DNA of 64,000 nt from Catenisphaera adipataccumulans (lineage in GTDB: Bacteria; Bacillota_I; Bacilli_A; Erysipelotrichales; Erysipelotrichaceae): NCBI RefSeq assembly GCF_014202755.1, contig NZ_JACHHK010000005.1, positions 62,001 to 126,000 on the forward strand. The letters are read 5' to 3'. Of this stretch, positions 1-64,000 are shown piece by piece (positions within the stretch are counted from its first letter, which is position 1; every line of letters starts with the position of its first letter). The notes beneath the pieces are model-generated. The model was not told the DNA's origin and searched no databases. It saw nothing but the letters and a program-made list of their open reading frames with translations. A program made the translations under genes and the position numbers.

Positions 1-13
1 CTTGTTTTTTCAT
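1..13 (-). CDS. 5' end of an unidentified gene running off the window
   Basis: On the minus strand an ATG lies at 13-11, followed by AAA AAA CAA (M-K-K-Q). A purine-rich ribosome-binding site (AGAGGA) sits five to six bases upstream of it. Only four codons are visible, so nothing can be said about the product. It would be transcribed divergently from the SdpR-like repressor operon. Confidence 0.35.
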
Positions 14-76
14 AAGGTCCTCTTTTCTGCTTCCATCATAGCATTATCCAGGAGATGAAACAAAGGCTATGATAGG

Positions 77-130
77 TTGACAGACGATCCTATTTAGAAT
101 ACTCTCTAATTAGAAAGATATCTAAATAGG
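77..130 (+). promoter_or_regulatory. Promoter and palindromic operator of the SdpR/SdpI pair
   Basis: TTGACA (77-82) and TACTCT (100-105) are spaced by 17 bp. A perfect 10-bp inverted repeat, CCTATTTAGA (89-98) and TCTAAATAGG (121-130), brackets the -10 box and start region, and a central palindrome TCTAATTAGA lies at 105-114. Three TCTA/TAGA half-site pairs over the promoter and ribosome-binding site suit an autorepressed ArsR/SdpR-type dimer. The operator role is inferred. Confidence 0.7.
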
Positions 131-137
131 AGGCGTC

Positions 138-398
138 ATGTCCTTTCAAAAAACGTTTAAAGCATTGTCGGATCCGGTGCGCCGGCAGATCCTGGATCTG
201 CTGAAGAACGGACGGATGTCCGCGGGTGAAATTGCCGGTTCTTTTCAAATGACAGGAGCAACGATCTCTTATCATTTAAAGATCTTAAAACAAGCGGATC
301 TGGTCACAGAAACACGGGAAAAGAATTTTATTTATTATGAACTGAATGCCAGCGTGCTGGAGGAAACGATTTTATGGCTGAAAGATCTGACGGCCTAG
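138..398 (+). CDS. SdpR-like ArsR-family autorepressor
   Basis: An 86-residue single-domain winged-helix protein. It opens with the ArsR/SdpR pattern (FKALSDPVRRQILDLL), and the recognition-helix region MTGATISYHLKILKQA at about residues 36-51 is typical of the SdpR branch. There are no metal-binding cysteine motifs, so metal sensing is unlikely. In Bacillus subtilis SdpR represses its own operon, sdpRI, and is sequestered by membrane SdpI when the toxin SdpC is bound. Here it is followed 10 bp downstream by an SdpI-like gene, the same arrangement. It probably binds the inverted repeat at 89-130. The start is fixed by the AGGAGG site just upstream. Confidence 0.85.
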   Translation: MSFQKTFKALSDPVRRQILDLLKNGRMSAGEIAGSFQMTGATISYHLKILKQADLVTETREKNFIYYELNASVLEETILWLKDLTA

Positions 399-408
399 GG
401 AGAACAAG

Positions 409-1065
409 ATGAATAATTGGATCAAAGAAAACAAATGTATGGTCATTTTAAGTTATGTGGTGATCCTGGTCTGCATCGGTGTCGGGTTGATTTTATGGCC
501 GCAGCTGCCGGAACAGATCCCTACGCATTTTGATGCATCCGGAACGCCGAATGGCTGGAGCGGACGCTTTATGGCAGTGATCGGTCTGCCGCTGATCCTG
601 CTGGCGGTCCAGGCGCTGATGCTGTTTGTGACCAAGAAAGATCCGAAAAGCGAAAACCAACCCGCAAAAATGAACCGGATCCTGGTCATGATCATCCCGA
701 TCTTATGTGTGATCATTCAAAGCATCATGCTCAGTTATGGGTTAGGTCATACAGTCAAGGTGAATGTATTATTGACCCGGGCGATGGGGGTCCTGTTTCT
801 GCTGATCGGCAATTATCTGCCGAAGGTCCGCAGCAACTATACAGTGGGGATCCGGCTGCCGTGGACACTGGCGGATGAAGGAAACTGGCATGCCACACAT
901 CGGGTCGGCGGATTTGCATTTGCGGCAGCCGGCATCCTGATGCTTCTGGCTTCGTTTCTGAAGCATGCAGATCGGATGAGCATTGTGATGCTTGCGGCCG
1001 TTCTGATCGCCGTTCTGGTGCCGTCCATTTATAGTTACTGGTATTCAACAAAACATCTATCTTAA
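409..1065 (+). CDS. SdpI-like immunity/signal membrane protein
   Basis: A 218-residue integral membrane protein with about six hydrophobic segments. The N-terminal half carries the DUF1648 pattern (PEQIPTHFDASGTPNGW), and the C-terminal half the SdpI signature (GNYLPKVRSNYTVGIR, then NWHATHRVGG). SdpI proteins confer immunity to the SdpC killing factor and signal by capturing SdpR at the membrane. No sdpABC-like toxin genes lie nearby, so this is an orphan immunity/sensor pair. It could protect against toxins of neighbours or sense envelope stress. It is cotranscribed with the repressor and ends in a strong terminator. Confidence 0.85.
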   Translation: MNNWIKENKCMVILSYVVILVCIGVGLILWPQLPEQIPTHFDASGTPNGWSGRFMAVIGLPLILLAVQALMLFVTKKDPKSENQPAKMNRILVMIIPILCVIIQSIMLSYGLGHTVKVNVLLTRAMGVLFLLIGNYLPKVRSNYTVGIRLPWTLADEGNWHATHRVGGFAFAAAGILMLLASFLKHADRMSIVMLAAVLIAVLVPSIYSYWYSTKHLS

Positions 1066-1075
1066 AAAGAATCAC

Positions 1076-1105
1076 TCGTGCAGTCAGCGGCTGCACGATT
1101 TTTTT
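1076..1105 (+). terminator. Rho-independent terminator of the SdpR/SdpI operon
   Basis: Stem TCGTGCAG (1076-1083) pairs with CTGCACGA (1091-1098) around a 7-base loop and is followed by seven Ts. Confidence 0.9.
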
Positions 1106-1125
1106 CCTTGATATCACTAAAATAT

Positions 1126-1167
1126 CTAGCACTTTATGCTTGACGGTGCTAATTATTATGGTATACT
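1126..1167 (+). promoter_or_regulatory. Upstream CIRCE operator and heat-shock promoter
   Basis: CTAGCACTT (1126-1134), nine bases, then CGGTGCTAA (1144-1152) match the CIRCE consensus TTAGCACTC-N9-GAGTGCTAA at 7 of 9 positions in each arm. The -35 TTGACG (1140-1145) overlaps the right arm, and the -10 TATACT is at 1162-1167 (16-bp spacer). HrcA binding here would block the promoter. Confidence 0.8.
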
Positions 1168-1168
1168 G

Positions 1169-1195
1169 TTAGCAGACATGGAATAAGAGTGCTAG
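1169..1195 (+). promoter_or_regulatory. Second CIRCE operator
   Basis: TTAGCAGAC (1169-1177), nine bases, GAGTGCTAG (1187-1195). The right arm matches the consensus at 8 of 9 and the left arm at 7 of 9. It lies between the -10 box and the ribosome-binding site (AAAGGAG, 1196-1202), in the transcribed leader. Confidence 0.8.
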
Positions 1196-1208
1196 AAAGG
1201 AGCCGAAA

Positions 1209-2249
1209 ATGGAACTAACACAGCGACAAAAAGCAATCTTCCAAGCTATTGTTGAAGAATTTATCCGTTGTGCAGAACCGATCGGCTCGAAGACGTTGAT
1301 GAAGCTCCTTGATTTCAACGTATCCAGTGCGACGATTCGCAATGAAATGGCGACGTTGGAAAAATATGGACTGATCGAAAAGACGCATACATCTAGCGGA
1401 CGGGTTCCTAGTCGAAAGGGTTATCGGTATTATGCCGAACACATGATGATATCCGAACTGGATGAGTCGACGAAAGCTGCTTTGGGCACGATCTTCAATG
1501 AACGGCATATGTCGTTGGATGAAGCAGTGCGCAAGACCAGCGAGATCTTGAGCGATTTGACCAATTTGACCTCGATCGTACTGGGGCCGGATGAATCGAC
1601 ACAGACGCTGCAGAATGTTCAGTTGATTCCGATTAGCTCACAGAGTGCCGTGGCAATTATTGTCACGAACACGGGACATATTGAAAACAAAGTTTTTCAA
1701 TTCGGAACCGATGTATCGTCAAAGGATCTGAAAACGTGCTGCGAGCTGATGAATAAAGAACTGACTGGCACACCGATCAATAAAGTCGTCGACCGAATGG
1801 AGGAAATCAAACCATTGATGTCCGCCAATTTGGTGCGTTCGGAAGTGCTGTTTGAATCATTCGTGACCGCGTTCATGCGGTTTGCGGAAGAAAAGGTCGC
1901 GGTTTCCGGCCGCAGCAACATGTTGGCACAACCCGATTTCAACAGTATTGAAAAATTGCGTCAGTTGATGAAAGTCCTTGAGGACGGCAAACTTTTCCAA
2001 GAGTGGACCGACCAAGAGGGAAATGTGGCGATCCAGATCGGCAGCCGCAACGAACTGATACAGATCGGAGACGTATCCGTGATCACCACGCGTGTTCATT
2101 ATAAACAGGAAGAGGGACAGCTGATGGTCGTCGGGCCAAATCGGATGCAGTACTCAAGAGTCATCGCCTTGATGGACTATATGTCCGATGTCCTGGAGGA
2201 CGTATTCGATGATAAAGGAGGTCAGGATGATGAGCGAAGAAACGAATAA
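1209..2249 (+). CDS. hrcA: Heat-inducible transcription repressor HrcA
   Basis: 346 residues, the usual length for HrcA. The N-terminal winged helix (about residues 1-95) contains SSATIRNEMATLE and the HrcA hallmark THTSSGRVPS. The C-terminal regulatory part follows. HrcA represses class I heat-shock operons by binding CIRCE and needs GroEL for activity. Two CIRCE elements lie directly upstream, so the operon is autoregulated. It is the first gene of hrcA-grpE-dnaK-dnaJ, the standard Firmicutes order. Its 3' end overlaps the start of grpE. Confidence 0.97.
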   Translation: MELTQRQKAIFQAIVEEFIRCAEPIGSKTLMKLLDFNVSSATIRNEMATLEKYGLIEKTHTSSGRVPSRKGYRYYAEHMMISELDESTKAALGTIFNERHMSLDEAVRKTSEILSDLTNLTSIVLGPDESTQTLQNVQLIPISSQSAVAIIVTNTGHIENKVFQFGTDVSSKDLKTCCELMNKELTGTPINKVVDRMEEIKPLMSANLVRSEVLFESFVTAFMRFAEEKVAVSGRSNMLAQPDFNSIEKLRQLMKVLEDGKLFQEWTDQEGNVAIQIGSRNELIQIGDVSVITTRVHYKQEEGQLMVVGPNRMQYSRVIALMDYMSDVLEDVFDDKGGQDDERRNE

Positions 2250-2865
2250 AACAACGGAGACGGCTGGAACAGAAAAGCCGGCAGCTGAAGAAACGGCAAA
2301 GCAGGCATCTGAACCGAAGGAACCGATGCAGGAAGATAAATCAGCAAAGAAAGAAAAGAAAAAAGACAAAAAAGAGAAAAAAGAAAAGAAAGCCAAAAAA
2401 ACAAAGGATGACAGTGCTGAAGTCATCCAGAAATTGCAGGAAGCGCTCAAACAAGCGCAGGATGATCGGGCCAGAGCCTATGCAGATGCGGAAAACATGA
2501 AAAAGCGTCTGCAGAAGGAAGCGGACAACGCAAAGAAGTACCGATTCCAGGATGCGGCGCTGAACCTGCTGCCCATTGTCGATTCCATGGGCATGGCATT
2601 GAATGTCCAGACCGACAATGAAGAAATTAAAAACTATGTGAAAGGCTTCGAGATGATCTACCGTCAGCTCCAGCAAGTTCTGGAGAATGAAGGGGTCAAG
2701 GAAATTGAAGCCGAGGGCAAAGCTTTTGACCACAATACGATGCAGGCGCTGATGCAGGAAAAGCAAGAAGGCGTTGAATCAGGTATGGTGATCGAAGTAA
2801 TGCAGAAAGGATATATGTTGAAAGATCGTATTTTACGACCGGCCTTAGTCAAGGTCAGTGAATAA
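2227..2865 (+). CDS. grpE: Nucleotide exchange factor GrpE
   Basis: About 212 residues from ATG 2227, or 211 from the adjacent ATG 2230. Either start is preferred over an upstream one because AAAGGAGG (2214-2221) sits just before them. Residues 1-65 are a charged, low-complexity Glu/Lys/Ala tail. A long coiled coil and the GrpE beta domain follow, ending in RPALVKVS. GrpE exchanges ADP for ATP on DnaK. The start lies inside the last codons of hrcA, so translation is probably coupled. The Lys-rich run near residues 40-65 is longer than in many homologues. Confidence 0.95.
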   Translation: MMSEETNKTTETAGTEKPAAEETAKQASEPKEPMQEDKSAKKEKKKDKKEKKEKKAKKTKDDSAEVIQKLQEALKQAQDDRARAYADAENMKKRLQKEADNAKKYRFQDAALNLLPIVDSMGMALNVQTDNEEIKNYVKGFEMIYRQLQQVLENEGVKEIEAEGKAFDHNTMQALMQEKQEGVESGMVIEVMQKGYMLKDRILRPALVKVSE

Positions 2866-4698
<1,833 letters not shown>

Positions 4699-4705
4699 TC
4701 ATTGT

Positions 4706-4743
4706 AAGAAGTTCCGGGCACGGAACTTCTTGTGTCTGTTTTT
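4706..4743 (+). terminator. Hairpin with U-tract between dnaK and dnaJ
   Basis: AAGAAGTTCC (4706-4715) pairs with GGAACTTCTT (4722-4731) around a 6-base loop, followed by GTGTCTGTTTTT. It is only 19 bp from dnaJ and no separate promoter is obvious. It is best read as a partial terminator or mRNA-stability element that lowers dnaJ relative to dnaK (inference). Confidence 0.7.
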
Positions 4744-4762
4744 CCAGAAAGGATGATGTCTC

Positions 4763-5875
4763 ATGGCGGACCAAAAACGAGATTATTATGAAGTGCTGGG
4801 AGTATCACGAGACGCTTCGGAAGATGAGATCAAGAAGGCTTACCGTAAGCTGGCGATGAAATATCATCCCGATGTGAACAAGGACCCCGGTGCAGAGGAT
4901 AAATTTAAAGAGATCAATGAAGCGTATGAAGTTTTAAAAGATCCGGAAAAACGGCGTCAGTATGACCAGTTCGGCCATGCCGGTGTGGACGGCCAGTTCG
5001 GTCAGGGCGGTGCCGGATTTACGGATTTCGGCGATTTGAATGATTTGTTCGGCTCCTTCTTCGGCGGCGGTTTCGGCGGCTTCGGCGGTTCTCAGCGGGC
5101 GCAGTCCAGAAGACCGCGTCAGGGAAACGACCGGATCATGCAGATGCGCATCGATTTCATGGATGCGGTCTTCGGCAAAACAGAGACCATCAGCCTGGAT
5201 GTCGATGAGCAGTGTGATCATTGTCACGGTTCCGGTGCTGAATCACCCAGCGATGTGCAGACGTGTCCGACCTGCCATGGCAGCGGTTACGTGATGAGCC
5301 AGCAGCGTACGGCATTCGGCGTGATCCAGCAGCAGACGGTTTGTCCGGACTGCCACGGTACGGGCAAAAAGATCACCCGGGCGTGCCATGTCTGCCACGG
5401 CAAAGGTTACGAGCATAAACATGTAAAACTGGATATCAAGATCCCGCAGGGAATCCAGTCCGGTCAGCAGATCCGTATTGCCGGTAAGGGCGAGCGCGGC
5501 ATCAACGGCGGACCGAATGGCGACTTATACATCGAAATTACGGTACGGCCGCATTCCGTATTCAGCCGTCAGGGCGATGATATCTACATCAAGGTGCCGA
5601 TCAGCGCCATCGATGCGACCATCGGTACATCCATTCAGGTGCCGACCGTATATGGGGATGTAGAGCTGAAAATTCCGGAAGGCACGCAGCCGAATACGAA
5701 GTTCCGTTTAAAGGGCAAAGGTGTTAAATCAAGACGCGGTCAGGGCGATGAGTACGTGGAAGTCAATGTGGAAATTCCGCGCAAGGTCAGCCGGAAGGAT
5801 CGCGAGATGTACGAAAAACTGCGCAGCAGTCAGAACGACTCGCCGTTTGAACGGTTTAAAAAAGCGTTTAAATAA
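4763..5875 (+). CDS. dnaJ: Co-chaperone DnaJ (Hsp40)
   Basis: 370 residues, full-length type I Hsp40. The J domain (about 1-70) has the HPD triad at residues 35-37. A Gly/Phe-rich linker follows (about 75-115). The zinc-binding region has four CxxCxGxG-type repeats ([32 protein letters not shown]), then the C-terminal substrate-binding domains. It stimulates DnaK ATPase and delivers substrates. It is the last gene of the hrcA operon and is followed by a strong terminator. Confidence 0.98.
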
Positions 5876-5878
5876 AGC

Positions 5879-5906
5879 AAAAACCTGTGAGAGTTCACAG
5901 GTTTTT
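5879..5906 (+). terminator. Terminator of the hrcA-grpE-dnaK-dnaJ operon
   Basis: AAAAACCTGTGA (5879-5890), GAGT loop, TCACAGGTTTTT (5895-5906). A perfect 12-bp stem whose right arm ends in the T tract. Confidence 0.93.
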
Positions 5907-5930
5907 CCATGCGTTTTCGTCATTTTGTCC

Positions 5931-5965
5931 GTTTACTCATAATCGTAAACGTGTATAATTCACGT
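5931..5965 (+). promoter_or_regulatory. metA promoter with two short inverted repeats
   Basis: TTTACT (5932-5937) and TATAAT (5954-5959) are spaced by 16 bp. GTTTAC (5931-5936) and GTAAAC (5945-5950) form one inverted repeat over the -35 region. ACGTG (5949-5953) and CACGT (5961-5965) form a second that brackets the -10. Either could be an operator. No T-box or S-box riboswitch fits in this short leader. Confidence 0.55.
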
Positions 5966-5978
5966 AAGAGGTGATGAT

Positions 5979-6956
5979 ATGCCGATTAATATCCCGAATG
6001 AATTACCGGCAAAAGATATATTAGAAAGTGAAAAGATCTTCGCAATCGAGGATGCCAGTGCCGAACGGCAGCACATCCGTCCGCTGCGGATCGTGATCCT
6101 GAATCTGATGCCGAAAAAAATCGAGACAGAAACACAGATCCTGCGGCTGATCAGTAAATCTCCGCTGCAGGTCGATATCGATTTCATGAAGACAGAGTCA
6201 CATGAATCGAAGAATACAAGCAAGGATCATTTGGTCAAATTTTATACAAATTTTGCGGAATTAGCCGACAATTACTATGATGGAATGATCATCACCGGGG
6301 CACCGGTGGAATTGATGGAATTCGAAGAAGTGGACTATTGGGATGAATTATGTAAGATCATGGAATGGTCCAAGACCCATGTGATGTCGACGATGCATAT
6401 CTGCTGGGGCGCACAGGCCGGTCTGTATTATCATTACGGCATTCAGAAAGAGACGCTGCCGGAAAAATTATTTGGTATCTTTCCGCAGGAACTGGTCGAT
6501 GAATACGATTTTCTGACCAATGGCTTTGATGAAATACACTATACGCCGCATTCCCGGCACACAAAGATCGATGAAAAAGCGCTGGCGGCAGAAAAACGCT
6601 TGGTGGTCCTCAGCCGTTCGGAAAAGACCGGCAGCAATATTATCGTCACCAAGGGATATCGTCAGATATTTGTGATGGGCCATTTTGAATATGGTGTGGA
6701 TACGCTGGCACAGGAATATTTCCGTGATGTGAAGGCCGGCAAACCGATCCATATTCCTGAAAATTATTTCCCGGATGACGATCCGAAGCAGAGGCCGATC
6801 TTAAAATGGCGTTCACATGCAAATTTATTGTACCGTAACTGGCTGAACTATGTTTATCAGGTCACGCCGTTTGAGATCGAAAAAATCAAAGATATGGAAT
6901 TGTACCATGGCAATAAAGACCAACATGGCTATGCCAGGGCATTTAAAAAAGACTAG
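5979..6956 (+). CDS. metA: Homoserine O-acyltransferase MetA (probably acetyl-CoA specific)
   Basis: 325 residues with the MetA catalytic cysteine at residue 142 in MHICWGAQAGLYYHYGI. The residue that sets acyl-CoA choice in this family, position 111, is Glu (ITGAPVEL). In characterised Gram-positive enzymes Glu111 goes with acetyl-CoA and Gly111 with succinyl-CoA, so the product is predicted to be O-acetyl-L-homoserine. It feeds methionine synthesis through cystathionine or direct sulfhydrylation; a cystathionine enzyme is encoded at 21.7 kb. It is monocistronic, with an AGAGGTG ribosome-binding site and a bidirectional terminator. Confidence 0.93.
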   Translation: MPINIPNELPAKDILESEKIFAIEDASAERQHIRPLRIVILNLMPKKIETETQILRLISKSPLQVDIDFMKTESHESKNTSKDHLVKFYTNFAELADNYYDGMIITGAPVELMEFEEVDYWDELCKIMEWSKTHVMSTMHICWGAQAGLYYHYGIQKETLPEKLFGIFPQELVDEYDFLTNGFDEIHYTPHSRHTKIDEKALAAEKRLVVLSRSEKTGSNIIVTKGYRQIFVMGHFEYGVDTLAQEYFRDVKAGKPIHIPENYFPDDDPKQRPILKWRSHANLLYRNWLNYVYQVTPFEIEKIKDMELYHGNKDQHGYARAFKKD

Positions 6957-6976
6957 TTTAAAACTAGTCTTTTTTT
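6945..6976. terminator. Bidirectional terminator between metA and the thioesterase
   Basis: GACTAGTTT (6951-6959), one-base loop, AAACTAGTC (6961-6969), flanked by six As on the left and seven Ts on the right. It can stop transcription from both convergent genes. It overlaps the metA stop codon. Confidence 0.9.
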
Positions 6977-7350
6977 ACGACCGTATGCATGGTGAAGGTG
7001 GCAATGCATAAGATCTTGCCGTCTTCATCCGTTACTTCGGTTCGGTAGACACCAATGGTCCTGCCGCTTGTCATCTCGTGTGCTTCGCAAATGAGATTGC
7101 CGTGGATGCCGGGGCGCAGAAAATTGATGTCTCCGCTCATGGTGACGACAGATTTTCCGGTTGCCTGGGCACAGGCACCGGCTACAGTGTCCGCCAGAGC
7201 AAACAGTGCACCGCCGTGCACAAAGCCGTGCGCATTCAGAATTTCTGGCTGTATATCAAGTCTTCCTTTTGCATAGCCCCGGCGCACTTCCGTGACGCGG
7301 ATCACGCTTTTGTTAAGCATATCCAAACGATAATAGTCTTTTGTATCCAT
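6964..7350 (-). CDS. PaaI-like hotdog-fold thioesterase
   Basis: 128 residues, a single hotdog domain of the PaaI/YbdB (4HBT) type. The motif AHGFVHGGALFALADTVAGACA carries the typical Asn/His-Gly-Gly/Asp arrangement, and the second half has the SGDINFLRPG strand. Members hydrolyse acyl- or aryl-CoA thioesters; the substrate cannot be read from sequence. The ATG (7350-7348) has no Shine-Dalgarno site. Instead TATAAT lies exactly six bases upstream on the same strand, so the mRNA is probably leaderless. Confidence 0.88.
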   Translation of the reverse strand: MDTKDYYRLDMLNKSVIRVTEVRRGYAKGRLDIQPEILNAHGFVHGGALFALADTVAGACAQATGKSVVTMSGDINFLRPGIHGNLICEAHEMTSGRTIGVYRTEVTDEDGKILCIATFTMHTVVKKD

Positions 7351-7356
7351 AGGGGC

Positions 7357-7384
7357 ATTATATCATAAATCTGTGCAATTTCAT
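7357..7384 (-). promoter_or_regulatory. Predicted leaderless promoter of the thioesterase gene
   Basis: On the minus strand, ATGAAA (7384-7379), a 16-bp spacer, then TATAAT (7362-7357) and GCCCCT before ATG. The expected transcription start coincides with the A of the start codon. Confidence 0.6.
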
Positions 7385-7431
7385 TTTGAGATTGTGGTAT
7401 AATATTGGGCATTAAGAAAAGAGGATTTATC

Positions 7432-7980
7432 ATGAGTGAAAACCCGGTTGTGCAGATGATTTTTGTCGTTATCATTGTTTTAGTATTCGGCTATTATACA
7501 GTGCGTTCGCTTCAGCAGTATCATCAGTTTCGGATCGCGTCCAAGGAATTTCTGGCATCGCATACAGATACTGAACCATATAGAAGTTCGAAAGCTTGGT
7601 TCGTTTGGATCGCGCTCGGCTGTGCGTTAAGTTTGTTTTTTGCGATATTAGGAACGATGGATCAGTCAATGGATTTAAGTTCGACCATTTCATTCTATGC
7701 ATTGGCAGTTGCATTTGTCGGACTGTATGCCGAAGGATATACGCGACGGAATGTATGGTACACGGACGATGGTTTCTTTTTTATTGATACGTATTATCGA
7801 TTCCGATCGATTCGTGGCTTTGAGGAAAAAGGTAAATTTGCCAAAAGCATGGAAATCACTTTGACGAATCAAGAATATTTGGATCTGCCGATGGGTCTAG
7901 GTACGGATATTCGAAATCGATATGAGCAGTGGAAAGTGAATAAAAAGAAAAACAAACGTCATGGCAGCCGTAAAAAATAA
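7432..7980 (+). CDS. Membrane protein, paralogue of the next gene
   Basis: 182 residues. ATG 7432 is chosen because AGAGGATTT precedes it; an upstream TTG would lie on the -10 box. There is one N-terminal transmembrane segment, then two more near residues 55-100, and a soluble C-terminal domain of about 80 residues with a basic tail. The arrangement of helix, helix pair and C-terminal (YYRFRSIRGFE...) domain resembles small DUF5673-like membrane proteins, but I do not recognise it firmly. It shares layout and motifs with the protein at 8066-8629. Function unknown. Confidence 0.75.
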   Translation: MSENPVVQMIFVVIIVLVFGYYTVRSLQQYHQFRIASKEFLASHTDTEPYRSSKAWFVWIALGCALSLFFAILGTMDQSMDLSSTISFYALAVAFVGLYAEGYTRRNVWYTDDGFFFIDTYYRFRSIRGFEEKGKFAKSMEITLTNQEYLDLPMGLGTDIRNRYEQWKVNKKKNKRHGSRKK

Positions 7981-8065
7981 TGTGTAAATTATGTGAATTT
8001 TGCGGAAAATCAGTTCCCATTTTATAATAAATACGTTATAATACCTCGGTAGGACAGGAGTTAAT

Positions 8066-8629
8066 ATGAGTATTTTCGGAGGAATGAATAATCAAGCGAT
8101 TTTTCTTCTGGTCGCAATTATTTGTATCGGCTTTACCGGTTATACGTTTGTGAAAAGTATTCAAACATTCAGAAGATTTTTAACGCAGTCAAAGGAACTG
8201 CAAAGCAAAGAATATACAGTTGTAAATAATTCGACCGCATCGGTTTTAATTTCTATCGCGGCGGCTGTTGTGTGCGTGGTTTTAGGTTATATGACTTATG
8301 CGGGACAGATGCCGGTAGCGGCAGATCAGCTGCCGTATTATCTATTGGCATATTTAGTACTGGCAATTGTCTTTTTTGGCCAATCATTTGAAATTTATGC
8401 GCATCGCAATATTTTATTTGCGAATGACCGATTTTGGTATAATGAGAAATTTTATCGTTACCGGATGATTTCCGGTTATGAAGTGAAACGGAATCCGACC
8501 CGTGCCGTGAAGGTGAAGTTTGCGAATAATGAAGAAATCACCTTATCACGTAAAATGGCGCTGGAAGTCGAACATCGCGAGCAGGCTTGGAAGGCGGCCA
8601 AAAAAGCGCGGAAAGCAAAGAGAAAGTAG
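8066..8629 (+). CDS. Membrane protein, paralogue of the previous gene
   Basis: 187 residues with three predicted transmembrane segments placed as in the upstream neighbour. A matching C-terminal region follows (FYRYRMISGYEVKRNP against YYRFRSIRGFEEKGK). The tail is strongly basic (about 12 Lys/Arg in the last 20 residues). ACAGGAG precedes the ATG, and TATAAT lies about 25 bp upstream, so it can be transcribed on its own. It is followed nine bases later by a small coiled-coil membrane protein. Tandem duplication is clear; function is not. Confidence 0.75.
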   Translation: MSIFGGMNNQAIFLLVAIICIGFTGYTFVKSIQTFRRFLTQSKELQSKEYTVVNNSTASVLISIAAAVVCVVLGYMTYAGQMPVAADQLPYYLLAYLVLAIVFFGQSFEIYAHRNILFANDRFWYNEKFYRYRMISGYEVKRNPTRAVKVKFANNEEITLSRKMALEVEHREQAWKAAKKARKAKRK

Positions 8630-8638
8630 GAATCCACG

Positions 8639-9115
8639 ATGGCGGATGCAAGAGAACGGAACAAAGAAGTATTAAAAAAGACATCGGAAGTCAATGAAGA
8701 ACTTTCGGAACTGGAAGAAATCAAAAAAGATCAGGCAGATCTTGATCAGGCAATCTTGAATGAGCAGGAAAAAAAGAAGAAAAAAAGCGGGGAAGCAACC
8801 GCGACACGTTTGATCGTCGATGTGTTTAAGGACCATCATGCGAATAATGCCAAACGTGCCATCCCGATCGCGGCATTCAAGGATCTGAAGTTATCCAATA
8901 CCACAATTTCATATACAATGGCTAACTTGATTTCTCAGGAAGTGGTCATTCAGACAAATGATCAGCGCTATTGGTTCAATGAAGAAAAATGGAATGAATT
9001 AAGCAAAGGGGTGCTTCGCGGATACATGATGATCATCGTTGTTCCGCTGGTCGTTGCACTGATTTGTATCCTTTTGATCAGCCTTCACAACGGTACTTTC
9101 AGCATTTTCCGATAA
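8639..9115 (+). CDS. Coiled-coil, winged-helix-like protein with C-terminal membrane anchor
   Basis: 158 residues. Residues 1-60 are charged and predicted coiled coil. Residues 60-120 look like a small winged-helix or MarR-like module (KRAIPIAAFKDLKLSNTTISYTMANLISQ, then a wing-like stretch). A single transmembrane helix lies at about 128-150. It is in one operon with the paralogous membrane protein upstream (9-bp gap). It may couple a soluble binding domain to the membrane, but no function can be assigned. Confidence 0.7.
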   Translation: MADARERNKEVLKKTSEVNEELSELEEIKKDQADLDQAILNEQEKKKKKSGEATATRLIVDVFKDHHANNAKRAIPIAAFKDLKLSNTTISYTMANLISQEVVIQTNDQRYWFNEEKWNELSKGVLRGYMMIIVVPLVVALICILLISLHNGTFSIFR

Positions 9116-9161
9116 ATTGATATTTAAGTGATTCAATTGTGTGAAATATGTGTGAGACAGC

Positions 9162-9190
9162 TTGAAAACGTTTTCTTTATTCGCTATAAT
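9162..9190 (+). promoter_or_regulatory. PTS promoter with overlapping cre site
   Basis: TTGAAA (9162-9167) and TATAAT (9185-9190) are spaced by exactly 17 bp. TGAAAACGTTTTCT (9163-9176) matches the catabolite-responsive element TGWAANCGNTNWCA at 13 of 14 positions and covers the -35 box. CcpA binding here should repress the PTS operon. Confidence 0.85.
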
Positions 9191-9233
9191 GAAACTGTTC
9201 AAGTACGTATAGTACAAATACGGAGGGCATAAT

Positions 9234-9665
9234 ATGAAATACGTTGTATTAGTAAGCCATGGTGAATTTGCACCAGGGCTGCATTCAGCTGTCAAAATGA
9301 TGACCGGAGACCGTGAAGATGTTTTATCGACTAGCCTGAAAGATGGTATGGGTGCCGATCAGTTTGCAGAAAACTTTAAAGAGTTGGTAAAAGACATTAA
9401 GACAGATGACCAGATCATTTTATTAGCAGATATTCTGAGCGGTTCGCCGTTTACGAATGCGCTGAATGTACTGTCAGAAAAAGGCATGCTGCCGAACACA
9501 TTGGTCATTGCCGGTATGAATATGCCGTTGGCTTTGACAGCTGTATTGATGAAAGATAATTTTGATAATTTGGATGAGTTCGCAGAGGCTCTGCTGAACG
9601 AAGGCCGCTCGGGTGTTACACGCTTTGATGTAAGCGAAGATGACGACGAGGACGAAGACTTATAA
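9234..9665 (+). CDS. PTS mannose-family enzyme IIA
   Basis: 143 residues, a separate EIIA-Man domain (PF03610 type). His9 in VSHGEFAPGL is the expected phosphorylation site that accepts phosphate from HPr. The tail is very acidic (about ten Asp/Glu in the last 12 residues). It is the first gene of a IIA-IIB-IIC-IID set; in many bacteria IIA and IIB are fused, here they are separate. Substrate could be mannose, fructose, sorbose or an amino sugar and cannot be fixed from sequence. AATACGGAGGG supplies the ribosome-binding site. Confidence 0.92.
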   Translation: MKYVVLVSHGEFAPGLHSAVKMMTGDREDVLSTSLKDGMGADQFAENFKELVKDIKTDDQIILLADILSGSPFTNALNVLSEKGMLPNTLVIAGMNMPLALTAVLMKDNFDNLDEFAEALLNEGRSGVTRFDVSEDDDEDEDL

Positions 9666-9726
9666 GATTTGGCTGTAATGTTGTCATACATTTAAGCATA
9701 GGACTAATTAAGAGGAGGAAGACAAA

Positions 9727-10218
9727 ATGATTAGTTTCGTACGTGTTGATGACCGAATCATTCACGGACAAGTTGTTACAAGATGGTCGAAAGAGTTCCC
9801 TTGTGACGGAATCATTGCTGTTAACGATAAAGCAGCAACTACGCCGGTTTTGGCAAAATCTTTCAAAGCAAGTACAGATAAGAAAGTATTTATTTGGACG
9901 ATGGAGCACTTCCTGGAAAAACAGGATTCTGTTCGTAAATCGGCTCGTAACTATTTCTTGATCACGAAGAACCCGATTGATATGAAGAAGATCCTGGTTG
10001 ATAATAAGTTCGTTCCGGATAATGTTAAGACTGTTATCATCGGACCGTGCAACGATCGTCCGGGTGCAACGAAATTAGGAAACAACCAGAGTATTACACA
10101 GGAAGAAGCAGATGCGATCGAAGCGATTTCTCAGGCAGGTTATACGGTAGAATTCGCATTGGTTCGTGAAACGTCCATCGGTACTTGGGACAAATTCAGA
10201 TCTAAATTCGGATACTAA
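9727..10218 (+). CDS. PTS mannose-family enzyme IIB
   Basis: 163 residues, EIIB-Man/Sor fold. The phospho-acceptor is His13 in VDDRIIHGQVVTRW, the family signature. It takes phosphate from His9 of IIA and passes it to sugar entering through IIC/IID. A strong AAGAGGAGG precedes the ATG. It lies 61 bp after IIA and 51 bp before IIC, with no terminator in between. Confidence 0.93.
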   Translation: MISFVRVDDRIIHGQVVTRWSKEFPCDGIIAVNDKAATTPVLAKSFKASTDKKVFIWTMEHFLEKQDSVRKSARNYFLITKNPIDMKKILVDNKFVPDNVKTVIIGPCNDRPGATKLGNNQSITQEEADAIEAISQAGYTVEFALVRETSIGTWDKFRSKFGY

Positions 10219-10269
10219 GAGGCAGAGGTATTCGATTAGATAAATAAAAATTAAAGGAGAGAAGAATTT

Positions 10270-11112
10270 ATGACTTGGTTACAAGCAATTATTATTGGTA
10301 TTTTAAGTTGTTTGGCCGCTTCTGTTCCTGCAATGGGTGGTACGACGTTCGGTAACTATACGTTGAACCGTCCATTAATTGCCGGCTTTGTATTGGGATT
10401 GGTATTTGGTGACATCCAAGGATGTATCCTGTTATCGATCCCGATGCAGACGATGTGGATTGCCATAGTTACTCCGGGCGGAACTGTCCCGGCTGACTTA
10501 CGTGCCGTTTCTTACATCGGTTTGCCATTGGCATATGTAGGTGCACGAGCTGCTGGTATGGACTTTGCAGGTAAAGATGCACAAGGTTTGGCTGCTAGTA
10601 TTTCTGCCATGACTGGTGTCATCGGTGTTACGTTATTCTACGGAACTTCCATGATGAACCTGATTTGGCAGCACTGGGGCTGGGCACAAATCGAAAAGGG
10701 TAATATCGAATGTGTCGGTTTAGTTGATGCTGTTCTGCCTTGGATCACTAACTTGATCATTTCCTTCTTACCAGTAATGTTATTATGTAAATTTGGTGCT
10801 GACGCCGTTGAAGACTTGTTCAAGAAGATGAATACGGATGTTTGGTACATTAAAGCAATCTTGACTGTCGGTTCTGTATTGCCGGCTGTAGGTATCTCGA
10901 TCCTGTTGAAGGCCGTTGTCACAAAGACTTCTGACCTGATCTACTTCTTGGCAGGATTCTCGATGGCTGCATCCATGGGCTTGACGCTGTTGGCTGCTAC
11001 GACTGTCGGCGGTGTATTCGCTCTGTTGGACTACAAGATGGCTATGAACAAATTGGAACTGCAGAATGCCGGAGGCGCTGCTGGATTTGATGATGATGAG
11101 GAGGATATCTAA
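10270..11112 (+). CDS. PTS mannose-family permease IIC
   Basis: 280 residues, polytopic, EIIC-Sor/Man family. The N-terminal region carries GGTTFGNYTLNRPLIAGFVLG and a GD(I)QG motif typical of IIC. The C-terminus is acidic. IIC and IID together form the sugar-translocating membrane unit, which is also a frequent receptor for class II bacteriocins in related Firmicutes. The next gene, IID, starts two bases after the stop. Confidence 0.93.
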   Translation: MTWLQAIIIGILSCLAASVPAMGGTTFGNYTLNRPLIAGFVLGLVFGDIQGCILLSIPMQTMWIAIVTPGGTVPADLRAVSYIGLPLAYVGARAAGMDFAGKDAQGLAASISAMTGVIGVTLFYGTSMMNLIWQHWGWAQIEKGNIECVGLVDAVLPWITNLIISFLPVMLLCKFGADAVEDLFKKMNTDVWYIKAILTVGSVLPAVGISILLKAVVTKTSDLIYFLAGFSMAASMGLTLLAATTVGGVFALLDYKMAMNKLELQNAGGAAGFDDDEEDI

Positions 11113-11114
11113 TT

Positions 11115-11945
11115 ATGGCTGAAGAAAAGAAACTCTCCCAGAAAACATTAAATACAACATTCTGGCGTTGGTGGTATGGTAACTTAACTTGCTTCTCTCA
11201 CGAGCACATGCAGACATTTGGTTACATGTGGGCAATGTTGGCAGTTATCAAAGAATTGTACCCTGATGATCATAAGAAACAGGAAAAGATCATGGAAACG
11301 TATCATCCGTTCTTCAATACCGAGCCGGAAATCGGTGGTATCGTAGTCGGAATTACCTGTGGTCTGGAAGAAGCACGTGCAAACGGTGCTGAAGGTATCG
11401 ATGATGAAATGATCAATGGTATCCGTGCCGGTCTGATGGGACCTTTGGCAGGTATCGGTGATTCCCTGATCGTCGGAACTTACATTCCTATTCTGTTAGG
11501 TATCGCTATCGGTTTAGCTGAAGGCGGCTCTCCGATCGGCCCTATCTTCTATATCTTAGTTTGGAATATTACTGAAATCTTATTCGAGAAATGGGTCTTC
11601 AAGAAAGGCTACGAACTCGGTGGTACTGCTGTCGATGTATTGGTCGGTGACCAAGCAACCGCATTCCGTGACGCTGTCATGGTATTAGGTCAGGTTATCG
11701 TCGGTGCAATGGCTGCATCCTGGGTAAGTATTTCTTCCCCGATCGTTATCGCTCAGGACTCTACTGGTGCTGATGTAACGTTAATTTCTCGTTTGGATGG
11801 TGCATTCCCAGGCTTGTTAACTTGCGCATTCGTAATCTTTGCTTGGTGGCTGCAGGCTCATAAGAACATGTCGGCCGTTAAGGTATTGTTACTGTACGTA
11901 GTTATCGGTTTCGTAGGATCCGTTATCGGATTGTTGGGAAGCTAG
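11115..11945 (+). CDS. PTS mannose-family permease IID
   Basis: 276 residues, EIID-Man family. It contains the RWWYGNLTCFSHEHMQTFGYMWAM-like opening (residues 18-41; the family normally begins with a FxRS...WNyErmq.G pattern). MGPLAGIGDSLIVGTYIPIL is the core IID motif. The C-terminus is hydrophobic. It completes the transporter. A terminator follows eleven bases after the stop. Confidence 0.93.
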   Translation: MAEEKKLSQKTLNTTFWRWWYGNLTCFSHEHMQTFGYMWAMLAVIKELYPDDHKKQEKIMETYHPFFNTEPEIGGIVVGITCGLEEARANGAEGIDDEMINGIRAGLMGPLAGIGDSLIVGTYIPILLGIAIGLAEGGSPIGPIFYILVWNITEILFEKWVFKKGYELGGTAVDVLVGDQATAFRDAVMVLGQVIVGAMAASWVSISSPIVIAQDSTGADVTLISRLDGAFPGLLTCAFVIFAWWLQAHKNMSAVKVLLLYVVIGFVGSVIGLLGS

Positions 11946-11955
11946 TAAGACGATT

Positions 11956-11983
11956 AAGCGAAGGTTTATCCTTCGCTTTTTTT
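11956..11983 (+). terminator. Terminator of the PTS operon
   Basis: AAGCGAAGG (11956-11964), TTTAT loop, CCTTCGCTT (11970-11978), then five Ts. Confidence 0.92.
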
Positions 11984-12047
11984 ATTGTATTTATGCATAA
12001 AAGCCGATATAATAATTGCAATGTTTTTATGCTGAGGAGGAAGAAGA

Positions 12048-12377
12048 ATGGCATTATCCAGAAAGGAACGTGAACAGCTGGCACTGGCCATTGAACAGGA
12101 AAATGTGATGCTGAAACGCGTAAAACGAGTGATCCGGACAGAAATCATTCTGTTTGCGTTATTTGTCGTTTTCTTTGTGTGGGGATGGTATGACAGAAAT
12201 GATAAAATGCTGCCGCATGTCAGTGACGGTGCTTTGGATGTGATCAAATGGATCGGAACCATCGGCGGGGCCGTGATGGGAATCATTCTGATTTTATCGT
12301 TTATTTCTTATTCAAACGGCCGGAAGAGCCTTTTGGCAAAGATAAACTTGTATGACGAAGGAAAAGGCAAGAAATAA
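12048..12377 (+). CDS. Small two-helix membrane protein
   Basis: 109 residues with two transmembrane helices (about 33-50 and 68-88) between charged termini. The first 30 residues are rich in Glu, Lys and Arg. GAGGAGGAAGAAG gives a strong ribosome-binding site. I do not recognise the family. It stands alone between the PTS terminator and a cre-like site that overlaps its stop codon. Confidence 0.75.
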   Translation: MALSRKEREQLALAIEQENVMLKRVKRVIRTEIILFALFVVFFVWGWYDRNDKMLPHVSDGALDVIKWIGTIGGAVMGIILILSFISYSNGRKSLLAKINLYDEGKGKK

Positions 12378-12388
12378 AAACGTTTTCA
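12375..12388 (+). promoter_or_regulatory. cre-like site at the end of the small membrane protein gene
   Basis: TAAAAACGTTTTCA matches the cre consensus at 13 of 14 positions and shares the core AAAACGTTTT with the PTS cre. It overlaps the stop codon and precedes an 800-bp region with no clear gene, so it may be a chance match or a remnant. Confidence 0.4.
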
Positions 12389-13173
12389 CAAACTTTCACA
12401 TTTTTTGCACGTATCTATCAGATTATTTCTTAGTAGATTGTAAGTGAGCTGAAGATGTGGCTCACTTCATAATCAAATTCCCTTTCTTAAAACTTTCTTG
12501 AAGACGTCGTAGGTATAAATGCTGTACTTACGGCGTTTTCATTTGCCTGCGGAAGCCTGAATTTTTGTGAAAGCCACAAAAAGGCCCCACAACTTAAGGC
12601 ACTTGAATACAATTGACTGCACCAAAAGGACCTAAGGTTTGAGTTGGATATTAAGTTTAATAGATAAATCAAAATGTAGGGTATAAGGATCTAAAATGTT
12701 TTGCTTCATTTAGTATATTTCTCTTTGTGTAAAGAAAATCTTAGAATATAATATGCATGTAAAAGGTTAATCTTTTTTTAAATCATTGTAATTATTCATC
12801 ATAGAAAATATGGAACCAACGTACGTCATTTCAGGATCCGCATCATTCTATCTGCTATGACGGACTAACATTTTGTGACGGTTTTATGTTTTTATTTCCT
12901 GCTAACTATATTGCAAGGCATTTATACCAAAAGGTAATCCATTTTCACATACGAAAGCTTCCGAAAAATATTAAAAAAGCTAGAGACATGAAAAAATCTT
13001 TTATGCTTGAAAGAGGTATTATCAAAAGATTTGAAATTGCTGCAAAAAAGAAAATGTAAGTAAACATCTGTTATAAGGGAATTTATTGAGGAACACTCGA
13101 ACTATACGATTCATGAGTGGAAATCTTCTATATCATTCAAATCTAAACAATAAATTGGAACAATGGAGAAAGT
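12389..13173. other. AT-rich region without a confident gene
   Basis: About 785 bp, clearly richer in A and T than its surroundings. It holds an 8-bp hairpin, AAGTGAGC (12442-12449) with GCTCACTT (12460-12467), without a good T tract. It also holds scattered short open frames; one short frame near its right end is listed separately. No tRNA-like fold, transposase motif or promoter-gene pair was convincing. It may be the site of a decayed insertion. Confidence 0.5.
12886..13059 (+). pseudogene. Possible remnant ORF in the AT-rich region
   Basis: An ATG at 12886 opens 57 codons, ending with a Lys-rich stretch and TAA at 13057-13059. The same frame is open upstream back to a stop at 12802-12804. 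That gives an 84-codon frame without a start or ribosome-binding site at its head. The composition (aromatic N-terminus, basic C-terminus) looks protein-like, but I recognise no family. It could be the tail of a decayed gene or chance. Confidence 0.2.
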
Positions 13174-13410
13174 ATGACAAAAAAAGAAGAAAAAGAAAAA
13201 GTAAAACAGTTTGCCAAACAACATGGATATGATTTTGCATCATTCCTAAGTGAATGGAATGGATACCGATGCTATGAACCGGAATTTGAGGGAGATGGCA
13301 TGAATTTTGTTGGATTGCCGCTGATCATACTGGTTTCTGCAGATGGGAACATAAGAATGTCGACAGCGGATGAGGCAATGCAGTTTCTGCGTGAGGCAGA
13401 CATAGATTAA
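13174..13410 (+). CDS. Small hypothetical protein
   Basis: 78 residues, soluble, with a charged N-terminal helix, a central aromatic segment (WNGYRCYEPEF) and an acidic C-terminus. TGGAGAAAGT is a good ribosome-binding site. The mixture of short helices and strands suggests a compact folded domain. No family was recognised. It is followed by a bidirectional terminator shared with the lipoprotein gene. Confidence 0.65.
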   Translation: MTKKEEKEKVKQFAKQHGYDFASFLSEWNGYRCYEPEFEGDGMNFVGLPLIILVSADGNIRMSTADEAMQFLREADID

Positions 13411-13437
13411 TTTTGCTTGATGATACTCATAAACAGA

Positions 13438-13466
13438 CCCCGATGCGGCTGCACCGGGGCTTTTTT
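13438..13466. terminator. Bidirectional terminator
   Basis: CCCCG (13438-13442) pairs with CGGGG (13455-13459), with an inner TGC/GCA extension and GGCT loop, followed by six Ts. It separates the small hypothetical gene from the convergent lipoprotein gene. Confidence 0.85.
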
Positions 13467-13944
13467 AGTCGTCTACTTCGTAGTCATCGTCTTCGTCGTC
13501 TTCTTTCTCAACTTGATGCATTTTCTTCGTTGTTGTAACGCCGGAGACGGAAAGTTTAAATTTGAGCTGACCATTTTTGTAGGTGAATTTCTTTGTTGAT
13601 TGTTGGGAGGCAAGCAGGGCATTTTCCATTTGATCTGTATCGCCTTTGCTGGTCCAAGAATATGTCGTGACATGTTTCTTTGGTGCCTTATACGTGCCGA
13701 TCCAGTACAAAGCTTCCGTCTCTTCTTGGTCGGCTGTTTCTTCCTGTTCAAAATAAACCGTGATCGTGCCGTCCTCGATTTCGGCTTCCATATATGAACC
13801 ATCGTCATCCATTTCAGTCTGCCATGTACCAGTCAAGTCTGTTGGCTTTTTGACTGACGCTGAATGAGTCGAGCTGTTGGTCCCGCAGGCCGCCAAGCCA
13901 ATGACAAGTGCAAAGCTCATCACAAATTTCAAGAATTTCTTCAT
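13465..13944 (-). CDS. Secreted lipoprotein of unknown function
   Basis: 159 residues from the ATG at 13944, chosen because GGAGGG lies seven bases upstream and it begins the signal peptide (MKKFLKFVMSFAL). The lipobox LAAC places the lipidated Cys at about residue 21. The mature part has a DLTGTWQTEMDDDGSYMEAEI region like small lipocalin-type or DUF-type lipoproteins with an eight-strand look. The C-terminus is very acidic (EDDEDDDYEVDD). It is anchored on the outer face of the membrane. Ligand unknown. Confidence 0.8.
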   Translation of the reverse strand: MKKFLKFVMSFALVIGLAACGTNSSTHSASVKKPTDLTGTWQTEMDDDGSYMEAEIEDGTITVYFEQEETADQEETEALYWIGTYKAPKKHVTTYSWTSKGDTDQMENALLASQQSTKKFTYKNGQLKFKLSVSGVTTTKKMHQVEKEDDEDDDYEVDD

Positions 13945-14222
13945 CGATCGTCCCTCCATTTCCAACGCTTTTTATTGATAACGAATCAATAAAATCAGCG
14001 GTATCAACACATTAACATGTTATTTTTCCCTGAACAACCATATTGCTTTCATCACATACAGGTTACATGTCATGGGAACAATTTAAAAAATATTTATTTT
14101 ATTTTTATTGAATGGAAATATATGTATGATATAAAACAGTAAAAGCTCAAAAGTAAAGCACTCCCATAAAAGAAACATAATAATAGTTTATAATAGCTAT
14201 ATTCGTTGAAACCGTTCGTTTC

Positions 14223-14251
14223 TAGACGATATATCAAGATATTGATATAAT
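14223..14251 (+). promoter_or_regulatory. Promoter of the glycolipid/RecX/YhaM operon
   Basis: TAGACG (14223-14228), 17 bp, TATAAT (14246-14251), followed by AGAAAGAAGAG before the ATG at 14273. The rest of the 13945-14272 gap is AT-rich, with no other feature seen. Confidence 0.55.
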
Positions 14252-14272
14252 ATTTCAGAAAGAAGAGATAGT

Positions 14273-15361
14273 ATGAAAGATAAAAAACTGCGGATCATCA
14301 TGTATTCCAGTGCAGATAAAGTGGCCGGTCAGGGAGTCGGCAGCGCATACGAAGAACAAGTGCGTCTGATCAAGGAAGGCGCTTCCGATCTATTTGATGT
14401 GGAGATCAATAACTGGACCAAGAAACCGGATATCCAGCATTTCCATACCGTTGATCCTACTTTCTATGCGAAGATGCAGGATAAAAAAGCCTGCAATATT
14501 GCCTATTGCCATTTTCTGCCTGACACACTGGAAGGCAGCATCAATATTCCGAATTATGCGATGAAAGTCTTTAGCTCTTATGTCGTCAGTTTCTATAAAA
14601 GTGCAGACCGTCTGGTCGTCGTAAATCCGAGCTTTATCGATGATTTGGTGGATTTCGGCATTCCGCGGGAACGGATCTACTATATCCCGAACTATGTATC
14701 CAAAGACGAGTTCTATAAGAAAAGCCGGCAGGCACGAAAACAGCTGCGCGAACATTTTGGCTTCAAAGAAAATGATTTTATTGTCTTTGATGCCGGCCAG
14801 GTACAGACCCGTAAAGGTGTCCTGGATTTTGTGGAAGTTGCCGAACAGCTGCCGGACATTCAATTTGTCTGGGCAGGCGGCTTCTCGTTCGGTAAGATCA
14901 CCGATGGGTATGAGGAATTGAAAAGAGTACAGGAAAATCCGCCGAAGAATGTCCATTTTTTAGGCATCGTGCCGCGGGAACAGATGAATGATCTCTATAA
15001 TATTGCCGATGTGCTCTTTATGCCAAGCTACAATGAATTATTCCCGATGACGATCCTGGAAGCCGTGAACTTACACGTGCCGCTGGTTCTGCGTGATTTG
15101 GATCTTTACAAGGATATTCTGTTCGATCATTATCTCAAAGGAGATAACAATACAGAATTCAAAGAAAAAATTGAGTCCCTGTATAAGGATAAAGAACTGT
15201 ATGCACAATATCAGAATGAATCCAAAGCCATCAGTGACTTCTATTCGAAAGAACATGTACTTTCGATGTGGCGTGAATTTTATTTGAGTGCCTACAAAGA
15301 AAAGCAAGATGCTTTGCTTGCCAAAAAGAAAAATAAAAAGAAAAAGAAGAAAAACAAATAA
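14273..15361 (+). CDS. GT4-family glycosyltransferase, probably glycolipid synthesis
   Basis: 362 residues, GT-B fold, glycosyltransferase family 4. The C-terminal donor-binding half contains NELFPMTILEA, the E-x7-E motif. The sequence resembles the processive or second-sugar glycosyltransferases that extend glucosyl-diacylglycerol in Firmicutes (inference). The last 15 residues are nearly all Lys and Asn, a likely electrostatic membrane anchor. It is first in an operon with a flippase-like membrane protein and a monoglucosyl-diacylglycerol synthase-like enzyme, which supports a role in membrane glycolipid or lipoteichoic-acid anchor synthesis. Confidence 0.85.
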   Translation: MKDKKLRIIMYSSADKVAGQGVGSAYEEQVRLIKEGASDLFDVEINNWTKKPDIQHFHTVDPTFYAKMQDKKACNIAYCHFLPDTLEGSINIPNYAMKVFSSYVVSFYKSADRLVVVNPSFIDDLVDFGIPRERIYYIPNYVSKDEFYKKSRQARKQLREHFGFKENDFIVFDAGQVQTRKGVLDFVEVAEQLPDIQFVWAGGFSFGKITDGYEELKRVQENPPKNVHFLGIVPREQMNDLYNIADVLFMPSYNELFPMTILEAVNLHVPLVLRDLDLYKDILFDHYLKGDNNTEFKEKIESLYKDKELYAQYQNESKAISDFYSKEHVLSMWREFYLSAYKEKQDALLAKKKNKKKKKKNK

Positions 15362-15373
15362 AAAGGACCATCT

Positions 15374-16420
15374 ATGAAAAAACAGAAATATCTCCTGAAC
15401 GTCCTGTTGATCTTAGCACTGACCTTGGTCGTGCTGTGGTACACGTTGAAGGACAACTACAAAGAAGTGATAGGAGCCATCAGACAAATGAATCCAGCCA
15501 GTCTGCTTCTAGTTTTACTTTGGGGAGCTCTTTTTACTGTGGTTTGGGGAATGGCGTATGTAATCTTAGGCAGGAAATATGTGCCGGGGTATAAGATCCG
15601 CAGCGGCATTGCGGTCGCATTTATCGGCGCCTTTTTCTCGGGAATTACGCCCAGCAGCACTGGCGGACAGTTCGGTCAAGTATATGTGATGAAAAAACAA
15701 GGCATCGCGATCAAAGACAGTGTCAGCCTGCTTTGGGCCGATTTTATCGTTTATCAGACGACGATGATGGTTTATGTAACGATCCTGTTTCTGCTGAAAT
15801 ACGCGTATTACAGTGCGCAGTCAGCCTGGTTCAATATCATCCTGCTCGGTTATCTGATCAATCTGCTGGTTATATTGGCACTTTATACCGTGGCGCTGTT
15901 TCCGAAAGCTTATATCAAATTTACCAATTGGCTGGCAAAATTTTTAAGCCGGTTCAAATTCATCAAAGATCCGGAAAAAACCGTGCAGTCCTGGACCCTG
16001 CAGATGACGCAGTTCACCAGTGAGGTGAAGCAGTTATCCAAAGATAAGAAACGCATCGCATTCTGCACGCTGGTCAACATTGTCCGTTTGACCCTGCTGT
16101 ATACCTTGCCGTATGTGATCGCGGTCAGTCTGCATATTCCGATACGCACGGATCAAATCGTTGATGTCATGGCACTGTCCAGCTTTGTGCTGATCGCCAA
16201 CAGTTTTATTCCGATCCCCGGCGCCAGCGGCGGAACGGAAATTGTTTTTTCGCTGCTGTTCGGCGGTTTGATGGGAAAATTGACAGGTGCAGTCATGGTC
16301 CTGTGGCGTTTTTCCACGTTCCATGTCGTACTGCTGATCGGTGCGATCATCTTTGCGTTTGTCAAAAATAAATATGACCGCAAGAAAGATCTGCCGCAAA
16401 TGGAGGAGGAATCATCATGA
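15374..16420 (+). CDS. UPF0104/AglD-type membrane protein (flippase-like)
   Basis: 348 residues with about eight transmembrane helices, of the lysylphosphatidylglycerol-synthase transmembrane (UPF0104) family. Typical motifs are GITPSSTGGQFGQVYVMKKQG and the later PIPGASGGTE. It has no C-terminal synthetase domain, so it is not MprF. Such stand-alone membrane domains are proposed to flip or help transfer lipid-linked sugars. It lies 12 bp after one glycosyltransferase and overlaps the next by 4 bp. Confidence 0.85.
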   Translation: MKKQKYLLNVLLILALTLVVLWYTLKDNYKEVIGAIRQMNPASLLLVLLWGALFTVVWGMAYVILGRKYVPGYKIRSGIAVAFIGAFFSGITPSSTGGQFGQVYVMKKQGIAIKDSVSLLWADFIVYQTTMMVYVTILFLLKYAYYSAQSAWFNIILLGYLINLLVILALYTVALFPKAYIKFTNWLAKFLSRFKFIKDPEKTVQSWTLQMTQFTSEVKQLSKDKKRIAFCTLVNIVRLTLLYTLPYVIAVSLHIPIRTDQIVDVMALSSFVLIANSFIPIPGASGGTEIVFSLLFGGLMGKLTGAVMVLWRFSTFHVVLLIGAIIFAFVKNKYDRKKDLPQMEEESS

Positions 16421-18396
16421 GGATCGGTATGTTTTCCGATGCTTATTTACCGGATATCAATGGTGTCGTTTCCAGCATCGCTACGCTGAAAGCAGCACTC
16501 GAAAAACTAGGCCATACGGTTTTTGTCATTTCCAACCATAAAGGGGTGGCAGCCGAATACGATGAAGAAAATCATATTCTGCGTCTGCCGGGCATCGAGT
16601 GGAAAAAAATGTACGGTTATAAGATGTCCAGCCCCATTCAGATCGCGGGCGAGGAATACGTGCGGAAAATGGACTTAGATGTCATTCACGTACACACGGA
16701 AGTCGGGATCGGCGTTTTTGCGCGTCAGACAGCCAAAAAACTGCATATCCCTGTCGTGTATACGTACCATACACTGTATGAAGACTACATGCACTATGTG
16801 AATCCGCGTCATATACCGACGATCGATAAATATGGCAAGAAGGCCATCCGCTTTTTTTCCAGACAAGCAGGCAACGGCCCGCAGGCCGTCATTGCTCCAA
16901 GCAATAAAACCAAAAAAGCATTGGAGCGCTATGGCGTGATCACACCCATATATATCGTTCCGACTGGTATTGATTTAAGCGAATTTAAACGGGAAAACCT
17001 GGATGCGGATCGTATCCGTGCCACACGTGCTGCCTGCGGCATGCGCGAAGAAGACCATGTGGTCGTCTTTGTCGGCCGGATCGCGAAGGAAAAATGCATT
17101 GAAATGCCGATCGAATCGTTAAAATATACGCAGGATCGATCCATCAAATTGGTCATTGTCGGCGGCGGTACGGACATGAAATTTTATCAGGATTTGGTGA
17201 AATCTTATGGACTAGAAGATCGTATACACTTTACCGGCCGCATAGATAAGCAGGATATTGCCTACTATTATTCTGCCTTTGATGCATTTGTCTCTGCTTC
17301 ATTGAGCGAGACCCAGGGCATGACTTATCTGGAAGCACTGGCCAGCGAAGTGCCGGTCTTCGGCCGCCGTGACGAAGTGCTCGACGGACTGGTAGAAGAA
17401 GATGTGACCGGCTATTATTTTGATGACGCTCATGAATTGGCGGAAAAATTTGACCGGTTCTTTGCGAAAAGCGAGGCTGAACGCGAAGCGATGCGCCCGG
17501 CATGTCTGGAAAAAACCAAACCGTACGATACAGAACTGTTTGCCAATAAGGTCCTGGCTGTTTATAAACAAGCCATCGATGACTATAACATGGCTTATAT
17601 TGTAGATAAAATGCATTTTCTTGATGATTTTGTCCAACTGACCGTACGTCGCAAACGAAGCAATGCTGAACCAATGAACATCCTGGTGCCGGAGGAAGAT
17701 GTCTATGCGATGAAGATCTCCGTCAACACGATGCTCGACAGCTATTACATTGAAAACTATCTGGCGATGCAGGAATTCTACAAAGCGTTCCGCATCGAAA
17801 AGCGTCGTGTCGCAGCCCAGGATTACACGTGCTATGAAATCAAACGTCACTGTATGATGTATCTGAATCTAGAAGAAGATCTGGCTGATGCCATCGTGGC
17901 GACGTTGAGCGAGCGAAATCTGCTGGATGACCGCAGGTATGCCGAAAACAAAGCAGAAGTCTGGCAGGCTTACGGCATGAGCAAGAAAAAGATCCGGATG
18001 CGCCTGCGGAAAAAAGGTGTGCCGGAAGAATACATCGATCTGGCTGTTGATACGCTGCCGGATGATATTGAGGAAGAAAATGCCAGAAATATGGCCAAAT
18101 CATTGGTCCGTACGATCCATGCGCAGTCGCAGCGAAACGGCCGGCAGAGCCTGATCCGAAAGCTGGTCAATAAAGGATATACGTATGATATAGCTAAAAA
18201 AGCCGGCGAAAGCGTAACATTGGACCTGGATGAAAAGGAAGCGCTGCAGGAAGCGATCGAAAAAGCAAAACGCCTGTATGCCAGCTATGAGGACGAGTCA
18301 AAACGCCTTCAGAAAATTCGTTTATATTGTATGAGAAAGGGATTTACTTCTTCGCAGATCGAAGAAGAATTGGAGAGTGAAGCTACGAATGATTAA
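16417..18396 (+). CDS. Diacylglycerol glucosyltransferase-like GT4 enzyme fused to RecX
   Basis: 659 residues in one uninterrupted frame. Residues 1 to about 395 are a GT4 glycosyltransferase close to 1,2-diacylglycerol 3-glucosyltransferases. It starts MRIGMFSDAYLPDINGV, has the acceptor-side THTEVGIG-like patch near 93-100, and the E-x7-E pair at Glu298 and Glu306. Residues about 465-655 are a complete RecX domain (CYEIKRHCMMYL, then ERNLLDDRRYAEN, then SKKKIRMRLRKKGV, and further three-helix repeats). RecX normally restrains RecA filaments. No stop or frameshift is seen between the parts. ATGA overlap with the upstream gene and an 8-bp overlap with yhaM indicate tight coupling. Confidence 0.88.
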   Translation: MRIGMFSDAYLPDINGVVSSIATLKAALEKLGHTVFVISNHKGVAAEYDEENHILRLPGIEWKKMYGYKMSSPIQIAGEEYVRKMDLDVIHVHTEVGIGVFARQTAKKLHIPVVYTYHTLYEDYMHYVNPRHIPTIDKYGKKAIRFFSRQAGNGPQAVIAPSNKTKKALERYGVITPIYIVPTGIDLSEFKRENLDADRIRATRAACGMREEDHVVVFVGRIAKEKCIEMPIESLKYTQDRSIKLVIVGGGTDMKFYQDLVKSYGLEDRIHFTGRIDKQDIAYYYSAFDAFVSASLSETQGMTYLEALASEVPVFGRRDEVLDGLVEEDVTGYYFDDAHELAEKFDRFFAKSEAEREAMRPACLEKTKPYDTELFANKVLAVYKQAIDDYNMAYIVDKMHFLDDFVQLTVRRKRSNAEPMNILVPEEDVYAMKISVNTMLDSYYIENYLAMQEFYKAFRIEKRRVAAQDYTCYEIKRHCMMYLNLEEDLADAIVATLSERNLLDDRRYAENKAEVWQAYGMSKKKIRMRLRKKGVPEEYIDLAVDTLPDDIEEENARNMAKSLVRTIHAQSQRNGRQSLIRKLVNKGYTYDIAKKAGESVTLDLDEKEALQEAIEKAKRLYASYEDESKRLQKIRLYCMRKGFTSSQIEEELESEATND

Positions 18397-19324
18397 AGAT
18401 ATTCATGAGGAAGGAAAAATCAAAATAAACGCATTGATCACGAAATGCGATGTGGGAAAGACAGCCAAAGGCAACCCGTATTTATCCATGACTCTGCAGG
18501 ATGCCAGCGGCATTCTGGATACGAAGTATTGGAATCTGACCGAAGAGCAGATCAAGACTTTGCATGTCGGTATGGTCGTGGAAGCCGTTGGTGATGTGAT
18601 TTTCTACCGCAATGCCTTTCAGCTGCGTGTTCATAAAATGCATGAACTGCCGGATGAAAAGATCACGGACTATGTCCGCCGGGCTCCGGAAAGCGATGTC
18701 CAGCTGCATCAGGATGTTGCAGATCTGCTGAATCAGATGAATGATGAAACGTTGTACATGATTACTTCAACGATATTGGAACGTTATGAGGAAACGTTCT
18801 ATACCTATCCGGCCGCAACCAAGAATCATCATAACTATGTCGGCGGCCTGGCTTTTCATTCCGTGACCATGGCAAAGGAAGCCCTGGAGATCTGCGGCCA
18901 TTATCCATGGCTGAACCAGGATCTGCTGATTGCCGGATGCCTGCTGCACGATGTGGGCAAGACCATCGAATTGTCGGATCCTGTCCTGCCGGAATATACG
19001 ATTAAAGGCAACTTGATCGGCCACATCAGTCTGGTCTACAACATCATTCACGATACAGCGAAAGAACTGCACGTAGATGAACAGGAAAACGTCATGCTTC
19101 TGGAGCATATGATCCTGTCTCATCATGGCAAGCATGAATTCGGTTCGCCGGTGCTGCCGATGATCCCGGAAGCGGAAGTGCTGACCTTATTGGACAATTT
19201 AGATTCACGTATGTTCATGATGAAACAGAGCCTGGATGCGACCAAGCCGGGAGAGATCGGACCGCGGGTCTTTGCGCTGGAAAACCGTATGATCTATCAT
19301 GCCGGCAAGGAGGAAGACCAATGA
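18389..19324 (+). CDS. yhaM: 3'-5' exoribonuclease YhaM
   Basis: 311 residues from ATG 18389; a GTG at 18377 is possible but too close to GGAG. The N-terminal OB fold (about 8-90) matches the nucleic-acid-binding domain of YhaM. The C-terminal HD domain has HNYVGGLAFHSVTM and LLHDVGK with the metal-binding His-Asp pair. YhaM is a Gram-positive Mn-dependent 3'-5' exonuclease acting on short single-stranded RNA or DNA. Its start overlaps the glycosyltransferase-RecX stop. Confidence 0.92.
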   Translation: MIKDIHEEGKIKINALITKCDVGKTAKGNPYLSMTLQDASGILDTKYWNLTEEQIKTLHVGMVVEAVGDVIFYRNAFQLRVHKMHELPDEKITDYVRRAPESDVQLHQDVADLLNQMNDETLYMITSTILERYEETFYTYPAATKNHHNYVGGLAFHSVTMAKEALEICGHYPWLNQDLLIAGCLLHDVGKTIELSDPVLPEYTIKGNLIGHISLVYNIIHDTAKELHVDEQENVMLLEHMILSHHGKHEFGSPVLPMIPEAEVLTLLDNLDSRMFMMKQSLDATKPGEIGPRVFALENRMIYHAGKEEDQ

Positions 19325-20622
19325 AAGTAGGCTTTGTTTCTTTGGGATGCTGCAAAAACCTCGTCGATTCGGAACAGATCCTGGCGATGTTAAAAAGCGA
19401 AGGCCATGAGATCGTCGGCGATCCGAAACAAGCCGAAGCGATCCTGATCAATACCTGCGGCTTTATTGTGCCGGCAAAAGAAGAATCGCTGAAGACGATC
19501 TTTGAAATGGCGCAGTATAAGAAAAAGAACTTGAAACGTCTGATCGTCTGCGGTTGTCTGGCCCAGCGTTACCAGCACGAGCTGGAAAAGGAAATTCCGG
19601 AAATCGATGCGGTGATCCCGATCCGCGATTACGACCATTTAGCACAGCGGCTGAAACCGCTGCTGGGGGAAGGCGACCAATCGCTGATGGCAAAAAGCGA
19701 ACGTGTACTTTCGGGCAATCCTTGGCAGGCCTACATCAAAATCAGCGACGGTTGTTCGAATCACTGTGCGTATTGTGCCATTCCATTGATCCGCGGGGAG
19801 CAGAAAAGCCGTCCGATCGAAGATATTCTGAAAGAAGCGGAATTTCTGCAGTCGATCGGTGTCAAAGAACTGACATTGATCGCGCAGGATACGACGAAAT
19901 ATGGTTTAGACAACTATGGCGATTATAAATTGGGCGAACTGATCCGCCGGATCGATGCGCTTGATTTCCACTGGATCCGCATCCTATACATGTATCCGGA
20001 TGAAATCGTAGATGATGTCCTGGAGGCAATGAAAAACAGCCGCCACGTCCTGCCGTATTTTGACATCCCCATGCAGCATGCCAATGACCGTCTGCTGAAA
20101 GCGATGAACCGGCGCGGCACCAAAGCCGATGCGCTTGCCCGCATCAAACAGATCCGTTCGATGTTCCCGGACGCAACGCTGCGTACAACGATGATCGTCG
20201 GATTCCCTGGTGAAAGCGAAGCCGACTTTGAAGAACTGATGGACTTCGTGAAAGAAGTCCGCTGGGATCGTTTCGGCGCGTTCATATTCTCGAAAGAAGA
20301 AGATACACCGGCCTATGACATGATGCCGGAAGTGCCGGCAGAGATTGCTCAGGAACGCCTGGATCGGCTGATGGCGCTGCAGAAAGAAATCTCGCATGAA
20401 AAAAATCAGGAAAAGATCGGCCGTCTGATCGAAGTACTTGTGGAAGAAAAAGATGCGCTGCACAATACGTATCATGGCCGCAGCCGCGCAGATGCGCCGG
20501 ACGGTGTAGACGGACAGGTCATTTTCACAAGTGATCATGATATTGAACCAGGCACATTTGTCATGGTTGAAGTGACCGAAGCACGGGATTACGATTTGGT
20601 GGGAATATGCAGAGAATCGTAG
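19321..20622 (+). CDS. rimO: Ribosomal protein S12 methylthiotransferase RimO
   Basis: 433 residues. The N-terminal UPF0004 domain has three cysteines (SLGCCKN, NTCGF, CGCLAQRY). The radical-SAM core has CSNHCAYCAIP, which binds the second 4Fe-4S cluster. The C-terminal TRAM domain follows. The FVSLGC/DSEQ opening is the RimO rather than MiaB form. It adds a methylthio group to an Asp of ribosomal protein S12. It overlaps yhaM by 4 bp (ATGA). Confidence 0.95.
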   Translation: MKVGFVSLGCCKNLVDSEQILAMLKSEGHEIVGDPKQAEAILINTCGFIVPAKEESLKTIFEMAQYKKKNLKRLIVCGCLAQRYQHELEKEIPEIDAVIPIRDYDHLAQRLKPLLGEGDQSLMAKSERVLSGNPWQAYIKISDGCSNHCAYCAIPLIRGEQKSRPIEDILKEAEFLQSIGVKELTLIAQDTTKYGLDNYGDYKLGELIRRIDALDFHWIRILYMYPDEIVDDVLEAMKNSRHVLPYFDIPMQHANDRLLKAMNRRGTKADALARIKQIRSMFPDATLRTTMIVGFPGESEADFEELMDFVKEVRWDRFGAFIFSKEEDTPAYDMMPEVPAEIAQERLDRLMALQKEISHEKNQEKIGRLIEVLVEEKDALHNTYHGRSRADAPDGVDGQVIFTSDHDIEPGTFVMVEVTEARDYDLVGICRES

Positions 20623-21071
20623 GACTGGATCCGATCGTGCATGATCAGGACCGCATCTTGATCCTGGGATCGATGCCCAGTGAAGAAAGTCTGCGGCAGC
20701 AGGAATATTATGCCAATCCGACGAACCGTTTCTGGAAAGTGCTGGGAACGATTTATCAGATGCCGATCGAAGATTATGATCAGAAAAAGCAGATCCTGAC
20801 CGCTGCGAAGATCTCCCTTTGGGATATTTGTCATTCCTGCACCCGCTATAAAAGCGCGGATGCGACGATCAAAAATGTAGAACCGAATGAAATTCCCGTA
20901 CTGGCAGGAGATAAAAAGATCATCTGCAACGGGAAAACGAGTTATAATACGTTAAAAAAATATTTTCCGGAACTGGCAGAACGCGCGGCTGTCTGTCCTT
21001 CGACATCGGCTGCCAATGCCCGCTTCCGGCTGAATGATTTAATTGAAATCTATCGAAAGGAGCTGCGATGA
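20607..21071 (+). CDS. DNA-deoxyinosine glycosylase (Mug/UDG superfamily)
   Basis: 154 residues. LILGSMPSEESLRQQEYYANP and NRFWKVLG are the hallmark N-terminal motifs of the hypoxanthine-DNA glycosylase branch of the uracil-DNA glycosylase superfamily, and CPSTSAANARF is the second motif. It is predicted to remove hypoxanthine or related deaminated bases from DNA. The start overlaps rimO by 16 bp, and its stop overlaps the dUTPase ATG by 4 bp. The pairing with dUTPase makes sense as nucleotide-pool and DNA-damage control. Confidence 0.88.
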   Translation: MQRIVGLDPIVHDQDRILILGSMPSEESLRQQEYYANPTNRFWKVLGTIYQMPIEDYDQKKQILTAAKISLWDICHSCTRYKSADATIKNVEPNEIPVLAGDKKIICNGKTSYNTLKKYFPELAERAAVCPSTSAANARFRLNDLIEIYRKELR

Positions 21072-21556
21072 AGACACTTTATTGGGCAAAAATAAAACCA
21101 GATGCCATTGTGCCGCAAAAACGCCGCGAAGACGCCGGCTATGATTTGTATCCATGTTTTGAAGAACCATATATGGAAATCAAACCGCATGAAACGAAAA
21201 TGGTTCCGTTAGGCGTAGCCAGTGCGTTTGATGCGGATTACGTGATGATCTTGAAAGAACGCGGATCCACGGGAACCAAAGGCATGGCGCAGCGTGCCGG
21301 TGTCATCGATTCCGGATATCGCGGTGAATACATTGCGCCGGTGACAAATGTGAATGATGTACCGTTACGCATCGTAAAGAAAGAATATATGCCGCAGATG
21401 CCGGAAGGCATGATCCTCTATCCGTATGAAAAAGCCATCTGCCAGGGAGTGCTGTTGAAAATGCCGCATCCCGAATGCAAAGAAATCTCCTATGAAGAAC
21501 TGCAGCAGATGACCTCCAAACGAATGAAAGGCAAGCTGGGCAGTTCGGGAAAATAA
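21068..21556 (+). CDS. dUTP diphosphatase-family protein
   Basis: 162 residues, trimeric dUTPase fold. Motif 1 is DAGYDLYP, motif 2 is KERGSTG (a variant of RSS), motif 3 is GVIDSGYRGEY with the catalytic Asp and uracil-stacking Tyr, and a C-terminal GKLGSSG resembles flexible motif 5. It is slightly longer than minimal dUTPases, with an altered segment between motifs 3 and 5, so dUTP or dCTP/dUTP specificity is not certain. It follows the DNA glycosylase and ends the operon. Confidence 0.85.
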   Translation: MKTLYWAKIKPDAIVPQKRREDAGYDLYPCFEEPYMEIKPHETKMVPLGVASAFDADYVMILKERGSTGTKGMAQRAGVIDSGYRGEYIAPVTNVNDVPLRIVKKEYMPQMPEGMILYPYEKAICQGVLLKMPHPECKEISYEELQQMTSKRMKGKLGSSGK

Positions 21557-21564
21557 ATGTAAAG

Positions 21565-21592
21565 CGACTTCTCCTAGAGAAGTCGTTTTTTT
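21565..21592 (+). terminator. Terminator after the dUTPase gene
   Basis: CGACTTCTC (21565-21573), CTA loop, GAGAAGTCG (21577-21585), then seven Ts. Confidence 0.93.
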
Positions 21593-21655
21593 ATGATCAA
21601 TCGGCTGTTTGGGAAAATCTTATAAGGGGTCTTTAATTTATCTATAACGAAGAGA

Positions 21656-21685
21656 TTGACTTTTATCTGTATTATAGTGTATAAA
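21656..21685 (+). promoter_or_regulatory. Promoter of the cystathionine enzyme/cystine transporter operon
   Basis: TTGACT (21656-21661), 18 bp, TATAAA (21680-21685). The leader to the ATG at 21720 is only about 28 bases, too short for a T-box or S-box. Confidence 0.65.
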
Positions 21686-21719
21686 TCCTATATAAATAGT
21701 ATGAATTAGGAGGGATTGT

Positions 21720-22859
21720 ATGAAATACGCAACATTAGCAATACACGGCGGAGTACGGGCACAGCAGGATGTCAAAGGGGTCAATGTCCCCATTGAATTA
21801 TCTACGACATTTGCCCAGCCGTCTTTATCACAGCCGCAAAAATTTGAATACGCCCGCGGCAACAACCCGACCCGGGCGTATGTGGAGTCCTTGATGGCAG
21901 AGCTGGAGCATGCAAAATACGGTGTGGCTGTCTCCAGCGGCATGGCCGCTACAACATTGGCATTCGGTATCCTAGAACAGGGCGATACTGTCTTACTGAA
22001 CTCGAATGTGTACGGCGGTACGTATCGATATGTTTCGAACTTATTCAAGAGGCATGGCATTGCTTATCATATGGTGCGCGATTTTAACTCTTTGCGCAAA
22101 GAAGATCTAAAAGATGTACGGGCGCTCTTTATCGAAACGCCGAGCAATCCATTGCTTGAAGTATATGACATTGCACATTTGGCCGAATTGGCCCATCAGA
22201 CAGATACCTTGTTGATCGTGGACAATACGTTCATGACTTCCTATTTTCAGCGTCCGCTGGAACTGGGTGCCGATGTGGTCGTTTATTCGGCAACCAAGTA
22301 TTATGGCGGCCACTCGGATGTGATCGCCGGCTTTGTCTTGACCAACAATGACGCATTGAATGAGCAATTTCGCTTTTTACAGAATACCTACGGCGGGATC
22401 TTATCCCCGTTTGATTCGTATTTGATCGCACGGGGAATCAAAACGATGCCGCTGCGGCTGGAAGCATCCCAAAACAATGCGTTGGCGCTGGCAAAAATGT
22501 TAGAAAAAAGCGATGCCGTCGATGCGATCCATTATCCTGGCCTGGCAAGCCATCCCCAACATGAACTGCAGACAAAACAAGCCTCTGGATATGGCGCCGT
22601 CTTTTCGATCCTTTTATCCGAAAAATATGATTTGGATTCATTCTTGGACCATCTGCAGATTTTTGATCTTGCGGTCAGCCTGGGCGGTGTGGAATCGCTG
22701 GTCTGCCGGCCGGCAACGATGACGCATGAATCATATGATCCGGCCCTGCAGAAAGAGATCGGTATTGATCAGCGTTTGATTCGTTTTGCGGTCGGCGTGG
22801 AGGATATAGAAGATTTAAAGGCAGATATTACACAAGCCTTGGAGGAGAGCAGAAAATGA
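21720..22859 (+). CDS. Cystathionine gamma-synthase/lyase family PLP enzyme
   Basis: 379 residues of the Cys/Met metabolism PLP-dependent family. SSGMAATTLAFG binds the cofactor phosphate, and SATKYYGGHSDVIAG carries the PLP-binding Lys. GSTFAQ-type N-terminal and ARGNNPTRAYVE motifs are present. Sequence alone does not separate cystathionine gamma-synthase, gamma-lyase and O-acetylhomoserine sulfhydrylase. Coupling to a cystine-type ABC transporter (4-bp overlap) favours sulfur amino-acid interconversion, and MetA at 6 kb could supply O-acetylhomoserine. Confidence 0.9.
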   Translation: MKYATLAIHGGVRAQQDVKGVNVPIELSTTFAQPSLSQPQKFEYARGNNPTRAYVESLMAELEHAKYGVAVSSGMAATTLAFGILEQGDTVLLNSNVYGGTYRYVSNLFKRHGIAYHMVRDFNSLRKEDLKDVRALFIETPSNPLLEVYDIAHLAELAHQTDTLLIVDNTFMTSYFQRPLELGADVVVYSATKYYGGHSDVIAGFVLTNNDALNEQFRFLQNTYGGILSPFDSYLIARGIKTMPLRLEASQNNALALAKMLEKSDAVDAIHYPGLASHPQHELQTKQASGYGAVFSILLSEKYDLDSFLDHLQIFDLAVSLGGVESLVCRPATMTHESYDPALQKEIGIDQRLIRFAVGVEDIEDLKADITQALEESRK

Positions 22860-23659
22860 AAAATTTACGGAGATTGATCGCTGTCATCACTGCGGTAGTG
22901 CTCGTTCTGCCGCTGGCAGCCAGCGGCGTACAAGCCAAAACCACAAACCAATGGACAGCGATAAAAAAAGAAGGAAAACTCGTTGTGGGAACAGAAAGCG
23001 CCTATTCGCCGTTTGCTTATTATGATGATGACAACAAATTAACGGGATTTGATGTCGAAGTCGCAAAAGCCATCGGCGATGAGCTCGGCCTGGATGTCGA
23101 ATTTGTCACCAGCGATTGGGATGGTTTGATCGCCGGCTTGGATGCAAATAAATATGATGTGGTCATGGACCAGATTTCCATCACCAGCGCGCGCAAGAAG
23201 AAATATGCGTTCAGTACGCCCTACACCTATTCGTATGGTGCACTGATCGTTTCGGAGGATAATGATGATATTGATTCTTTCGATGACTTGGACGGTTTGA
23301 CGACCGCACAGACAACGACATCCAACTGGGGAAAAATGGCAAAAAAGAATGGTGCTACAATCAAAGAAGTATCCGGCTTCAGCGAAGCCATTCAGCTGGT
23401 CGAACAAGGCCGGGCGGATGCAACCATCAACGATAACGTCACCTATTTGGATTATAAAAACCAGCAGCCAGATGCGAAGGTAAAAGTGGCCGCATTGAGC
23501 ACAGATGTCAGCCGCAGTGCTGTGATGATCCGTAAATCTGGTTCATCAACTTTGCGTAAAAAAATCAATGCAGCCCTCAAAAATTTACAAGAAGACGGAA
23601 CATTATCGGAAATTTCCAATAAGTATTTTGGCTCAGATGTCACCCAGGCGGACAGCTAA
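22856..23659 (+). CDS. Amino-acid (probably cystine) ABC transporter substrate-binding protein
   Basis: 267 residues with a signal peptide (about 1-27) and a periplasmic-binding-protein fold (SBP_bac_3). It starts KEGKLVVGTESAYSPFAYYDD and has GFDVEVAKAIGDELG. Its mature N-terminus resembles cystine-binding TcyA/TcyJ. Unusually for a Gram-positive binding protein, I see no lipobox cysteine near the cleavage site (LPLAASGVQAK), so anchoring is unclear. Its gene overlaps the cystathionine enzyme by 4 bp and abuts the permease. Confidence 0.9.
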   Translation: MKNLRRLIAVITAVVLVLPLAASGVQAKTTNQWTAIKKEGKLVVGTESAYSPFAYYDDDNKLTGFDVEVAKAIGDELGLDVEFVTSDWDGLIAGLDANKYDVVMDQISITSARKKKYAFSTPYTYSYGALIVSEDNDDIDSFDDLDGLTTAQTTTSNWGKMAKKNGATIKEVSGFSEAIQLVEQGRADATINDNVTYLDYKNQQPDAKVKVAALSTDVSRSAVMIRKSGSSTLRKKINAALKNLQEDGTLSEISNKYFGSDVTQADS

Positions 23660-24331
23660 ATGAATACAGAAGTTTTGCAGCTTTGGAAAGAATCATTCTG
23701 GACCATCCTGCAGCCAGGCCTGCAGTATACAATTCCTTTAACGTTGGTGTCTTTTGGCCTGGGGCTGCTGATCGCCATTCTTTCCGCCTTATGCCAGGTC
23801 GGCAATGTGAAAGTCTTCAAGCAGATCTTTCAGCTTTATGTATGGATCTTCCGCGGTACGCCGCTGTTGGTGCAGCTGTTTATCGTGTTTTACGGACTGC
23901 CGAACATCGGCATTATGTTGGAGGCGATTCCTTCCGCGATCCTGACATTTTCCTTAAATGTCGGTGCCTATGCTTCCGAGACGATCCGAGGTTCTATTTT
24001 AGCGGTTGATACGGGGCAGAAGGAAGCGGCCTATGCCTGCGGCTTCACATATGCGCAGACAATGTACCATATTGTTTTGCCGCAGGCGATCAAAAATAGT
24101 ATCCCGGCTTTGTTTAATACTTTTATTGGTCTGGTAAAAGACACATCATTAGCAGCGAATATTACCGTCGCTGAGATGTTCCAAGTTACCCAGAATATCG
24201 TGGCGCGGACCTATGAGCCTTTGTGGTTATATATCGAGGTGGCATTTATCTATTTGATTTTCTGTACAGTATTAACACGAGTACAAAAATACATCGAGGC
24301 ACGTTGGAACTTGAAAGAAGGTGCAGTATGA
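23660..24331 (+). CDS. Amino-acid ABC transporter permease (cystine type)
   Basis: 223 residues with about five transmembrane helices, His/Glu/Gln/Arg/opine permease family. The EAA-type loop ETIRGSILAVDTGQKEAAYACG is intact and should contact the ATPase. FRGTPLLVQLF is the usual N-terminal motif. It starts immediately after the binding-protein stop; a clear ribosome-binding site is hard to see (GGCGGACAGC), so it probably relies on coupling. Confidence 0.92.
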   Translation: MNTEVLQLWKESFWTILQPGLQYTIPLTLVSFGLGLLIAILSALCQVGNVKVFKQIFQLYVWIFRGTPLLVQLFIVFYGLPNIGIMLEAIPSAILTFSLNVGAYASETIRGSILAVDTGQKEAAYACGFTYAQTMYHIVLPQAIKNSIPALFNTFIGLVKDTSLAANITVAEMFQVTQNIVARTYEPLWLYIEVAFIYLIFCTVLTRVQKYIEARWNLKEGAV

Positions 24332-25065
24332 TCCAGCTGAAGCAAATTACGAAATCTTTTGGGTCACATAGGATCTTAAAAGGCATCGATCTGCAGGTGG
24401 AAGACGGCCAGACGCTGGCGATCATCGGTCCTTCCGGCTCGGGCAAAAGCACTTTGCTGCGCTGCCTGAATCTCTTGGAAAAACCAGACGGCGGTATCGT
24501 GCAGATCGGCGCCCATCGTTATGACTCTTCCCATATTACCAAAGAAGAAATGTTGGAATTTCGGCGGGCAACGGCCATGGTATTTCAGGGATTCAATCTT
24601 TTTGCGAATCAATCTGTGATCAATAACATCATTTTACCTCTGCGTGTGCGTAAAAAATGCGATAAAGAAAAAGGCCGTGAAATTGCCTTACGTCTGTTAA
24701 AACAAGTAGGGCTTGCCGATAAGGCAGATGCTTATCCCAGCCAATTATCCGGCGGTCAGCAGCAGCGGGTCGCCATTGCCCGCGCTCTGGCCCTGCAGCC
24801 GGAAGTGATCTTGTTTGATGAACCGACCAGTGCACTGGATCCGGAATTGGTCAATGGAGTCCTTGATGTGATCCGTTCGATCCGGTCAGAAACGATGATA
24901 AAAATTATCGTCACGCATGAGATGTCCTTTGCCCGGGATGCTGCGGATGCCGTTATCTTTTTAGAAGACGGACAAATCATCGAACAGGGAAGTGCGCATG
25001 AGGTATTTGATCATCCCAAGCAGGAACGCACAAAAAAATTTTTACAGAATTTTCAGCGCGCATAG
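24328..25065 (+). CDS. Amino-acid ABC transporter ATPase (cystine type)
   Basis: 245 residues from the ATG at 24328, which overlaps the permease TGA. Walker A is GPSGSGKST, signature LSGGQQQRVAIARAL, Walker B VILFDEPTSALDPE, and the H-loop VTHEM. It is a full-length polar-amino-acid ATPase. With the two preceding genes it forms a complete importer, most likely for cystine given the cystathionine enzyme in the same operon. Confidence 0.94.
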   Translation: MIQLKQITKSFGSHRILKGIDLQVEDGQTLAIIGPSGSGKSTLLRCLNLLEKPDGGIVQIGAHRYDSSHITKEEMLEFRRATAMVFQGFNLFANQSVINNIILPLRVRKKCDKEKGREIALRLLKQVGLADKADAYPSQLSGGQQQRVAIARALALQPEVILFDEPTSALDPELVNGVLDVIRSIRSETMIKIIVTHEMSFARDAADAVIFLEDGQIIEQGSAHEVFDHPKQERTKKFLQNFQRA

Positions 25066-25076
25066 CGCTTTTTTTA
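25055..25076 (+). terminator. Terminator of the cystine transporter operon
   Basis: AGCGC (25055-25059), GCATA loop, GCGCT (25065-25069), then seven Ts. The hairpin overlaps the stop codon. Confidence 0.8.
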
Positions 25077-25164
25077 TGTTTAATCGATCGAAAATAATTC
25101 TCAAATCATATCGAAAAGCGAAAAATTGGTTTTGAAAAAAGTGCAGAAATATTACTTAAAATGT

Positions 25165-25193
25165 TTGCATTTGTTTTGTGACTGTGCTATATT
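25165..25193 (+). promoter_or_regulatory. Promoter of the tRNA cluster
   Basis: TTGCAT (25165-25170), 17 bp, TATATT (25188-25193), ending 22 bp before the first tRNA. Confidence 0.75.
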
Positions 25194-25215
25194 TAAAAAG
25201 CACTGAATGTGAAAT

Positions 25216-25292
25216 GCGCCCATAGCTCAATTGGATAGAGCGTTTGACTACGGATCAAAAGGTTGCGGGTTCGACTCCTACTGGGCGCGCCA
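25216..25292 (+). tRNA. tRNA-Arg(ACG)
   Basis: Acceptor GCGCCCA/TGGGCGC, anticodon stem TTTGA/TCAAA with loop CTACGGA giving anticodon ACG. T-arm GCGGGTTCGACTCCT is present, and CCA is encoded at 25290-25292. The A34 is expected to be edited to inosine. Confidence 0.93.
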
Positions 25293-25313
25293 TTTATTTT
25301 TTTTGAAAATAAG

Positions 25314-25390
25314 CGGGACGTAGCACAGCTTGGTAGTGCACCTGATTTGGGATCAGGGGGTCACAGGTTCAAATCCTGCCGTCCCGACCA
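25314..25390 (+). tRNA. tRNA-Pro(TGG)
   Basis: Acceptor CGGGACG/CGTCCCG, anticodon loop TTTGGGA between CCTGA and TCAGG gives TGG. CCA is encoded. Confidence 0.94.
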
Positions 25391-25395
25391 TCTAC

Positions 25396-25472
25396 GGCTG
25401 GATAGCTTAGTTGGCTAGAGCATCCGGTTCATACCCGGAAGGTCGTGAGTTCGAGTCTCACTCCAGCCACCA
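25396..25472 (+). tRNA. Elongator tRNA-Met(CAT)
   Basis: Acceptor GGCTGGA/TCCAGCC, anticodon stem TCCGG/CCGGA with loop TTCATAC. The GGTTCATACCC anticodon arm is the usual elongator tRNA-Met form. CCA is encoded. Confidence 0.85.
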
Positions 25473-25481
25473 ACTGGTTTT

Positions 25482-25558
25482 GGACCCTTAGCTCAGTTGG
25501 TCAGAGCATCCGGCTCATAACCGGCGGGTCGTAGGTTCGAGTCCTACAGGGTCCACCA
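25482..25558 (+). tRNA. tRNA-Ile2(CAT), predicted lysidine-modified
   Basis: Acceptor GGACCCT/AGGGTCC and anticodon arm GGCTCATAACC closely follow known tRNA-Ile(CAU) of Bacillus and Mycoplasma rather than elongator Met. C4-G69 and C5-G68 pairs, recognised by TilS, are present. C34 would be converted to lysidine to read AUA. CCA is encoded. Confidence 0.8.
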
Positions 25559-25580
25559 ATATATATAAACTTCCTTACTT

Positions 25581-25671
25581 GGAGAAGTACCCAAGTGGTT
25601 GAAGGGTCCGGTCTTGAAAACCGGTAGGTCGTTCGCGCGGCGCCTGGGTTCGAATCCCAGCTTCTCCGCCA
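25581..25671 (+). tRNA. tRNA-Ser(TGA)
   Basis: Acceptor GGAGAAG/CTTCTCC, anticodon loop CTTGAAA gives TGA. A long variable arm (TCGTTCGCGCGGCGCC region) marks a class II serine tRNA. CCA is encoded. Confidence 0.93.
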
Positions 25672-25693
25672 TTTATAAAATTTATATTCACAT

Positions 25694-25770
<77 letters not shown>

Positions 25771-25773
25771 AGT

Positions 25774-25849
25774 GGTCTCATAGCTCAGTTGGTAGAGCAA
25801 GGGACTGAAAATCCCTGTGTCGTTGGTTCAATTCCGACTGAGACCACCA
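25774..25849 (+). tRNA. tRNA-Phe(GAA)
   Basis: Acceptor GGTCTCA/TGAGACC, anticodon loop CTGAAAA gives GAA. CCA is encoded. Last tRNA of the cluster. Confidence 0.94.
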
Positions 25850-25858
25850 CCTGACGTT

Positions 25859-25886
25859 AACCTTTGTATTCACAAAGGTTTTTTTT
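25859..25886 (+). terminator. Terminator of the tRNA cluster
   Basis: AACCTTTGT (25859-25867), ATTC loop, ACAAAGGTT (25872-25880), then six Ts. The promoter of the next gene begins inside this hairpin. Confidence 0.88.
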
Positions 25887-25893
25887 GTATAAT
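25864..25893 (+). promoter_or_regulatory. Predicted leaderless promoter of the GH1 gene
   Basis: TTGTAT (25864-25869), an 18-bp spacer, and TATAAT (25888-25893), then six bases to the ATG at 25900. There is no Shine-Dalgarno sequence. The -35 lies inside the tRNA terminator stem. Confidence 0.6.
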
Positions 25894-25899
25894 GAAATT

Positions 25900-27306
25900 A
25901 TGTTAAAGAAATTCTATTTAGGCGGGGCATCCGCCGCAAATCAATGTGAAGGCGCCTATCGCATCGAAGGCGGCGGGGATTCCGTTGCCGATCATGTCAC
26001 AGACGGAACGAAAGATCGTCCGCGTCTGTTTACACGCGCACTGGCGCCGGGCCTGCATTATCCTTCCCATCATGGGATCGATTTTTATCATCATTTCCGT
26101 TCGGATATCGACTTGCTTGCAGACGCCGGCATCAATATGTTCCGCTTCAGCATCACCTGGGCACGGATCTTTCCGGACGGCAGGACGCTCAATCAAGCGG
26201 GTCTGGACCATTACACGGCGATCATCGATGAATTGCTCCGACATCAGATCGAACCGCTGGTGACGATCAGCCATTGTGACGTGCCGTATGTCCTGGCCGA
26301 AAAGGGCGGCTGGGCCAACCGGGAGATGATCGATCGTTATTTAAATTACTGTTCTGTTTTGATGCATGAATGGAAAGGCAAAGTACATTATTGGCTGCCT
26401 TTCAGTGAGATCAACATTCTTGAAAACGGCACCGGCGACATCCTTTCCGGCGGTCTGCTGCCAAAGAAAGATCAGCCGGCATTTGCGCCCTCCGCGTCTT
26501 TATCCCGTCGTTTCCAGGCGTTGCATCACCAGTTTCTGGCCTCGGCGCAGGCGGTCATGCTTGCCCATACCATCGATCCGGAGAATCGGGTCGGATGCAT
26601 GGTGGCGGCCTCAGTCATGTATCCGCTGACTTGTGCGCCGGCAGATGTGATGAAAACGCAGCAGATGATGATGCGTTCGAACTATTTCTGCGGTGATGTG
26701 CTTTGCCGCGGCGCGTATCCATCTTTTGCCAAGCGCATGTTTCAAGAACAAGACATCACCATTCAAACGGATCCATACGATGATGTGATCCTGCAGAACG
26801 GCACAGCGGACTTTTTCAGCTGCTCTTATTATATGAGTTCTTGTGTGACTACTGAACAAGGGCATGCCAAAGCCATCGGCAATATGGCCCAAGGCGTTGC
26901 CAATCCGTATATTCAAGCCTCGGACTGGGGCTGGCAAAGCGATCCGATCGGTCTGCGCTATTATTTGAATGAAATCTATCAGCACTACCAAATTCCGATC
27001 TTGGTTGCCGAGTGCGGTGTCGGTCTGCCTGATAAAGTCGAGAATGGTACGATCCATGATGCGGGCCGCATGCGCGCTATGGACGAACATCTGGCAGCTG
27101 TGCGTGAAGCCGCTGCGGACGGGGTCGATGTGTTTGGATTTCTTTTCTGGGGCTTGATCGATTTGATCTCTTTGAGCACCGGACAGATGAGCAAGCGCTA
27201 CGGCATTATTTATGTCGATGAAGCGGATGACGGTTCGGGTTCGTTCCGGCGGATCAAAAAAGATTCGTTTGATCATTTCCGGGAAATCACGGAGAGTCTG
27301 CGTTGA
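25900..27306 (+). CDS. GH1 glycosidase, probable 6-phospho-beta-glucosidase, divergent active-site motifs
   Basis: 468 residues, full-length family 1 glycoside hydrolase. The start MLKKFYLGGASAANQCEGAY is the usual GH1 N-terminus. Acid/base Glu170 is in FSEIN instead of the usual xNE, and nucleophile Glu371 is in VAECG instead of TENG. Both Glu are kept, but both flanking Asn are replaced. The C-terminal STGQMSKRYGIIYVD segment with Lys432 and Tyr434 matches the 6-phosphate-binding loop of phospho-beta-glucosidases. Substrate is therefore probably a PTS-imported phospho-disaccharide, with changed fine specificity. The gene appears leaderless. Confidence 0.88.
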   Translation: MLKKFYLGGASAANQCEGAYRIEGGGDSVADHVTDGTKDRPRLFTRALAPGLHYPSHHGIDFYHHFRSDIDLLADAGINMFRFSITWARIFPDGRTLNQAGLDHYTAIIDELLRHQIEPLVTISHCDVPYVLAEKGGWANREMIDRYLNYCSVLMHEWKGKVHYWLPFSEINILENGTGDILSGGLLPKKDQPAFAPSASLSRRFQALHHQFLASAQAVMLAHTIDPENRVGCMVAASVMYPLTCAPADVMKTQQMMMRSNYFCGDVLCRGAYPSFAKRMFQEQDITIQTDPYDDVILQNGTADFFSCSYYMSSCVTTEQGHAKAIGNMAQGVANPYIQASDWGWQSDPIGLRYYLNEIYQHYQIPILVAECGVGLPDKVENGTIHDAGRMRAMDEHLAAVREAAADGVDVFGFLFWGLIDLISLSTGQMSKRYGIIYVDEADDGSGSFRRIKKDSFDHFREITESLR

Positions 27307-27355
27307 CTTTCGGTCGGGATTCGGTATGATGGAATGAAAGGATGGGGTGATCGCA

Positions 27356-28042
27356 ATGGCAGAAAAAAATAAATTGATGATCAACGGACAGTCGGTGACC
27401 ATTTATCCATGTGCACAAGCAGACCGGCCTGTCATTTATTTAAATGAATTTCAGGGGGACGGACAAGGAGTGTATGAGCGTCTGAAGAAAGACGGCGATC
27501 TGCCTTGTTCATTGATCGTGATCTGTTCCGACGACTGGAACCGGGACATGTCACCGTGGGAAATTCCTCCGGTCATGAAAAACGATGCTCCGTATACCGG
27601 CGGTGCCGATGCGTACATTCGGTTTCTGTTCGATCAAGTCATGCAGGCAGCGGAACAATACGTTCCCGGACATGCGTGCTGGCGCGGTCTGGCAGGTTAT
27701 TCGCTGGCTGGACTGTTTGCGGTCTATTCCTTATACCGGGTCGATGTATTTGACCGGATCGCTTCGGTCTCCGGGTCCTTGTGGTATCCGGGATTTCAAG
27801 AATATGTGCAGACGCATGACCGGAAAGGAGAGCCGGAAGCGGTGTACTTTTCTTTGGGCGATACCGAAAAGAAAACGCGCAATCCATATATGAAAACGGT
27901 ACAGGACTGCACGCAGGCAATTTATGAAGAATTTAAGAAACAAAAGATCCATACGACCTTTGAACTGAATCCGGGCAATCATTTTCAAGATCCCGACGGG
28001 CGGCTGGTCAAAGGTATCCAATGGTTATTAACCGGTCATTGA
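27356..28042 (+). CDS. Alpha/beta-hydrolase, esterase D/enterochelin esterase-like
   Basis: 228 residues from the ATG at 27356, preferred over GTG 27347 because AGGATGGGG is well placed. The nucleophile motif is GYSLAGLF, an Asp follows in SLGDTE, and the His in NPGNHFQD completes a catalytic triad. It belongs to the putative-esterase group that includes esterase D-like and ferric-siderophore esterases. There is no signal peptide, so it is cytoplasmic. The substrate is unknown. It may be cotranscribed with the GH1 gene 50 bp upstream. Confidence 0.82.
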   Translation: MAEKNKLMINGQSVTIYPCAQADRPVIYLNEFQGDGQGVYERLKKDGDLPCSLIVICSDDWNRDMSPWEIPPVMKNDAPYTGGADAYIRFLFDQVMQAAEQYVPGHACWRGLAGYSLAGLFAVYSLYRVDVFDRIASVSGSLWYPGFQEYVQTHDRKGEPEAVYFSLGDTEKKTRNPYMKTVQDCTQAIYEEFKKQKIHTTFELNPGNHFQDPDGRLVKGIQWLLTGH

Positions 28043-28053
28043 CCGGTTTTTTT
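28030..28053. terminator. Terminator between the esterase and the lipoprotein gene
   Basis: AACCGGTC (28030-28037), ATT loop, GACCGGTT (28041-28048), then a T tract. It overlaps the esterase stop codon and lies at the 3' end of the convergent lipoprotein gene. Confidence 0.85.
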
Positions 28054-28531
28054 AATAACCGAGATTTTCGATTGTTTTCATGGCTTTATTTTTATTTTTC
28101 TTATATGTGCCGCAGTAGATCAATGTATCGTCAATGCGGGACACATACATGTACAAATTATTAACAGTCAAGGAAAAATGGGCCGAATTCTGGGCGCTGA
28201 CCGAATTCTTTTTCTTGTTTTTGCCGGACGGATACTGATCCTCGATTTTGGAGACCATACGATCGTAGACATCGATGCAGGCATCGGAAGATTCAAATTG
28301 ATAATATTCGATTTGGTAATCTTTATTTGAATTCGCTGCCACCAAAACACTGATCGCATGGGCTTGTGTCGTTGTTTCTTCGGTTTTATCGGTAATGCTG
28401 TAATCTTCCTTTTCCATGGCTTTGCGGAATTCAGACGGCGAAAGAGCTGTTTTCTTCGAACAGCCGGCTGTTCCGAGTGCCATGAACAGACAGATCGTCC
28501 ACACAGCCAAAGATCTCAGTTTTATTTTCAT
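28052..28531 (-). CDS. Lipoprotein of unknown function
   Basis: 159 residues with a signal peptide and lipobox GTAGC, lipidated Cys at about residue 24. The mature domain begins SPSEFRKAMEKEDYSI and contains a (IEYYQFESSDACIDVYDRM) segment typical of small DUF4358-like or DUF-type lipoproteins of Firmicutes. GAGGAG precedes the ATG. It is monocistronic and anchored outside the membrane. No ligand or partner can be inferred. Confidence 0.8.
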   Translation of the reverse strand: MKIKLRSLAVWTICLFMALGTAGCSKKTALSPSEFRKAMEKEDYSITDKTEETTTQAHAISVLVAANSNKDYQIEYYQFESSDACIDVYDRMVSKIEDQYPSGKNKKKNSVSAQNSAHFSLTVNNLYMYVSRIDDTLIYCGTYKKNKNKAMKTIENLGY

Positions 28532-28614
28532 AGGCCTCTCCTCACAATATTCATTTTTGATTATATCACAGTCGTTTCAAACTTTGGTATACTGTAAGAA
28601 AGCAGGAGAGAATT

Positions 28615-29499
28615 ATGAGTGTCTGGCGCTATGTGATCAAAGATATCATCGAAAAATTCAATCAGCGTTCCATTGGAACGTATGCCTCTAGTACTGCGTT
28701 CTTTCTGCTGCTGTCGATCGTACCGCTGCTGATCTTATTTTCCAGTGCTTTTACCGCAGCAGGACTGACCAAGTCGCTGATCATGGATCTGCTGTCATAT
28801 ATTCCGCCGCTGGAATCGAATGAGCTGGTCGAACGAATCATCAACGAAGCCTTTCAGATCTCGTCCAACACCTTGCTGCCGGCTACGGTCGTTGTTCTGA
28901 TCTGGTCCTGTTCACGCAGCATGCTGGCGCTGATTTATGGTTTGAATATGATCTACGGCATCAAAGAGACAAAGAACTATTTTTACTTGCGCTTTCTGGC
29001 CACGCTGTATACGTTCCTGCTGATCTTGTTGTTTATAGCCATGTTCGTGCTGATGGTCTTTGGTAATCTGATCATCGACCTGATGTCTGAGAACTTATCC
29101 AAGCTGCGCTTTGGTTTCATGATCGCTTATCAATTCCGTTACCTGATCATCATGATCGCCGGTATTCTGATCGTTACGCTGATCTATAAGCTGGTTCCCA
29201 ATGAACGGCATGATTACTTGCTTCAGGTACCAGGTGCGGTCTTTACGATGATCGCGTGGATCATTTTGACCGCGTTTTTTTCCTTGTTCGTGGATGCCAC
29301 GACCTACAGCGCTTATTACGGCAGTCTGGCCGTGACGATCATTGGAATGATGTGGATCTATTGGTGTATTTATCTGATGTTGGTCGGGGCATTCATCAAT
29401 TACTATTTTGAAGATATATTTTACTACGGGTTGTTTAACTTAAAACGAAAACTATTCCGCAATCGCAGGGGAGTGAGAAGAAATGGCCGAGAGATATGA
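28615..29499 (+). CDS. YihY/BrkB-family membrane protein
   Basis: 294 residues with about six transmembrane helices. The family motifs include STAFFLLLSIVPLLI near the N-terminus and YGSLAVTIIGMMWIYW near the C-terminus. BrkB/YihY was once called ribonuclease BN in error; its true role is not settled, and transport or envelope functions are proposed. GCAGGAGAG precedes the ATG, and TATACT is at 28588-28593. The gene overlaps the fructosamine kinase gene by 17 bp. Confidence 0.9.
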   Translation: MSVWRYVIKDIIEKFNQRSIGTYASSTAFFLLLSIVPLLILFSSAFTAAGLTKSLIMDLLSYIPPLESNELVERIINEAFQISSNTLLPATVVVLIWSCSRSMLALIYGLNMIYGIKETKNYFYLRFLATLYTFLLILLFIAMFVLMVFGNLIIDLMSENLSKLRFGFMIAYQFRYLIIMIAGILIVTLIYKLVPNERHDYLLQVPGAVFTMIAWIILTAFFSLFVDATTYSAYYGSLAVTIIGMMWIYWCIYLMLVGAFINYYFEDIFYYGLFNLKRKLFRNRRGVRRNGREI

Positions 29500-30370
29500 T
29501 TCATTGGCAGCCGCGCTTCAGGCTGTTCATCCGGCCTCGCCGCTGTCTTCACAAAGCCGGGTCGGCGGCGGCGATATCAATGAAGCGTATGTTCTGCATT
29601 TTGAAGACGGTACATCCTTATTTATGAAACAAAACCGGAAGTCCTGCCTGCCGTTTTTTGAAACGGAGATCCGCGGGCTGGAAGCCATGCGGCAGACCCA
29701 TACGATCCAGATCCCGAAACTATTCGGATATGGAACGGACGGCATTCATGCTTTTTTGTTGATGGAATGTCTGGACGGCGCAAGGCGGATCCCGGGTTTT
29801 TGGGATGTATTTGCCCGTGAACTGGCCGATATGCACAAGGCGCCGACGGAAGCATTGATTACCGGGTTTGGTTTTCCAACGGATAATTTTATTGGTTCAA
29901 CACCGCAGGTCAATCAGCCTTGTGATTCATGGATCGAATTTTTCCGCTCACAGCGTCTGCTGCCGATGATCGAACGGACAAAGGATTATTTTGACGAAAA
30001 AGAACTGCGCCAGTTGTATGAACTGGCCGGCCGGGTGTCAGAATTTCTCGTAGAGCCAATCAAACCTTCGCTGCTGCATGGTGATCTTTGGGCCGGCAAT
30101 TTCATGACCGGACCGGACGGCAAGGCCTGGCTGATCGATCCGGCGACATATGTCGGTCATGCCGAGGCGGATATTGCGATGACAGAGCTGTTCGGCGGGT
30201 TTCCAAGCGAGTTTTATCGGGCCTACCGAAAATACGGGCTCATGCAGGAAGGGTATGAAAAACGCCGGAATTTGTATAATTTATATCATCTGCTCAATCA
30301 TGTTCATTTGTTTGGGTATGGTTATGTACCGCAAGTAAATAGAATTGTACATCAATATTTAAAAAGTTAA
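29483..30370 (+). CDS. Fructosamine/ketosamine-3-kinase family protein
   Basis: 295 residues, aminoglycoside-phosphotransferase-like fold. The catalytic LLHGDLWAGNFM motif and the metal-binding LIDPATYVGHAEAD are both complete, and the N-terminal GGDINEAYVLHFEDG nucleotide-binding stretch is typical of fructosamine-3-kinase proteins. It phosphorylates glycated amines (ketosamines) for deglycation, so it is probably a protein or amino-acid repair kinase. It is translationally coupled to the YihY gene. Confidence 0.9.
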   Translation: MAERYDSLAAALQAVHPASPLSSQSRVGGGDINEAYVLHFEDGTSLFMKQNRKSCLPFFETEIRGLEAMRQTHTIQIPKLFGYGTDGIHAFLLMECLDGARRIPGFWDVFARELADMHKAPTEALITGFGFPTDNFIGSTPQVNQPCDSWIEFFRSQRLLPMIERTKDYFDEKELRQLYELAGRVSEFLVEPIKPSLLHGDLWAGNFMTGPDGKAWLIDPATYVGHAEADIAMTELFGGFPSEFYRAYRKYGLMQEGYEKRRNLYNLYHLLNHVHLFGYGYVPQVNRIVHQYLKS

Positions 30371-30386
30371 GTATTTGTTAAATGAA

Positions 30387-30415
30387 TTGTATTTGAAATC
30401 GAGTTTCGATATAAT
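30387..30415 (+). promoter_or_regulatory. Promoter of the DUF975 gene
   Basis: TTGTAT (30387-30392), 17 bp, TATAAT (30410-30415), followed by AAGGAGGG before the ATG at 30448. Confidence 0.75.
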
Positions 30416-30447
30416 TTAATTAAGAAATGCGTTTAAGGAGGGAAATT

Positions 30448-31128
30448 ATGCATACTCGCGAAGAAATGAAATCCAAAGCGAAGGCAAATTTCAAACGAAA
30501 TTACTGGCCGGCGGTATTGGCCAGTCTGGTTGTACTGCTGACGGATACGATTTATCTGTTTACAGACAATGCCAGCTACAGTTTAAACGGGACCGACATT
30601 ACAGAGGACATTCAGATCCTGCAGATCCCGACGGCTGTAGCGTTTATTGCTGGAGTTTTATTGTTAAGACCGCTGTTGGTCGGCGGCAAGAAGTTCTATT
30701 TGGAAAACCGGGAAAAGAATGCGCGGGTCAATTTGATCGTGATGGCATTCAAGACCGACTATTGGAACATCGTCTGGACGATGCTGCTGCGAACGATCTT
30801 TACATTCCTGTGGTGCCTGCTGCTGGTCGTACCAGGCCTGATCAAAATGTATGCATACCGGATGGTGCCGTACATTTTAGCTGAAAATCCGCATATCTAT
30901 GCACATGATGCCTTGAAAATGTCGGAGGACATGATGAAAGACAATAAAGGACGCCTGTTCATGCTGGATCTGAGCTTTATTGGCTGGCTTTTGCTGGAAC
31001 TCATTACCGGCGGCATAGTCGGAATTTTCTATGCGAACCCGTATATGGATTCAACTTATACAGAATTTTATCTAGCGGTGAAGGAAGAAAAAGGAATTGA
31101 TCCGGCAACTGCACCGATTGCGGTTTAA
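30448..31128 (+). CDS. DUF975 family integral membrane protein
   Basis: 227 residues from the ATG at 30448 (AAGGAGGG just upstream). The N-terminal REEMKSKAKANFKRNYWPAV segment is the DUF975 signature. About five or six transmembrane helices follow, with the MYAYRMVPYILAENP and DALKMSEDMMKDNKGRLF motifs seen in the family. Function in the envelope is unknown. Its 3' end overlaps the start of the secreted nuclease gene by 32 bp. Confidence 0.85.
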   Translation: MHTREEMKSKAKANFKRNYWPAVLASLVVLLTDTIYLFTDNASYSLNGTDITEDIQILQIPTAVAFIAGVLLLRPLLVGGKKFYLENREKNARVNLIVMAFKTDYWNIVWTMLLRTIFTFLWCLLLVVPGLIKMYAYRMVPYILAENPHIYAHDALKMSEDMMKDNKGRLFMLDLSFIGWLLLELITGGIVGIFYANPYMDSTYTEFYLAVKEEKGIDPATAPIAV

Positions 31129-31987
31129 ACAATTCGGCGCTGTTCTATTTGCTGTTGTTTGTATATTCGGCTGCCTCAGGCAGCCGATTTATGCGTATAA
31201 TGAACAGCCCGAAGGTATTCCGGCCTATACCGGCAGTGCTTCCGTTGAAGTGGATAATAATGTTCCTTCTTTTAAAAAAAGTGAACTGAAAAAGTCGTCC
31301 TATAAAAAATTTAAACCGCTGGATGAAGAAGGACGCTGCCAGGCCGCTTTAGCCGATATTGGACTGGACTTAATGCCCACAGCCAAGCGCAAAAGCATCG
31401 GTATGATCAAGCCATCCGGCTGGCACCTGGTCAAGTATGACAATATTGATGGGAAATATTTGTACAACCGCTGTCATTTGATCGGCTACCAGCTGTGCGG
31501 CGAGAATGCCAATGCCCGCAATTTGATCACCGGCACACGTTATATGAATGTCGATGGAATGCTGCCGTTTGAAAACCAGATCGCTGACTTTGTGGAAGCC
31601 ACGGAGCAGCATGTGGCCTATCGGGTGACCCCGATCTTTATTGGTGACAACCTGGTCGCCAGCGGCGTGGAAATGGAGGCCCAGTCCGTAGAAGACCATG
31701 GTTCCGGTCTGCAGTTTGATGTCTATTGCTACAATGTGCAGCCAGGCATCGATATCGATTATGCGACGGGCGACAGCCAGGCACAAGCACAGGAAACAGC
31801 TGCTGCACCGGATGCGGACCAGGATAAGACCTATGCGTATATTTTAAATAAAAATACCGGCGTCTTTCATCGCCCGGAATGCCGGAGCGTTTCGTTGATG
31901 TCGGAAAAGAATAAAGAATATTATAACGGTACACGGGCGGATGCCATTGCGCAAGGCTACCGTCCGTGTCAAAACTGCGATCCATAA
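31097..31987 (+). CDS. Secreted DNA/RNA non-specific endonuclease with C-terminal cysteine module
   Basis: 296 residues from a TTG at 31097, the only start that gives the signal peptide (about residues 1-33, ending IYAYNEQ); AAGGAAG lies nine bases upstream. The nuclease core has NRCHLIGYQLCGENANARNL, a variant of the DRGH beta-beta-alpha-Me motif with the catalytic His kept, then GTRYMNVDGMLPFEN. The last 50 residues (FHRPECRSV...CQNCDP) resemble the Ada-like zinc module often attached to such nucleases. It should degrade extracellular nucleic acid. Confidence 0.88.
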   Translation: MIRQLHRLRFKQFGAVLFAVVCIFGCLRQPIYAYNEQPEGIPAYTGSASVEVDNNVPSFKKSELKKSSYKKFKPLDEEGRCQAALADIGLDLMPTAKRKSIGMIKPSGWHLVKYDNIDGKYLYNRCHLIGYQLCGENANARNLITGTRYMNVDGMLPFENQIADFVEATEQHVAYRVTPIFIGDNLVASGVEMEAQSVEDHGSGLQFDVYCYNVQPGIDIDYATGDSQAQAQETAAAPDADQDKTYAYILNKNTGVFHRPECRSVSLMSEKNKEYYNGTRADAIAQGYRPCQNCDP

Positions 31988-32016
31988 GAAAAGGCGTCCT
32001 TGTTCAGGGCGCCTTT
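31988..32016. terminator. Terminator after the nuclease gene
   Basis: AAAAGGCGTCCT (31988-31999), five-base loop, AGGGCGCCTTTT (32005-32016). A-rich and T-rich ends allow it to act in both directions. Confidence 0.82.
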
Positions 32017-32064
32017 TCACGAGGAATCATTAAGATAACTGAATATGGAGTTTTTTATGAACAA

Positions 32065-33753
32065 TTATTTTGCTTCATTATATTTCAAAGCATCACTTCC
32101 TTGGTCACCGGAAGAAATACGAACGACATTCTGTACATCGTAAACGAAGACTTTACCATCGCCCATATGTCCGGTATATAAAGCCTTACGAGCCGTGTTC
32201 ACAACCAGTTCAACTGGTACATCGTGGACAACGATCTCTGCTTTTAACTTAGGTAATAAGTTCATCATGACCTTAGCACCACGATAGTAGGTTGTCTGTC
32301 CTTTCTGGACACCGCAGCCCATGACTTGTGTAACCGTCATACCCATGATGCCAATGCGGTCCATGGCAGCCTTTAAAGCATCGAGCTTTTCAGGCTTCGT
32401 AATAATAACAACTTTGGAAATACCTGTATGCGTGCTTTCGTCCTTTGTCGGAACGGCTTTTTCCATTGAAACTTCCGGAGCCGTGTCGACCATGACGCCC
32501 GTATCGGCACCAGTATACGATTCGTTGAATGCGAATCCTGCGTAAGCCGATTCCAAACCATGTTCGGTACGATCCAAACCAACCAGTTCAGCTTCTGGAT
32601 CAACACGTAATCCAACGGTTTTATCGATCAATTTAAATGAGATAAACATTGTTACTGCAGTCCATGCACCGATGCAAAGCAGACCAATGATCTGGACACC
32701 TAACAAGTGTGCACCGCCGCCGTAGAACAGACCTTGCGCTTGCGGCATCGTATCGGTTCCGCAGGCAAACAATCCAACACAGAGCGTACCCAGGATACCA
32801 TTGCACATATGAACGGCAACCGCACCGACTGGATCGTCGACTTTCAGCTTGTAATCCAGCAGCCATACACCAAATACGACTGTGAAGCCAGCTAAGATAC
32901 CGATAATAAAGGCACCAAGCATATCGACCGCATCACAGCCAGCGGTGATCGCAACCAAACCAGCCAGCGAACCATTCAGGCACATACCAACATCTGGTTT
33001 ACCATATTTGATCCAAGTAATGATCATGACCGTAACAGTTGCGACTGCCGGGGCAACGGTCGTTGTTCCGAAGATCGTCGATAACTGTGTGCTGTTCACT
33101 GCTGCGGCACCGTTGAATCCGTACCAACCGAACCATAAGATGAAACAGCCTAAGGCACCAGCTGTCAAGTTATGTCCTGGAATACCATTTGGAGATCCAT
33201 CTTTATTGAATTTGCCGATCCGCGGACCTTCCATCCATGCACCGATCAATGCGGTCAAGCCGCCGACGTAGTGGATGCAGGCCGATCCGGCAAAGTCATG
33301 AAATCCCATCTGCGACAGGAAGCCGCCGCCCCAGACCCAGTGGGCCTCGATCGGATAAACAACCAAACTGATCACAAAACTGTAAATACAGTAAGATAAG
33401 AATTTTGTACGCTCGGCCATCGCACCGGAGACAATCGTTGCAGCGGTAGCACAGAAGACCAAGTTGAATACAAAGGATGACCAATCGGTTCCGGCAAAGT
33501 TGAACAATGGGTTTTCGCCCCATCCAATCAATCCGCCGACATCCTGGCCCATTAAGAAACTATAGCCGACGATCAAGAAAGCGACTGTTCCCAAACAGAA
33601 ATCCATCAGGTTTTTCATTAAGATATTACCAGTGTTTTTTGCACGGGTAAATCCAGCTTCGACCATGGCAAATCCGGCTTGCATAAAGAAGACCAATGCG
33701 GCACCGATCAAATACCAGATCCCGAAGACTTGAGATAAAATCTCAGCTTGCAT
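32065..33753 (-). CDS. Ammonium channel Amt fused to a C-terminal PII domain
   Basis: 562 residues from the ATG at 33753 (GGAAGGG upstream). Residues 1 to about 410 form a complete Amt/MEP/Rh channel of about eleven helices (GFAMVEAGFTRAKNTGNI, then SAAIHYVGG-type pore motifs). Residues about 435-555 are a full GlnB/GlnK domain (QKGQTTYYRGAK T-loop, then GDGKVFVYDV). The Tyr that is uridylylated in enteric PII (RGAEY) is Val here, so regulation must be by ligand binding. PII normally blocks Amt from the cytoplasm; here the regulator is tethered. It is preceded by a leader terminator. Confidence 0.92.
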   Translation of the reverse strand: MQAEILSQVFGIWYLIGAALVFFMQAGFAMVEAGFTRAKNTGNILMKNLMDFCLGTVAFLIVGYSFLMGQDVGGLIGWGENPLFNFAGTDWSSFVFNLVFCATAATIVSGAMAERTKFLSYCIYSFVISLVVYPIEAHWVWGGGFLSQMGFHDFAGSACIHYVGGLTALIGAWMEGPRIGKFNKDGSPNGIPGHNLTAGALGCFILWFGWYGFNGAAAVNSTQLSTIFGTTTVAPAVATVTVMIITWIKYGKPDVGMCLNGSLAGLVAITAGCDAVDMLGAFIIGILAGFTVVFGVWLLDYKLKVDDPVGAVAVHMCNGILGTLCVGLFACGTDTMPQAQGLFYGGGAHLLGVQIIGLLCIGAWTAVTMFISFKLIDKTVGLRVDPEAELVGLDRTEHGLESAYAGFAFNESYTGADTGVMVDTAPEVSMEKAVPTKDESTHTGISKVVIITKPEKLDALKAAMDRIGIMGMTVTQVMGCGVQKGQTTYYRGAKVMMNLLPKLKAEIVVHDVPVELVVNTARKALYTGHMGDGKVFVYDVQNVVRISSGDQGSDALKYNEAK

Positions 33754-33784
33754 ACATATTTCCCTTCCTTTCAGATGAAACATC

Positions 33785-33816
33785 AAAAAAGGCGCTTTCA
33801 TCTCAATGAAAGCACC
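33785..33816 (-). promoter_or_regulatory. Terminator hairpin in the amt leader (putative attenuator)
   Basis: Read on the minus strand, an 11-bp stem (33816-33806 with 33801-33791, one G-T pair) with TGAG loop is followed by six Us. It lies between the amt promoter and the amt ATG. Downstream TTTCATC could pair with GATGAAA of the stem's right arm as an alternative fold. Either attenuation of amt or termination of the upstream gene would explain it. Confidence 0.6.
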
Positions 33817-33839
33817 TTTGCTTGAATGTTTATGGCCTC

Positions 33840-33868
33840 ATTATAGGGCGCGGATGAAACAATGTCAA
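33840..33868 (-). promoter_or_regulatory. Promoter of the amt-PII gene
   Basis: On the minus strand TTGACA (33868-33863), 17 bp, TATAAT (33845-33840): a perfect sigma-A consensus. The leader to the ATG is about 80 nt and contains the hairpin at 33785-33816. Confidence 0.88.
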
Positions 33869-33914
33869 ATATTTTCTGAAAGATAATGAAAATGAATTAT
33901 TTATTTTCAGAAAA

Positions 33915-34526
33915 CTACTCCTTTTGGATTACATTTACAAGATTCAGAAGTCCTTTTTTCGCAAAAAGTTCTTCTTTGATCGCCTGCAGCTCCTCATAGG
34001 ATACCGAATCATGCTCCGCCCGGTTGAGCAAAATATACAATTGCCGCAGTAAATTCACTTCCGCCGCCAGATCCTGCGGCGCAGCTGTTCCGGCATCTGC
34101 CAAGGCATGGATCTTCTCGTCCGTCAGCGCATTCAGATAGGTCAGCAGCGTGGTGGTCTGCACCGGGGCTGAAATAGCGAGCGCATCATATTGATAGGTG
34201 CGCAGAAGGTTCAGGACAGCTTTGGCATAAAACAGGACGGAGGCAGAAAAATCCAGATCGGTTGTCTCTTCATAAAAGGTCTCAAAATCAACGGCTGCTT
34301 CGATTTCATCCAGAATGTTTCCGGGCAGATCGGCGTACTCTGTTTCATCGATCTGCAGAAAATCATAAAAATCGGTTTCTTCTTCGGGCTCCGTTTCAGC
34401 ATTTTGTTTATTCTGATAGTCCTGCATCATAGAATCTGCCATTTGGTTCAGTGACTCTTTTTCTTCGTCGCTCATATTGTTCATCATTTCAGACAGGGCA
34501 TTAAAATCAATATCGGAAAATTTCAT
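33915..34526 (-). CDS. Hypothetical helical acidic protein
   Basis: 203 residues from the ATG at 34526 (AAGAAGAGA upstream). Residues 1-40 are Met- and acidic-rich (LSEMMNNMSDEEKESLNQMADSMM begins near residue 9), followed by a long helical, acidic region. There are no membrane segments, signal peptide or recognised motifs. It lies upstream of amt on the same strand, but a promoter separates them. I do not recognise a family. Confidence 0.65.
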   Translation of the reverse strand: MKFSDIDFNALSEMMNNMSDEEKESLNQMADSMMQDYQNKQNAETEPEEETDFYDFLQIDETEYADLPGNILDEIEAAVDFETFYEETTDLDFSASVLFYAKAVLNLLRTYQYDALAISAPVQTTTLLTYLNALTDEKIHALADAGTAAPQDLAAEVNLLRQLYILLNRAEHDSVSYEELQAIKEELFAKKGLLNLVNVIQKE

Positions 34527-34707
34527 TTTTATCTCTTCTTTCTGTCTTATTAATATAAACAAATCTCACAGAAAAATCCACGGTATTTTTTCATTAAGCA
34601 TGCTTATTATTTAGGCAGTGCTGAACACCATCGATTATGTTACAGAAACGGCATTTTTTTGCGTTTAGAACTAAATCACGTTATCATGAAACCAAGGAGC
34701 GAATAAA

Positions 34708-35736
34708 ATGAACGAATTAACTTTTACCGTTGATGCCGGTATTCTGAACGATACCGAAGCATGCGCTTCCCTGATCGATACGACGGCGGTTTTTCCGCTT
34801 CATATCATCATCGACCAACATGTACCGGCATCGGACGAAACGATACAAACGATACAGGAACGACTGAAAAAAGTACCAACTGAACACTATACATACGGCC
34901 AGGGCAAGACGGCTCATATCCTGCGGGAACAAAAGCTTTCTTCCGGATCTGTGGTCATCAGCTGTGATCCGGAAATCGGTCAGATCGGCGGTTTTGGCTG
35001 TATGGGGCTGACCGTCAGCCCGGAACAATTCCGCCAGTCGGCCGCATCTGGAACGATCGAATTTCCGGATGCGCAGATCCAGGAGATCCACTTTGTGAAC
35101 GAACTGCCGGAATTTGTCAGCGCTAAAGATCTGGCCTTGTGCATCATAGCGAAAATGGGGGATCTGGATTTTTCACATTCTATTTTGTTTCTGCGCGGCA
35201 AGAGCCTTTCCGTACTGACAGAAGAAGATAAAATGGAATTGTGCGGCATGCTTTCGCATATTGCGCTGAGTGCCGTCATCACCAAGGATAAGGTCGTTAA
35301 GAAAGAATTGGGCTACGATGTATCGGATACGATTTCAATGGCTGTGACGCCGTCATTAAAAGAAGTGTATGCGATGAAAAAGCAGGATGTCGATCTTGTC
35401 TACATCGGCGGAACATACGGCGGCACGCTGACGGATCTTGAGCTGGCTGCCAAGAACATGCGCGGCCTGAAAGTATCGCTGCATACGCAGCTGTATGTGG
35501 CACCGGCCAGTCAGACGATTTATGAGCAAGCAGCACAGGCTGGCTATCTGGCTGTTCTGGAACAAGCCGGTGCGACGATCCTGCCGCCATGTTATGATTT
35601 TGAACAAATTCCGCATCAGGACACGATGCGGTGTATCGTATCCAATGATATTCAGGATCGCCGCAATGTGATCTTGGCATCTACGCAGATTGCGATATTC
35701 TGTGCTTTGCGAGGTTGTATAGGAGAGAAAGAATGA
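34708..35736 (+). CDS. Degenerate aconitase-family protein A (LeuC-like large subunit)
   Basis: 342 residues alignable by eye along most of LeuC/aconitase large subunits. HYTYGQGKTAHILREQ, VVISCDPEIGQIGGFGCMGLTVSP (residues 82-105; equals GDSHTATHGAFGALAFGIG), VSAKDLALCIIAKMG, LTEEDKMELCGML and the end VILASTQIAIFCALRG all match. The Fe-S ligand motifs are broken. IGSCTNG is IGGTYGG (233-239), and GCSMC is PPCYDF (293-298), keeping only Cys295. It lacks the N-terminal 30 residues of LeuC. It is probably not a classical hydro-lyase. AAGGAG precedes the ATG. First gene of a five-gene operon. Confidence 0.8.
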   Translation: MNELTFTVDAGILNDTEACASLIDTTAVFPLHIIIDQHVPASDETIQTIQERLKKVPTEHYTYGQGKTAHILREQKLSSGSVVISCDPEIGQIGGFGCMGLTVSPEQFRQSAASGTIEFPDAQIQEIHFVNELPEFVSAKDLALCIIAKMGDLDFSHSILFLRGKSLSVLTEEDKMELCGMLSHIALSAVITKDKVVKKELGYDVSDTISMAVTPSLKEVYAMKKQDVDLVYIGGTYGGTLTDLELAAKNMRGLKVSLHTQLYVAPASQTIYEQAAQAGYLAVLEQAGATILPPCYDFEQIPHQDTMRCIVSNDIQDRRNVILASTQIAIFCALRGCIGEKE

Positions 35737-36119
35737 AATCAGGAATCATCCAAATCATGCAGAACAATATTCTGCCGGCCGCCATTCGGCCGCATGCCAT
35801 CTTAACGACGGATCACTTTGGGATCGAAAAAGAAGAAGATCTGACCTGGCTGTATGATCAAGGCGTTCGCTATATTCTGGCCGCCGGATTCAGTGCCGGA
35901 GCTTTCCGAAATTGTGTTGATCTGGGGATCTTTCCGATTGAACTGCGTCAGGCCGTAACGTTTCAGGATGGACAGAATGCAGAGCTGGAAATCAATGATA
36001 AGATCAAAGTCAATGACCGGACCTATTCATTGCCGAAATGGCCGGATTGGATGTGCGCTTTGATCGCAGACGGCGGTCTGATCGGTCATGCCCGAAAGGC
36101 AGGCGATGGTCATGCGTGA
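35733..36119 (+). CDS. Degenerate aconitase-family protein B (LeuD-like swivel domain)
   Basis: 128 residues from the ATG at 35733, which overlaps the stop of A (ATGA) and follows GGAGAG. It matches the LeuD/aconitase swivel domain. YILAAGFSAGAFRNCVDLGIFPIEL corresponds to the SFARIFFRNAINIGLPPLE region (residues 53-77 here), and GGLIGHARK to the terminal GGL-xx-K. The substrate-binding loop with GCGSSREHA, essential in true isomerases, is missing, and the protein is about 30 residues shorter than usual. Same operon as A and C. Confidence 0.75.
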   Translation: MKSGIIQIMQNNILPAAIRPHAILTTDHFGIEKEEDLTWLYDQGVRYILAAGFSAGAFRNCVDLGIFPIELRQAVTFQDGQNAELEINDKIKVNDRTYSLPKWPDWMCALIADGGLIGHARKAGDGHA

Positions 36120-37164
36120 GAACGTTGGCGGATCGTTGTTCCGCAGTCATACGGGAAAGCCGGTGCGGGTCGGCAGTTTCACGATGATCCAGCCGTCATT
36201 GTGTATTTTCTGCGGCCGTGATTTTTCGCAGATCGAACCATTCTTAAAAGCGATGAACTGCAAGTATTTATTTGATGCCGATCGTGTACTAGTCTATGAC
36301 GACCCATGGGAAGCGGCAAATTTGGATGCTCTGCGCCCTTATCATATTTCGCATATCTATCAAGGGCCGTTAGATCCCCATCTGCAGATCAAGCCGGGCA
36401 TGGTCGCGGTGATGTGTGACGCGCATGCACCGATGTACGATGTGCCAGGTGCGTTTGTGATGCCGGTGACGCCGCGGGAAATGGCCTATGTCCTGACAGC
36501 CGGCGAGCTGTGGATCCGGCTGCCGCAGACGATCGGCGTAGAACTGCCTGAACCGCTTCCCAAACAAATCGGCCCATGGGATGCAGCCGAGGCGATCGCA
36601 TCGCATTTAACAGAAAATCAAAGCGTGGAAATTTTTGGAGACGGCGCCGATGCGCTCAATGCGGATCAGCGCAGGGAATTGGCCTACCGGCTGAGCGAAT
36701 ATAAAATACATTCGTGTTTTTTTACGGATGGACATAGCCGCGGGCGAATGACCGCAGTTGATGCGATCGAACCTGTACTGTATAAAAACGGTGTTCGGAC
36801 CGAATTTGAAAAAGAAATGAATACACCGATCGATCGTGTCCAGATCGGATCTATTGGTTTGGCGGACGAGGAAGACTTTCGTACTGCGGCTGAAGCATTT
36901 GCCGGACGATCGGTCCATCCGCAGGTGAAATGTTTTATCACGCCGGTTTCCCGTGCGGTCTATCGACAGGCGCTGCAGAACGGCGACGTGCAGAAGTTAG
37001 TCAAGGCCGGCGTGCTGATCCTGCCGCCGACGGAACGAAAGCTTCCGACGGGAACAGAAACCGTGCTTTCGACTTCCTGGTCTGAAACAGGATATACGGC
37101 TTCGGTCTATACAGCGGTCGAAAGTGCCGCAGCCGGCGTATTAAAGGAGGCAGAACATGACTAG
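36112..37164 (+). CDS. Degenerate aconitase-family protein C (second LeuC-like subunit)
   Basis: 350 residues from ATG 36112 (AAAGGCAGG eight bases upstream; ATG 36106 is the alternative). The LeuC pattern includes the N-terminal RSHTGKPVRVGSF, then HISHIYQGPLDPHLQIKPGM, MCDAHAPMYDVPGAF (equals GDSHT...GAFGA; keeps Asp103 and His105) and LTAGELWIRLPQTI. All three cluster ligands are lost: IGSCTNG is IGSIGLA (245-251) and GCSMC is PPTERK (305-310). A diverged partner of A, so the pair could form a heteromer with B. Overlaps B and the GNAT gene by 8 bp each. Confidence 0.78.
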   Translation: MRENVGGSLFRSHTGKPVRVGSFTMIQPSLCIFCGRDFSQIEPFLKAMNCKYLFDADRVLVYDDPWEAANLDALRPYHISHIYQGPLDPHLQIKPGMVAVMCDAHAPMYDVPGAFVMPVTPREMAYVLTAGELWIRLPQTIGVELPEPLPKQIGPWDAAEAIASHLTENQSVEIFGDGADALNADQRRELAYRLSEYKIHSCFFTDGHSRGRMTAVDAIEPVLYKNGVRTEFEKEMNTPIDRVQIGSIGLADEEDFRTAAEAFAGRSVHPQVKCFITPVSRAVYRQALQNGDVQKLVKAGVLILPPTERKLPTGTETVLSTSWSETGYTASVYTAVESAAAGVLKEAEHD

Positions 37165-37729
37165 ACTTGATCCAAGTGTGGAATATCGGCCGTTGATCAT
37201 GATCATCCCGCGCCGGCATTTGACCGAACGGCAGCTGCCGGAAGGTTATCATTATCAGTCCTATGATCCAACGCTGGAAAAAGCATGGATCGATCTGCAG
37301 TGCAGCGTCGGCCTATTTAAAGATCCAGCCGATGCCTGGGCCGCCTGGCAGACTTTTGTGCCGTCGATCGAGCGGTTTCTATTCGTAGCCGATACGCAGG
37401 GAAATCTCGTGGGATCGGCCGGACTTTGGCCGGGAACACATTTTGGACCGGAACGTCTGCGTCTGCATGATGTTGCCGTGCGGGAAGATCACCAGCACAA
37501 AGGAATCGCGCAGGCGATGATCTGTAAGTTATCGGTCAGATACGATGAAGCACCAGGCAAATATCCGCTATATGTGGTGACACAGACCAATAGTTACGGT
37601 GCCGTCGCATTATATTCAAGGCTGGGCTTTACGCCGTACCTCGGCGCGTATCAAGGCTGCACCGAAGAGCAGAATCACGCCAACTGGGAGATCGCCACGA
37701 AGATATTACGAGAGAAGGTCCCCGCATGA
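37157..37729 (+). CDS. GNAT-family N-acetyltransferase
   Basis: 190 residues. The acetyl-CoA-binding motif is HDVAVREDHQHKGIAQAMI (R/Q-x-x-G-x-A type), and the later YVVTQTNSYGAVALYSRLGF is the usual GNAT C-terminal segment. Acceptor substrate unknown. It overlaps aconitase-like protein C by 8 bp and deoB by 4 bp, so it belongs to the same transcript. Its presence hints that the operon product is an amine or amino acid derivative, but this is speculative. Confidence 0.85.
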   Translation: MTRLDPSVEYRPLIMIIPRRHLTERQLPEGYHYQSYDPTLEKAWIDLQCSVGLFKDPADAWAAWQTFVPSIERFLFVADTQGNLVGSAGLWPGTHFGPERLRLHDVAVREDHQHKGIAQAMICKLSVRYDEAPGKYPLYVVTQTNSYGAVALYSRLGFTPYLGAYQGCTEEQNHANWEIATKILREKVPA

Positions 37730-38898
37730 GATACCGCCGTATTTTTACGATCGTCGTGGATTCATTCGGGATCGGACAGGACCCAGAAGCAGAACGGTTC
37801 AAAGATGCAGGCGCCAACACGTTCCTGCACATTTATCAAAGCCAGCAGGGGCTGGATGTGCCGACGCTCTATGCGCTGGGACTGGGACAATTGGATCATG
37901 TGGACCGCACACAGACCATGGGATACGCCTGCCGTCTGCAGGAAGCAAGCAACGCCAAAGATACATTGACCGGTCATTGGGAGATCATGGGCCTGCTGAC
38001 GACGCAGGCACCGATCACATTTACGGAACATGGTTTCCCGCCGGAACTGATCCATGAATTGGAAAAACAAACTGGCCGTAAGGTCATCGGTAATAAGGCG
38101 GCCAGCGGAACGGCTATCCTCGATGAACTCGGGGAAGAAGAGATTGCGACTGGTCACATGATCGTCTACACTTCGGCGGACAGTGTGCTGCAGATTTGCG
38201 GCAATGAAGATACCTTTGGATTGGATGAATTGTATCGGTGCTGCGAAATCGCACGGCAGATCACGATGAAGCCGGAATGGCGCGTCGGCCGCGTGATCGC
38301 TCGGCCGTATGTCGGCAAGAAAAGAGGAGAATTCGTACGTACGGCCAATCGCCGGGATTATGCACTGCAGCCGCCGCAGGATACCGTGCTGGATGCTTTG
38401 AAAGAGGATCATTATGATGTGATCGGCATCGGCAAGATCCATGATATTTTTTCCGGCAGAGGTCTGACTCAGACGCTGCATTCGGAAAGCAGTGTCCATG
38501 GAATGGAACAGACCACATCGTTTTTGGATATAGATTTTACTGGGCTGTGCTTTACCAACCTGGTGGATTTCGATGCCAAATGGGGACATCGCAGAAATCC
38601 GGCAGGCTATAAAAATGAGCTGGAGACATTTGACAAAAAGCTGAAGCAATTTATCGAAGGCATGCGAAACGATGATCTGCTGATTGTTTGTGCGGATCAT
38701 GGCAACGACCCGACCTACAGCGGGACCGACCATACACGGGAACTGGTGCCGTGTCTGATGTATAGTCCGGATATGAAAAAATCCGGCGTGCTGCCGGACG
38801 GAAGATCCTTTGCGGATATCGGGCAGACGATCGCCGAAAACTTTGGTATCGCTGACCGCCATTGGCTTGGCCGCTCAAGATTATCCGAATTGATATAA
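37726..38898 (+). CDS. deoB: Phosphopentomutase DeoB
   Basis: 390 residues, alkaline-phosphatase-superfamily mutase. The metal site VDSFGIGQDP has Asp12 near the start, the catalytic Thr79 is in NAKDTLTGHWE, and the C-terminal ADHGNDPTYSGTDHTRE completes the two-Mn site. It interconverts ribose- or deoxyribose-1- and 5-phosphates in nucleoside catabolism. Its linkage here (ATGA overlap with the GNAT gene) rather than to deoC/deoD genes is unusual. It is followed by a bidirectional terminator. Confidence 0.95.
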   Translation: MRYRRIFTIVVDSFGIGQDPEAERFKDAGANTFLHIYQSQQGLDVPTLYALGLGQLDHVDRTQTMGYACRLQEASNAKDTLTGHWEIMGLLTTQAPITFTEHGFPPELIHELEKQTGRKVIGNKAASGTAILDELGEEEIATGHMIVYTSADSVLQICGNEDTFGLDELYRCCEIARQITMKPEWRVGRVIARPYVGKKRGEFVRTANRRDYALQPPQDTVLDALKEDHYDVIGIGKIHDIFSGRGLTQTLHSESSVHGMEQTTSFLDIDFTGLCFTNLVDFDAKWGHRRNPAGYKNELETFDKKLKQFIEGMRNDDLLIVCADHGNDPTYSGTDHTRELVPCLMYSPDMKKSGVLPDGRSFADIGQTIAENFGIADRHWLGRSRLSELI

Positions 38899-38927
38899 AA
38901 AAACGGACGTTGAAACGTCCGTTTTCA
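38898..38927. terminator. Bidirectional terminator between deoB and the thiolase gene
   Basis: AACGGACGT (38902-38910), TGAA loop, ACGTCCGTT (38915-38923), flanked by As and Ts. Confidence 0.9.
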
Positions 38928-38932
38928 TTTGT

Positions 38933-40117
38933 TTATCCTTCGTATTTTTCAACGATCGTAGCGCATCCCATACCGCCGCCGATGCACAGCGTAGCCAAAC
39001 CACGTTTGGAATCACGCTTCTGCATTTCATGCAGCAAGGTTACCAGGATACGGCAGCCGCTGGCACCAACCGGGTGACCCAGAGCGATGGCACCGCCGTT
39101 GACGTTCAGCTTGCTTTCATCGAAGCCCAGTTCTTTACGAACAGCGACCGACTGAGCGGCAAATGCTTCGTTGGCTTCATACAGATCGAAATCATCAATC
39201 GTGAATCCTGTTTTTGCCATGACTTTGCGCGTTGCAGCAACCGGACCGACACCCATGATGGCTGGATCTACACCGGCCAAAGCACCGGAGATCCAGGTTG
39301 CCATCGGCTTAACGCCTAATTCTTTGGCTTTTTCTTCGCTCATGACGACAACTGCTGCAGCGCCGTCGTTGATACCGGAAGCATTGCCGGCCGTTGTAAC
39401 ACCATCCGCATTGATCGTACGCAGACGTGCCAAACCTTCCATATTTGTGCCTGGACGCGGACCTTCATCCGTATCGACAACTTCTGTTGATTTCCGTTTC
39501 TTAACAGTGACCGGAACGATTTCGTCTTTAAATTTTCCTGCTTCCATGGCAGCCGCTGCTTTTGCCTGAGATTTTACAGAGAACTCATCCAGTTCTTCAC
39601 GCGTCAGGCCCCATTTTTTCGCTACATTATCAGCTGTACGGATCATGTGATAATCGTTGAACGCATCCCACAATGCATCTTTGATCATGGTATCAACGAA
39701 TACACCGTTGTTCATCCGATAACCGAAACGTGCGTTCATCGCAGCATACGGTGCCATCGACATATTTTCGGTACCGCCGGCGACAACGATATCGGCATCA
39801 CCGGCAATGATCATGTCGGCAGCCATGTTGACGCAGTTCAAACCAGAACCGCAGACAACGTTGATGGTAACAGCCGGAACTTCAACCGGCAAACCAGCTT
39901 TGATGGAAGCCTGACGTGCGACGTTCTGGCCCTGACCGGCCTGGATAACGCAGCCCATCAATACTTCGCTGACCTTGTCGGCAGGAACGCCGGCGCGGTT
40001 CAATGCTTCTTTGATAACGATCGATCCTAATTCGGCAGCTGGAACGGTACTCAGTTCTCCGCCCATTTTACCGATAGCGGTACGGCAAGCGCCCGCCAAA
40101 ACTACTTTTTTTGCCAT
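38933..40117 (-). CDS. Acetyl-CoA C-acetyltransferase (thiolase)
   Basis: 394 residues, full-length type II thiolase. Nucleophilic Cys89 lies in [10 protein letters not shown], the catalytic His in [16 protein letters not shown], and the second Cys in CIGGGMGCA. It condenses two acetyl-CoA to acetoacetyl-CoA or runs in reverse. It stands alone, without butyrate or mevalonate pathway neighbours, so its path cannot be named. GGAG precedes the ATG, and a TATAAT-like box lies about 40 bp upstream on the minus strand. Confidence 0.95.
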
Positions 40118-40242
40118 TTTTTTCTAGTCTCCTTCAGTGATCTCCACTCACTTGTGAAAATTATAACATGTTTATAGGAAAAATAAAGAACAAAAGAGAA
40201 ATTTTTTTGTATAATGATTAAATAGAAGAAAAGGATGAATAT

Positions 40243-41862
40243 ATGAATAAGACAATATATGTAACCGGACACCGGCATCCGGACACGGATTCCATCGCCG
40301 CTGCGATCAGTTATTCCTATTTGAAACAGCAGACCGGCAGCGACTGCGTTGCCTGCCGCTTGGGCGAACTGAATGCCGAATCAGCCTATTTATTGAAACG
40401 TTTCGATTTCGTTCCGCCGTATCATCTGAAAGATGCGCGGATCACACTGGCAGATATCGAGTTGGATGATCCGATCCACATTTCGCCGAATACTACGATC
40501 TACGAAGCTCTGCATATCATGGAAGAAAGCGAGCACGCCTACATCGGTGTCACAGATGAAAACGGCAAGCTCGAAGGTATGGTCACGGTCCAGGATCTGA
40601 CCTCGGTCGGCGTAGGCGATACCAGTTTGAGCATCGACCTTTTGAAAGAAACAACGGCGGCCGCCATCAGTAAAACCATTGACGGCACGCTGGTTTATGA
40701 TGATCCCGATTATCATATCAACGGTAAAGTCAGCATCATTGCGCTGACCAAATCCAAACTGGAACATTATGAGATCCATGACCGCATCGTGATCGTCGGC
40801 GATGACAGCGAGGCACAGATCGAATTGATCAAAAAAGGTGCCGGGATCCTGATCGTCGTCTGGACCCAAAGCATTGCGCCGGAAGTGATCGAAGCGGCAA
40901 AGAAATACCACTGTCCGTTGATCATTTCCGGACATGGCAGTATGAATACGTCCCGTTATTTGTATTTTGCTCCGTCGGTCCGTCTGGTCATGAAAAAGAA
41001 AATTGTTTCTTTCCATTATTGGGAACTGGCGGAAGATGTCTCCAAAGCCATGGCGAAGACACGATACCGCACCTATCCGGTCCTGGACGAAAACGAATGC
41101 CTGGTCGGTTATGTCAGCCGCTACCATATCATGAACAGCCGGAACAAGAACATTATTTTAGTCGATCACAACGAATTTTCACAATCGGTGCGCGCCATCG
41201 AGAAAGCTGAACTGATGGAAGTGATCGATCACCACCGCATCAGCGATTTTTCCACGACCCGTCCGGTTTCGTTCCGCAATGAAATTGTCGGCAGTACATG
41301 CACGATCATTGCGGGCATGTTCCAGGAAAAACAAATCGTGATCCCGAAACGGATCGCCGGCTTGATGTTAGGGGCGATCTTATCCGATACGTTGAAGTTC
41401 CGTTCACCGACGACCACGCAGAAAGATATTTTCATGGCCAATGTACTGGCCCAGATCGCCGGCTTGAATATCGATGAATTTGCCAAAGAGATGTTCAGTG
41501 TCAGCACCGATATTTCGGATAAAAACATGATGGATCTGCTGCGCTCGGATCTGAAGATTTATGAGATCGAGGATCTGCATGTGGGCATCAGTCAGATCAT
41601 TGTATATGAATTCGATGCGATGAAAGGCAAAGGCGATGAAATCAGGGAAGCCTGCGACCGGACCTTTGAACGATCTAATTTTGATTTATTTGTCGCTGCA
41701 TTTACGAGCATCACCGACGGCGGCTCTAAATTCTTCATCCGCGGCAAACACAAAGACTGGGCCGAGGAGATTTATCCGGAAGGCGAGATCGTTTCTGGTG
41801 TCCTGTCCCGTAAAAATCAAATCGTACCAGGCCTGACCGATGTCTTCGCGCGGCATATTTAA
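40243..41862 (+). CDS. ppaC: CBS-domain manganese-dependent inorganic pyrophosphatase
   Basis: 539 residues, family II PPase with a regulatory insert. The DHH half has TGHRHPDTDSIAAA (His10/His12/Asp14/Asp16 metal ligands) and later EVIDHHRISDF. The insert (about 70-300) has a CBS motif (SPNTTIYEALHIMEESEHAYIGV), a DRTGG domain and a second CBS motif. The DHHA2 end has MLGAILSDTLKFRSPTTT and SRKNQ. CBS-PPases are inhibited by AMP/ADP and activated by ATP or Ap4A-type nucleotides. AAAGGATG precedes the ATG. Confidence 0.95.
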   Translation: MNKTIYVTGHRHPDTDSIAAAISYSYLKQQTGSDCVACRLGELNAESAYLLKRFDFVPPYHLKDARITLADIELDDPIHISPNTTIYEALHIMEESEHAYIGVTDENGKLEGMVTVQDLTSVGVGDTSLSIDLLKETTAAAISKTIDGTLVYDDPDYHINGKVSIIALTKSKLEHYEIHDRIVIVGDDSEAQIELIKKGAGILIVVWTQSIAPEVIEAAKKYHCPLIISGHGSMNTSRYLYFAPSVRLVMKKKIVSFHYWELAEDVSKAMAKTRYRTYPVLDENECLVGYVSRYHIMNSRNKNIILVDHNEFSQSVRAIEKAELMEVIDHHRISDFSTTRPVSFRNEIVGSTCTIIAGMFQEKQIVIPKRIAGLMLGAILSDTLKFRSPTTTQKDIFMANVLAQIAGLNIDEFAKEMFSVSTDISDKNMMDLLRSDLKIYEIEDLHVGISQIIVYEFDAMKGKGDEIREACDRTFERSNFDLFVAAFTSITDGGSKFFIRGKHKDWAEEIYPEGEIVSGVLSRKNQIVPGLTDVFARHI

Positions 41863-41890
41863 AAAGACGATGTGGATTCACATCGTCTTT
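41863..41890. terminator. Bidirectional terminator after the pyrophosphatase gene
   Basis: AAAGACGATGTG (41863-41874), GATT loop, CACATCGTCTTT (41879-41890). It overlaps the 3' end of the convergent SseB-like gene. Confidence 0.9.
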
Positions 41891-42219
41891 ATTTGTTCCC
41901 GCAGACCACGGATCAATTCTTCGGGCAGCCGAACATTTTCAGTAAATGGATTGACCACGACCGCATCCACAGTTTCGATGTTTTCCAGACGATCCAGCAC
42001 ATCCGGAAACGGCAGTTCTTCCCACTGGACATCGACATATTCATCCTGGGCTTCTTCAATTTGCGTAAAGACCGGGTAGAAACGTTCGCCGTCCATATCG
42101 GCCAGAATATCCGGTTTGCCGTCCTTAAAAACCGGAATAAAGACCGTATGCGAAAGCAAGGTTTCCAAAAAATTCACAACCGATTCTTCATCTTGTTTTT
42201 CGATGAAGATCCCTAACAT
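41878..42219 (-). CDS. SseB-like protein
   Basis: 113 residues. The pattern FIPVFKDGKPDILADMDGERFYPVFTQIEEAQ matches the N-terminal SseB domain (residues 27-60), a small fold of unclear function in Firmicutes and enterics. The visible ATG at 42219 has no ribosome-binding site. Eighteen bases upstream in the same frame, AAAGGAGA precedes ATG GAT CCA ATC TAA, so codon 5 of the expected reading frame is a stop. Translation may re-initiate at 42219. See the separate entry for that leader ORF. Confidence 0.72.
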   Translation of the reverse strand: MLGIFIEKQDEESVVNFLETLLSHTVFIPVFKDGKPDILADMDGERFYPVFTQIEEAQDEYVDVQWEELPFPDVLDRLENIETVDAVVVNPFTENVRLPEELIRGLREQIKTM

Positions 42220-42222
42220 TTC

Positions 42223-42237
42223 TTAGATTGGATCCAT
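42223..42237 (-). CDS. Four-codon leader ORF (MDPI-stop) in frame with the SseB-like gene
   Basis: ATG at 42237, GAT CCA ATC, then TAA at 42225-42223, preceded by AAAGGAGA. Six bases after the ATC codon the SseB-like ATG begins in the same frame. It is either a nonsense mutation (CAA or GAA to TAA) near the gene's true start or a natural re-initiation leader. Confidence 0.5.
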   Translation of the reverse strand: MDPI

Positions 42238-42247
42238 AAATTTCTCC

Positions 42248-42287
42248 TTTACGTTCCTATTATACGGTGTATCATAAAATTATGATA
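42248..42287 (+). promoter_or_regulatory. nudC promoter and 18-bp palindrome across the start codon
   Basis: TTTACG (42248-42253), 16 bp, TATCAT (42270-42275), six bases, ATG at 42282: leaderless geometry with no Shine-Dalgarno site. TATCATAA (42270-42277), AA, TTATGATA (42280-42287) is a perfect inverted repeat covering the -10 box and the ATG. It could be an operator. Confidence 0.5.
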
Positions 42288-43088
42288 CAAGATATTCAAC
42301 CACATCGTTTTCATAACGAATTCAAGATCAAAGAACCAAAAGATACGGATGTCATTTTTCTGTTTGACGGGCGCAGGATCATGGCATCGCAGACACCTGC
42401 TTTTCATGTCCCGTTTTATTCCATGGTCAAAGGACCGGCCCGTTATTTATTTCAGATCGACGGCACGAATTTCTTTTTAGGTCAAACGCAGGAAGTCGCC
42501 GGTTTTGAATGGATCGATATCCATGTTCTGCGCCAGGCAGATCCCAAACCGCTGTGCTTTGCGGCAATTACTGCCTATCATTTATATACATGGTATTCAA
42601 AGAACCGATACTGCGGATGCTGCGGCGAAAAAATGGAACACTCGAAGATCGAACGTGCCATGGTCTGTCCATCTTGCGGCAATATTGTCTATCCGACGAT
42701 CGCACCGGCGGTCATTGTGGGTGTGATCCATCATGACGCGATCCTGATGACGCGGTATGCGGGCCGTCGCTATAAAGGCCATGCGCTGATTGCCGGGTTC
42801 TGTGAGATCGGTGAGACAGCGGAAGATACCGTTCGTCGGGAAGTCATGGAAGAAGTCGGATTAAAAGTGAAGAACATCCGTTACTACAAGTCACAGCCAT
42901 GGGGCTTTGATTCTAATATCCTGATGGGATATTTTGCGGATTTAGACGGCGGTACGAATATCACATTGGAAGAAGACGAACTGGCTAAAGCTCGTTTTAT
43001 TCCGCGCAGCGAAATCGATGATGCACCGGATCATCTGAGCCTGACCAGAGAAATGATCCTGGCCTTTAAGAACGGTCAGGAGATATGA
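42282..43088 (+). CDS. nudC: NADH pyrophosphatase NudC (zinc-ribbon Nudix hydrolase)
   Basis: 268 residues from ATG 42282. Three parts are seen: an N-terminal domain (about 1-105), a zinc ribbon with two CxxC pairs (CGCCGEK and MVCPSCG, about 113-135), and the Nudix domain with box GFCEIGETAEDTVRREVMEEVGL (about residues 178-200 region). The SQPWGFDSNILMGYF motif after the box is the NudC hallmark (SQPWPFP..LM). It cleaves NADH to NMNH and AMP and can remove NAD caps from RNA. No ribosome-binding site is seen; a GTG at 42267 is a weaker alternative. Confidence 0.9.
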   Translation: MIQDIQPHRFHNEFKIKEPKDTDVIFLFDGRRIMASQTPAFHVPFYSMVKGPARYLFQIDGTNFFLGQTQEVAGFEWIDIHVLRQADPKPLCFAAITAYHLYTWYSKNRYCGCCGEKMEHSKIERAMVCPSCGNIVYPTIAPAVIVGVIHHDAILMTRYAGRRYKGHALIAGFCEIGETAEDTVRREVMEEVGLKVKNIRYYKSQPWGFDSNILMGYFADLDGGTNITLEEDELAKARFIPRSEIDDAPDHLSLTREMILAFKNGQEI

Positions 43089-43094
43089 TAAAAT
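43066..43094 (+). promoter_or_regulatory. Predicted leaderless promoter within the end of nudC
   Basis: TTAAGA (43066-43071), 17 bp, TAAAAT (43089-43094), six bases, ATG at 43101. The nearest purine-rich stretch is about 18 bases from the ATG, too far for ribosome binding. Confidence 0.45.
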
Positions 43095-43100
43095 AAAACC

Positions 43101-43919
43101 ATGAAACCATTTCAAGATGTATCCTCGCAAATTAAGATCGTCATCGATCCAAAGGATGAGCATTTTGTGCGCCGCTACTGGATCTTTCTGCAGATCCTGC
43201 GCCTGTTCGCACTGGCAGTGCTGATCGTTTATTTTTATTCCGTCATCCAGCATCCTGCTTTCCGTCTGGATATTCTTGTGGTGTTCTTTGTGGCCTTAGC
43301 CGTATACTTTATCATCCGCACAGCAGTGAATGAACGGATCGAACGTGTCCTGACACAGAAATGTGAGCCGGCGCGTGCGCTTTCACTTTATGCCGCAATT
43401 TGTAATATTGCGTCGTTTCACCGTTGGAGCCCGTACTTATATAATGTAGCCTCTGCTTTGTATTATGACGGCCGGTTCGAAGAAGTAAAAACCGTGATCC
43501 AGATCATGCGAAAATACGAACGTACGGATTTTGACCGCGCTTTGGCAGAGATCCTGTCTTGTAAGATCGCTCATCATGAACGGGACCGTCAGGCAATGTC
43601 CGAACATATTGCGATCCTTCGTCCCCTGGGAGACCAGACTCATTTATACGGACGCTGGCAGCATTTGTATTATGAGATCCTCGAATACTGGGATCTGATG
43701 AATCTGGAAGCGGAACACAGTTATAAAAAGCTGTATTCAAAATATATGCGCAGTGAGTCTTATTCCGGCACGATGCTCAATGAAGTGAAACGAAATTATC
43801 ACTTGGCTTTGATCGCACATGATATGAATGATTCAGTCAAAGCGGAAAAACATCGTGCGTTTGTGCTGAAAAACGGCGGGACCCTCTGGTATAAACGACA
43901 GTTGGAAAAAGGATTTTAG
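43101..43919 (+). CDS. Membrane-anchored helical-repeat (TPR-like) protein
   Basis: 272 residues. Two transmembrane helices lie at about 28-48 and 55-72. The rest is helical and looks like degenerate TPR units (SPYLYNVASALYYDGRFEEVKTVI at about 109-132, later NYHLALIAHDMNDSVKAEKHR). It probably exposes a protein-interaction scaffold in the cytoplasm. The family is not recognised. It has a predicted leaderless start and is followed by a terminator. Confidence 0.72.
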   Translation: MKPFQDVSSQIKIVIDPKDEHFVRRYWIFLQILRLFALAVLIVYFYSVIQHPAFRLDILVVFFVALAVYFIIRTAVNERIERVLTQKCEPARALSLYAAICNIASFHRWSPYLYNVASALYYDGRFEEVKTVIQIMRKYERTDFDRALAEILSCKIAHHERDRQAMSEHIAILRPLGDQTHLYGRWQHLYYEILEYWDLMNLEAEHSYKKLYSKYMRSESYSGTMLNEVKRNYHLALIAHDMNDSVKAEKHRAFVLKNGGTLWYKRQLEKGF

Positions 43920-43945
43920 AGCGCTATGAAGCGCTCTGTTTTTTT
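43918..43945 (+). terminator. Terminator after the TPR-like gene
   Basis: AGAGCGC (43918-43924), six-base loop, GCGCTCT (43931-43937), G, then seven Ts. It overlaps the stop codon. Confidence 0.88.
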
Positions 43946-43962
43946 ATCGGCAGAAATAGTAT

Positions 43963-43979
43963 TATAATGTGTATACACA
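43963..43979 (+). promoter_or_regulatory. Promoter -10 and palindromic operator of the tandem HTH genes
   Basis: TATAAT (43963-43968) is followed without gap by a perfect 12-bp palindrome TGTGTATACACA (43968-43979) at the expected transcription start. A related GTGTATAAT lies before the second gene (44466-44474). This fits autorepression by the HTH proteins encoded downstream (inference). Confidence 0.6.
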
Positions 43980-43998
43980 ATATACCCGGAGGAAAATT

Positions 43999-44463
43999 AT
44001 GAGCAATACTTACCTCACGAATGAAGAACTGACTGCCATGATCCCCGATCCGGCTGCGAGGATAAAGGTGATCCGCTGGTTCATGAATACCAAGAAAATC
44101 ACCATCGAACAAATTTCCGAAGCCAGCGGCCTTCATTATCAGACGATCGTGAATGTCCTGCAAAGAAAACGCAAAGGGACGGCGCAGACTTGGGATAAAA
44201 TAATGGCGGTCCTGCAGCTTGGTTATGTCGAGCGCTGTATGATCGAACACGATCGAATCGTTGAGCGGCTCAATGCGGACATCAAGAAACAAGGGCCGTC
44301 CGTCCCGGTATCGGTATTATGTCAGCCATATGGTGCCTTTCTTTATGCGTGTGATTATCGTCTGGACGGCACCTTTGATCAGCAGGGCATGATCCTGCAT
44401 ATGGATCTGCAGGAAGCGAAACAGCTTTTCGAGTTGGAACATCCTTTACCGGTTTCTCAATAA
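43999..44463 (+). CDS. HTH protein, tandem paralogue 1
   Basis: 154 residues from the ATG at 43999 (CGGAGG upstream). A helix-turn-helix (about 28-65) reads ITIEQISEASGLHYQTIVNVLQ with a following basic stretch KRKRKG. The C-terminal 75 residues form an uncharacterised domain with a YGAFLYACDYRLDG segment and a conserved end (LHMDLQEAKQLFELE). The second copy downstream shares the same order and the exact string ASGLHYQT. Probably a DNA-binding autoregulator with a small sensing domain. The family is not recognised. Confidence 0.75.
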   Translation: MSNTYLTNEELTAMIPDPAARIKVIRWFMNTKKITIEQISEASGLHYQTIVNVLQRKRKGTAQTWDKIMAVLQLGYVERCMIEHDRIVERLNADIKKQGPSVPVSVLCQPYGAFLYACDYRLDGTFDQQGMILHMDLQEAKQLFELEHPLPVSQ

Positions 44464-44501
44464 GAGTGTATAATATATGCATTCAGTATGAGGAGCAGGA
44501 T

Positions 44502-44972
44502 ATGGAACTTGAAAGTATCGATCGTATGATTCAGCAGTGGAATGTTTATTATGGAGCGATCAACCGACTGGATGTTCTGCGCTGGCTGATGCACGGCCGG
44601 GACATGAGCTGGCGGGATGTTTCCCGTGCCAGCGGTCTTCATTATCAAACATTGATGAAAATAGCCGGCGGACAGCGAGGCGGCTCGGATGCGACGTGGC
44701 AGGCGTTGTTTGATGCGATGCAGATCACGGATCAGGAGCAGATCATTTTAGGCTATCCGACGTTGTATGAACGTCTCAAAGGTTCCCGTCCGTCTGCCGA
44801 AGTTTATGTTCTTTATACCATATTTGACGGATTTCCGTTTTTCTATGATTTTACCGATCAAAAGCCTGAAACAGAGCTTTCTTTGCATTTGAAATGGGAA
44901 GAAGCAGAGGCTTTGTTCCGGAAACAAAATCCAGAAAGAATCATCAAAAATGGGAAAAATTTCACACCATAG
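44502..44972 (+). CDS. HTH protein, tandem paralogue 2
   Basis: 156 residues from the ATG at 44502 (GAGGAGCAGG upstream). HTH MSWRDVSRASGLHYQTLMKIAGGQRGG mirrors copy 1 (ASGLHYQT identical; residues about 36-62). The C-terminal domain again ends in LHLKWEEAEALFRKQNP, parallel to copy 1's LHMDLQEAKQLFELEHP. A separate TATAAT at 44469-44474 could drive it alone. The pair arose by duplication. Target genes are unknown; the downstream transketolase genes are the nearest candidates. Confidence 0.75.
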   Translation: MELESIDRMIQQWNVYYGAINRLDVLRWLMHGRDMSWRDVSRASGLHYQTLMKIAGGQRGGSDATWQALFDAMQITDQEQIILGYPTLYERLKGSRPSAEVYVLYTIFDGFPFFYDFTDQKPETELSLHLKWEEAEALFRKQNPERIIKNGKNFTP

Positions 44973-45063
44973 GAAAAGTTTTGCAAAATAGGGAGCGTAT
45001 ATTTACCTGCCTTTGAAAGTGATGTATGATACTCATAGCTGAGACTGGAAAAGGAGACAAAAT

Positions 45064-45882
45064 ATGAACGTAGAAGAGCTGAAAAAACATGCGAATCACG
45101 TACGTCAGAATGCGATTCGCGCCGTATATTCGGCACAAAGTGGACATCCGGGCGGAAGCCTTTCGTCTGCCGATATATTGACTTATCTTTACTTTGAAGT
45201 CATGGACATCAACGCAGAAAATGTCGGAAGCATCGACCGCGACCGTTTTGTTTTAAGTAAAGGCCATATCACACCGGGCTATTACAGTGTGCTGGCCGAA
45301 AAGGGATTTATCCCGCAGGAAGATATCACGACGTTCCGTAAATTCGGAAGCAAGCTGCAGGGGCATCCGAACATGAACTACATCGAAGCTGTTGATATGT
45401 CGACGGGTTCTCTGGGACAGGGCGTATCCACGGCAGTGGGTATGGCGATGGCCAATAAATTGGACGGCAACAAGCATCATATCTTCACATTGTTGGGCGA
45501 CGGCGAATGCCAGGAAGGCGAAGTTTGGGAAGCTGCTATGGCCGCCAGCCACTATAAACTGGACAACATTACTTTCATGGTCGACTGCAACCATCTGCAG
45601 ATCGATGGTGAAGTGGAAAAAGTCATGAATGTATATCCATTGGATAAAAAATTCGAAGGATTCGGATTTGAAGTCGTCAAAGCGAATGGACACGATTTCG
45701 AAGCAATCAAGAATGCCTTTGATTACGCCCTGAGCGTTAAGCGTAAACCGGCTGTCATTTTATGGAACACGGTAAAGGGCAAAGGCGTCAGCTTTATGGA
45801 AGACCAGGCCGGATGGCATGGCAAAGCTCCGAATGAAGAGCAGTTCAAACAAGCAATGAAAGATTTGGGAGGCGACGAATAA
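45064..45882 (+). CDS. Transketolase, N-terminal subunit
   Basis: 272 residues, the thiamine-diphosphate-binding half. SGHPGGSLSSADILTYLYF is the start motif, and LLGDGECQEGEVWEA with NLQID-like CNHLQIDGEVEKV is the ThDP/Mg site. In two-subunit transketolases this half pairs with the next gene product. They transfer two-carbon ketol units in the pentose phosphate pathway. GGAGAC precedes the ATG. The next gene starts at its stop codon (TAATG). Confidence 0.93.
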   Translation: MNVEELKKHANHVRQNAIRAVYSAQSGHPGGSLSSADILTYLYFEVMDINAENVGSIDRDRFVLSKGHITPGYYSVLAEKGFIPQEDITTFRKFGSKLQGHPNMNYIEAVDMSTGSLGQGVSTAVGMAMANKLDGNKHHIFTLLGDGECQEGEVWEAAMAASHYKLDNITFMVDCNHLQIDGEVEKVMNVYPLDKKFEGFGFEVVKANGHDFEAIKNAFDYALSVKRKPAVILWNTVKGKGVSFMEDQAGWHGKAPNEEQFKQAMKDLGGDE

Positions 45883-46802
45883 TGGCAAAAGAAGCAACCA
45901 GAGCCGCATACGGAAAAGCATTGGCCGAGCTGGTACAGGAAAACGAAAACGTAGTTGTGCTGGACGCTGACCTGGCCGGCAGTACAAAAACCGCTGAAGC
46001 GAAGAAAGTATGCCCGGAGCGTCACTTTGACATGGGAATCGCCGAAGGAAACATGATGGCCGTTGCCGCTGGTATGGCAGCCAGCCATAAGATCCCGTAT
46101 GCATCGGCCTTTGCGGTATTCGCAACTGGCCGTGCTTACGATCAGATCCGCAACAGTATCTGCTATCCGAATTTAAACGTAAAAGTCTGCGCAACGCATG
46201 CCGGACTGACCGTCGGCGAAGACGGTGCCAGCCACCAAAGTCTGGAAGACATCGCCCTGATGCGTGCGCTGCCGAATATGAAAGTATTCCAGCCGTGCGA
46301 CGGTGTCGAAGCCAGAGCAATCGTTAAGGCCGTAGCCGACATCGACGGACCGTGCTATGTCCGTTTAGGACGTCTGGCCGTTGACACGGTAAACGATCCG
46401 GATACATATAAGTATGAATTCGGCAAAGGAATCGTTATGAAGAAAGGTGCCAAAGTTGCGATCATCGCAACTGGCATGATGGTCCAGGAAGCATTGAAGG
46501 CCGCTGAACAGTTGGATTTCGATCCGACCGTCATCAACATCAATACGATCAAACCAATTGATAAAGACTTGATCATCGAAACAGCCAAGACCCATGATGC
46601 GATCGTGACAGTGGAAGAACACAATGTGATCGGCGGACTGGGCGGAGCCGTTGCGGAAGTCCTGGCCGATCAGAAAGAACGCTGCCCGCAGTACATGATG
46701 GGTGTCAAAGATGAGTTCGGTCAAAGCGGCACACCGGCAGCCTTGTTGGATGCATATGGACTGGATGCTGCGCATATTGCAGAATTCATTCAGAAGTTAT
46801 AA
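45882..46802 (+). CDS. Transketolase, C-terminal subunit
   Basis: 306 residues, the pyrimidine-binding and C-terminal domains. FDMGIAEGNMMAVAAGMAAS carries the catalytic Glu, CATHAGLTVGEDGASHQSLED the substrate-binding His/Asp region, and VEEHNVIGGLGGAVAE the transketolase C-domain motif. It works with the preceding gene product; the 1-bp overlap couples their translation. Confidence 0.93.
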   Translation: MAKEATRAAYGKALAELVQENENVVVLDADLAGSTKTAEAKKVCPERHFDMGIAEGNMMAVAAGMAASHKIPYASAFAVFATGRAYDQIRNSICYPNLNVKVCATHAGLTVGEDGASHQSLEDIALMRALPNMKVFQPCDGVEARAIVKAVADIDGPCYVRLGRLAVDTVNDPDTYKYEFGKGIVMKKGAKVAIIATGMMVQEALKAAEQLDFDPTVININTIKPIDKDLIIETAKTHDAIVTVEEHNVIGGLGGAVAEVLADQKERCPQYMMGVKDEFGQSGTPAALLDAYGLDAAHIAEFIQKL

Positions 46803-46810
46803 TGACAAGA

Positions 46811-46842
46811 AAGCGTAAATCTGCGGATTTACGCTTTTTTTT
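46811..46842 (+). terminator. Terminator of the transketolase genes
   Basis: AAGCGTAAATC (46811-46821), TGCG loop, GATTTACGCTT (46826-46836), then six Ts. The last two Ts are also the first bases of the next promoter's -35 box. Confidence 0.93.
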
Positions 46843-46869
46843 GACAATAGATAACGGTTTGAGTATAAA
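46841..46869 (+). promoter_or_regulatory. Predicted leaderless promoter of the histidine phosphatase pair
   Basis: Consensus TTGACA (46841-46846), 17 bp, TATAAA (46864-46869), then six bases to ATG 46876, so the transcript should begin at or next to the A of ATG. GAGAG just before the ATG is too close to serve as a normal ribosome-binding site. Confidence 0.75.
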
Positions 46870-46875
46870 GAGAGT

Positions 46876-47460
46876 ATGAGAACACAATTCTATATCATCC
46901 GGCATGGCCGGACATTGTTTAATGATAAAAAACTTATCCAAGGTTCCAGCGATTCGCCGCTGACAAAAGAAGGAGTGATCCAGGCCGGACATCTGCGTGA
47001 TCATCTGCGCACGATTCCGTTTAAGCTGGGTGCCTCTTCGACCAGCGAACGCGCGATGGATACGTTGGAAATCATTGCGGATCATCGCTTTCCTACCGAG
47101 TATCTCAAAGGTCTGAAGGAAGTAAGCTTCGGGACCTTGGAAGGTGATCCGCTGATCAAAGCGTTTCCGGAAGGAAAACTGCTGCGGGAAGGATATGAAG
47201 CCTACGGCGGAGAGACTCCCAAAACGGCCGAACGGCGCTTTGAAAAAACGCTGCGGCAGATCGCAGTCGATGGAAATATCCTGATCGTCAGCCACGGCGC
47301 GGTCATACTGGAATTCTTACGGACCTTGAGCACGGAGCTGCGGGAAAGCGAGGAGTTTCCCGGCGTTCTGGTGCCGAACTGTTCCGTCACCAAAGTATTG
47401 TACGAACAGAATACCTTTACATTAGAAACGATGCCGGATGCATCGATGCGGGAGGCGTAA
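46876..47460 (+). CDS. Histidine phosphatase (phosphoglycerate mutase-like), copy 1
   Basis: 194 residues. The catalytic RHG triad is in YIIRHGRTLFNDKKLIQGSSDSPLT, and the second His is in NILIVSHGAVI. It lacks the length and motifs of true 2,3-bisphosphoglycerate-dependent mutases and is better called a broad histidine phosphatase. The next gene is a close paralogue. Translation start appears leaderless. Confidence 0.88.
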   Translation: MRTQFYIIRHGRTLFNDKKLIQGSSDSPLTKEGVIQAGHLRDHLRTIPFKLGASSTSERAMDTLEIIADHRFPTEYLKGLKEVSFGTLEGDPLIKAFPEGKLLREGYEAYGGETPKTAERRFEKTLRQIAVDGNILIVSHGAVILEFLRTLSTELRESEEFPGVLVPNCSVTKVLYEQNTFTLETMPDASMREA

Positions 47461-48038
47461 TGCATACTACATTCTATTTGGTCCGCCACGGCCGGACATT
47501 ATTCAATGAAAAACATTTATTTCAAGGCTGGTGTGATTCACCGCTGACGGAACAAGGCATCGCTTATGCTAAAGCGCTGCATAACGGACTGAAAGATATT
47601 CCGTTTGCGTTTGCGGCCAGTTCGACCAGTGAACGTGCCATGGATACGCTCCATTATATCCGTCCGGATCTGACGCCCCACTACTACAAAGGTCTGCGGG
47701 AATTGTATTTTGGGGATCTGGAAGGAGATCCGTCTGACTTGGAGACCAAAAAGGAACACGACTGGATCGGCTATGCCTATTGTAACGGGGAGGACCGCAC
47801 CCAAGCACGGATCCGCTTCATGGAAACGTTGAAACAAATTGCGGTTGAAGGCAACGTATTGGTCGTCAGTCATGGCTCGGTGATCTGCCGGACGATCCAA
47901 TATCTGGATCCGACTTTCCAGCGCGGACCAAGCCCGGATATCCTCATTCCGAACTGCAGCGTGACGCTCTTAGATCTGGATGACGGCACGTTTCATCTGC
48001 GCGCATTACCATCGACAAAATACAGGGAACATGACTAG
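47460..48038 (+). CDS. Histidine phosphatase (phosphoglycerate mutase-like), copy 2
   Basis: 192 residues, paralogue of the upstream gene (FYLVRHGRTLFNEKHLFQG against FYIIRHGRTLFNDKKLIQG; ASSTSERAMDTL identical). Catalytic residues RHG and VLVVSHGSV are intact. It starts one base into the stop codon of copy 1, with GGGAGGCG as ribosome-binding site. Substrate unknown. Two copies may give different substrate ranges. Confidence 0.88.
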   Translation: MHTTFYLVRHGRTLFNEKHLFQGWCDSPLTEQGIAYAKALHNGLKDIPFAFAASSTSERAMDTLHYIRPDLTPHYYKGLRELYFGDLEGDPSDLETKKEHDWIGYAYCNGEDRTQARIRFMETLKQIAVEGNVLVVSHGSVICRTIQYLDPTFQRGPSPDILIPNCSVTLLDLDDGTFHLRALPSTKYREHD

Positions 48039-48052
48039 TTCTCTGTTTTTTT
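48023..48052 (+). terminator. Terminator after the histidine phosphatase pair
   Basis: CAGGGAAC (48023-48030), seven-base loop, GTTCTCTG (48038-48045, one G-T pair), then seven Ts. The stop codon lies in the loop and the next promoter overlaps the hairpin. Confidence 0.8.
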
Positions 48053-48059
48053 GTATACT
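48031..48059 (+). promoter_or_regulatory. Predicted leaderless promoter of the S66 peptidase gene
   Basis: ATGACT (48031-48036), 17 bp, TATACT (48054-48059), then GTAACT and ATG at 48066. No Shine-Dalgarno site. Confidence 0.6.
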
Positions 48060-48065
48060 GTAACT

Positions 48066-48800
48066 ATGAAAAGCATTGGATTGATCGGTCTGTCCGACCC
48101 TTGCCAAAACCGACCGCGCATCATTGAAACCAAAACATTTCTGGAAAGTTTGGGTCATACGGTGTCGGTATCTCCGCTTTTATACAAGCAGACGGCCGGA
48201 CGGGAACGGGCAAAACTGTGGAATGAATGGATGGGGAAATATGATTTTCTATTTGACGTATCCGGCGGCGATCTGGCCAATGAGACCATTCCGTATTTAT
48301 ATTTCGATCGGTATGCGTCATCGCAGACGATCTTCTGCGGCTACAGCGATCTGACTTGCGTTCTGAATGTGCTTGGGCCCATGCGGCCGTGTCTGTTGTT
48401 TCAGATCGTCGGCAATGCGAATCGCCGGGCATTGGCACGAGCGTTGAACGGCGATTGGTCCGAATTGGTGATCGGACAAGGATATGGCGGCAATATTCGC
48501 TGCTTTCTGAAATTAGCCGGAACTCCTTATATGCCGGACCTGACCGGCTCGCCGTTGTATTTGGAAAGCCGTTCCGGTGATGCCTTCCGGATCCGCAGTT
48601 ATTTTGCCCAGCTGGCCATGATGGGCATCTTTGAACGGATCTCCGGACTGTATCTGGGAACATTTACGGAATTGAATGATGAAGACTGCCTGCGGAAAAT
48701 TGCCGGGCAGTATACTCATGTGACGGCATCCGGACTGCCGTTCGGTCATGAAAATCGTTCGAAAGCCGTCTGGATCGGAGGCAGCTATGGATCTTGGTAA
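48066..48800 (+). CDS. S66-family peptidase (LD-carboxypeptidase/MccF-like)
   Basis: 244 residues from ATG 48066. The nucleophile Ser94 lies in CGYSDLT, and Glu167 (LYLES) and His228 (FGHEN) complete the Ser-Glu-His triad of S66 enzymes. The protein is about 50 residues shorter than typical LD-carboxypeptidases, mostly between domains. It could trim peptidoglycan tetrapeptides in recycling, or cleave acylated toxins as MccF does. It overlaps recG by 14 bp. Confidence 0.82.
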   Translation: MKSIGLIGLSDPCQNRPRIIETKTFLESLGHTVSVSPLLYKQTAGRERAKLWNEWMGKYDFLFDVSGGDLANETIPYLYFDRYASSQTIFCGYSDLTCVLNVLGPMRPCLLFQIVGNANRRALARALNGDWSELVIGQGYGGNIRCFLKLAGTPYMPDLTGSPLYLESRSGDAFRIRSYFAQLAMMGIFERISGLYLGTFTELNDEDCLRKIAGQYTHVTASGLPFGHENRSKAVWIGGSYGSW

Positions 48801-50772
48801 AATAAAGATCACGCCGCGTCGTGCAGGCCTGTTGGCTAAAATGGGCATCACCAGCGTGGAAGATCTGCTGCGGACATTTCCGCTTCGTTATGAAACAGTG
48901 GAGCGGATGCCTTTTGAACAATGGCAGATGAACAGTCATGTCTGCTTTGAGGCTACGATCATCAACCGGGCGTATGTGGTGCGTTTTGGCGGCAAACGAA
49001 GCAAGACGTCGTTCAAAGTCCGTCTTACCGATGAACCGGTTGAATTATCCATTACTTTATTCAACCGGCCATGGACGAATATGTTTGCTTCCGGCAAAAG
49101 GATCACGATCTTCGGGGAATATATGGGCGGCGATCGGGTCACGGCTGCGAATTTCAATTTTAAACCGCTCAGCGAACAGCTGGGCATGAATCCGGTGTAT
49201 CCGCTGACACAGGGACTGCGTCAGTACGAAATGCGCGATATGATCAAAAAAGCTTTGCCGTATGTTTATGAGATCCCGACTTATGTGCCGGAGCGCTATC
49301 GGCAGAAATACCGTTTGGATGATGTGCCCAATGCGATCCGCCGGCTGCATCAGCCGCGAAGCAAGGCCGACTTGATCCAGGCAGCCCGCTCTCTGAAATA
49401 TGAAGAGTTCCTCATCTATCAATGCGTGATGCAGAGCACGCAAAGCGATCTGAATGATTTGAAAAAACCGCCGAAGCATTTCGATGCTCAGCAGCTGGAG
49501 ACATGGATCAGTCAGCTTGCCTATCCGCTGACGCCCGATCAGAAAACGGCCGTCGATGAGATCAAGAACGATCTGCGTTCGGAGCGAGTGATGTTCCGTT
49601 TGGTGCAGGGAGATGTCGGCTGCGGCAAAACAGTGGTGGCAGCCGCGGCTCTTTATATGTGCATGCTTTCCGGCCATCAGGGCGCTTTTCTGGCGCCGAC
49701 TGAGATCCTGGCTCGTCAGCACGTTGAGAATCTGCAGCAGATGAACCTGCCGGCTTGTCTGTATGTCTCGGCCATGTCAGCCAAAGAGAAAAAAGCGGTC
49801 CTGGAAGGACTGGCTGAAGGTTCGATCCAGATCGTAGTCGGCACGCATGCGCTTTTTCAGGAGAACGTACAATTTCATGATTTGGGGCTGGTCGTTGCCG
49901 ATGAGCAGCAGCGGTTCGGCGTCCGGCAGCGCCGCGCCTTGTTGGAAAAAGGCCGGCTGGTCGACTTTCTCATGATGAGCGCCACTCCGATCCCGCGTAC
50001 GTATGCCCATTTTATCTACGGGAACATGAACATTTCCAGCATCAAGACCATGCCGCCGGGCCGTCAGCCGGTCCAGACCAAATACTATGCCGGCACAAGC
50101 ATGAAGCCGTTTATCAAAGAACTGCTGGCAGACATTCAAACTGGCCGGCAGTGCTATGTGGTCTGTGCGGCGATCGAAGAAGATAACGACATGGGGGTGC
50201 GCAGTGTGCTTTCTGTATATAAGGGTATGCAGCAGACATTGAAAAATCTGCGCATTGGTCTGATCCATGGAAAGATGTCCGGTGAAGAAAAAGAAGCCGT
50301 GATGAGCCGTTTCGCTGCCCATGAATTGGACATCCTGGTCAGCACGACGGTCATCGAGGTCGGCATCGATGTGAAGAATGCAACGTTGATGGTCATTTAT
50401 GATGCGCATCATTTTGGCCTGAGCACGCTGCATCAGCTGCGCGGCCGCACGGCCCGCGGCAGTGTGCAGGGTAAATGCTTTCTGCTGAGCAGTTCCAAAG
50501 ATCCGGCAGCGATCAGCCGTCTGAAAAAGCTTGAAACATTAACGGACGGATTTGCGGTTTCGGAATACGATCTGAAGACTCGCGGCCCGGGCGATCTGTT
50601 AGGTACACGGCAAAGCGGCATACCAAGCTTTGCGCTGGGCGATCCGGTGAAAGACCGGAACATGATGGCAGCCTGTGTACAGGATGCGCAGGAGATCCTC
50701 ACCGATCGTGTGGATGAAGAACTGCTGACGTATGTCCGCAAGGAAGCAGAAAAATCCGAATTCTTTGATTGA
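48787..50772 (+). CDS. recG: ATP-dependent DNA helicase RecG
   Basis: 661 residues from the ATG at 48787 (GGAGGC upstream). The N-terminal wedge/OB domain, Walker A GDVGCGKTVVA, motif II DEQQRFGVRQR (DEQH in most RecG; here Gln), motif III MMSATPIPRT, and the C-terminal LHQLRGRTARG and RGPGDLLGTRQSG motifs are all present. RecG remodels stalled forks and R-loops. In Bacillus and relatives recG lies near fatty-acid or ribosome genes; here it is coupled to a peptidase gene. Confidence 0.95.
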   Translation: MDLGKIKITPRRAGLLAKMGITSVEDLLRTFPLRYETVERMPFEQWQMNSHVCFEATIINRAYVVRFGGKRSKTSFKVRLTDEPVELSITLFNRPWTNMFASGKRITIFGEYMGGDRVTAANFNFKPLSEQLGMNPVYPLTQGLRQYEMRDMIKKALPYVYEIPTYVPERYRQKYRLDDVPNAIRRLHQPRSKADLIQAARSLKYEEFLIYQCVMQSTQSDLNDLKKPPKHFDAQQLETWISQLAYPLTPDQKTAVDEIKNDLRSERVMFRLVQGDVGCGKTVVAAAALYMCMLSGHQGAFLAPTEILARQHVENLQQMNLPACLYVSAMSAKEKKAVLEGLAEGSIQIVVGTHALFQENVQFHDLGLVVADEQQRFGVRQRRALLEKGRLVDFLMMSATPIPRTYAHFIYGNMNISSIKTMPPGRQPVQTKYYAGTSMKPFIKELLADIQTGRQCYVVCAAIEEDNDMGVRSVLSVYKGMQQTLKNLRIGLIHGKMSGEEKEAVMSRFAAHELDILVSTTVIEVGIDVKNATLMVIYDAHHFGLSTLHQLRGRTARGSVQGKCFLLSSSKDPAAISRLKKLETLTDGFAVSEYDLKTRGPGDLLGTRQSGIPSFALGDPVKDRNMMAACVQDAQEILTDRVDEELLTYVRKEAEKSEFFD

Positions 50773-50794
50773 GAAATACGGACGGGTAATGTAG

Positions 50795-50800
50795 TATAAT
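50795..50800 (+). promoter_or_regulatory. -10 box of a predicted leaderless gene
   Basis: TATAAT (50795-50800), GTGGAT, then ATG at 50807. No good -35 is seen (GAGAAA at 50771-50776 is 3 of 6), so the promoter call rests mainly on the -10. Confidence 0.5.
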
Positions 50801-50806
50801 GTGGAT

Positions 50807-51601
50807 ATGTCAGAGAAATTAAAAAATAAGCTGATTTACTTTATCAGCCTCGCGATCATGATCGTGGTGTTATACGGCATTGCTTATATGTCCTTTATGC
50901 GCAAGGTCGATGTGAATGTAATGGAGAATGCCAAATTTGAATACAGCGGTGAAAACGGCAACGCGACGCTGACGGTCACCATGGATGACAGTTCGGAAAT
51001 CAATCAGCGAACGGCGGCTTTTCTGGAGACGGTAGAATTCGAAGCCAGTCCGAATACCGAATTATCGAACGGTGATGTCGTGCATGTGACCGCAACCTAT
51101 GATGAAGCGACAGCGGAAGAATACAATTTCAATCCTACACACCTCAGCGAAGATATCAAAGTTTCCGGTCTGCCGGATCAATATAGTTCATTAAAACAAA
51201 TTGATAAGAGTTATCTGAGCAATATTCTGGAAGCAGCGGACCAATATATTGATGATCATGCGACAGAAATCTATCGGACAGAAGTCGGCGGATCTTCGGA
51301 ACGGATTTCATTGGATAAATCGCGGGTGGTCTATTCGGCTTTCATGAAATCAAAAAATTCTGAAAACAGCGACCGTGTCATCCGGATCTATCAGTTGACT
51401 TATACGGCCGGTGAAACACAGACGGAGCTATACTATCTGGTCTGTGTGCCGGAAATCAATGATTCTGATGATGTCGCTGAGCAAGATATCTACGGCCTGA
51501 AGGCATACTTGACCGACGATGAAAAAAACAACCGCCAATACGCAGAATACGTACAGCGGCTGTATCAGGAACAATATACGATCGAAGAAATCACGAAGTA
51601 A
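50807..51601 (+). CDS. Membrane-anchored extracellular protein of unknown function
   Basis: 264 residues from the ATG at 50807. One N-terminal transmembrane segment (about 10-29) is followed by a soluble domain outside the membrane. Residues 40-110 look beta-rich (FEYSGENGNATLTVTMDD), similar to the repeat domains of zinc-ribbon membrane proteins such as TcaA or YvbJ, but no zinc ribbon is present. The C-terminus is helical and charged. Function not assigned. It ends in a strong bidirectional terminator. Confidence 0.72.
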   Translation: MSEKLKNKLIYFISLAIMIVVLYGIAYMSFMRKVDVNVMENAKFEYSGENGNATLTVTMDDSSEINQRTAAFLETVEFEASPNTELSNGDVVHVTATYDEATAEEYNFNPTHLSEDIKVSGLPDQYSSLKQIDKSYLSNILEAADQYIDDHATEIYRTEVGGSSERISLDKSRVVYSAFMKSKNSENSDRVIRIYQLTYTAGETQTELYYLVCVPEINDSDDVAEQDIYGLKAYLTDDEKNNRQYAEYVQRLYQEQYTIEEITK

Positions 51602-51620
51602 CATTACTTCGTGATTTTTA
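51589..51620. terminator. Bidirectional terminator between the membrane protein and HIT genes
   Basis: AATCACGAAGTAA (51589-51601), CA loop, TTACTTCGTGATT (51604-51616), a perfect 13-bp stem with Ts after it. It overlaps both stop codons. Confidence 0.92.
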
Positions 51621-51996
51621 ATAACTCTTCGAAATCTACTTCCGGAATCTCATGGAATTCCAGCGTAAGCGTATCGTTGTCGGCATAGCGCGGGATCAAA
51701 TGCACATGAAAATGCATGACACTTTGCCCGGCTGCCTCATTGATATTGGTCAGCACGTTCATACCATCACAATGCAGAACGTCACATAAACGGTTCGCTA
51801 ATTTCTGGGCTACTTCAAAGACATGATCCCGTACGTCGGCCGGGCAGTCCAGGAAGGATTCGCAGTGCTGCTTCGGCACGACGAGGCAGTGGCCGTAGCT
51901 GGTCGGGTTGATATCGAAGAATGCGATGACCTGGTCATCTTCGTACAATGTGTTGCTCGGGATCTTTCCGGCAGCGATATCACAAAAAATACACAT
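51604..51996 (-). CDS. HIT-family hydrolase (Hint-like)
   Basis: 130 residues from the ATG at 51996 (AGGAGG eight bases upstream), beginning MCIFCDIAAGKIPS. The histidine triad is HFHVHLIPRY, and the N-terminal CxxC pair can bind zinc. It hydrolyses nucleotide conjugates such as adenosine phosphoramidates or Ap4A. It is transcribed divergently from murF. A promoter (CTGACT-17-TATAAT on the minus strand) lies just upstream. Confidence 0.93.
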   Translation of the reverse strand: MCIFCDIAAGKIPSNTLYEDDQVIAFFDINPTSYGHCLVVPKQHCESFLDCPADVRDHVFEVAQKLANRLCDVLHCDGMNVLTNINEAAGQSVMHFHVHLIPRYADNDTLTLEFHEIPEVDFEELLKITK

Positions 51997-52017
51997 ATTA
52001 TCTTCCTCCTGATGCTT

Positions 52018-52069
52018 ATTATACGACACAAAAAAGGAAAAGTCAGGCTAAGGGGACGCCTGACTTTCC
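52018..52069 (-). promoter_or_regulatory. HIT gene promoter overlapping a strong hairpin
   Basis: On the minus strand CTGACT (52046-52041), 17 bp, TATAAT (52023-52018). The -35 lies inside an inverted repeat: AGTCAGGC (52041-52048) and GCCTGACT (52058-52065), extended by GGAA/TTCC (52036-52039 and 52066-52069). Followed by six Us on the minus strand, so it can also act as a terminator for minus-strand RNA. Confidence 0.6.
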
Positions 52070-52337
52070 AAAATTAAGGGGATAGAAAATTGTATGAATA
52101 CCATTTTGTTTATTCATACAGGCAAGGCCTTCTACTCCTTGCTTATACGAAGTATAGCACATAGTTTCTCTCGGAATGTGTGATAATTGTGGGAAAATGC
52201 GGATATTTTGTCAAAATAGGCCATTTTTGTACCAAAATAATGCAAAAGCCGCCCAAAATTCCTGTCGGGTGGGGACAAATCCCGTAAAATACGGGTGGGG
52301 AATATGCTATAATAACAACACATAAAGAGGAAGTTTT
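52070..52337 (+). other. Structured intergenic region upstream of murF
   Basis: A gene-free 268-bp stretch with several perfect inverted repeats: TGTATGAATA (52091-52100) with TATTCATACA (52111-52120), GCAAGG (52122-52127) with CCTTGC (52137-52142), TATAC (52144-52148) with GTATA (52152-52156), and CCCGT (52281-52285) with ACGGG (52291-52295). It is more structured than other gaps here. A small RNA or a cis-acting leader is possible, but neither ends nor a T tract fix one. Confidence 0.5.
52266..52313 (+). promoter_or_regulatory. murF operon promoter with direct repeats
   Basis: An extended -10 TGCTATAAT (TATAAT 52308-52313) lacks a good -35. Two exact copies of CGGGTGGGGA (52266-52275 and 52292-52301) lie just upstream, 26 bp apart, flanking a short hairpin. 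They are candidate binding sites for an activator or repressor of the cell-wall operon. Confidence 0.5.
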
Positions 52338-53693
52338 ATGATCAAAAAAACAGTTCAGGAAATTGCCCGTATGGCAGGCGGCGAACTGATCGGATGTGAC
52401 GATCCGGCCGCTTTCGTCTGCGGGGTTTCTATTGATTCACGTACACTGAATGAACATACATTGTATATACCGATGATCGGGGCCCATGTCGACGGGCATC
52501 AGTTTGTTGAACAGGTGCCGGGGGTTTCTCTGTGGCAGCGTGATCACACGCCGCTGCCGGCGCACCGTCCGCTGATCCTGGTCAATGATACAGAAAAAGC
52601 GCTGCAGGCGCTGGCCGCATCCTATATGGATACCCTTTCCTGCAAAGTGATCGGCATCACGGGCAGCAACGGCAAGACCGGTACCAAAGATATTTTCTGC
52701 AGTGTGTTTGCCCAGGCGAAAAAAACGCAGAAGACCCAAGGCAATCGGAACAACGAATTGGGCGTGCCGCTGACGATCCTGGAACTGGATGAAGACTGTG
52801 AGATCGCAGTGATCGAAATGGGTGTGGAAAATCCGGGCGATATTGATTTTTTGGCAACGATGGTCCGGCCGGATATTGCCGTGATCACGAATATCGGCAG
52901 TGCCCATATGGAAAATCTCGGCAGCAAGATGGGCATCGCGCGTGCCAAGTGTGAGATCTTAAAGAACTTAAAACCAGGAGGCTTGTTTCTGTACAACAGC
53001 GACAGTCCGGAAATTGCGGCCGTCATGGCGGATATGGAGATCGATCCGTCCAAGCGCATCGTTTCATTTGGGACCGACGGCATGATTTCACTGACTTCGC
53101 CGGTCGAAACGCGGAAAAACGGGATCTCCTTTACTTGTTCCGCACTGCAGGAACGGGTGTTCATGAACACGCTGGGAACGTTTCAGGCATTCAATGCCCT
53201 GCCGGCTATTTATGCGGCCAAAGATGCAGGCCTGAGCGAAACGCAGATCCTTTATGGTTTATCGCATTTGGAAATGACCAAGATGCGCACGCAGCTGATC
53301 GAAGTCGGTAAAGCCGTGATCTTGGATGATACCTATAAATCCAATCCGGAAAGTGCACAAGCCGCCATTGATACGTTGATGACGCTGCCGACGGCCAAGC
53401 ATTATGCATTTTTAAGCGATATGTTGGACTTAGGCGATAATGAAAAACGTTTACATGAAATAATCGGCGAATACGCTTTAGAAAAAGGATTGAATGGAGT
53501 ATATTGTGTAGGAGAACGGTCGCAGGCAACGGCTGAAGCTGCCGGAAAGATCGGTCATTGGTACGCTTCGAAAGAAGCAGCCGTAAACGATCTGCTTCCG
53601 CTTCTGGATACCGACTGCGCACTTTTAGTGAAAGGCAGCCGGGCCATGAAGATGGATGAAGCCGTTCAGATGTTACGGGAGGTAGAAGTATGA
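52338..53693 (+). CDS. murF: UDP-MurNAc-tripeptide:D-Ala-D-X ligase MurF
   Basis: 451 residues, Mur ligase family. The ATP loop is ITGSNGKTGTKD (about residue 108), followed by IEMGVENPGDI, IGSAHMENLGS and LDDTYKSNPES, all MurF-typical. It adds the terminal dipeptide to UDP-MurNAc-tripeptide in the cytoplasm. It heads an operon with the dipeptide ligase (4-bp overlap) and racemase, so the dipeptide made next door, D-Ala-D-Ser or D-Ala-D-Ala, is its likely substrate. GAGGAAG precedes the ATG. Confidence 0.94.
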   Translation: MIKKTVQEIARMAGGELIGCDDPAAFVCGVSIDSRTLNEHTLYIPMIGAHVDGHQFVEQVPGVSLWQRDHTPLPAHRPLILVNDTEKALQALAASYMDTLSCKVIGITGSNGKTGTKDIFCSVFAQAKKTQKTQGNRNNELGVPLTILELDEDCEIAVIEMGVENPGDIDFLATMVRPDIAVITNIGSAHMENLGSKMGIARAKCEILKNLKPGGLFLYNSDSPEIAAVMADMEIDPSKRIVSFGTDGMISLTSPVETRKNGISFTCSALQERVFMNTLGTFQAFNALPAIYAAKDAGLSETQILYGLSHLEMTKMRTQLIEVGKAVILDDTYKSNPESAQAAIDTLMTLPTAKHYAFLSDMLDLGDNEKRLHEIIGEYALEKGLNGVYCVGERSQATAEAAGKIGHWYASKEAAVNDLLPLLDTDCALLVKGSRAMKMDEAVQMLREVEV

Positions 53694-54739
53694 GCAAGTT
53701 AAAATTGGGGGTCATTTTCGGCGGACAGAGCAGTGAGTATTCGGTGTCTTTGCATTCAGCCGGATCGTTTCTTCGCCAGATCCACCGCGAACGATATGAA
53801 CTGACGATGATCGGTATCGATACGCGCGGCCAATTTTACATATATGACGGACCAATCGAAAAAATTGAACATGATCAATGGAAAGAAAATGCCGTGCCGT
53901 GTGCCTGGGTGCACAAGGGCGTCATGCCGCTGGACGGTTCGAACCGTGCCATTGTTTTTGACTGTGTGTTCCCGATCCTGCACGGCAAAAACGGTGAAGA
54001 CGGCTGTATCCAAGGCTTGTTGGAACTGATGAACATTCATTATGTCGGCTGCGATGTGCTGAGCAGCTCCATGATCATGGATAAAGAAATCATGCACATT
54101 TTATGCCGCCAGGCGAACATTCCATGTGCGGACTATGTTTGTTTACGCGAAGATGAACCGCATCCTGGCTTTGAAGAATTAAGCGCAAAACTGCCGCTGC
54201 CATGGGTCATCAAACCATGCAACGCGGGCAGCAGTTACGGCGTCCAATTTGTATCCGAAAAGGAACAATACGAGGATGCCATCGCTGAAGCGTGGAAATA
54301 CGACGGCCGCGGCAAACTGCTTGTGGAAGAAGCTGTCGATGGTTTTGAGATCGGTATGGCAGTCATGGGCAACCGGGAACTGACGACTGGTAAAGCGGAT
54401 GAGATCCGTATCCACGGTCATATTTTTGATTTTGAAGGAAAATATGAGATGAAAGGGGCCGAGATCATCTGTCCGGCCGAGATCGATGAAGACACTTTCA
54501 AACGGGCGCAGGAACTGGCCTGCCGTGTTTATCGGACCATGAACTGTACCGGTATGGCACGTGTTGATATGTTCGTGCTGCCGGATAAAAAAGTGATCCT
54601 TAATGAACTGAATACAATTCCTGGCTTTACGGCAACCAGCCGTTATCCGACGATGATGAGCGAAGCCGGTCTGGAATTTCCGGATCTGATCGACCGTCTG
54701 ATCGATCTGGCCATGGAGCGCGAGGTCGGCGTATGTTAG
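53690..54739 (+). CDS. D-Ala-D-X ligase of the Van type (VanG/VanC-like), probable D-Ala-D-Ser ligase
   Basis: 349 residues, ATP-grasp dipeptide ligase. FGGQSSEYSVSLHSA, FPILHGKNGEDG, NAGSSYGV (178-185) and NTIPGFTATSRYPTMM (308-323) are intact. VEEAVDGFEIGMAVMG (212-227) follows the Van pattern (GxEVGCAVLG) rather than the Ddl pattern (GREIEVAVLG). The omega loop keeps Lys-Tyr (FDFEGKY, 246-252), which D-Ala-D-lactate ligases lack, so a dipeptide is made. Similarity to VanG as I recall it, with a VanT-like racemase next door, favours D-Ser as second substrate. Ordinary D-Ala-D-Ala activity remains possible. Confidence 0.85.
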   Translation: MSKLKLGVIFGGQSSEYSVSLHSAGSFLRQIHRERYELTMIGIDTRGQFYIYDGPIEKIEHDQWKENAVPCAWVHKGVMPLDGSNRAIVFDCVFPILHGKNGEDGCIQGLLELMNIHYVGCDVLSSSMIMDKEIMHILCRQANIPCADYVCLREDEPHPGFEELSAKLPLPWVIKPCNAGSSYGVQFVSEKEQYEDAIAEAWKYDGRGKLLVEEAVDGFEIGMAVMGNRELTTGKADEIRIHGHIFDFEGKYEMKGAEIICPAEIDEDTFKRAQELACRVYRTMNCTGMARVDMFVLPDKKVILNELNTIPGFTATSRYPTMMSEAGLEFPDLIDRLIDLAMEREVGVC

Positions 54740-55887
54740 AGGCACGCAGCCGTGCCTGGGCCGAGATCGATGAACAAGCCATCGTTCATAATTTGGCCGA
54801 AGTACAGAAACTTGTCGGTAAAACCAAGATCATGGGCATCGTCAAAGCCAATGCTTACGGGCACGGGGATGTAGCTTGTGCAAGGGTGCTGGCAGATGCT
54901 GGTGTGGATTTTTTTGGCGTTTCCAGTGTTGATGAAGCACTGAATCTGCGCGATCATGGCATTACGCAGGATATTTTGATCCTCGGTTATACACCGCCGG
55001 AACATTTTCACTATTTATATGAAAAAAATTTAGTACAGTCGTTATGCAGCTATGCTTATGCACAAAAACTGAATGATTTTGCCGGAGCGCATCACCAAGT
55101 GATCCGCGCTCATTGTAAAGTGGATACAGGAATGAACCGGACCGGCGTGATCTATCAACCGCAGGAAAAACACATGGACGAGATCCTTGCGGAATACCGC
55201 CTGCCGCATGTTCATACCGAAGGAATTTTCTCGCATTTTCCGGTCAGCGATGACTTGCAGGAAGACAGCCGGACCTTTACAGAACGACAGATCCGTTTGT
55301 TTCAAGAAGTGCTGAACGGCCTGCAGGAACAAGGCATCGATCCGGGCATCCGCCATATTCAGAATAGCTACGGCATTCTGAATTACGGTGATTTAGGAAT
55401 GGACTACTGTCGGCCGGGGTTATTGTGGATGGGCGTCACTAGTGATGATGCGATCCCGATCCGCAGCGATCCGGATTTTATTCCGGTCTTATCTTTGTAT
55501 GCCAATGTCAGTGTTGTGAAGACCATCCAGCCGGGCATGACGGTCAGCTATGGACGCCATTTTACGGCAGAAAGACCGACCAAGGTGGCCACCTTGTCGA
55601 TCGGTTATGCGGATGGCCTGCCGCGCCTGGTATCCAACCAAGGATGGGAAGTTTTGATCCACGGACATCGCTGTCCGCAGATCGGCAACATCTGCATGGA
55701 TCAGTTGATGGTCGATGCGACAGAGGTACCGGATGTGCAGGAAGGAGATACAGCTTGTCTGGTTGGTACGCAGAACGGTCAGCGTGTAACGATCGATGAG
55801 ATCAGCCGGAAAGCACATACGATCAATAACGAAACCTTGTCAGCTTTGGCTGCACGGGTTCCGAGAATGAAAAAAAGAGGGAAATGA
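54733..55887 (+). CDS. Alanine/serine racemase with the VanT-type Asn
   Basis: 384 residues, fold-type III PLP racemase. Lys38 in VKANAYGHGDV binds PLP, and a Tyr in VSYGRHF is the second catalytic base. The position of Tyr354 in Geobacillus Alr (TINYEV) is Asn366 here (TINNET). VanT serine racemases have Asn at that position, and Tyr354Asn gives Alr serine racemase activity, so this enzyme probably makes D-Ser as well as D-Ala. It overlaps the ligase gene by 7 bp. The membrane protein after it starts one base after its stop. Confidence 0.88.
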   Translation: MLEARSRAWAEIDEQAIVHNLAEVQKLVGKTKIMGIVKANAYGHGDVACARVLADAGVDFFGVSSVDEALNLRDHGITQDILILGYTPPEHFHYLYEKNLVQSLCSYAYAQKLNDFAGAHHQVIRAHCKVDTGMNRTGVIYQPQEKHMDEILAEYRLPHVHTEGIFSHFPVSDDLQEDSRTFTERQIRLFQEVLNGLQEQGIDPGIRHIQNSYGILNYGDLGMDYCRPGLLWMGVTSDDAIPIRSDPDFIPVLSLYANVSVVKTIQPGMTVSYGRHFTAERPTKVATLSIGYADGLPRLVSNQGWEVLIHGHRCPQIGNICMDQLMVDATEVPDVQEGDTACLVGTQNGQRVTIDEISRKAHTINNETLSALAARVPRMKKRGK

Positions 55888-55888
55888 A

Positions 55889-56911
55889 GTGGCAAGAAAA
55901 AAGTACGGTGCAATTGATATTGCGAAATATATCTCAGCTCTGCTTGTAGTATGTATCCATACATATCCGTTTTATGAAGTTTCACCAACGTTTAATATGT
56001 ATTGGATCCAAACGCTCTGCCGTATGGCAGTACCGTTTTTCTTTGTAACTTCGGGATTCTTTTTCTTCCGCAAATGGGAGAAAGACAATGAGGAAGCCAA
56101 TTGGACCAACTTAAAAAAATATGAATCCCGTTTATTGAAATTATATTTGATCTGGACCGTGATATATCTTCCGTATACGATCTGGGATTATACCCGTGCG
56201 CAGTTTAAATGGTATCACATCTTTGCTTATCTGCGCGATTTGATCCTGAACGGAAGTTACTATCATTTGTGGTTCTTCCCGGCATTGATGCTTGGAATGG
56301 CTATCGTTTATGGACTGTACCGCCGGTACGGGATGAAACACACATTGTTCATTTCACTGATCTTGTACTTGATCGGTTATATGATCAACGTTTATACACC
56401 GCTCTGGGAATCGGGCCGCTGGCCGTACGTGACTTTCTTTTTTGGCTTTTTCACAAAAGTCTTTACGACGTCGCGCAACGGCATCTTCTTTGGACCGATG
56501 TTTATTTCCATCGGGCTGCTGCTTTCGCGGACACGCCGTCTGCCGCATCGGGTCTCGGTGATCGGCTGGGCCATCAGTTTTGTGCTGCTGATCATCGAAG
56601 TGTCGCTTTATGACCGGGCTGGTCTGCTGCGGGACTTAACGAGCATGGACTTGATGTTGGTTCCGTGTGTGTATTTCCTGGTCAACGCCCTGCTGACGGA
56701 TGATCGGCCGTATAAAGCCCGTTATCTGAATATGCGGCATGAATCCTTGTTGATTTATACCTCACATATTCTGTTTGCGAAGATTTTACTGGCCGTGATG
56801 CCCCATGCCCATCTGGTCGTCTATTTCCTGACCTTGGGACTGGCGCAGTGCTTTGCCACGGCTGTACTGACATTAAAAGACCGCTATCCAGTTTTAGAGA
56901 ACTTATTATGA
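55889..56911 (+). CDS. Acyltransferase-3 family membrane protein (VanT N-domain-like)
   Basis: 340 residues from the first ATG-equivalent, GTG at 55889, after AGGGAAATGAA. About ten transmembrane helices; the opening DIAKYISALLVVCIHTYPF and FVTSGFFFFRKW are acyltransferase-3 motifs, as is SYYHLWFFPALMLG. In VanT proteins an acyltransferase-3-like membrane domain is fused in front of the serine racemase and is thought to handle L-serine. Here the two parts are separate genes in reversed order. An O-acetyltransferase of cell-wall glycans is the alternative. Confidence 0.85.
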   Translation: MARKKYGAIDIAKYISALLVVCIHTYPFYEVSPTFNMYWIQTLCRMAVPFFFVTSGFFFFRKWEKDNEEANWTNLKKYESRLLKLYLIWTVIYLPYTIWDYTRAQFKWYHIFAYLRDLILNGSYYHLWFFPALMLGMAIVYGLYRRYGMKHTLFISLILYLIGYMINVYTPLWESGRWPYVTFFFGFFTKVFTTSRNGIFFGPMFISIGLLLSRTRRLPHRVSVIGWAISFVLLIIEVSLYDRAGLLRDLTSMDLMLVPCVYFLVNALLTDDRPYKARYLNMRHESLLIYTSHILFAKILLAVMPHAHLVVYFLTLGLAQCFATAVLTLKDRYPVLENLL

Positions 56912-58473
56912 TCCGATTGTTTCAAGTAAAATGCGCAAGTGAAGATCAAAAAGAAATTGAAGCGCGTATACTGAAAAAACTCCATATAGAAAAAAGAGAT
57001 CTTTTCGCATGGTCGATTCATCGCAAAAGCGTGGACGCGCGCCATCGCGAGATCTTTTTTTCGTATACTGTAGATTGTTCGGTACGAAATGAACAACGTT
57101 TTTTAAAACGGAAAGATATTCAGCCGACCCCGGACGAAACCTATCACCCGGCCCAGCCGGGCAGCCATCCGCTGAAGACCCGCCCGTATGTGATCGGCTT
57201 CGGTCCGGCGGGCATGTTTGCCGCTTATACATTGGCACAGGCAGGCTATTGTCCGGTCATCATTGAACGGGGCAGCCGTATTGAGCAGCGCCGGCAGAAA
57301 ACGGAATCGTTCTGGCACGGCGGCCCGCTGGATCCGGAATGTAACGTTCAGTTTGGCGAAGGCGGCGCCGGTGCCTTCAGCGACGGCAAATTGACCACCC
57401 GCAGTAAAGATCCCCGCTGCCGCAAGGTCCTCAGCGACCTTGTGCACTTAGGCGCCGATCCGGAGATCCTGATCGATCAGCATCCGCACATTGGTACGGA
57501 CGCTTTTGAACAAATCATCATTGCGCTGCGCAAAGAAATTGAACAGTTGGGCGGCACGTTTTGCTTTGACGCCCGCCTGGATGATCTGCAGATCGAAAAC
57601 GGTAAGCTGACCGGGATCTGTGTGAACGGCAGCTGGTCAGACTGCAGTGCTTTGATCTTGGCCATCGGCCACAGCGCCCGTGATACTGTGATGATGCTCC
57701 ATCACCGCGGGCTGGCCATGGAAAACAAACGCTTTGCGGTCGGTGTCCGCATCGAGCATACTCAGGAATGGGTCAACCGAGCGATGTTAAGGGACCACAG
57801 CACAGATCCTCGTTTAATTCCGGCCCGTTATCAGCTGACGTATACCACGTCCGCAAATAAAGGCGTGTATACATTCTGCATGTGTCCGGGCGGTTATGTG
57901 ATTTCTGCCTGTGCCCAGCCGGGACATCTGGTCGTCAATGGCATGAGCTATGCCGACCGCGGCGGGACCAATGCCAACAGTGCGCTGTTGGTTCAGGTCG
58001 ATGCTTCGGATTACGGGAATGAGCTCTTTGCGGGCCTGCATTATCAGGAAGCCATCGAACAGAAAGCCTATGAAGTGGTCGGCGGTTATCAGGCGTGCTG
58101 CCAGCGGGCCGACGATTATTTATACGGCGGCAAGCATGCATTTACGGTCCAGCCGACCTATCAGCCGGCCGTATCTGCCGTTGATCTTAATACGGTACTC
58201 CCGATGCCGGTCAATGATGCCCTGCATGAGGCACTGCCGCATTTTGAGGCCAAAGTGCCTGGGTTTGTTTCTTCCGGAGCCGTTCTGACTGCCCCGGAAA
58301 CGCGCAGCAGTTCGGCTGTCCGCATCGTCCGGAACACGGACCTGACTGCCGGATTTACAGGCGTGTATCCATGCGGAGAGGGCAGCGGGTATGCCGGCGG
58401 GATCATGACCAGTGCTGTGGACGGGATCCGCTGTGCAGAGAAACTCATTGAATATTTTGCGTACGGACAGTAA
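56908..58473 (+). CDS. FAD-dependent oxidoreductase (COG2509-like)
   Basis: 521 residues from the ATG at 56908, which overlaps the previous stop (ATGA). The N-terminal 85 residues are a small alpha/beta domain typical of this family. The Rossmann FAD motif GFGPAGMFAAYTLAQAG begins near residue 97. NVQFGEGGAGAFSDGKLTTR and the end GEGSGYAGGIMTSAVDG are family-specific. Often annotated as NAD(FAD)-utilising dehydrogenase; the reaction is not known. Linkage to the cell-wall genes may only reflect dense packing. Confidence 0.88.
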   Translation: MIRLFQVKCASEDQKEIEARILKKLHIEKRDLFAWSIHRKSVDARHREIFFSYTVDCSVRNEQRFLKRKDIQPTPDETYHPAQPGSHPLKTRPYVIGFGPAGMFAAYTLAQAGYCPVIIERGSRIEQRRQKTESFWHGGPLDPECNVQFGEGGAGAFSDGKLTTRSKDPRCRKVLSDLVHLGADPEILIDQHPHIGTDAFEQIIIALRKEIEQLGGTFCFDARLDDLQIENGKLTGICVNGSWSDCSALILAIGHSARDTVMMLHHRGLAMENKRFAVGVRIEHTQEWVNRAMLRDHSTDPRLIPARYQLTYTTSANKGVYTFCMCPGGYVISACAQPGHLVVNGMSYADRGGTNANSALLVQVDASDYGNELFAGLHYQEAIEQKAYEVVGGYQACCQRADDYLYGGKHAFTVQPTYQPAVSAVDLNTVLPMPVNDALHEALPHFEAKVPGFVSSGAVLTAPETRSSSAVRIVRNTDLTAGFTGVYPCGEGSGYAGGIMTSAVDGIRCAEKLIEYFAYGQ

Positions 58474-58497
58474 AATAAATCCGAGGTAATAAGATTT

Positions 58498-59022
58498 GTG
58501 AAATTATTCAAACCCGATTACTATATCTCAAGCTACAGGAATTTGGATGTCCGCCGCTTGAAAGAAAATCACATCCGCCTGCTTTTATGCGACATTGACA
58601 ATACGTTGGCCGGTCCGCATGAACGGGATGCCGATGTACAGGTTGCACAGTTTCTGCGGCGGGTACAGCAGGCCGGCATCGAAACTATGATCTGTTCTAA
58701 TTCGCGGCCTTCGCGGGTGCGGCGCTTTGTCAAAGACCTGCCGGTCGATCAAGCATATGGGTTTTCTTTTAAACCATTGGTTTATCAGCTGAAACGGGCG
58801 ATGCACCACGCTCATACGGATGCAGCGCATACGGCCATCATGGGCGATCAGATCTTCACGGATATTCTTGGCGGGAACCGCATCGGCTTGTACACGATCT
58901 TAACGAACCCGGTTTCAACATCGGATAAGGGGGTTACCATGTTGAACCGTTTACTGGAAAAATTTGTTTTCCGTTATTTAGAGAAAAAATATTCGTTCAG
59001 GAAAGGGGATTACGATGACTGA
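58498..59022 (+). CDS. yqeG: YqeG-family HAD phosphatase
   Basis: 174 residues starting at GTG 58498 (CGAGG upstream). HAD motif I is LLCDIDNTLAGPH, motif II SNSRPSRV, and the late MGDQIFTDILGGNRIG holds motif IV. It belongs to the YqeG/GEP4-like HAD subfamily IIIA, some members of which are phosphatidylglycerophosphate phosphatases. It opens the classic Firmicutes operon and overlaps yqeH by 8 bp. Confidence 0.93.
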   Translation: MKLFKPDYYISSYRNLDVRRLKENHIRLLLCDIDNTLAGPHERDADVQVAQFLRRVQQAGIETMICSNSRPSRVRRFVKDLPVDQAYGFSFKPLVYQLKRAMHHAHTDAAHTAIMGDQIFTDILGGNRIGLYTILTNPVSTSDKGVTMLNRLLEKFVFRYLEKKYSFRKGDYDD

Positions 59023-60109
59023 ATATTGTAAAGGATGCGGCATCAAGCTGCAGAACGAAGACCCGGAAGCATTGGGCTATACGCCGACTTTGGATGCGGC
59101 CTATTGCCAACGTTGTTTCAAGCTGCGTCATTACGGGGAACTGACCGTTAATATGCAGAAGGGCATCAATGCCGAAGAGACTTTCTCAAAAATATTAAGC
59201 ATTCACGGTCTGGTCTTCTGGATCGTTGATATATTTTGTTTTGAGTCCGACTGGATCACACGGATCAATAAACGGCTGCCGGATACAGATATTATAATGA
59301 TATTGACCAAGCGGGATGTGCTGCCGTTGACCGTGACGGATGAAAAATTGCTGGATTTTGTCAACGCGCGTCTGCAGGAAGAAAATGTACAGGTCAAAGA
59401 TATTTTGATCTGCGGCAATCTGCGGACCCGTTCGCCAAAGAGCCAGCTTTCCGAACCGGGACAGGCTGCGATCGACCGGATCCGTGCTGCTATAGAACGG
59501 GAGCGAAAAGGCCGTGATGTCGTTTTCATGGGAACGGCCAATGCCGGCAAGTCGACTTTGTTGAACCGTCTTTTGGAAGGCAAAGACCTGACGACCAGTC
59601 ATAATCCGGGCACGACCCTGGATCTGGTACCGATCCCGCAGGACGGCTATACGATTTATGATACGCCGGGCATTGAGAATCACCACAGCATGCTTTCGTA
59701 TCTGCAGCCGGAAGATCTGAAATCGGTCATTCCTGTGAAGCCGATCCGGCCGTTTGTTTCACAAGTTTATGAAGATCAGTCGTTTGCGGTCGGCGGTCTG
59801 GCCCGGCTGGATGTCGTGATCAAGGGGAAAGTCAGTGTTGTGGGATATTTTTCCCGGCAGCTGAAAATCCACCGCGGCAAGCTGGCGAATGCAGATGACT
59901 TGTGGAAAAAACATTTAAATGAGATGCTTGTGCCGGCTGTCGATACGTCGCTGCTGACGATGCATACCTATCAGATGCCGAAGTTGAAAGGAAAAATCGA
60001 TGTCGTTTTCCATGGCTTAGGCTGGTTCTGCATCAGCGGCGAGGTCGAGTCGGTTTATGCGAGAGTACATAAAGGGGTGCAGGTCACCTTCAGAAAGGCG
60101 ATGATTTAG
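59015..60109 (+). CDS. yqeH: Ribosome biogenesis GTPase YqeH
   Basis: 364 residues, circularly permuted GTPase. Zinc finger CKGCGIKLQ...YCQRCFKLRHYG comes first. The permuted G motifs follow: G4 TKRD before G1 GTANAGKST, then G3 DTPG. The C-terminal RNA/protein-binding domain follows. YqeH is needed for assembly of the 30S subunit. It overlaps yqeG by 8 bp and yhbY by 1 bp. Confidence 0.95.
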   Translation: MTEYCKGCGIKLQNEDPEALGYTPTLDAAYCQRCFKLRHYGELTVNMQKGINAEETFSKILSIHGLVFWIVDIFCFESDWITRINKRLPDTDIIMILTKRDVLPLTVTDEKLLDFVNARLQEENVQVKDILICGNLRTRSPKSQLSEPGQAAIDRIRAAIERERKGRDVVFMGTANAGKSTLLNRLLEGKDLTTSHNPGTTLDLVPIPQDGYTIYDTPGIENHHSMLSYLQPEDLKSVIPVKPIRPFVSQVYEDQSFAVGGLARLDVVIKGKVSVVGYFSRQLKIHRGKLANADDLWKKHLNEMLVPAVDTSLLTMHTYQMPKLKGKIDVVFHGLGWFCISGEVESVYARVHKGVQVTFRKAMI

Positions 60110-60399
60110 TGTTATCCAAAGCAGATAAGAAATTGTTAAGAAAAAATGCCCAGGCTTTGCGGCCGATCGTCCAGGTCGGCAAAGACGGTATCGGTGAAAA
60201 TATGATCCGTTCTTTGAACAATGCGCTGGAAGCGCGGGAACTGGTCAAATGTACACTGCTGAAAACCAGTCCGGTCGGCAGCCGGGAAGCAGCCATCGAA
60301 TGTGCCGGGCGCACCCATAGTGAAATCATACAAATCATCGGTCATACCTTCGTGCTCTATCGGCGTTCCGATAAAAACATCATGGGGCTGAAGAAATGA
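60109..60399 (+). CDS. yhbY: RNA-binding protein YhbY (CRM domain)
   Basis: 96 residues beginning at GTG 60109, which shares a base with the yqeH stop. The CRM motif is QVGKDGIGENMIRSLNNALEAREL-like (residues 20-43; GxxG loop), with IGHTFVLYRRS at the end. It binds pre-50S or 50S particles in ribosome assembly. Confidence 0.93.
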   Translation: MLSKADKKLLRKNAQALRPIVQVGKDGIGENMIRSLNNALEARELVKCTLLKTSPVGSREAAIECAGRTHSEIIQIIGHTFVLYRRSDKNIMGLKK

Positions 60400-61409
60400 A
60401 GATCGCTATTGTAGGGGGTTCCTTTGATCCGGTGCACGAAGGCCATATCGCCATGGCAGAACAGGCCGTCACCACATTGGGCTGTGACCAGGCTTGGTTC
60501 ATGCCTTCAAAAAAGACGCCGCTCAAAGACCGCGGCCTGACCGACGATGTACATCGGCTGGCCATGCTCAAGATCGTTGCTGCCCGCAATGATCGTTTCC
60601 GCGTCTGTACGATGGAACTAGAACGCCAAGGGATCAGTTATACGGTTGATACGCTGCGGCAGCTGAAACAAATGTATCCGCATGATACGTTTTACTGGCT
60701 GATCGGCAACGATCAGCTCAAGCAGTTCGCGGATTGGAAAGAGCCGGAGACGTTGGTCAAACTGGCACACTTTGTGTGCTTTGACCGCAACGGTGAGCTA
60801 AATGATACGAACTATGCGATCCAACGCTGTCATATGCCGATGATGCCGGTCTCTTCCAGTGAGATCCGCTGCGGCAACAAGCTGAACTATCTGCCGCGTG
60901 AGGTGCTGAATTATATATATGATCATCGTTTATACGTAAAAGGATTTATCGAAAGCCGTGTCAAACCGCATCGATACCGTCATAGTGTATCCGTTGCCAA
61001 TTTATGTGAAGAGATGGCACGGGCCAATCACTTGGACACGCAGAAAGCATATTATATTGGTTTATTCCATGATGTGGCCAAGGCGATGCCGAAGCAGGCG
61101 ATGATCCAATGGATGGATATTCTCTGCCCCGAAAACGAAGCCTATCCCGTACCGGTATGGCATGGTTTCGTCGGCAGCGAGATCGTCGACCGCATTTTCT
61201 ATATCGATGATCCGCAGATCAAGGCTGCCATCTATCATCATGTGCTGGGAACCAGCACGGATCCTTATGCGGAAATCGTCTTTTGTGCCGATAAGACCGA
61301 TCCGCTGCGCGGGTATGATTCTTCGGCAATGATCGAAGCTTGTAAAAAGGATATTGACGCCGGCTTTGCCTGGTGTAAAGAGGAAAATAAAAAGTATTTA
61401 AATCAATAA
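60396..61409 (+). CDS. nadD: NadD-YqeK fusion: nicotinate-nucleotide adenylyltransferase plus HD hydrolase
   Basis: 337 residues combining two proteins that are usually separate. Residues 1 to about 190 are NadD: GGSFDPVHEGHIAMA with the nucleotidyl-transferase GxFDPxHxGH motif, and SSSEIR near the end. NadD makes deamido-NAD. Residues about 190-337 are a YqeK-type HD domain (HRYRHSVSVANLCEEM, then LFHDVAKAMP), a family that hydrolyses Ap4A symmetrically. Overlaps yhbY by 4 bp. Confidence 0.92.
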   Translation: MKIAIVGGSFDPVHEGHIAMAEQAVTTLGCDQAWFMPSKKTPLKDRGLTDDVHRLAMLKIVAARNDRFRVCTMELERQGISYTVDTLRQLKQMYPHDTFYWLIGNDQLKQFADWKEPETLVKLAHFVCFDRNGELNDTNYAIQRCHMPMMPVSSSEIRCGNKLNYLPREVLNYIYDHRLYVKGFIESRVKPHRYRHSVSVANLCEEMARANHLDTQKAYYIGLFHDVAKAMPKQAMIQWMDILCPENEAYPVPVWHGFVGSEIVDRIFYIDDPQIKAAIYHHVLGTSTDPYAEIVFCADKTDPLRGYDSSAMIEACKKDIDAGFAWCKEENKKYLNQ

Positions 61410-61421
61410 GAAAGGAAACGA

Positions 61422-61760
61422 ATGGAATTAAAAGAAGTTGTCATTCAAGCCATTTTAGAACGTAAAGGAACTCATGTCGTGGATTACGACTGCCGTACAT
61501 TGACACCGTTTGTGGACGATATGATCGTTGCTACAACGATGAACCTGCGTCAGAACAACGCGATTGCCCGCAACATCAAAGATAAAGTGCGGGAAGCCGG
61601 TTTTCAAATTGATATCCGGCAGGAAGGGGAATCCGATTCCAAGTGGATCTTGATCGACCTGCAGGAAGTGGTCGTCCATCTGTTCGTGCAGGATGAACGG
61701 CAAGTCTATAAGATCGACCGTTTGTACGAAGACTGTCCGAAGGTAGAGTACGATGTATAA
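61422..61760 (+). CDS. rsfS: Ribosomal silencing factor RsfS
   Basis: 112 residues, RsfS/YbeB/Iojap family. The pattern DDMIVATTMNLRQNNAIARNIKDKV and SKWILIDLQEVVVHLF are typical. It binds uL14 on the 50S subunit and blocks subunit joining under starvation. AAAGGAAACG precedes the ATG, and its end overlaps the methyltransferase gene by 8 bp. Confidence 0.94.
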   Translation: MELKEVVIQAILERKGTHVVDYDCRTLTPFVDDMIVATTMNLRQNNAIARNIKDKVREAGFQIDIRQEGESDSKWILIDLQEVVVHLFVQDERQVYKIDRLYEDCPKVEYDV

Positions 61761-62454
61761 CCGACTGGCTTCCTATTACGATGACCTGGTCCAGGATGAT
61801 GAAGCGACCCAGGCCTGGGTCAGCTGGATCGAATCGTATACAGCGCCCGGCCCGTTTTTGGAACTGGCCTGCGGCTCCGGGGAGATCACCCGCAGATTGG
61901 CGCAGGACGGCTTTGATGTGACCGCCCTGGATCTCAGTCCGGAAATGATCAGCCGGGCGGCACAAAAATGTTCAAATGTCCGCTTTTTATGTCAGGATAT
62001 GACACGGCTGGAGAATTTGCCGACGTATCCTGCGATCGGCTGCTTTTGTGACAGTTTCAATTATTTGATCGAACCGGAGGAAGTCCAGGCGTTTTTTCAT
62101 CAGGTCCATGATCATCTAAAAACAGATGGATTGTTTCTGTTTGATACGCACGCGCTGGACCGGCTGACAGAATTTCAGAACGAGTGGAATGAAACGGGCC
62201 GTTTTACCGACGGGACCGATTACCAGTGGTCGATCGAGAGCGAGGATGACTGGATCTATCAGGATTTCGCGTTCTATCTGCCTGATGGGCAGACCATGCA
62301 GGAACATCATCTGCAGCGGGTCTACCAGCCGGAGGATTTATCTGAATGGGCAGCGCCGTGGTTCGATCTGGTCGATGTCAGGACAGATTTTGATCAGAAA
62401 GGAATCGTTCCAGGCGAAAAATATTTCTATGTGTTAAGGAGGAAAAATATATGA
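61753..62454 (+). CDS. Class I SAM-dependent methyltransferase (YqeM-like)
   Basis: 233 residues. SAM motif I is LELACGSGEITRRLAQDG, motif II VTALDLSPEMISRAA, and the later LFLFDTH. It occupies the position of YqeM/CmoA-like methyltransferases in the yqeG-rsfS operon of Firmicutes. Substrate unknown. Overlaps mtnN by 4 bp. Confidence 0.88.
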   Translation: MYNRLASYYDDLVQDDEATQAWVSWIESYTAPGPFLELACGSGEITRRLAQDGFDVTALDLSPEMISRAAQKCSNVRFLCQDMTRLENLPTYPAIGCFCDSFNYLIEPEEVQAFFHQVHDHLKTDGLFLFDTHALDRLTEFQNEWNETGRFTDGTDYQWSIESEDDWIYQDFAFYLPDGQTMQEHHLQRVYQPEDLSEWAAPWFDLVDVRTDFDQKGIVPGEKYFYVLRRKNI

Positions 62455-63128
62455 TCGGAATTATTGCGGCGATGGATGTCGAAGTTGAAGCCATCGAGTC
62501 CGTTGCGAATATTCAGGGAACCAAGACCATTGCCGGTGTGCAGCTGGATCATGGTACGATCGGCGGCAAGGACGTCGTGATCGGCAAGAGCGGGATCGGA
62601 AAATCGACCGCGGCCATGACAACGGCCATCATGTGTATGGAATATGATCTGGAGGCCTTGATCAATGTCGGCACAGCCGGCGGGCTGAAAGAAGATGAAC
62701 AAGTGCTGGATATCGTCATCAGCGATGAAGTGGTGCAGGCTGATTTTGATACCTCACCGATCGACGGCACAGCCGGCATCGGTCTGGTGTATCCGGTCGA
62801 TGCGAATATGACCGCATCGTGTGCGAAAGCCGCAGAGGCAGTCGGCATCCGATATCATGTCGGAACCATTGCCAGCCAGGATCTATTTATGGCCCGGCCG
62901 GAAGATTTTGAAAAACTGATGAGCCGTTTTCCGCAGTCGGCTTGTTCCGAAATGGAAGGCGGTGCCATTGCTCAGGTTGCGACCTCGTTCCAGGTGCTAT
63001 TTGTGATCGTGCGCTGCTTAAGCGATGTCGTACATCACACAGACAATCCGATGGAATTTTCTGAATATGCAGAAAAAGCCAGTCAACAAACTGCCAAGCT
63101 GATCCGCAGTTGGATCGAAGCACGCTAG
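62451..63128 (+). CDS. mtnN: 5'-methylthioadenosine/S-adenosylhomocysteine nucleosidase
   Basis: 225 residues. GIIAAMDVEVEAIE is the start motif, GTAGGL and MEGGAIAQVA (with catalytic Glu) and VRCLSDV (catalytic Asp) complete the active site. It cleaves the glycosidic bond of MTA and SAH, the products of polyamine or quorum-signal synthesis and of methyltransferases. It fits next to a methyltransferase. Confidence 0.95.
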   Translation: MIGIIAAMDVEVEAIESVANIQGTKTIAGVQLDHGTIGGKDVVIGKSGIGKSTAAMTTAIMCMEYDLEALINVGTAGGLKEDEQVLDIVISDEVVQADFDTSPIDGTAGIGLVYPVDANMTASCAKAAEAVGIRYHVGTIASQDLFMARPEDFEKLMSRFPQSACSEMEGGAIAQVATSFQVLFVIVRCLSDVVHHTDNPMEFSEYAEKASQQTAKLIRSWIEAR

Positions 63129-63141
63129 AAAGGAGATAAAC

Positions 63142-63597
63142 ATGGCCAAAGAAAGTCGTTTTAATCGTCGCTTTACCGCTTTATTGTGGATCATTCTGAT
63201 TTTCATGATCTTGGTTCTTTGGTCATTGTTTATCAGCGGGCCGAACCGGATCAAGGAAGCCGTCGAAGCGCAGAATATTGCGGTCATCGAAAAGAAGGTG
63301 CCGGGCATAAAAGGCGTGACGGTGCATCAATTTGACTATAAAACGTATCAGGGCTATACAAGCAAGAAGCTGTATTGGTTTGATGCCAACGGCAAGATCA
63401 TCACGACCCGTAAGATGAGCACATTGGATTACGATAAAGCGGAAAAAATGGCGGCCGATAATTACGGCATCAAAGCCGAGTCCATCGAACTGGGCTATGG
63501 GTATGACAATCCGTGTTATGTGATCCAAGGAAAATGGGACATGATCTTGATCGATTATGATACATTTGAGCGAGTGTATCAAAGGGAGCTGCAATAA
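63142..63597 (+). CDS. YpmB-like DUF5590 membrane protein
   Basis: 151 residues with one N-terminal transmembrane helix (about 12-32) and an extracellular domain of two similar halves (LYWFDANGKIITTRKMSTLDYDKA, then YVIQGKW). This is the YpmB/DUF5590 pattern. In Bacillus ypmB lies just upstream of aspB-asnS-dnaD; here dnaD follows at once. AAAGGAG precedes the ATG. Function unknown. Confidence 0.82.
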   Translation: MAKESRFNRRFTALLWIILIFMILVLWSLFISGPNRIKEAVEAQNIAVIEKKVPGIKGVTVHQFDYKTYQGYTSKKLYWFDANGKIITTRKMSTLDYDKAEKMAADNYGIKAESIELGYGYDNPCYVIQGKWDMILIDYDTFERVYQRELQ

Positions 63598-64000
63598 TGG
63601 AATGGAATGCAAGTTATGTGGATCATTTGATGTGGATCCTTGACCATTTACAAGATCTGCATCTGGACCCCGAAGAGACCGTGGTCTTGTTTCTGATCGA
63701 ATTTGCGAACCGTACCGGACGCAATATCACGCATGAATGGATCAGTGAAAAGACTGCCTTGGATGTAGAAAAAATCGAATCGGTTTTTCTGCGTCTGTCG
63801 GACAAGGGCTATCTGACGACAAAATTGGAAAACGGCAGTCTGATCTTCGATATTTCCGGTGTCGCGCAGGAAAACAATGACGGCACCGCGCTCGGACAGC
63901 CGCTGGTCGCACGCTTTGAAGATGCGATGAAACGCACTCTCAGTCCGAATGAGATGCAGCGGATCCTGGATATGGCAGGTGCCTACGATGAGCGGATGGT
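63597..64000 (+). CDS. dnaD: DnaD replication-initiation protein, 5' part
   Basis: About 134 codons are visible before the window ends. The ATG at 63597 shares a base with the upstream stop (TAATG), after AAGGGAG. The N-terminal winged-helix (DDBH1) pattern is clear: LHLDPEETVVLFLIEFANRTGRNIT, then KIESVFLRLSDKGYLT at about residues 59-74. The linker and start of the DDBH2 domain follow (FEDAMKRTLSPNEMQRILDM). DnaD helps load the replicative helicase. Confidence 0.88.
   Translation, partial: MEWNASYVDHLMWILDHLQDLHLDPEETVVLFLIEFANRTGRNITHEWISEKTALDVEKIESVFLRLSDKGYLTTKLENGSLIFDISGVAQENNDGTALGQPLVARFEDAMKRTLSPNEMQRILDMAGAYDERM

Follow-up and report, generated by a model that had tools for sequence, protein, structure and literature searches.

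A GT4 glycosyltransferase–RecX fusion in Catenisphaera adipataccumulans and most sampled genomes of its order, and its likely origin from overlapping operon neighbours

The locus

Within the window, by which is meant the whole stretch of 64,000 nucleotides of Catenisphaera adipataccumulans DNA that was analysed, a single open frame (16417-18396, + strand) encodes a protein of 659 amino acids without an internal stop, in which a GT4 glycosyltransferase (GT) half is followed by a RecX half. The features of the frame and its neighbours are these:

14273-15361 (+): second GT4 glycosyltransferase gene, IagA/BgsA- and Dgs-like (NF053513, 154.3 bits; NF049987, 137.1 bits; both below cut-off)
15374-16420 (+): flippase-like membrane protein, LPG_synthase_TM (PF03706, 114.4 bits; TIGR00374, 92 bits)
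16402-16409 (+): ribosome-binding site GGAGGAGG, upstream of the ATG at 16417 (sequence inspection)
16417-17592 (+): GT4 glycosyltransferase half, residues 1-392, containing E298-x7-E306 (Pfam and NCBIfam matches)
17587-17598 (+): junction, where GT helix 372-391 passes into RecX strand 394-402 without a linker (predicted model and alignment)
17599-18396 (+): RecX half, residues 395-659, and stop codon (Pfam and NCBIfam matches; PDB profile search)
18389-19324 (+): YhaM-like nuclease gene (NF010007, 313.6 bits; cut-off of 460 not attained)

Since the fusion shares nucleotides with the genes on both sides, its ATG overlapping the stop codon of the flippase gene and its 3' end the ATG of yhaM, the second GT4 gene, the flippase, the fusion and yhaM form a tight operon; the second GT4 gene holds the same position in many relatives. 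The preliminary description had read one 659-codon frame joining GT4 and RecX domains with no stop, followed by yhaM. The frame and the Pfam and NCBIfam matches agree with this reading, and the downstream gene is indeed YhaM-like. The description had also proposed a search for a second, free-standing recX, and none was found in the host genome, in which the fused RecX is the only RecX found and a single recA is present (520.7 bits against a cut-off of 325.3). Elsewhere in the window lie seven consecutive tRNA genes (25216-25849, +), and a 99-amino-acid frame on the opposite strand (25501-25800), which overlies them, was rejected as spurious.

The two halves of the protein

The GT half is made up of Glyco_transf_4 (residues 14-188, 109 bits against a Pfam cut-off of 28.5) and Glycos_transf_1 (residues 205-358, 101.5 bits). 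Its best NCBIfam model is NF049988, alpha-monoglucosyldiacylglycerol synthase, with which it has the GT4 domains in common over residues 1-392; as the score of 259.5 bits is below the cut-off of 400, the half is termed related to this family rather than a member of it, and it differs further in carrying RecX at its C-terminus. Five residues (H118, R221, K226, E298 and E306) are invariant across 28 aligned fusions, the last two spanning the E-x7-E motif of GT4.

The RecX half contains RecX_HTH2 (residues 504-543, 31.1 bits) and RecX_HTH3 (residues 605-650, 42.8 bits), both above the Pfam cut-off of 26, together with RecX_HTH1 slightly below it (24.8 bits). Its best NCBIfam model, NF010733 RecX, matches residues 468-656 with 86.1 bits against a cut-off of 240, a cut-off that is attained by none of 395 genomes of the host class and so gives no separation there. 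With 265 residues (about 394-659) the half has approximately the whole length of a Bacillus-type RecX, and the alignment of the RecX structure 3d5l_A to residues 395-600 in the PDB profile search indicates that the N-terminal strands are included, which the predicted model places at 394-425. RecX of Bacillus subtilis (YfhG), with 264 residues (PMC3527212), is like the C-terminal half in length and domain make-up, whereas it is free-standing and the host RecX shares its chain with a glycosyltransferase and its operon with yhaM.

Fused proteins keep to a narrow range of lengths, 641-666 amino acids without a linker in 63 sequences, and across these 63 the conserved residues of the GT half and of the RecX half are both retained, with one fused row (L131) missing the conserved L530 and G534. 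In the AlphaFold2 model, built with 28 sequences (mean pLDDT 88.1, pTM 0.66), both domains are well predicted and their mutual orientation is not fixed; the top Foldseek matches are GT4 enzyme structures.

Distribution of the fused form

How widely is this architecture found? Among the matches listed for a whole-protein query, 146 genomes out of 195 in the host family have a long frame of 625-794 amino acids spanning both halves, a figure that includes G412 and G478, both listed with stops within the matched stretch; G440 (633 amino acids) and G553 (668) add further fused frames. In the sister family the long frame is found in 40 of 43 genomes, the exceptions being G554, where the frame is broken, G558, where it starts near a contig end, and G559, which has only a partial GT. 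Outside these families, among the matches listed in a sample of 395 class genomes, RecX frames reach at most 317 amino acids. A second survey was aimed at the phylum and is class-wide in scope, its 295 genomes all belonging to the class of the host; it agrees, with the exception of one weak match (2.3e-4) in a 483-amino-acid frame with stops. Thus the survey of GT4-RecX fusions that the preliminary description had called for finds the fusion order-wide, in gut-associated bacteria and in most sampled genomes of the host order, where the genomes are phylogenetically related and their counts are not counts of events. Named records with the fusion include Absicoccus porci, Holdemanella porci, Faecalicoccus acidiformans, Amedibacillus dolichus, Erysipelothrix tonsillarum, Breznakia pachnodae and Sharpea azabuensis. 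The architecture is therefore visible in public sequences; in the literature searched, mainly journals open without subscription and judged for the most part by title and opening of the abstract, no paper describing a GT-RecX protein was found.

Several host-family genomes fall into none of the classes described here, among them six with no RecX match (G397, G541, G550, G443, G513 and G514), and some of them are incomplete. Two others, G236 and G351, listed as 98-99% complete, gave zero first-look candidates for the fusion and for RecX. A record titled Streptobacillus notomytis contains a sequence closely related to the GT half (L225, 7998-9302, +); this genus does not belong to the host group, and the sequence is possibly there by transfer. 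Two single frames of 780 and 759 amino acids (L213, 6552-8891, + and L215, 6930-9206, +) contain two tandem GT4 glycosyltransferases each, a further fusion in which a relative of the GT half takes part.

With regard to the number of events, single-domain trees of GT and of RecX do not unite all fused rows in one clade. In a joint GT and RecX tree of 65 rows each of the two families forms one clade (support 99), and both families with the unfused locus L216 form one clade (support 99), the branching among the three being unresolved. A constraint uniting the fused-lineage rows is not rejected (AU p 0.286). These trees are compatible with one fusion, with L216 lying outside it or re-split, and with two separate fusions, both of which are possible.

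Origin from overlapping genes

The origin of the fusion can be read from loci in which the genes are separate. Four outgroup loci, two from family f8 (L124 and L128) and two named records (L221 and L223), share the order GT-recX-yhaM and homologous halves with the fusion, and a flippase is additionally seen in L128 and L223. They differ in that GT and recX are two genes, overlapping out of frame, and in that recX starts at a GTG behind a ribosome site of its own. The codons for E-V-Y-K/Q-R near the end of GT hold a GAGGT or GGAGG site, followed by the GTG start of recX in the other frame, and the GT stop codon comes a few codons further on. Fused proteins retain the V-Y of this old overlap, nearly or fully invariant, and RecX then follows without a gap. 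The comparison supports the merger of neighbouring operon genes, and a frame shift inside the GT/recX overlap would be its simplest route.

With the frames joined, the signals for separate translation of recX have largely gone. All 4 split outgroup loci have a strong SD site at the old recX start, as against 3 of 120 fused loci (not deduplicated), or 11/120 when weaker motifs are counted. None of 148 in-frame start-type codons round the junction, in 105 distinct fused genes, has an SD-like site; for comparison, such sites are found at 67 of 104 true starts and at 85 of 3451 other start-type codons in fused genes. The loss of the recX ribosome site together with the lack of an internal start signal leads to the expectation of a single polypeptide, and an internal restart yielding free RecX was discarded as a candidate for want of any such signal at the junction.

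Fate of the separated halves

Forty-eight genomes were selected as exceptions or comparisons. In 21 of these 48 a free RecX frame of 268-308 amino acids is found apart from any GT; RecX sits beside yhaM, and GT and flippase are usually both absent. With two genomes in which GT has shrunk to a stub before RecX (G485 and G403, judged by length and by the lack of any remaining Pfam GT domain, a poor alignment of stub to fusion having been set aside), one with an extended RecX (G497) and one with RecX in two pieces (G520), the genomes without a fused working GT come to 25. For 22 of the 25 the best whole-fusion match is no better than about 1e-26, and hence no close GT is left. Plain GT loss is too simple an account of G396, G431 and G545, each of which has a GT4 homologue elsewhere in its genome (33-36% identity over about 390 residues); these are therefore counted as having lost the fused GT with a separate GT present.

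The converse and the intermediate cases are also seen. G415 keeps GT (402 amino acids) with no RecX shown. Re-splits occur in G414 and G465, of one genus, with the RecX of G414, a further one of the 48, having GT adjoining; in L197, where GT and recX meet in an ATGA overlap; and in G434, where the free RecX frame has just 207 amino acids. Either re-splitting or a frame error may account for G482 (GT 406, RecX 260 amino acids) and L191.

What accompanies each half differs. Of the 25 genomes that have no fused working GT, 24 lack the operon flippase; so do 5 of 14 hand-picked genomes retaining GT, and these make the tie between GT and flippase a loose one. RecX lies directly before yhaM in 115/115 fused, 19/19 RecX-only (GT-stub loci included) and 10/10 split loci with enough sequence, and in 0/44 loci of other families; yhaM was identified by phmmer throughout, and the same genome may count twice. 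In L118, L125 and L130 yhaM was found, not adjoining recX. The GT half thus tends to vanish where the flippase has gone, and the RecX half stays with yhaM. The gene content of these loci documents that either half can be lost, kept or separated independently of the other, as two separate functions in one chain would predict.

Two single cases may be recorded here. The RecX of G497 (L110, 6003-7292, -) has an extra N-terminal stretch of about 160 amino acids with three similar segments, amphipathic-helix-like in character; eight other genomes of the genus match only from query residue 146-160, that is RecX alone, so the extension is a single case. In G545 (L244, 847-2730, -) a glycosyltransferase of the same kind runs in frame into a hydrophobic, membrane-protein-like C-terminus, with RecX and flippase kept elsewhere in the genome.

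Divergence of the fused RecX

When pairs of the same YhaM divergence are compared, fused pairs have a median RecX divergence no greater than that of unfused pairs up to a YhaM distance of 0.55, and a similar one beyond it. For instance, at YhaM distances of 0.4-0.5 the medians are 0.63 for fused (n=803) and 0.70 for unfused pairs (n=31), to be read with the pairs not being independent and with distances of about 0.75-0.8 being near saturation. Decay of the RecX half was rejected on this basis, since the fused RecX diverges no faster than free RecX. The preliminary description had offered, as one reading, that the fusion reflects gene order without function. Gene order is borne out as the origin by the adjacent, overlapping GT and recX of the outgroups; "without function" does not hold for the halves, given the residues conserved in both across the 63 fused sequences and the unaccelerated divergence of RecX.

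Why the two halves share one chain

The best explanation, to which we give a probability of roughly 0.7, is an old fusion of operon neighbours in which the halves work independently, with a membrane location of RecX as a possible by-product. In the ancestral operon, (flippase)-GT-recX-yhaM, recX would have started out of frame within the 3' end of GT; the two frames would then have become one, at the base of the host order or close to it, giving one polypeptide. The N-terminal half would make glucosyl-diacylglycerol at the inner membrane face for the neighbouring GT and flippase, and the C-terminal half would modulate RecA filaments in the manner of Bacillus RecX, neither depending chemically on the other. 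Fusion would fix the two halves at a one-to-one ratio and, should the GT half be membrane-bound, would place RecX at the membrane too, a side effect that cells would tolerate. What carries this reading, at the level of sequence, is the split operon of the outgroups, the merged frame, the lost recX ribosome site, the conservation of both halves and their separate losses. Diacylglycerol is the probable acceptor by analogy with the nearest family and from the adjacent flippase and second GT, and membrane attachment is suggested by the nearest family and by a related enzyme (PMC6506492). Three things count against this explanation: the fusion has endured across two families and has seldom re-split, which is more than mere neutrality might predict; both halves score below their NCBIfam cut-offs; and the GT-flippase tie is loose. 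Persistence over two families means that the fusion is at least harmless, and it is compatible with a slight advantage, for example from fixed stoichiometry or from a membrane position of RecX.

An unlikely alternative makes that position the purpose: the GT half would keep RecX at the inner membrane to act on RecA at that site, for instance on single-stranded DNA entering the cell, or the lipid state would gate RecX. As no internal start was found, RecX goes where GT goes, and the absence of a linker and the constant length fit such a tether, as do the foci of B. subtilis RecX on the nucleoid and poles during competence (PMC3527212) and the binding of a related glycolipid synthase to the membrane via an amphipathic helix (PMC6506492). 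However, RecX is retained without GT in many genomes, re-splits occur, the G485 and G403 stubs retain no recognisable GT domain and the model leaves the domain orientation unfixed. Nothing in the genome comparison indicates that RecX has to be at the membrane; that position would follow if the GT half is membrane-bound. More doubtful again is the bolder form, in which the sole RecX in most of the host order is anchored by a GT half acting as a lipid-sensing tether that keeps it at the inner membrane and so restricts the control of RecA to nearby DNA.

It is improbable that the RecX half has given up its action on RecA for a new role, for instance that of a scaffold for the glycosyltransferase or a regulator of it. 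The low score to NF010733 (86.1 bits) and the residues missing from L131 would suit this account, but RecX survives where GT is lost, its divergence at a given YhaM distance is no higher in fused than in unfused pairs, and recA is present in the host genome. Finally, a missed stop or frame error in the host assembly, which could in principle join by a single base what in the outgroups are two genes, is refuted as the source by independent related genomes with the same long frame (146/195 in the host family, among the matches listed, and 40/43 in the sister family).

Implications

The finding is mainly that of a clear, old fusion of operon neighbours whose origin is readable in overlapping genes. 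In most sampled genomes of the host order RecX belongs to a lipid enzyme, a fact that would escape an annotation made from one half or the other; deletion of recX in a fused species would also take out the glycosyltransferase, and vice versa. The fused, re-split and half-lost forms represent a natural set for asking whether RecX works away from the nucleoid.

Follow-up and report, generated by a model that had tools for sequence, protein, structure and literature searches.

Four adjacent genes in a 64,000-nucleotide stretch of the Catenisphaera adipataccumulans genome (the window) probably form a housekeeping branch of peptidoglycan synthesis in which D-Ala-D-Ser is the normal precursor terminus. 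The host is an Erysipelotrichaceae gut bacterium, kin to Faecalicoccus, and its genome (2.0 Mb) is 97.5% complete. As a correction to the initial annotation, the genes are not an accessory set; they hold the only ligase and racemase pair of this kind found in the genome and, given this, probably belong to the housekeeping pathway. In the proposed route, the racemase would supply both D-Ala and D-Ser from L-Ala and L-Ser, the VanG-like ligase would couple D-Ala to D-Ser, and MurF, which is assigned to its family by a model match and whose substrate is predicted, would put the dipeptide onto UDP-MurNAc-tripeptide. Expression would presumably be constitutive, from the murF promoter. Like Clostridium innocuum, the organism would be expected to resist vancomycin intrinsically, at a low level, and to be susceptible to teicoplanin. 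Judging from its genes, the bacterium is probably naturally less sensitive to vancomycin, with wall precursors that always end in D-serine.

Gene layout and flanking genes

ORF calling on the window recovered the four adjacent genes where they had originally been placed, back to back and end to start on the + strand (Table 1). The murF and ligase genes overlap by 4 nt and the ligase and racemase genes by 7 nt, while a 1-nt gap separates the racemase from the membrane gene. The murF product scores 363.8 bits against TIGR01143, above the cut-off of 288.6. A possible ATG start of the following FAD-dependent gene lies at 56908 and overlaps the end of the membrane gene; this gene probably plays no part in the D-Ala-D-X pathway. 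Further 3' of the set are yqeG-like, yqeH, yhbY, nadD/yqeK and rsfS genes, and a HIT-family gene lies 5' of murF on the opposite strand. With these housekeeping, FAD and HIT genes as its flanks, the set has no vanXY, vanW or vanRS neighbours, as had been noted from the start, and no mobile-element genes were found in the same neighbourhood. Across the whole genome, no VanX-family peptidase (PF01427) was detected. One VanY-fold protein of 350 aa is encoded elsewhere, and by eye its usual zinc-binding motif appears degenerate.

Table 1. Features of the murF-linked locus, with positions counted from the first nucleotide of the window
Feature	Position	Strand	Basis and remarks
Extended -10 promoter-like element and ribosome-binding site, 5' of murF	52303..52337	+	sequence; function inferred
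murF, UDP-MurNAc-tripeptide--dipeptide ligase (D-Ala-D-X dipeptide addition)	52338..53693	+	451 aa; TIGR01143
Van-branch D-Ala:D-X ligase, VanG-like	53690..54739	+	349 aa; models, tree, residues
VanT-type serine/alanine racemase catalytic protein	54733..55887	+	384 aa; N366, models, tree, fold
Stand-alone VanT membrane domain homologue (acyltransferase-3/TmAT fold)	55889..56911	+	340 aa, GTG start
FAD-dependent oxidoreductase-like gene, next in run	56908..58473	+	PF21688

Ahead of murF, TATGCTATAAT at 52303-52313 forms an extended -10 promoter-like element and is followed by a ribosome-binding site. The same element or a near form of it also precedes murF in G001, G020, Longicatena, Breznakia and other relatives, and we infer that it may be the murF promoter. 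It was not among the matches of a consensus promoter scan, and the promoter and terminator scans performed at chance level. The repeat GGGTGGGG, also 5' of murF, was ruled out as a conserved element since it is not kept in relatives. For RNA regulators, no Rfam family was detected within 50000-64000.

The ligase, the racemase and their copy number

The ligase is a member of the Van branch and lies outside the housekeeping Ddl enzymes, in line with the Van-type signatures originally noted. Its best curated model is VanG (NCBIfam NF000091), followed by a Ddl subfamily model and then by D-Ser ligase models; because its 384.7 bits fall below the VanG cut-off of 495, we file it as VanG-like and not as VanG. 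The nearest solved structure is VanG 4FU0. Identities to VanG (4FU0, 42%), VanC1 (41%), VanA (39%) and E. coli DdlA (38%) lie so close together that overall identity is indecisive, and the tree decides. In this quick and unrooted tree, the window ligase groups with VanA, VanC1, VanN, VanG and the ligases that share its specificity residues (81 rows, SH-aLRT 99), while the Ddl enzymes all fall outside, whether from E. coli (DdlA), a neighbouring family, the same family (390 aa) or Oscillospiraceae.

The residues point the same way. The motif VEEAVDGFEIGMAVMG is present at residues 212-227 and Lys-Tyr is retained in the omega loop (K251-Y252), both as first described, and by alignment D237, F246 and R318 (D/F/R) are the equivalents of VanG Asp243, Phe252 and Arg324. 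From VanG structure work, we take these three residues and the omega loop to govern specificity. The combination of D/F/R with a KY loop is the pattern of VanG, VanC1 and VanN; VanA-type ligases have an HQE (His) loop, and most Ddl enzymes carry Gly/Tyr/Met at the three specificity positions. The window ligase neither groups with Ddl nor carries Gly/Tyr/Met. From its clade and its specificity residues, the predicted reaction joins D-Ala and D-Ser.

The racemase best matches the vanT-G-Cterm model, and since its 417.4 bits are below the cut-off of 460, it is filed as VanT-type and not as VanT proper; the VanT-L catalytic model gives 256, against 417 for VanT-G. Its best solved structure is VanTG 4ECL (41% identity), and its AlphaFold model (mean pLDDT 92.6) has VanTG structures as its top four matches, with 4ECL best at a TM of 0.93, so the structural check of the original proposal came out in its favour. 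Asn366, which had been named as the VanT asparagine in place of Tyr354 of Alr, does occupy that column: the residue is Asn in VanTG (4ECL), VanTC and VanTN and Tyr in the Alr of S. aureus, L. monocytogenes and C. difficile. The tree puts the racemase among the VanT proteins (a 72-row group with support 93), within a 16-row Erysipelotrichaceae subclade (99). Twenty unlinked Alr proteins from this family and order were compared: 19 carry Tyr at this position and one, from G005, carries Leu. Dielma and Breznakia each have two racemases, of which the murF-linked copy has Asn and the unlinked copy Tyr. The VanT-style N-terminal membrane domain is missing from the racemase; the two parts are separate genes here, with the racemase first. 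The predicted activity of the racemase is the conversion of L-Ala and L-Ser to their D forms.

Both enzymes appear to be without a second copy. A PF07478 search of the window genome returned one Ddl-type match (195.7 bits), with the remaining matches at or below 44.6 bits and of frame lengths that fit carbamoyl-phosphate synthase and carboxylases (assigned by length only). A 382-aa canonical Ddl query found the window ligase as its sole match in this genome, and thus no canonical Ddl. Similarly, PF00842 matched only the window racemase, and PF01168 together with PF00842 revealed no second Alr-type racemase, the other PF01168 match being a 212-aa frame that lacks the C-terminal domain of Alr. 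The sole class-IV aminotransferase of the window genome is IlvE, and a search for a D-amino-acid transaminase found none; consequently, the racemase would also have to supply D-Ala unless there is an external source. At 97.5% completeness, a second ligase could be missed in this genome taken alone. The same sole ligase and racemase occur in G001, G003, G020 and G028 (97-100% complete) and in an isolate, the Faecalicoccus acidiformans type strain DSM 26963, and with the absence repeated in several genomes, an assembly gap is an unlikely cause. In Longicatena caecimuris and G013, this operon is accompanied by a canonical Ddl, yet each has a single racemase, which is of the VanT type.

Conservation, known systems and rival readings

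The order murF, ligase, racemase, membrane gene is found in further Erysipelotrichaceae, among them Faecalicoccus, Longicatena and Breznakia, and such recurrence across genera is not chance. In a neighbouring family, a canonical ddl follows murF. Given that no additional Ddl of the canonical type was found, there would be no D-Ala-D-Ala to remove, and VanX or VanXY and VanRS would be unneeded. The pair lies among housekeeping genes with no regulators beside it, which is most simply read as constitutive synthesis of D-Ala-D-Ser.

One alternative is that these are Van-lineage enzymes with an ordinary job, making mainly D-Ala-D-Ala or a mixture set by the available pool, with the racemase effectively an alanine racemase. 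A sole ligase and a sole racemase must, after all, provide the essential dipeptide and D-Ala, and the VanC2 ligase forms some measurable D-Ala-D-Ala in vitro (PMC12004154), so a mixed precursor pool is possible. G009 is a further point in its favour, since the racemase that accompanies its D/F/R Van-type ligase has Tyr. A membrane gene was not found in G009, while its sister G008 has both an Asn racemase and the membrane gene. G022 and G025 are also exceptional, with Y/Y/L in the ligase and Ser or Asp in the racemase. However, the subsite-2 D/F/R residues and the VanT Asn are kept jointly in nearly all murF-linked relatives, Tyr is retained in the family's unlinked alanine racemases, and most relatives keep the VanT-type membrane gene alongside. 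We consider such an ordinary role unlikely. The other alternative, a recently acquired accessory VanG-type vancomycin-resistance cluster, would account for the resemblance of the sequences to VanG and VanT, but it is highly improbable: the surroundings lack vanXY, regulators and mobile-element genes and are made up of housekeeping genes, the same gene order is found in many genera, the ligase and racemase fall in lineage subclades apart from VanG and VanTG proper, and no canonical Ddl remains in the genome. An operon position common to the lineage refutes recent acquisition, and a mobile vanG cassette was rejected on its synteny, its lineage subclades and the absence of regulators and VanXY nearby.

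For the housekeeping D-Ala-D-Ser branch, a parallel exists close at hand. C. innocuum belongs to the same bacterial family as the window organism. As David et al. 2004 are cited in PMC8888209, it is vancomycin resistant through serine-ended precursors and two chromosomal genes, which makes it a direct precedent for the pathway proposed here; both cases would involve chromosomal genes for serine-ended precursors without an acquired cluster, in the window as predicted from genes alone. Longicatena caecimuris, a related stand-in for C. innocuum, has the same four-gene order, but it keeps a second, canonical Ddl, of which none was found in the window genome or in F. acidiformans. D-Ser-ended precursors from chromosomal genes are thus already known, and what is unusual here is the arrangement, together with a role that is probably housekeeping.

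Compared with the VanG operon of Enterococcus faecalis and Clostridioides difficile, the ligase subsite residues and the racemase Asn are identical, whereas the window set has no vanXY or regulators nearby, has its membrane and racemase genes split and in reversed order, and is murF-linked and the sole copy in its genome. The VanL cluster likewise has VanT as two genes, but in the window the membrane gene comes after the racemase, and the racemase is nearer to VanT-G than to VanT-L. With the housekeeping murF-ddl unit, the locus shares a ligase beside murF, a housekeeping neighbourhood and a single copy, but the window ligase is of the Van branch and not a Ddl.

If D-Ser ends the sole precursors, vancomycin resistance would be a fixed wall trait in these gut commensals and not a mobile gene, which bears on the response of the microbiota to oral vancomycin and on resistance-gene databases that list such matches as vanG or vanT. 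The organism would also be a naturally occurring example of a bacterium that apparently lives without canonical Ddl or Alr, and the locus suggests a possible evolutionary origin of D-Ala-D-Ser resistance modules.

The membrane gene

The fourth gene encodes, by sequence, the VanT membrane domain as a stand-alone protein. It scores 147.3 bits against the membrane parts of vanT-CELN, 100.5 bits against vanT-L-mem and 69.1 bits against PF01757. The genome encodes two further acyltransferase-3 proteins, and neither matches a vanT model; the VanT likeness is therefore specific, and chance likeness is ruled out. In addition, the protein shares the near-invariant VanT membrane residues G122, Y125-H126-L127-W128, P131, R196-N197-G198 and E237, most of which are absent from those two proteins. 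The initial annotation was right that an acyltransferase-3 gene after the racemase is the VanT domain, split off and in reversed order. VanT does occupy two genes here, but the split is not new in itself, as NCBIfam has split models for VanT-L and many Clostridia have split forms. The unusual part is the racemase standing ahead of the membrane gene, together with the murF linkage.

The fold, as modelled (pLDDT 89.8), is predicted to be the 10-helix fold of a transmembrane acyltransferase rather than that of an amino-acid transporter, with acyl transfer as the predicted activity. On structural re-alignment, the model matches HGSNAT over its whole length (Z 17.2, 295 residues aligned, rmsd 5.0) and GWT1 at Z 12.2, with all else at or below 5.5 and transporters far lower; helical bundles may score high Z by chance, and HGSNAT stands well above the rest. 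A Foldseek search by itself found nothing significant for the model. The protein keeps K13-X10-H24, corresponding to the TmAT R-X10-H motif with Lys in place of Arg, a replacement present in 21 of 62 rows.

A role in importing L-serine for the racemase has been proposed for the VanT N-terminal domain (as cited in PMC9558356; PMC6182600), and the membrane gene adjoins the racemase across the lineage. Against such a transporter stand the HGSNAT and GWT1 matches, the retained K/R-X10-H motif, the placement of VanTG in the acyltransferase superfamily by a 2025 paper (PMC12423673) and the existence of similar stand-alone proteins far from any racemase, and we regard it as doubtful, with a minor share of the probability. 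A bolder extension of the acyltransferase assignment, which we think quite unlikely, is a lineage without D-Ala-D-Ala whose peptidoglycan is D-Ser only and whose membrane protein would acylate D-Ser-ended precursors (e.g., at the D-Ser hydroxyl) on the outside; on that account, the acyltransferase role would have been overlooked because VanT has its membrane part fused to the racemase.

The membrane gene is not strictly inherited together with the Asn racemase, since it is absent in G004 and G026. As some relatives with the ligase and racemase pair lack the membrane gene (e.g., G026), it is not strictly required, and its existence as a separate gene that such relatives lack makes the role of the domain testable apart from the racemase. 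Related membrane proteins with no racemase close by are also encoded in G005, G023, G024 and G033, and in G026 a gene resembling the FAD-dependent one of the window directly follows the racemase.

MurF-ligase fusions and divergent active-site residues

In two sister operons among the relatives' genomes, L050 (G008) and L051 (G009), MurF and the ligase form one protein of ~805 aa. G008 has a racemase with Asn at the position of Alr Tyr354 and a membrane gene, whereas G009 has a racemase with Tyr and no membrane gene was found there; this may represent a natural reversal. A further fusion, of 784 aa, is found in G027, whose lineage carries the full set.

The positions of VanG Asp243/Phe252/Arg324 are Tyr/Tyr/Leu in the sole ligases of G022 and G025, the Tyr354 position is Ser or Asp in their linked sole racemases, and no VanT-type membrane gene was found in either case. 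The VanG-like ligases of L059 (G019) and L074 (G034) adjoin racemase-containing proteins of 522 and 605 aa, where the residue equivalent to Tyr354 is Ile or Pro. In G015 (same family, 98% complete), neither a Ddl-type ligase nor an Alr was found anywhere in the genome.

Coordinates of the loci discussed
Feature	Position	Source
Stand-alone VanT-membrane-domain-like proteins	L213:3525-4625; L214:3632-4666; L215:3524-4549; L216:3613-4632	
MurF-ligase fusion	L067:4923-7277	G027
Sole ligase and linked sole racemase	L062:6195-8366	G022
Sole ligase and linked sole racemase	L065:6232-8397	G025
Ddl with MurF-like protein	L077:3402-6170	G013
Ddl with MurF-like protein	L048:4422-7190	G006
Repeat	52267-52301	window
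VanY-fold protein, 350 aa	L169:955-2007	own genome, contig C6

Stand-alone membrane proteins and other elements

The four stand-alone VanT-membrane-domain-like proteins have no racemase nearby, which suggests an independent role for this domain. The VanY-fold protein seems, from inspection of its sequence by eye, to be missing the usual zinc-binding residues. Just 5' of murF, GGGTGGGGA occurs twice at a spacing of 26 bases, with an inverted half-copy between; the repeat is not kept in the relatives checked.

The second Ddl of the family

The other Ddl of the family (~390 aa; G013, G006 and similar loci) adjoins a 520-aa MurF-like protein; its motif resembles GSLAFY instead of GFTxxSxYP. These ligases form a separate group on a long branch.
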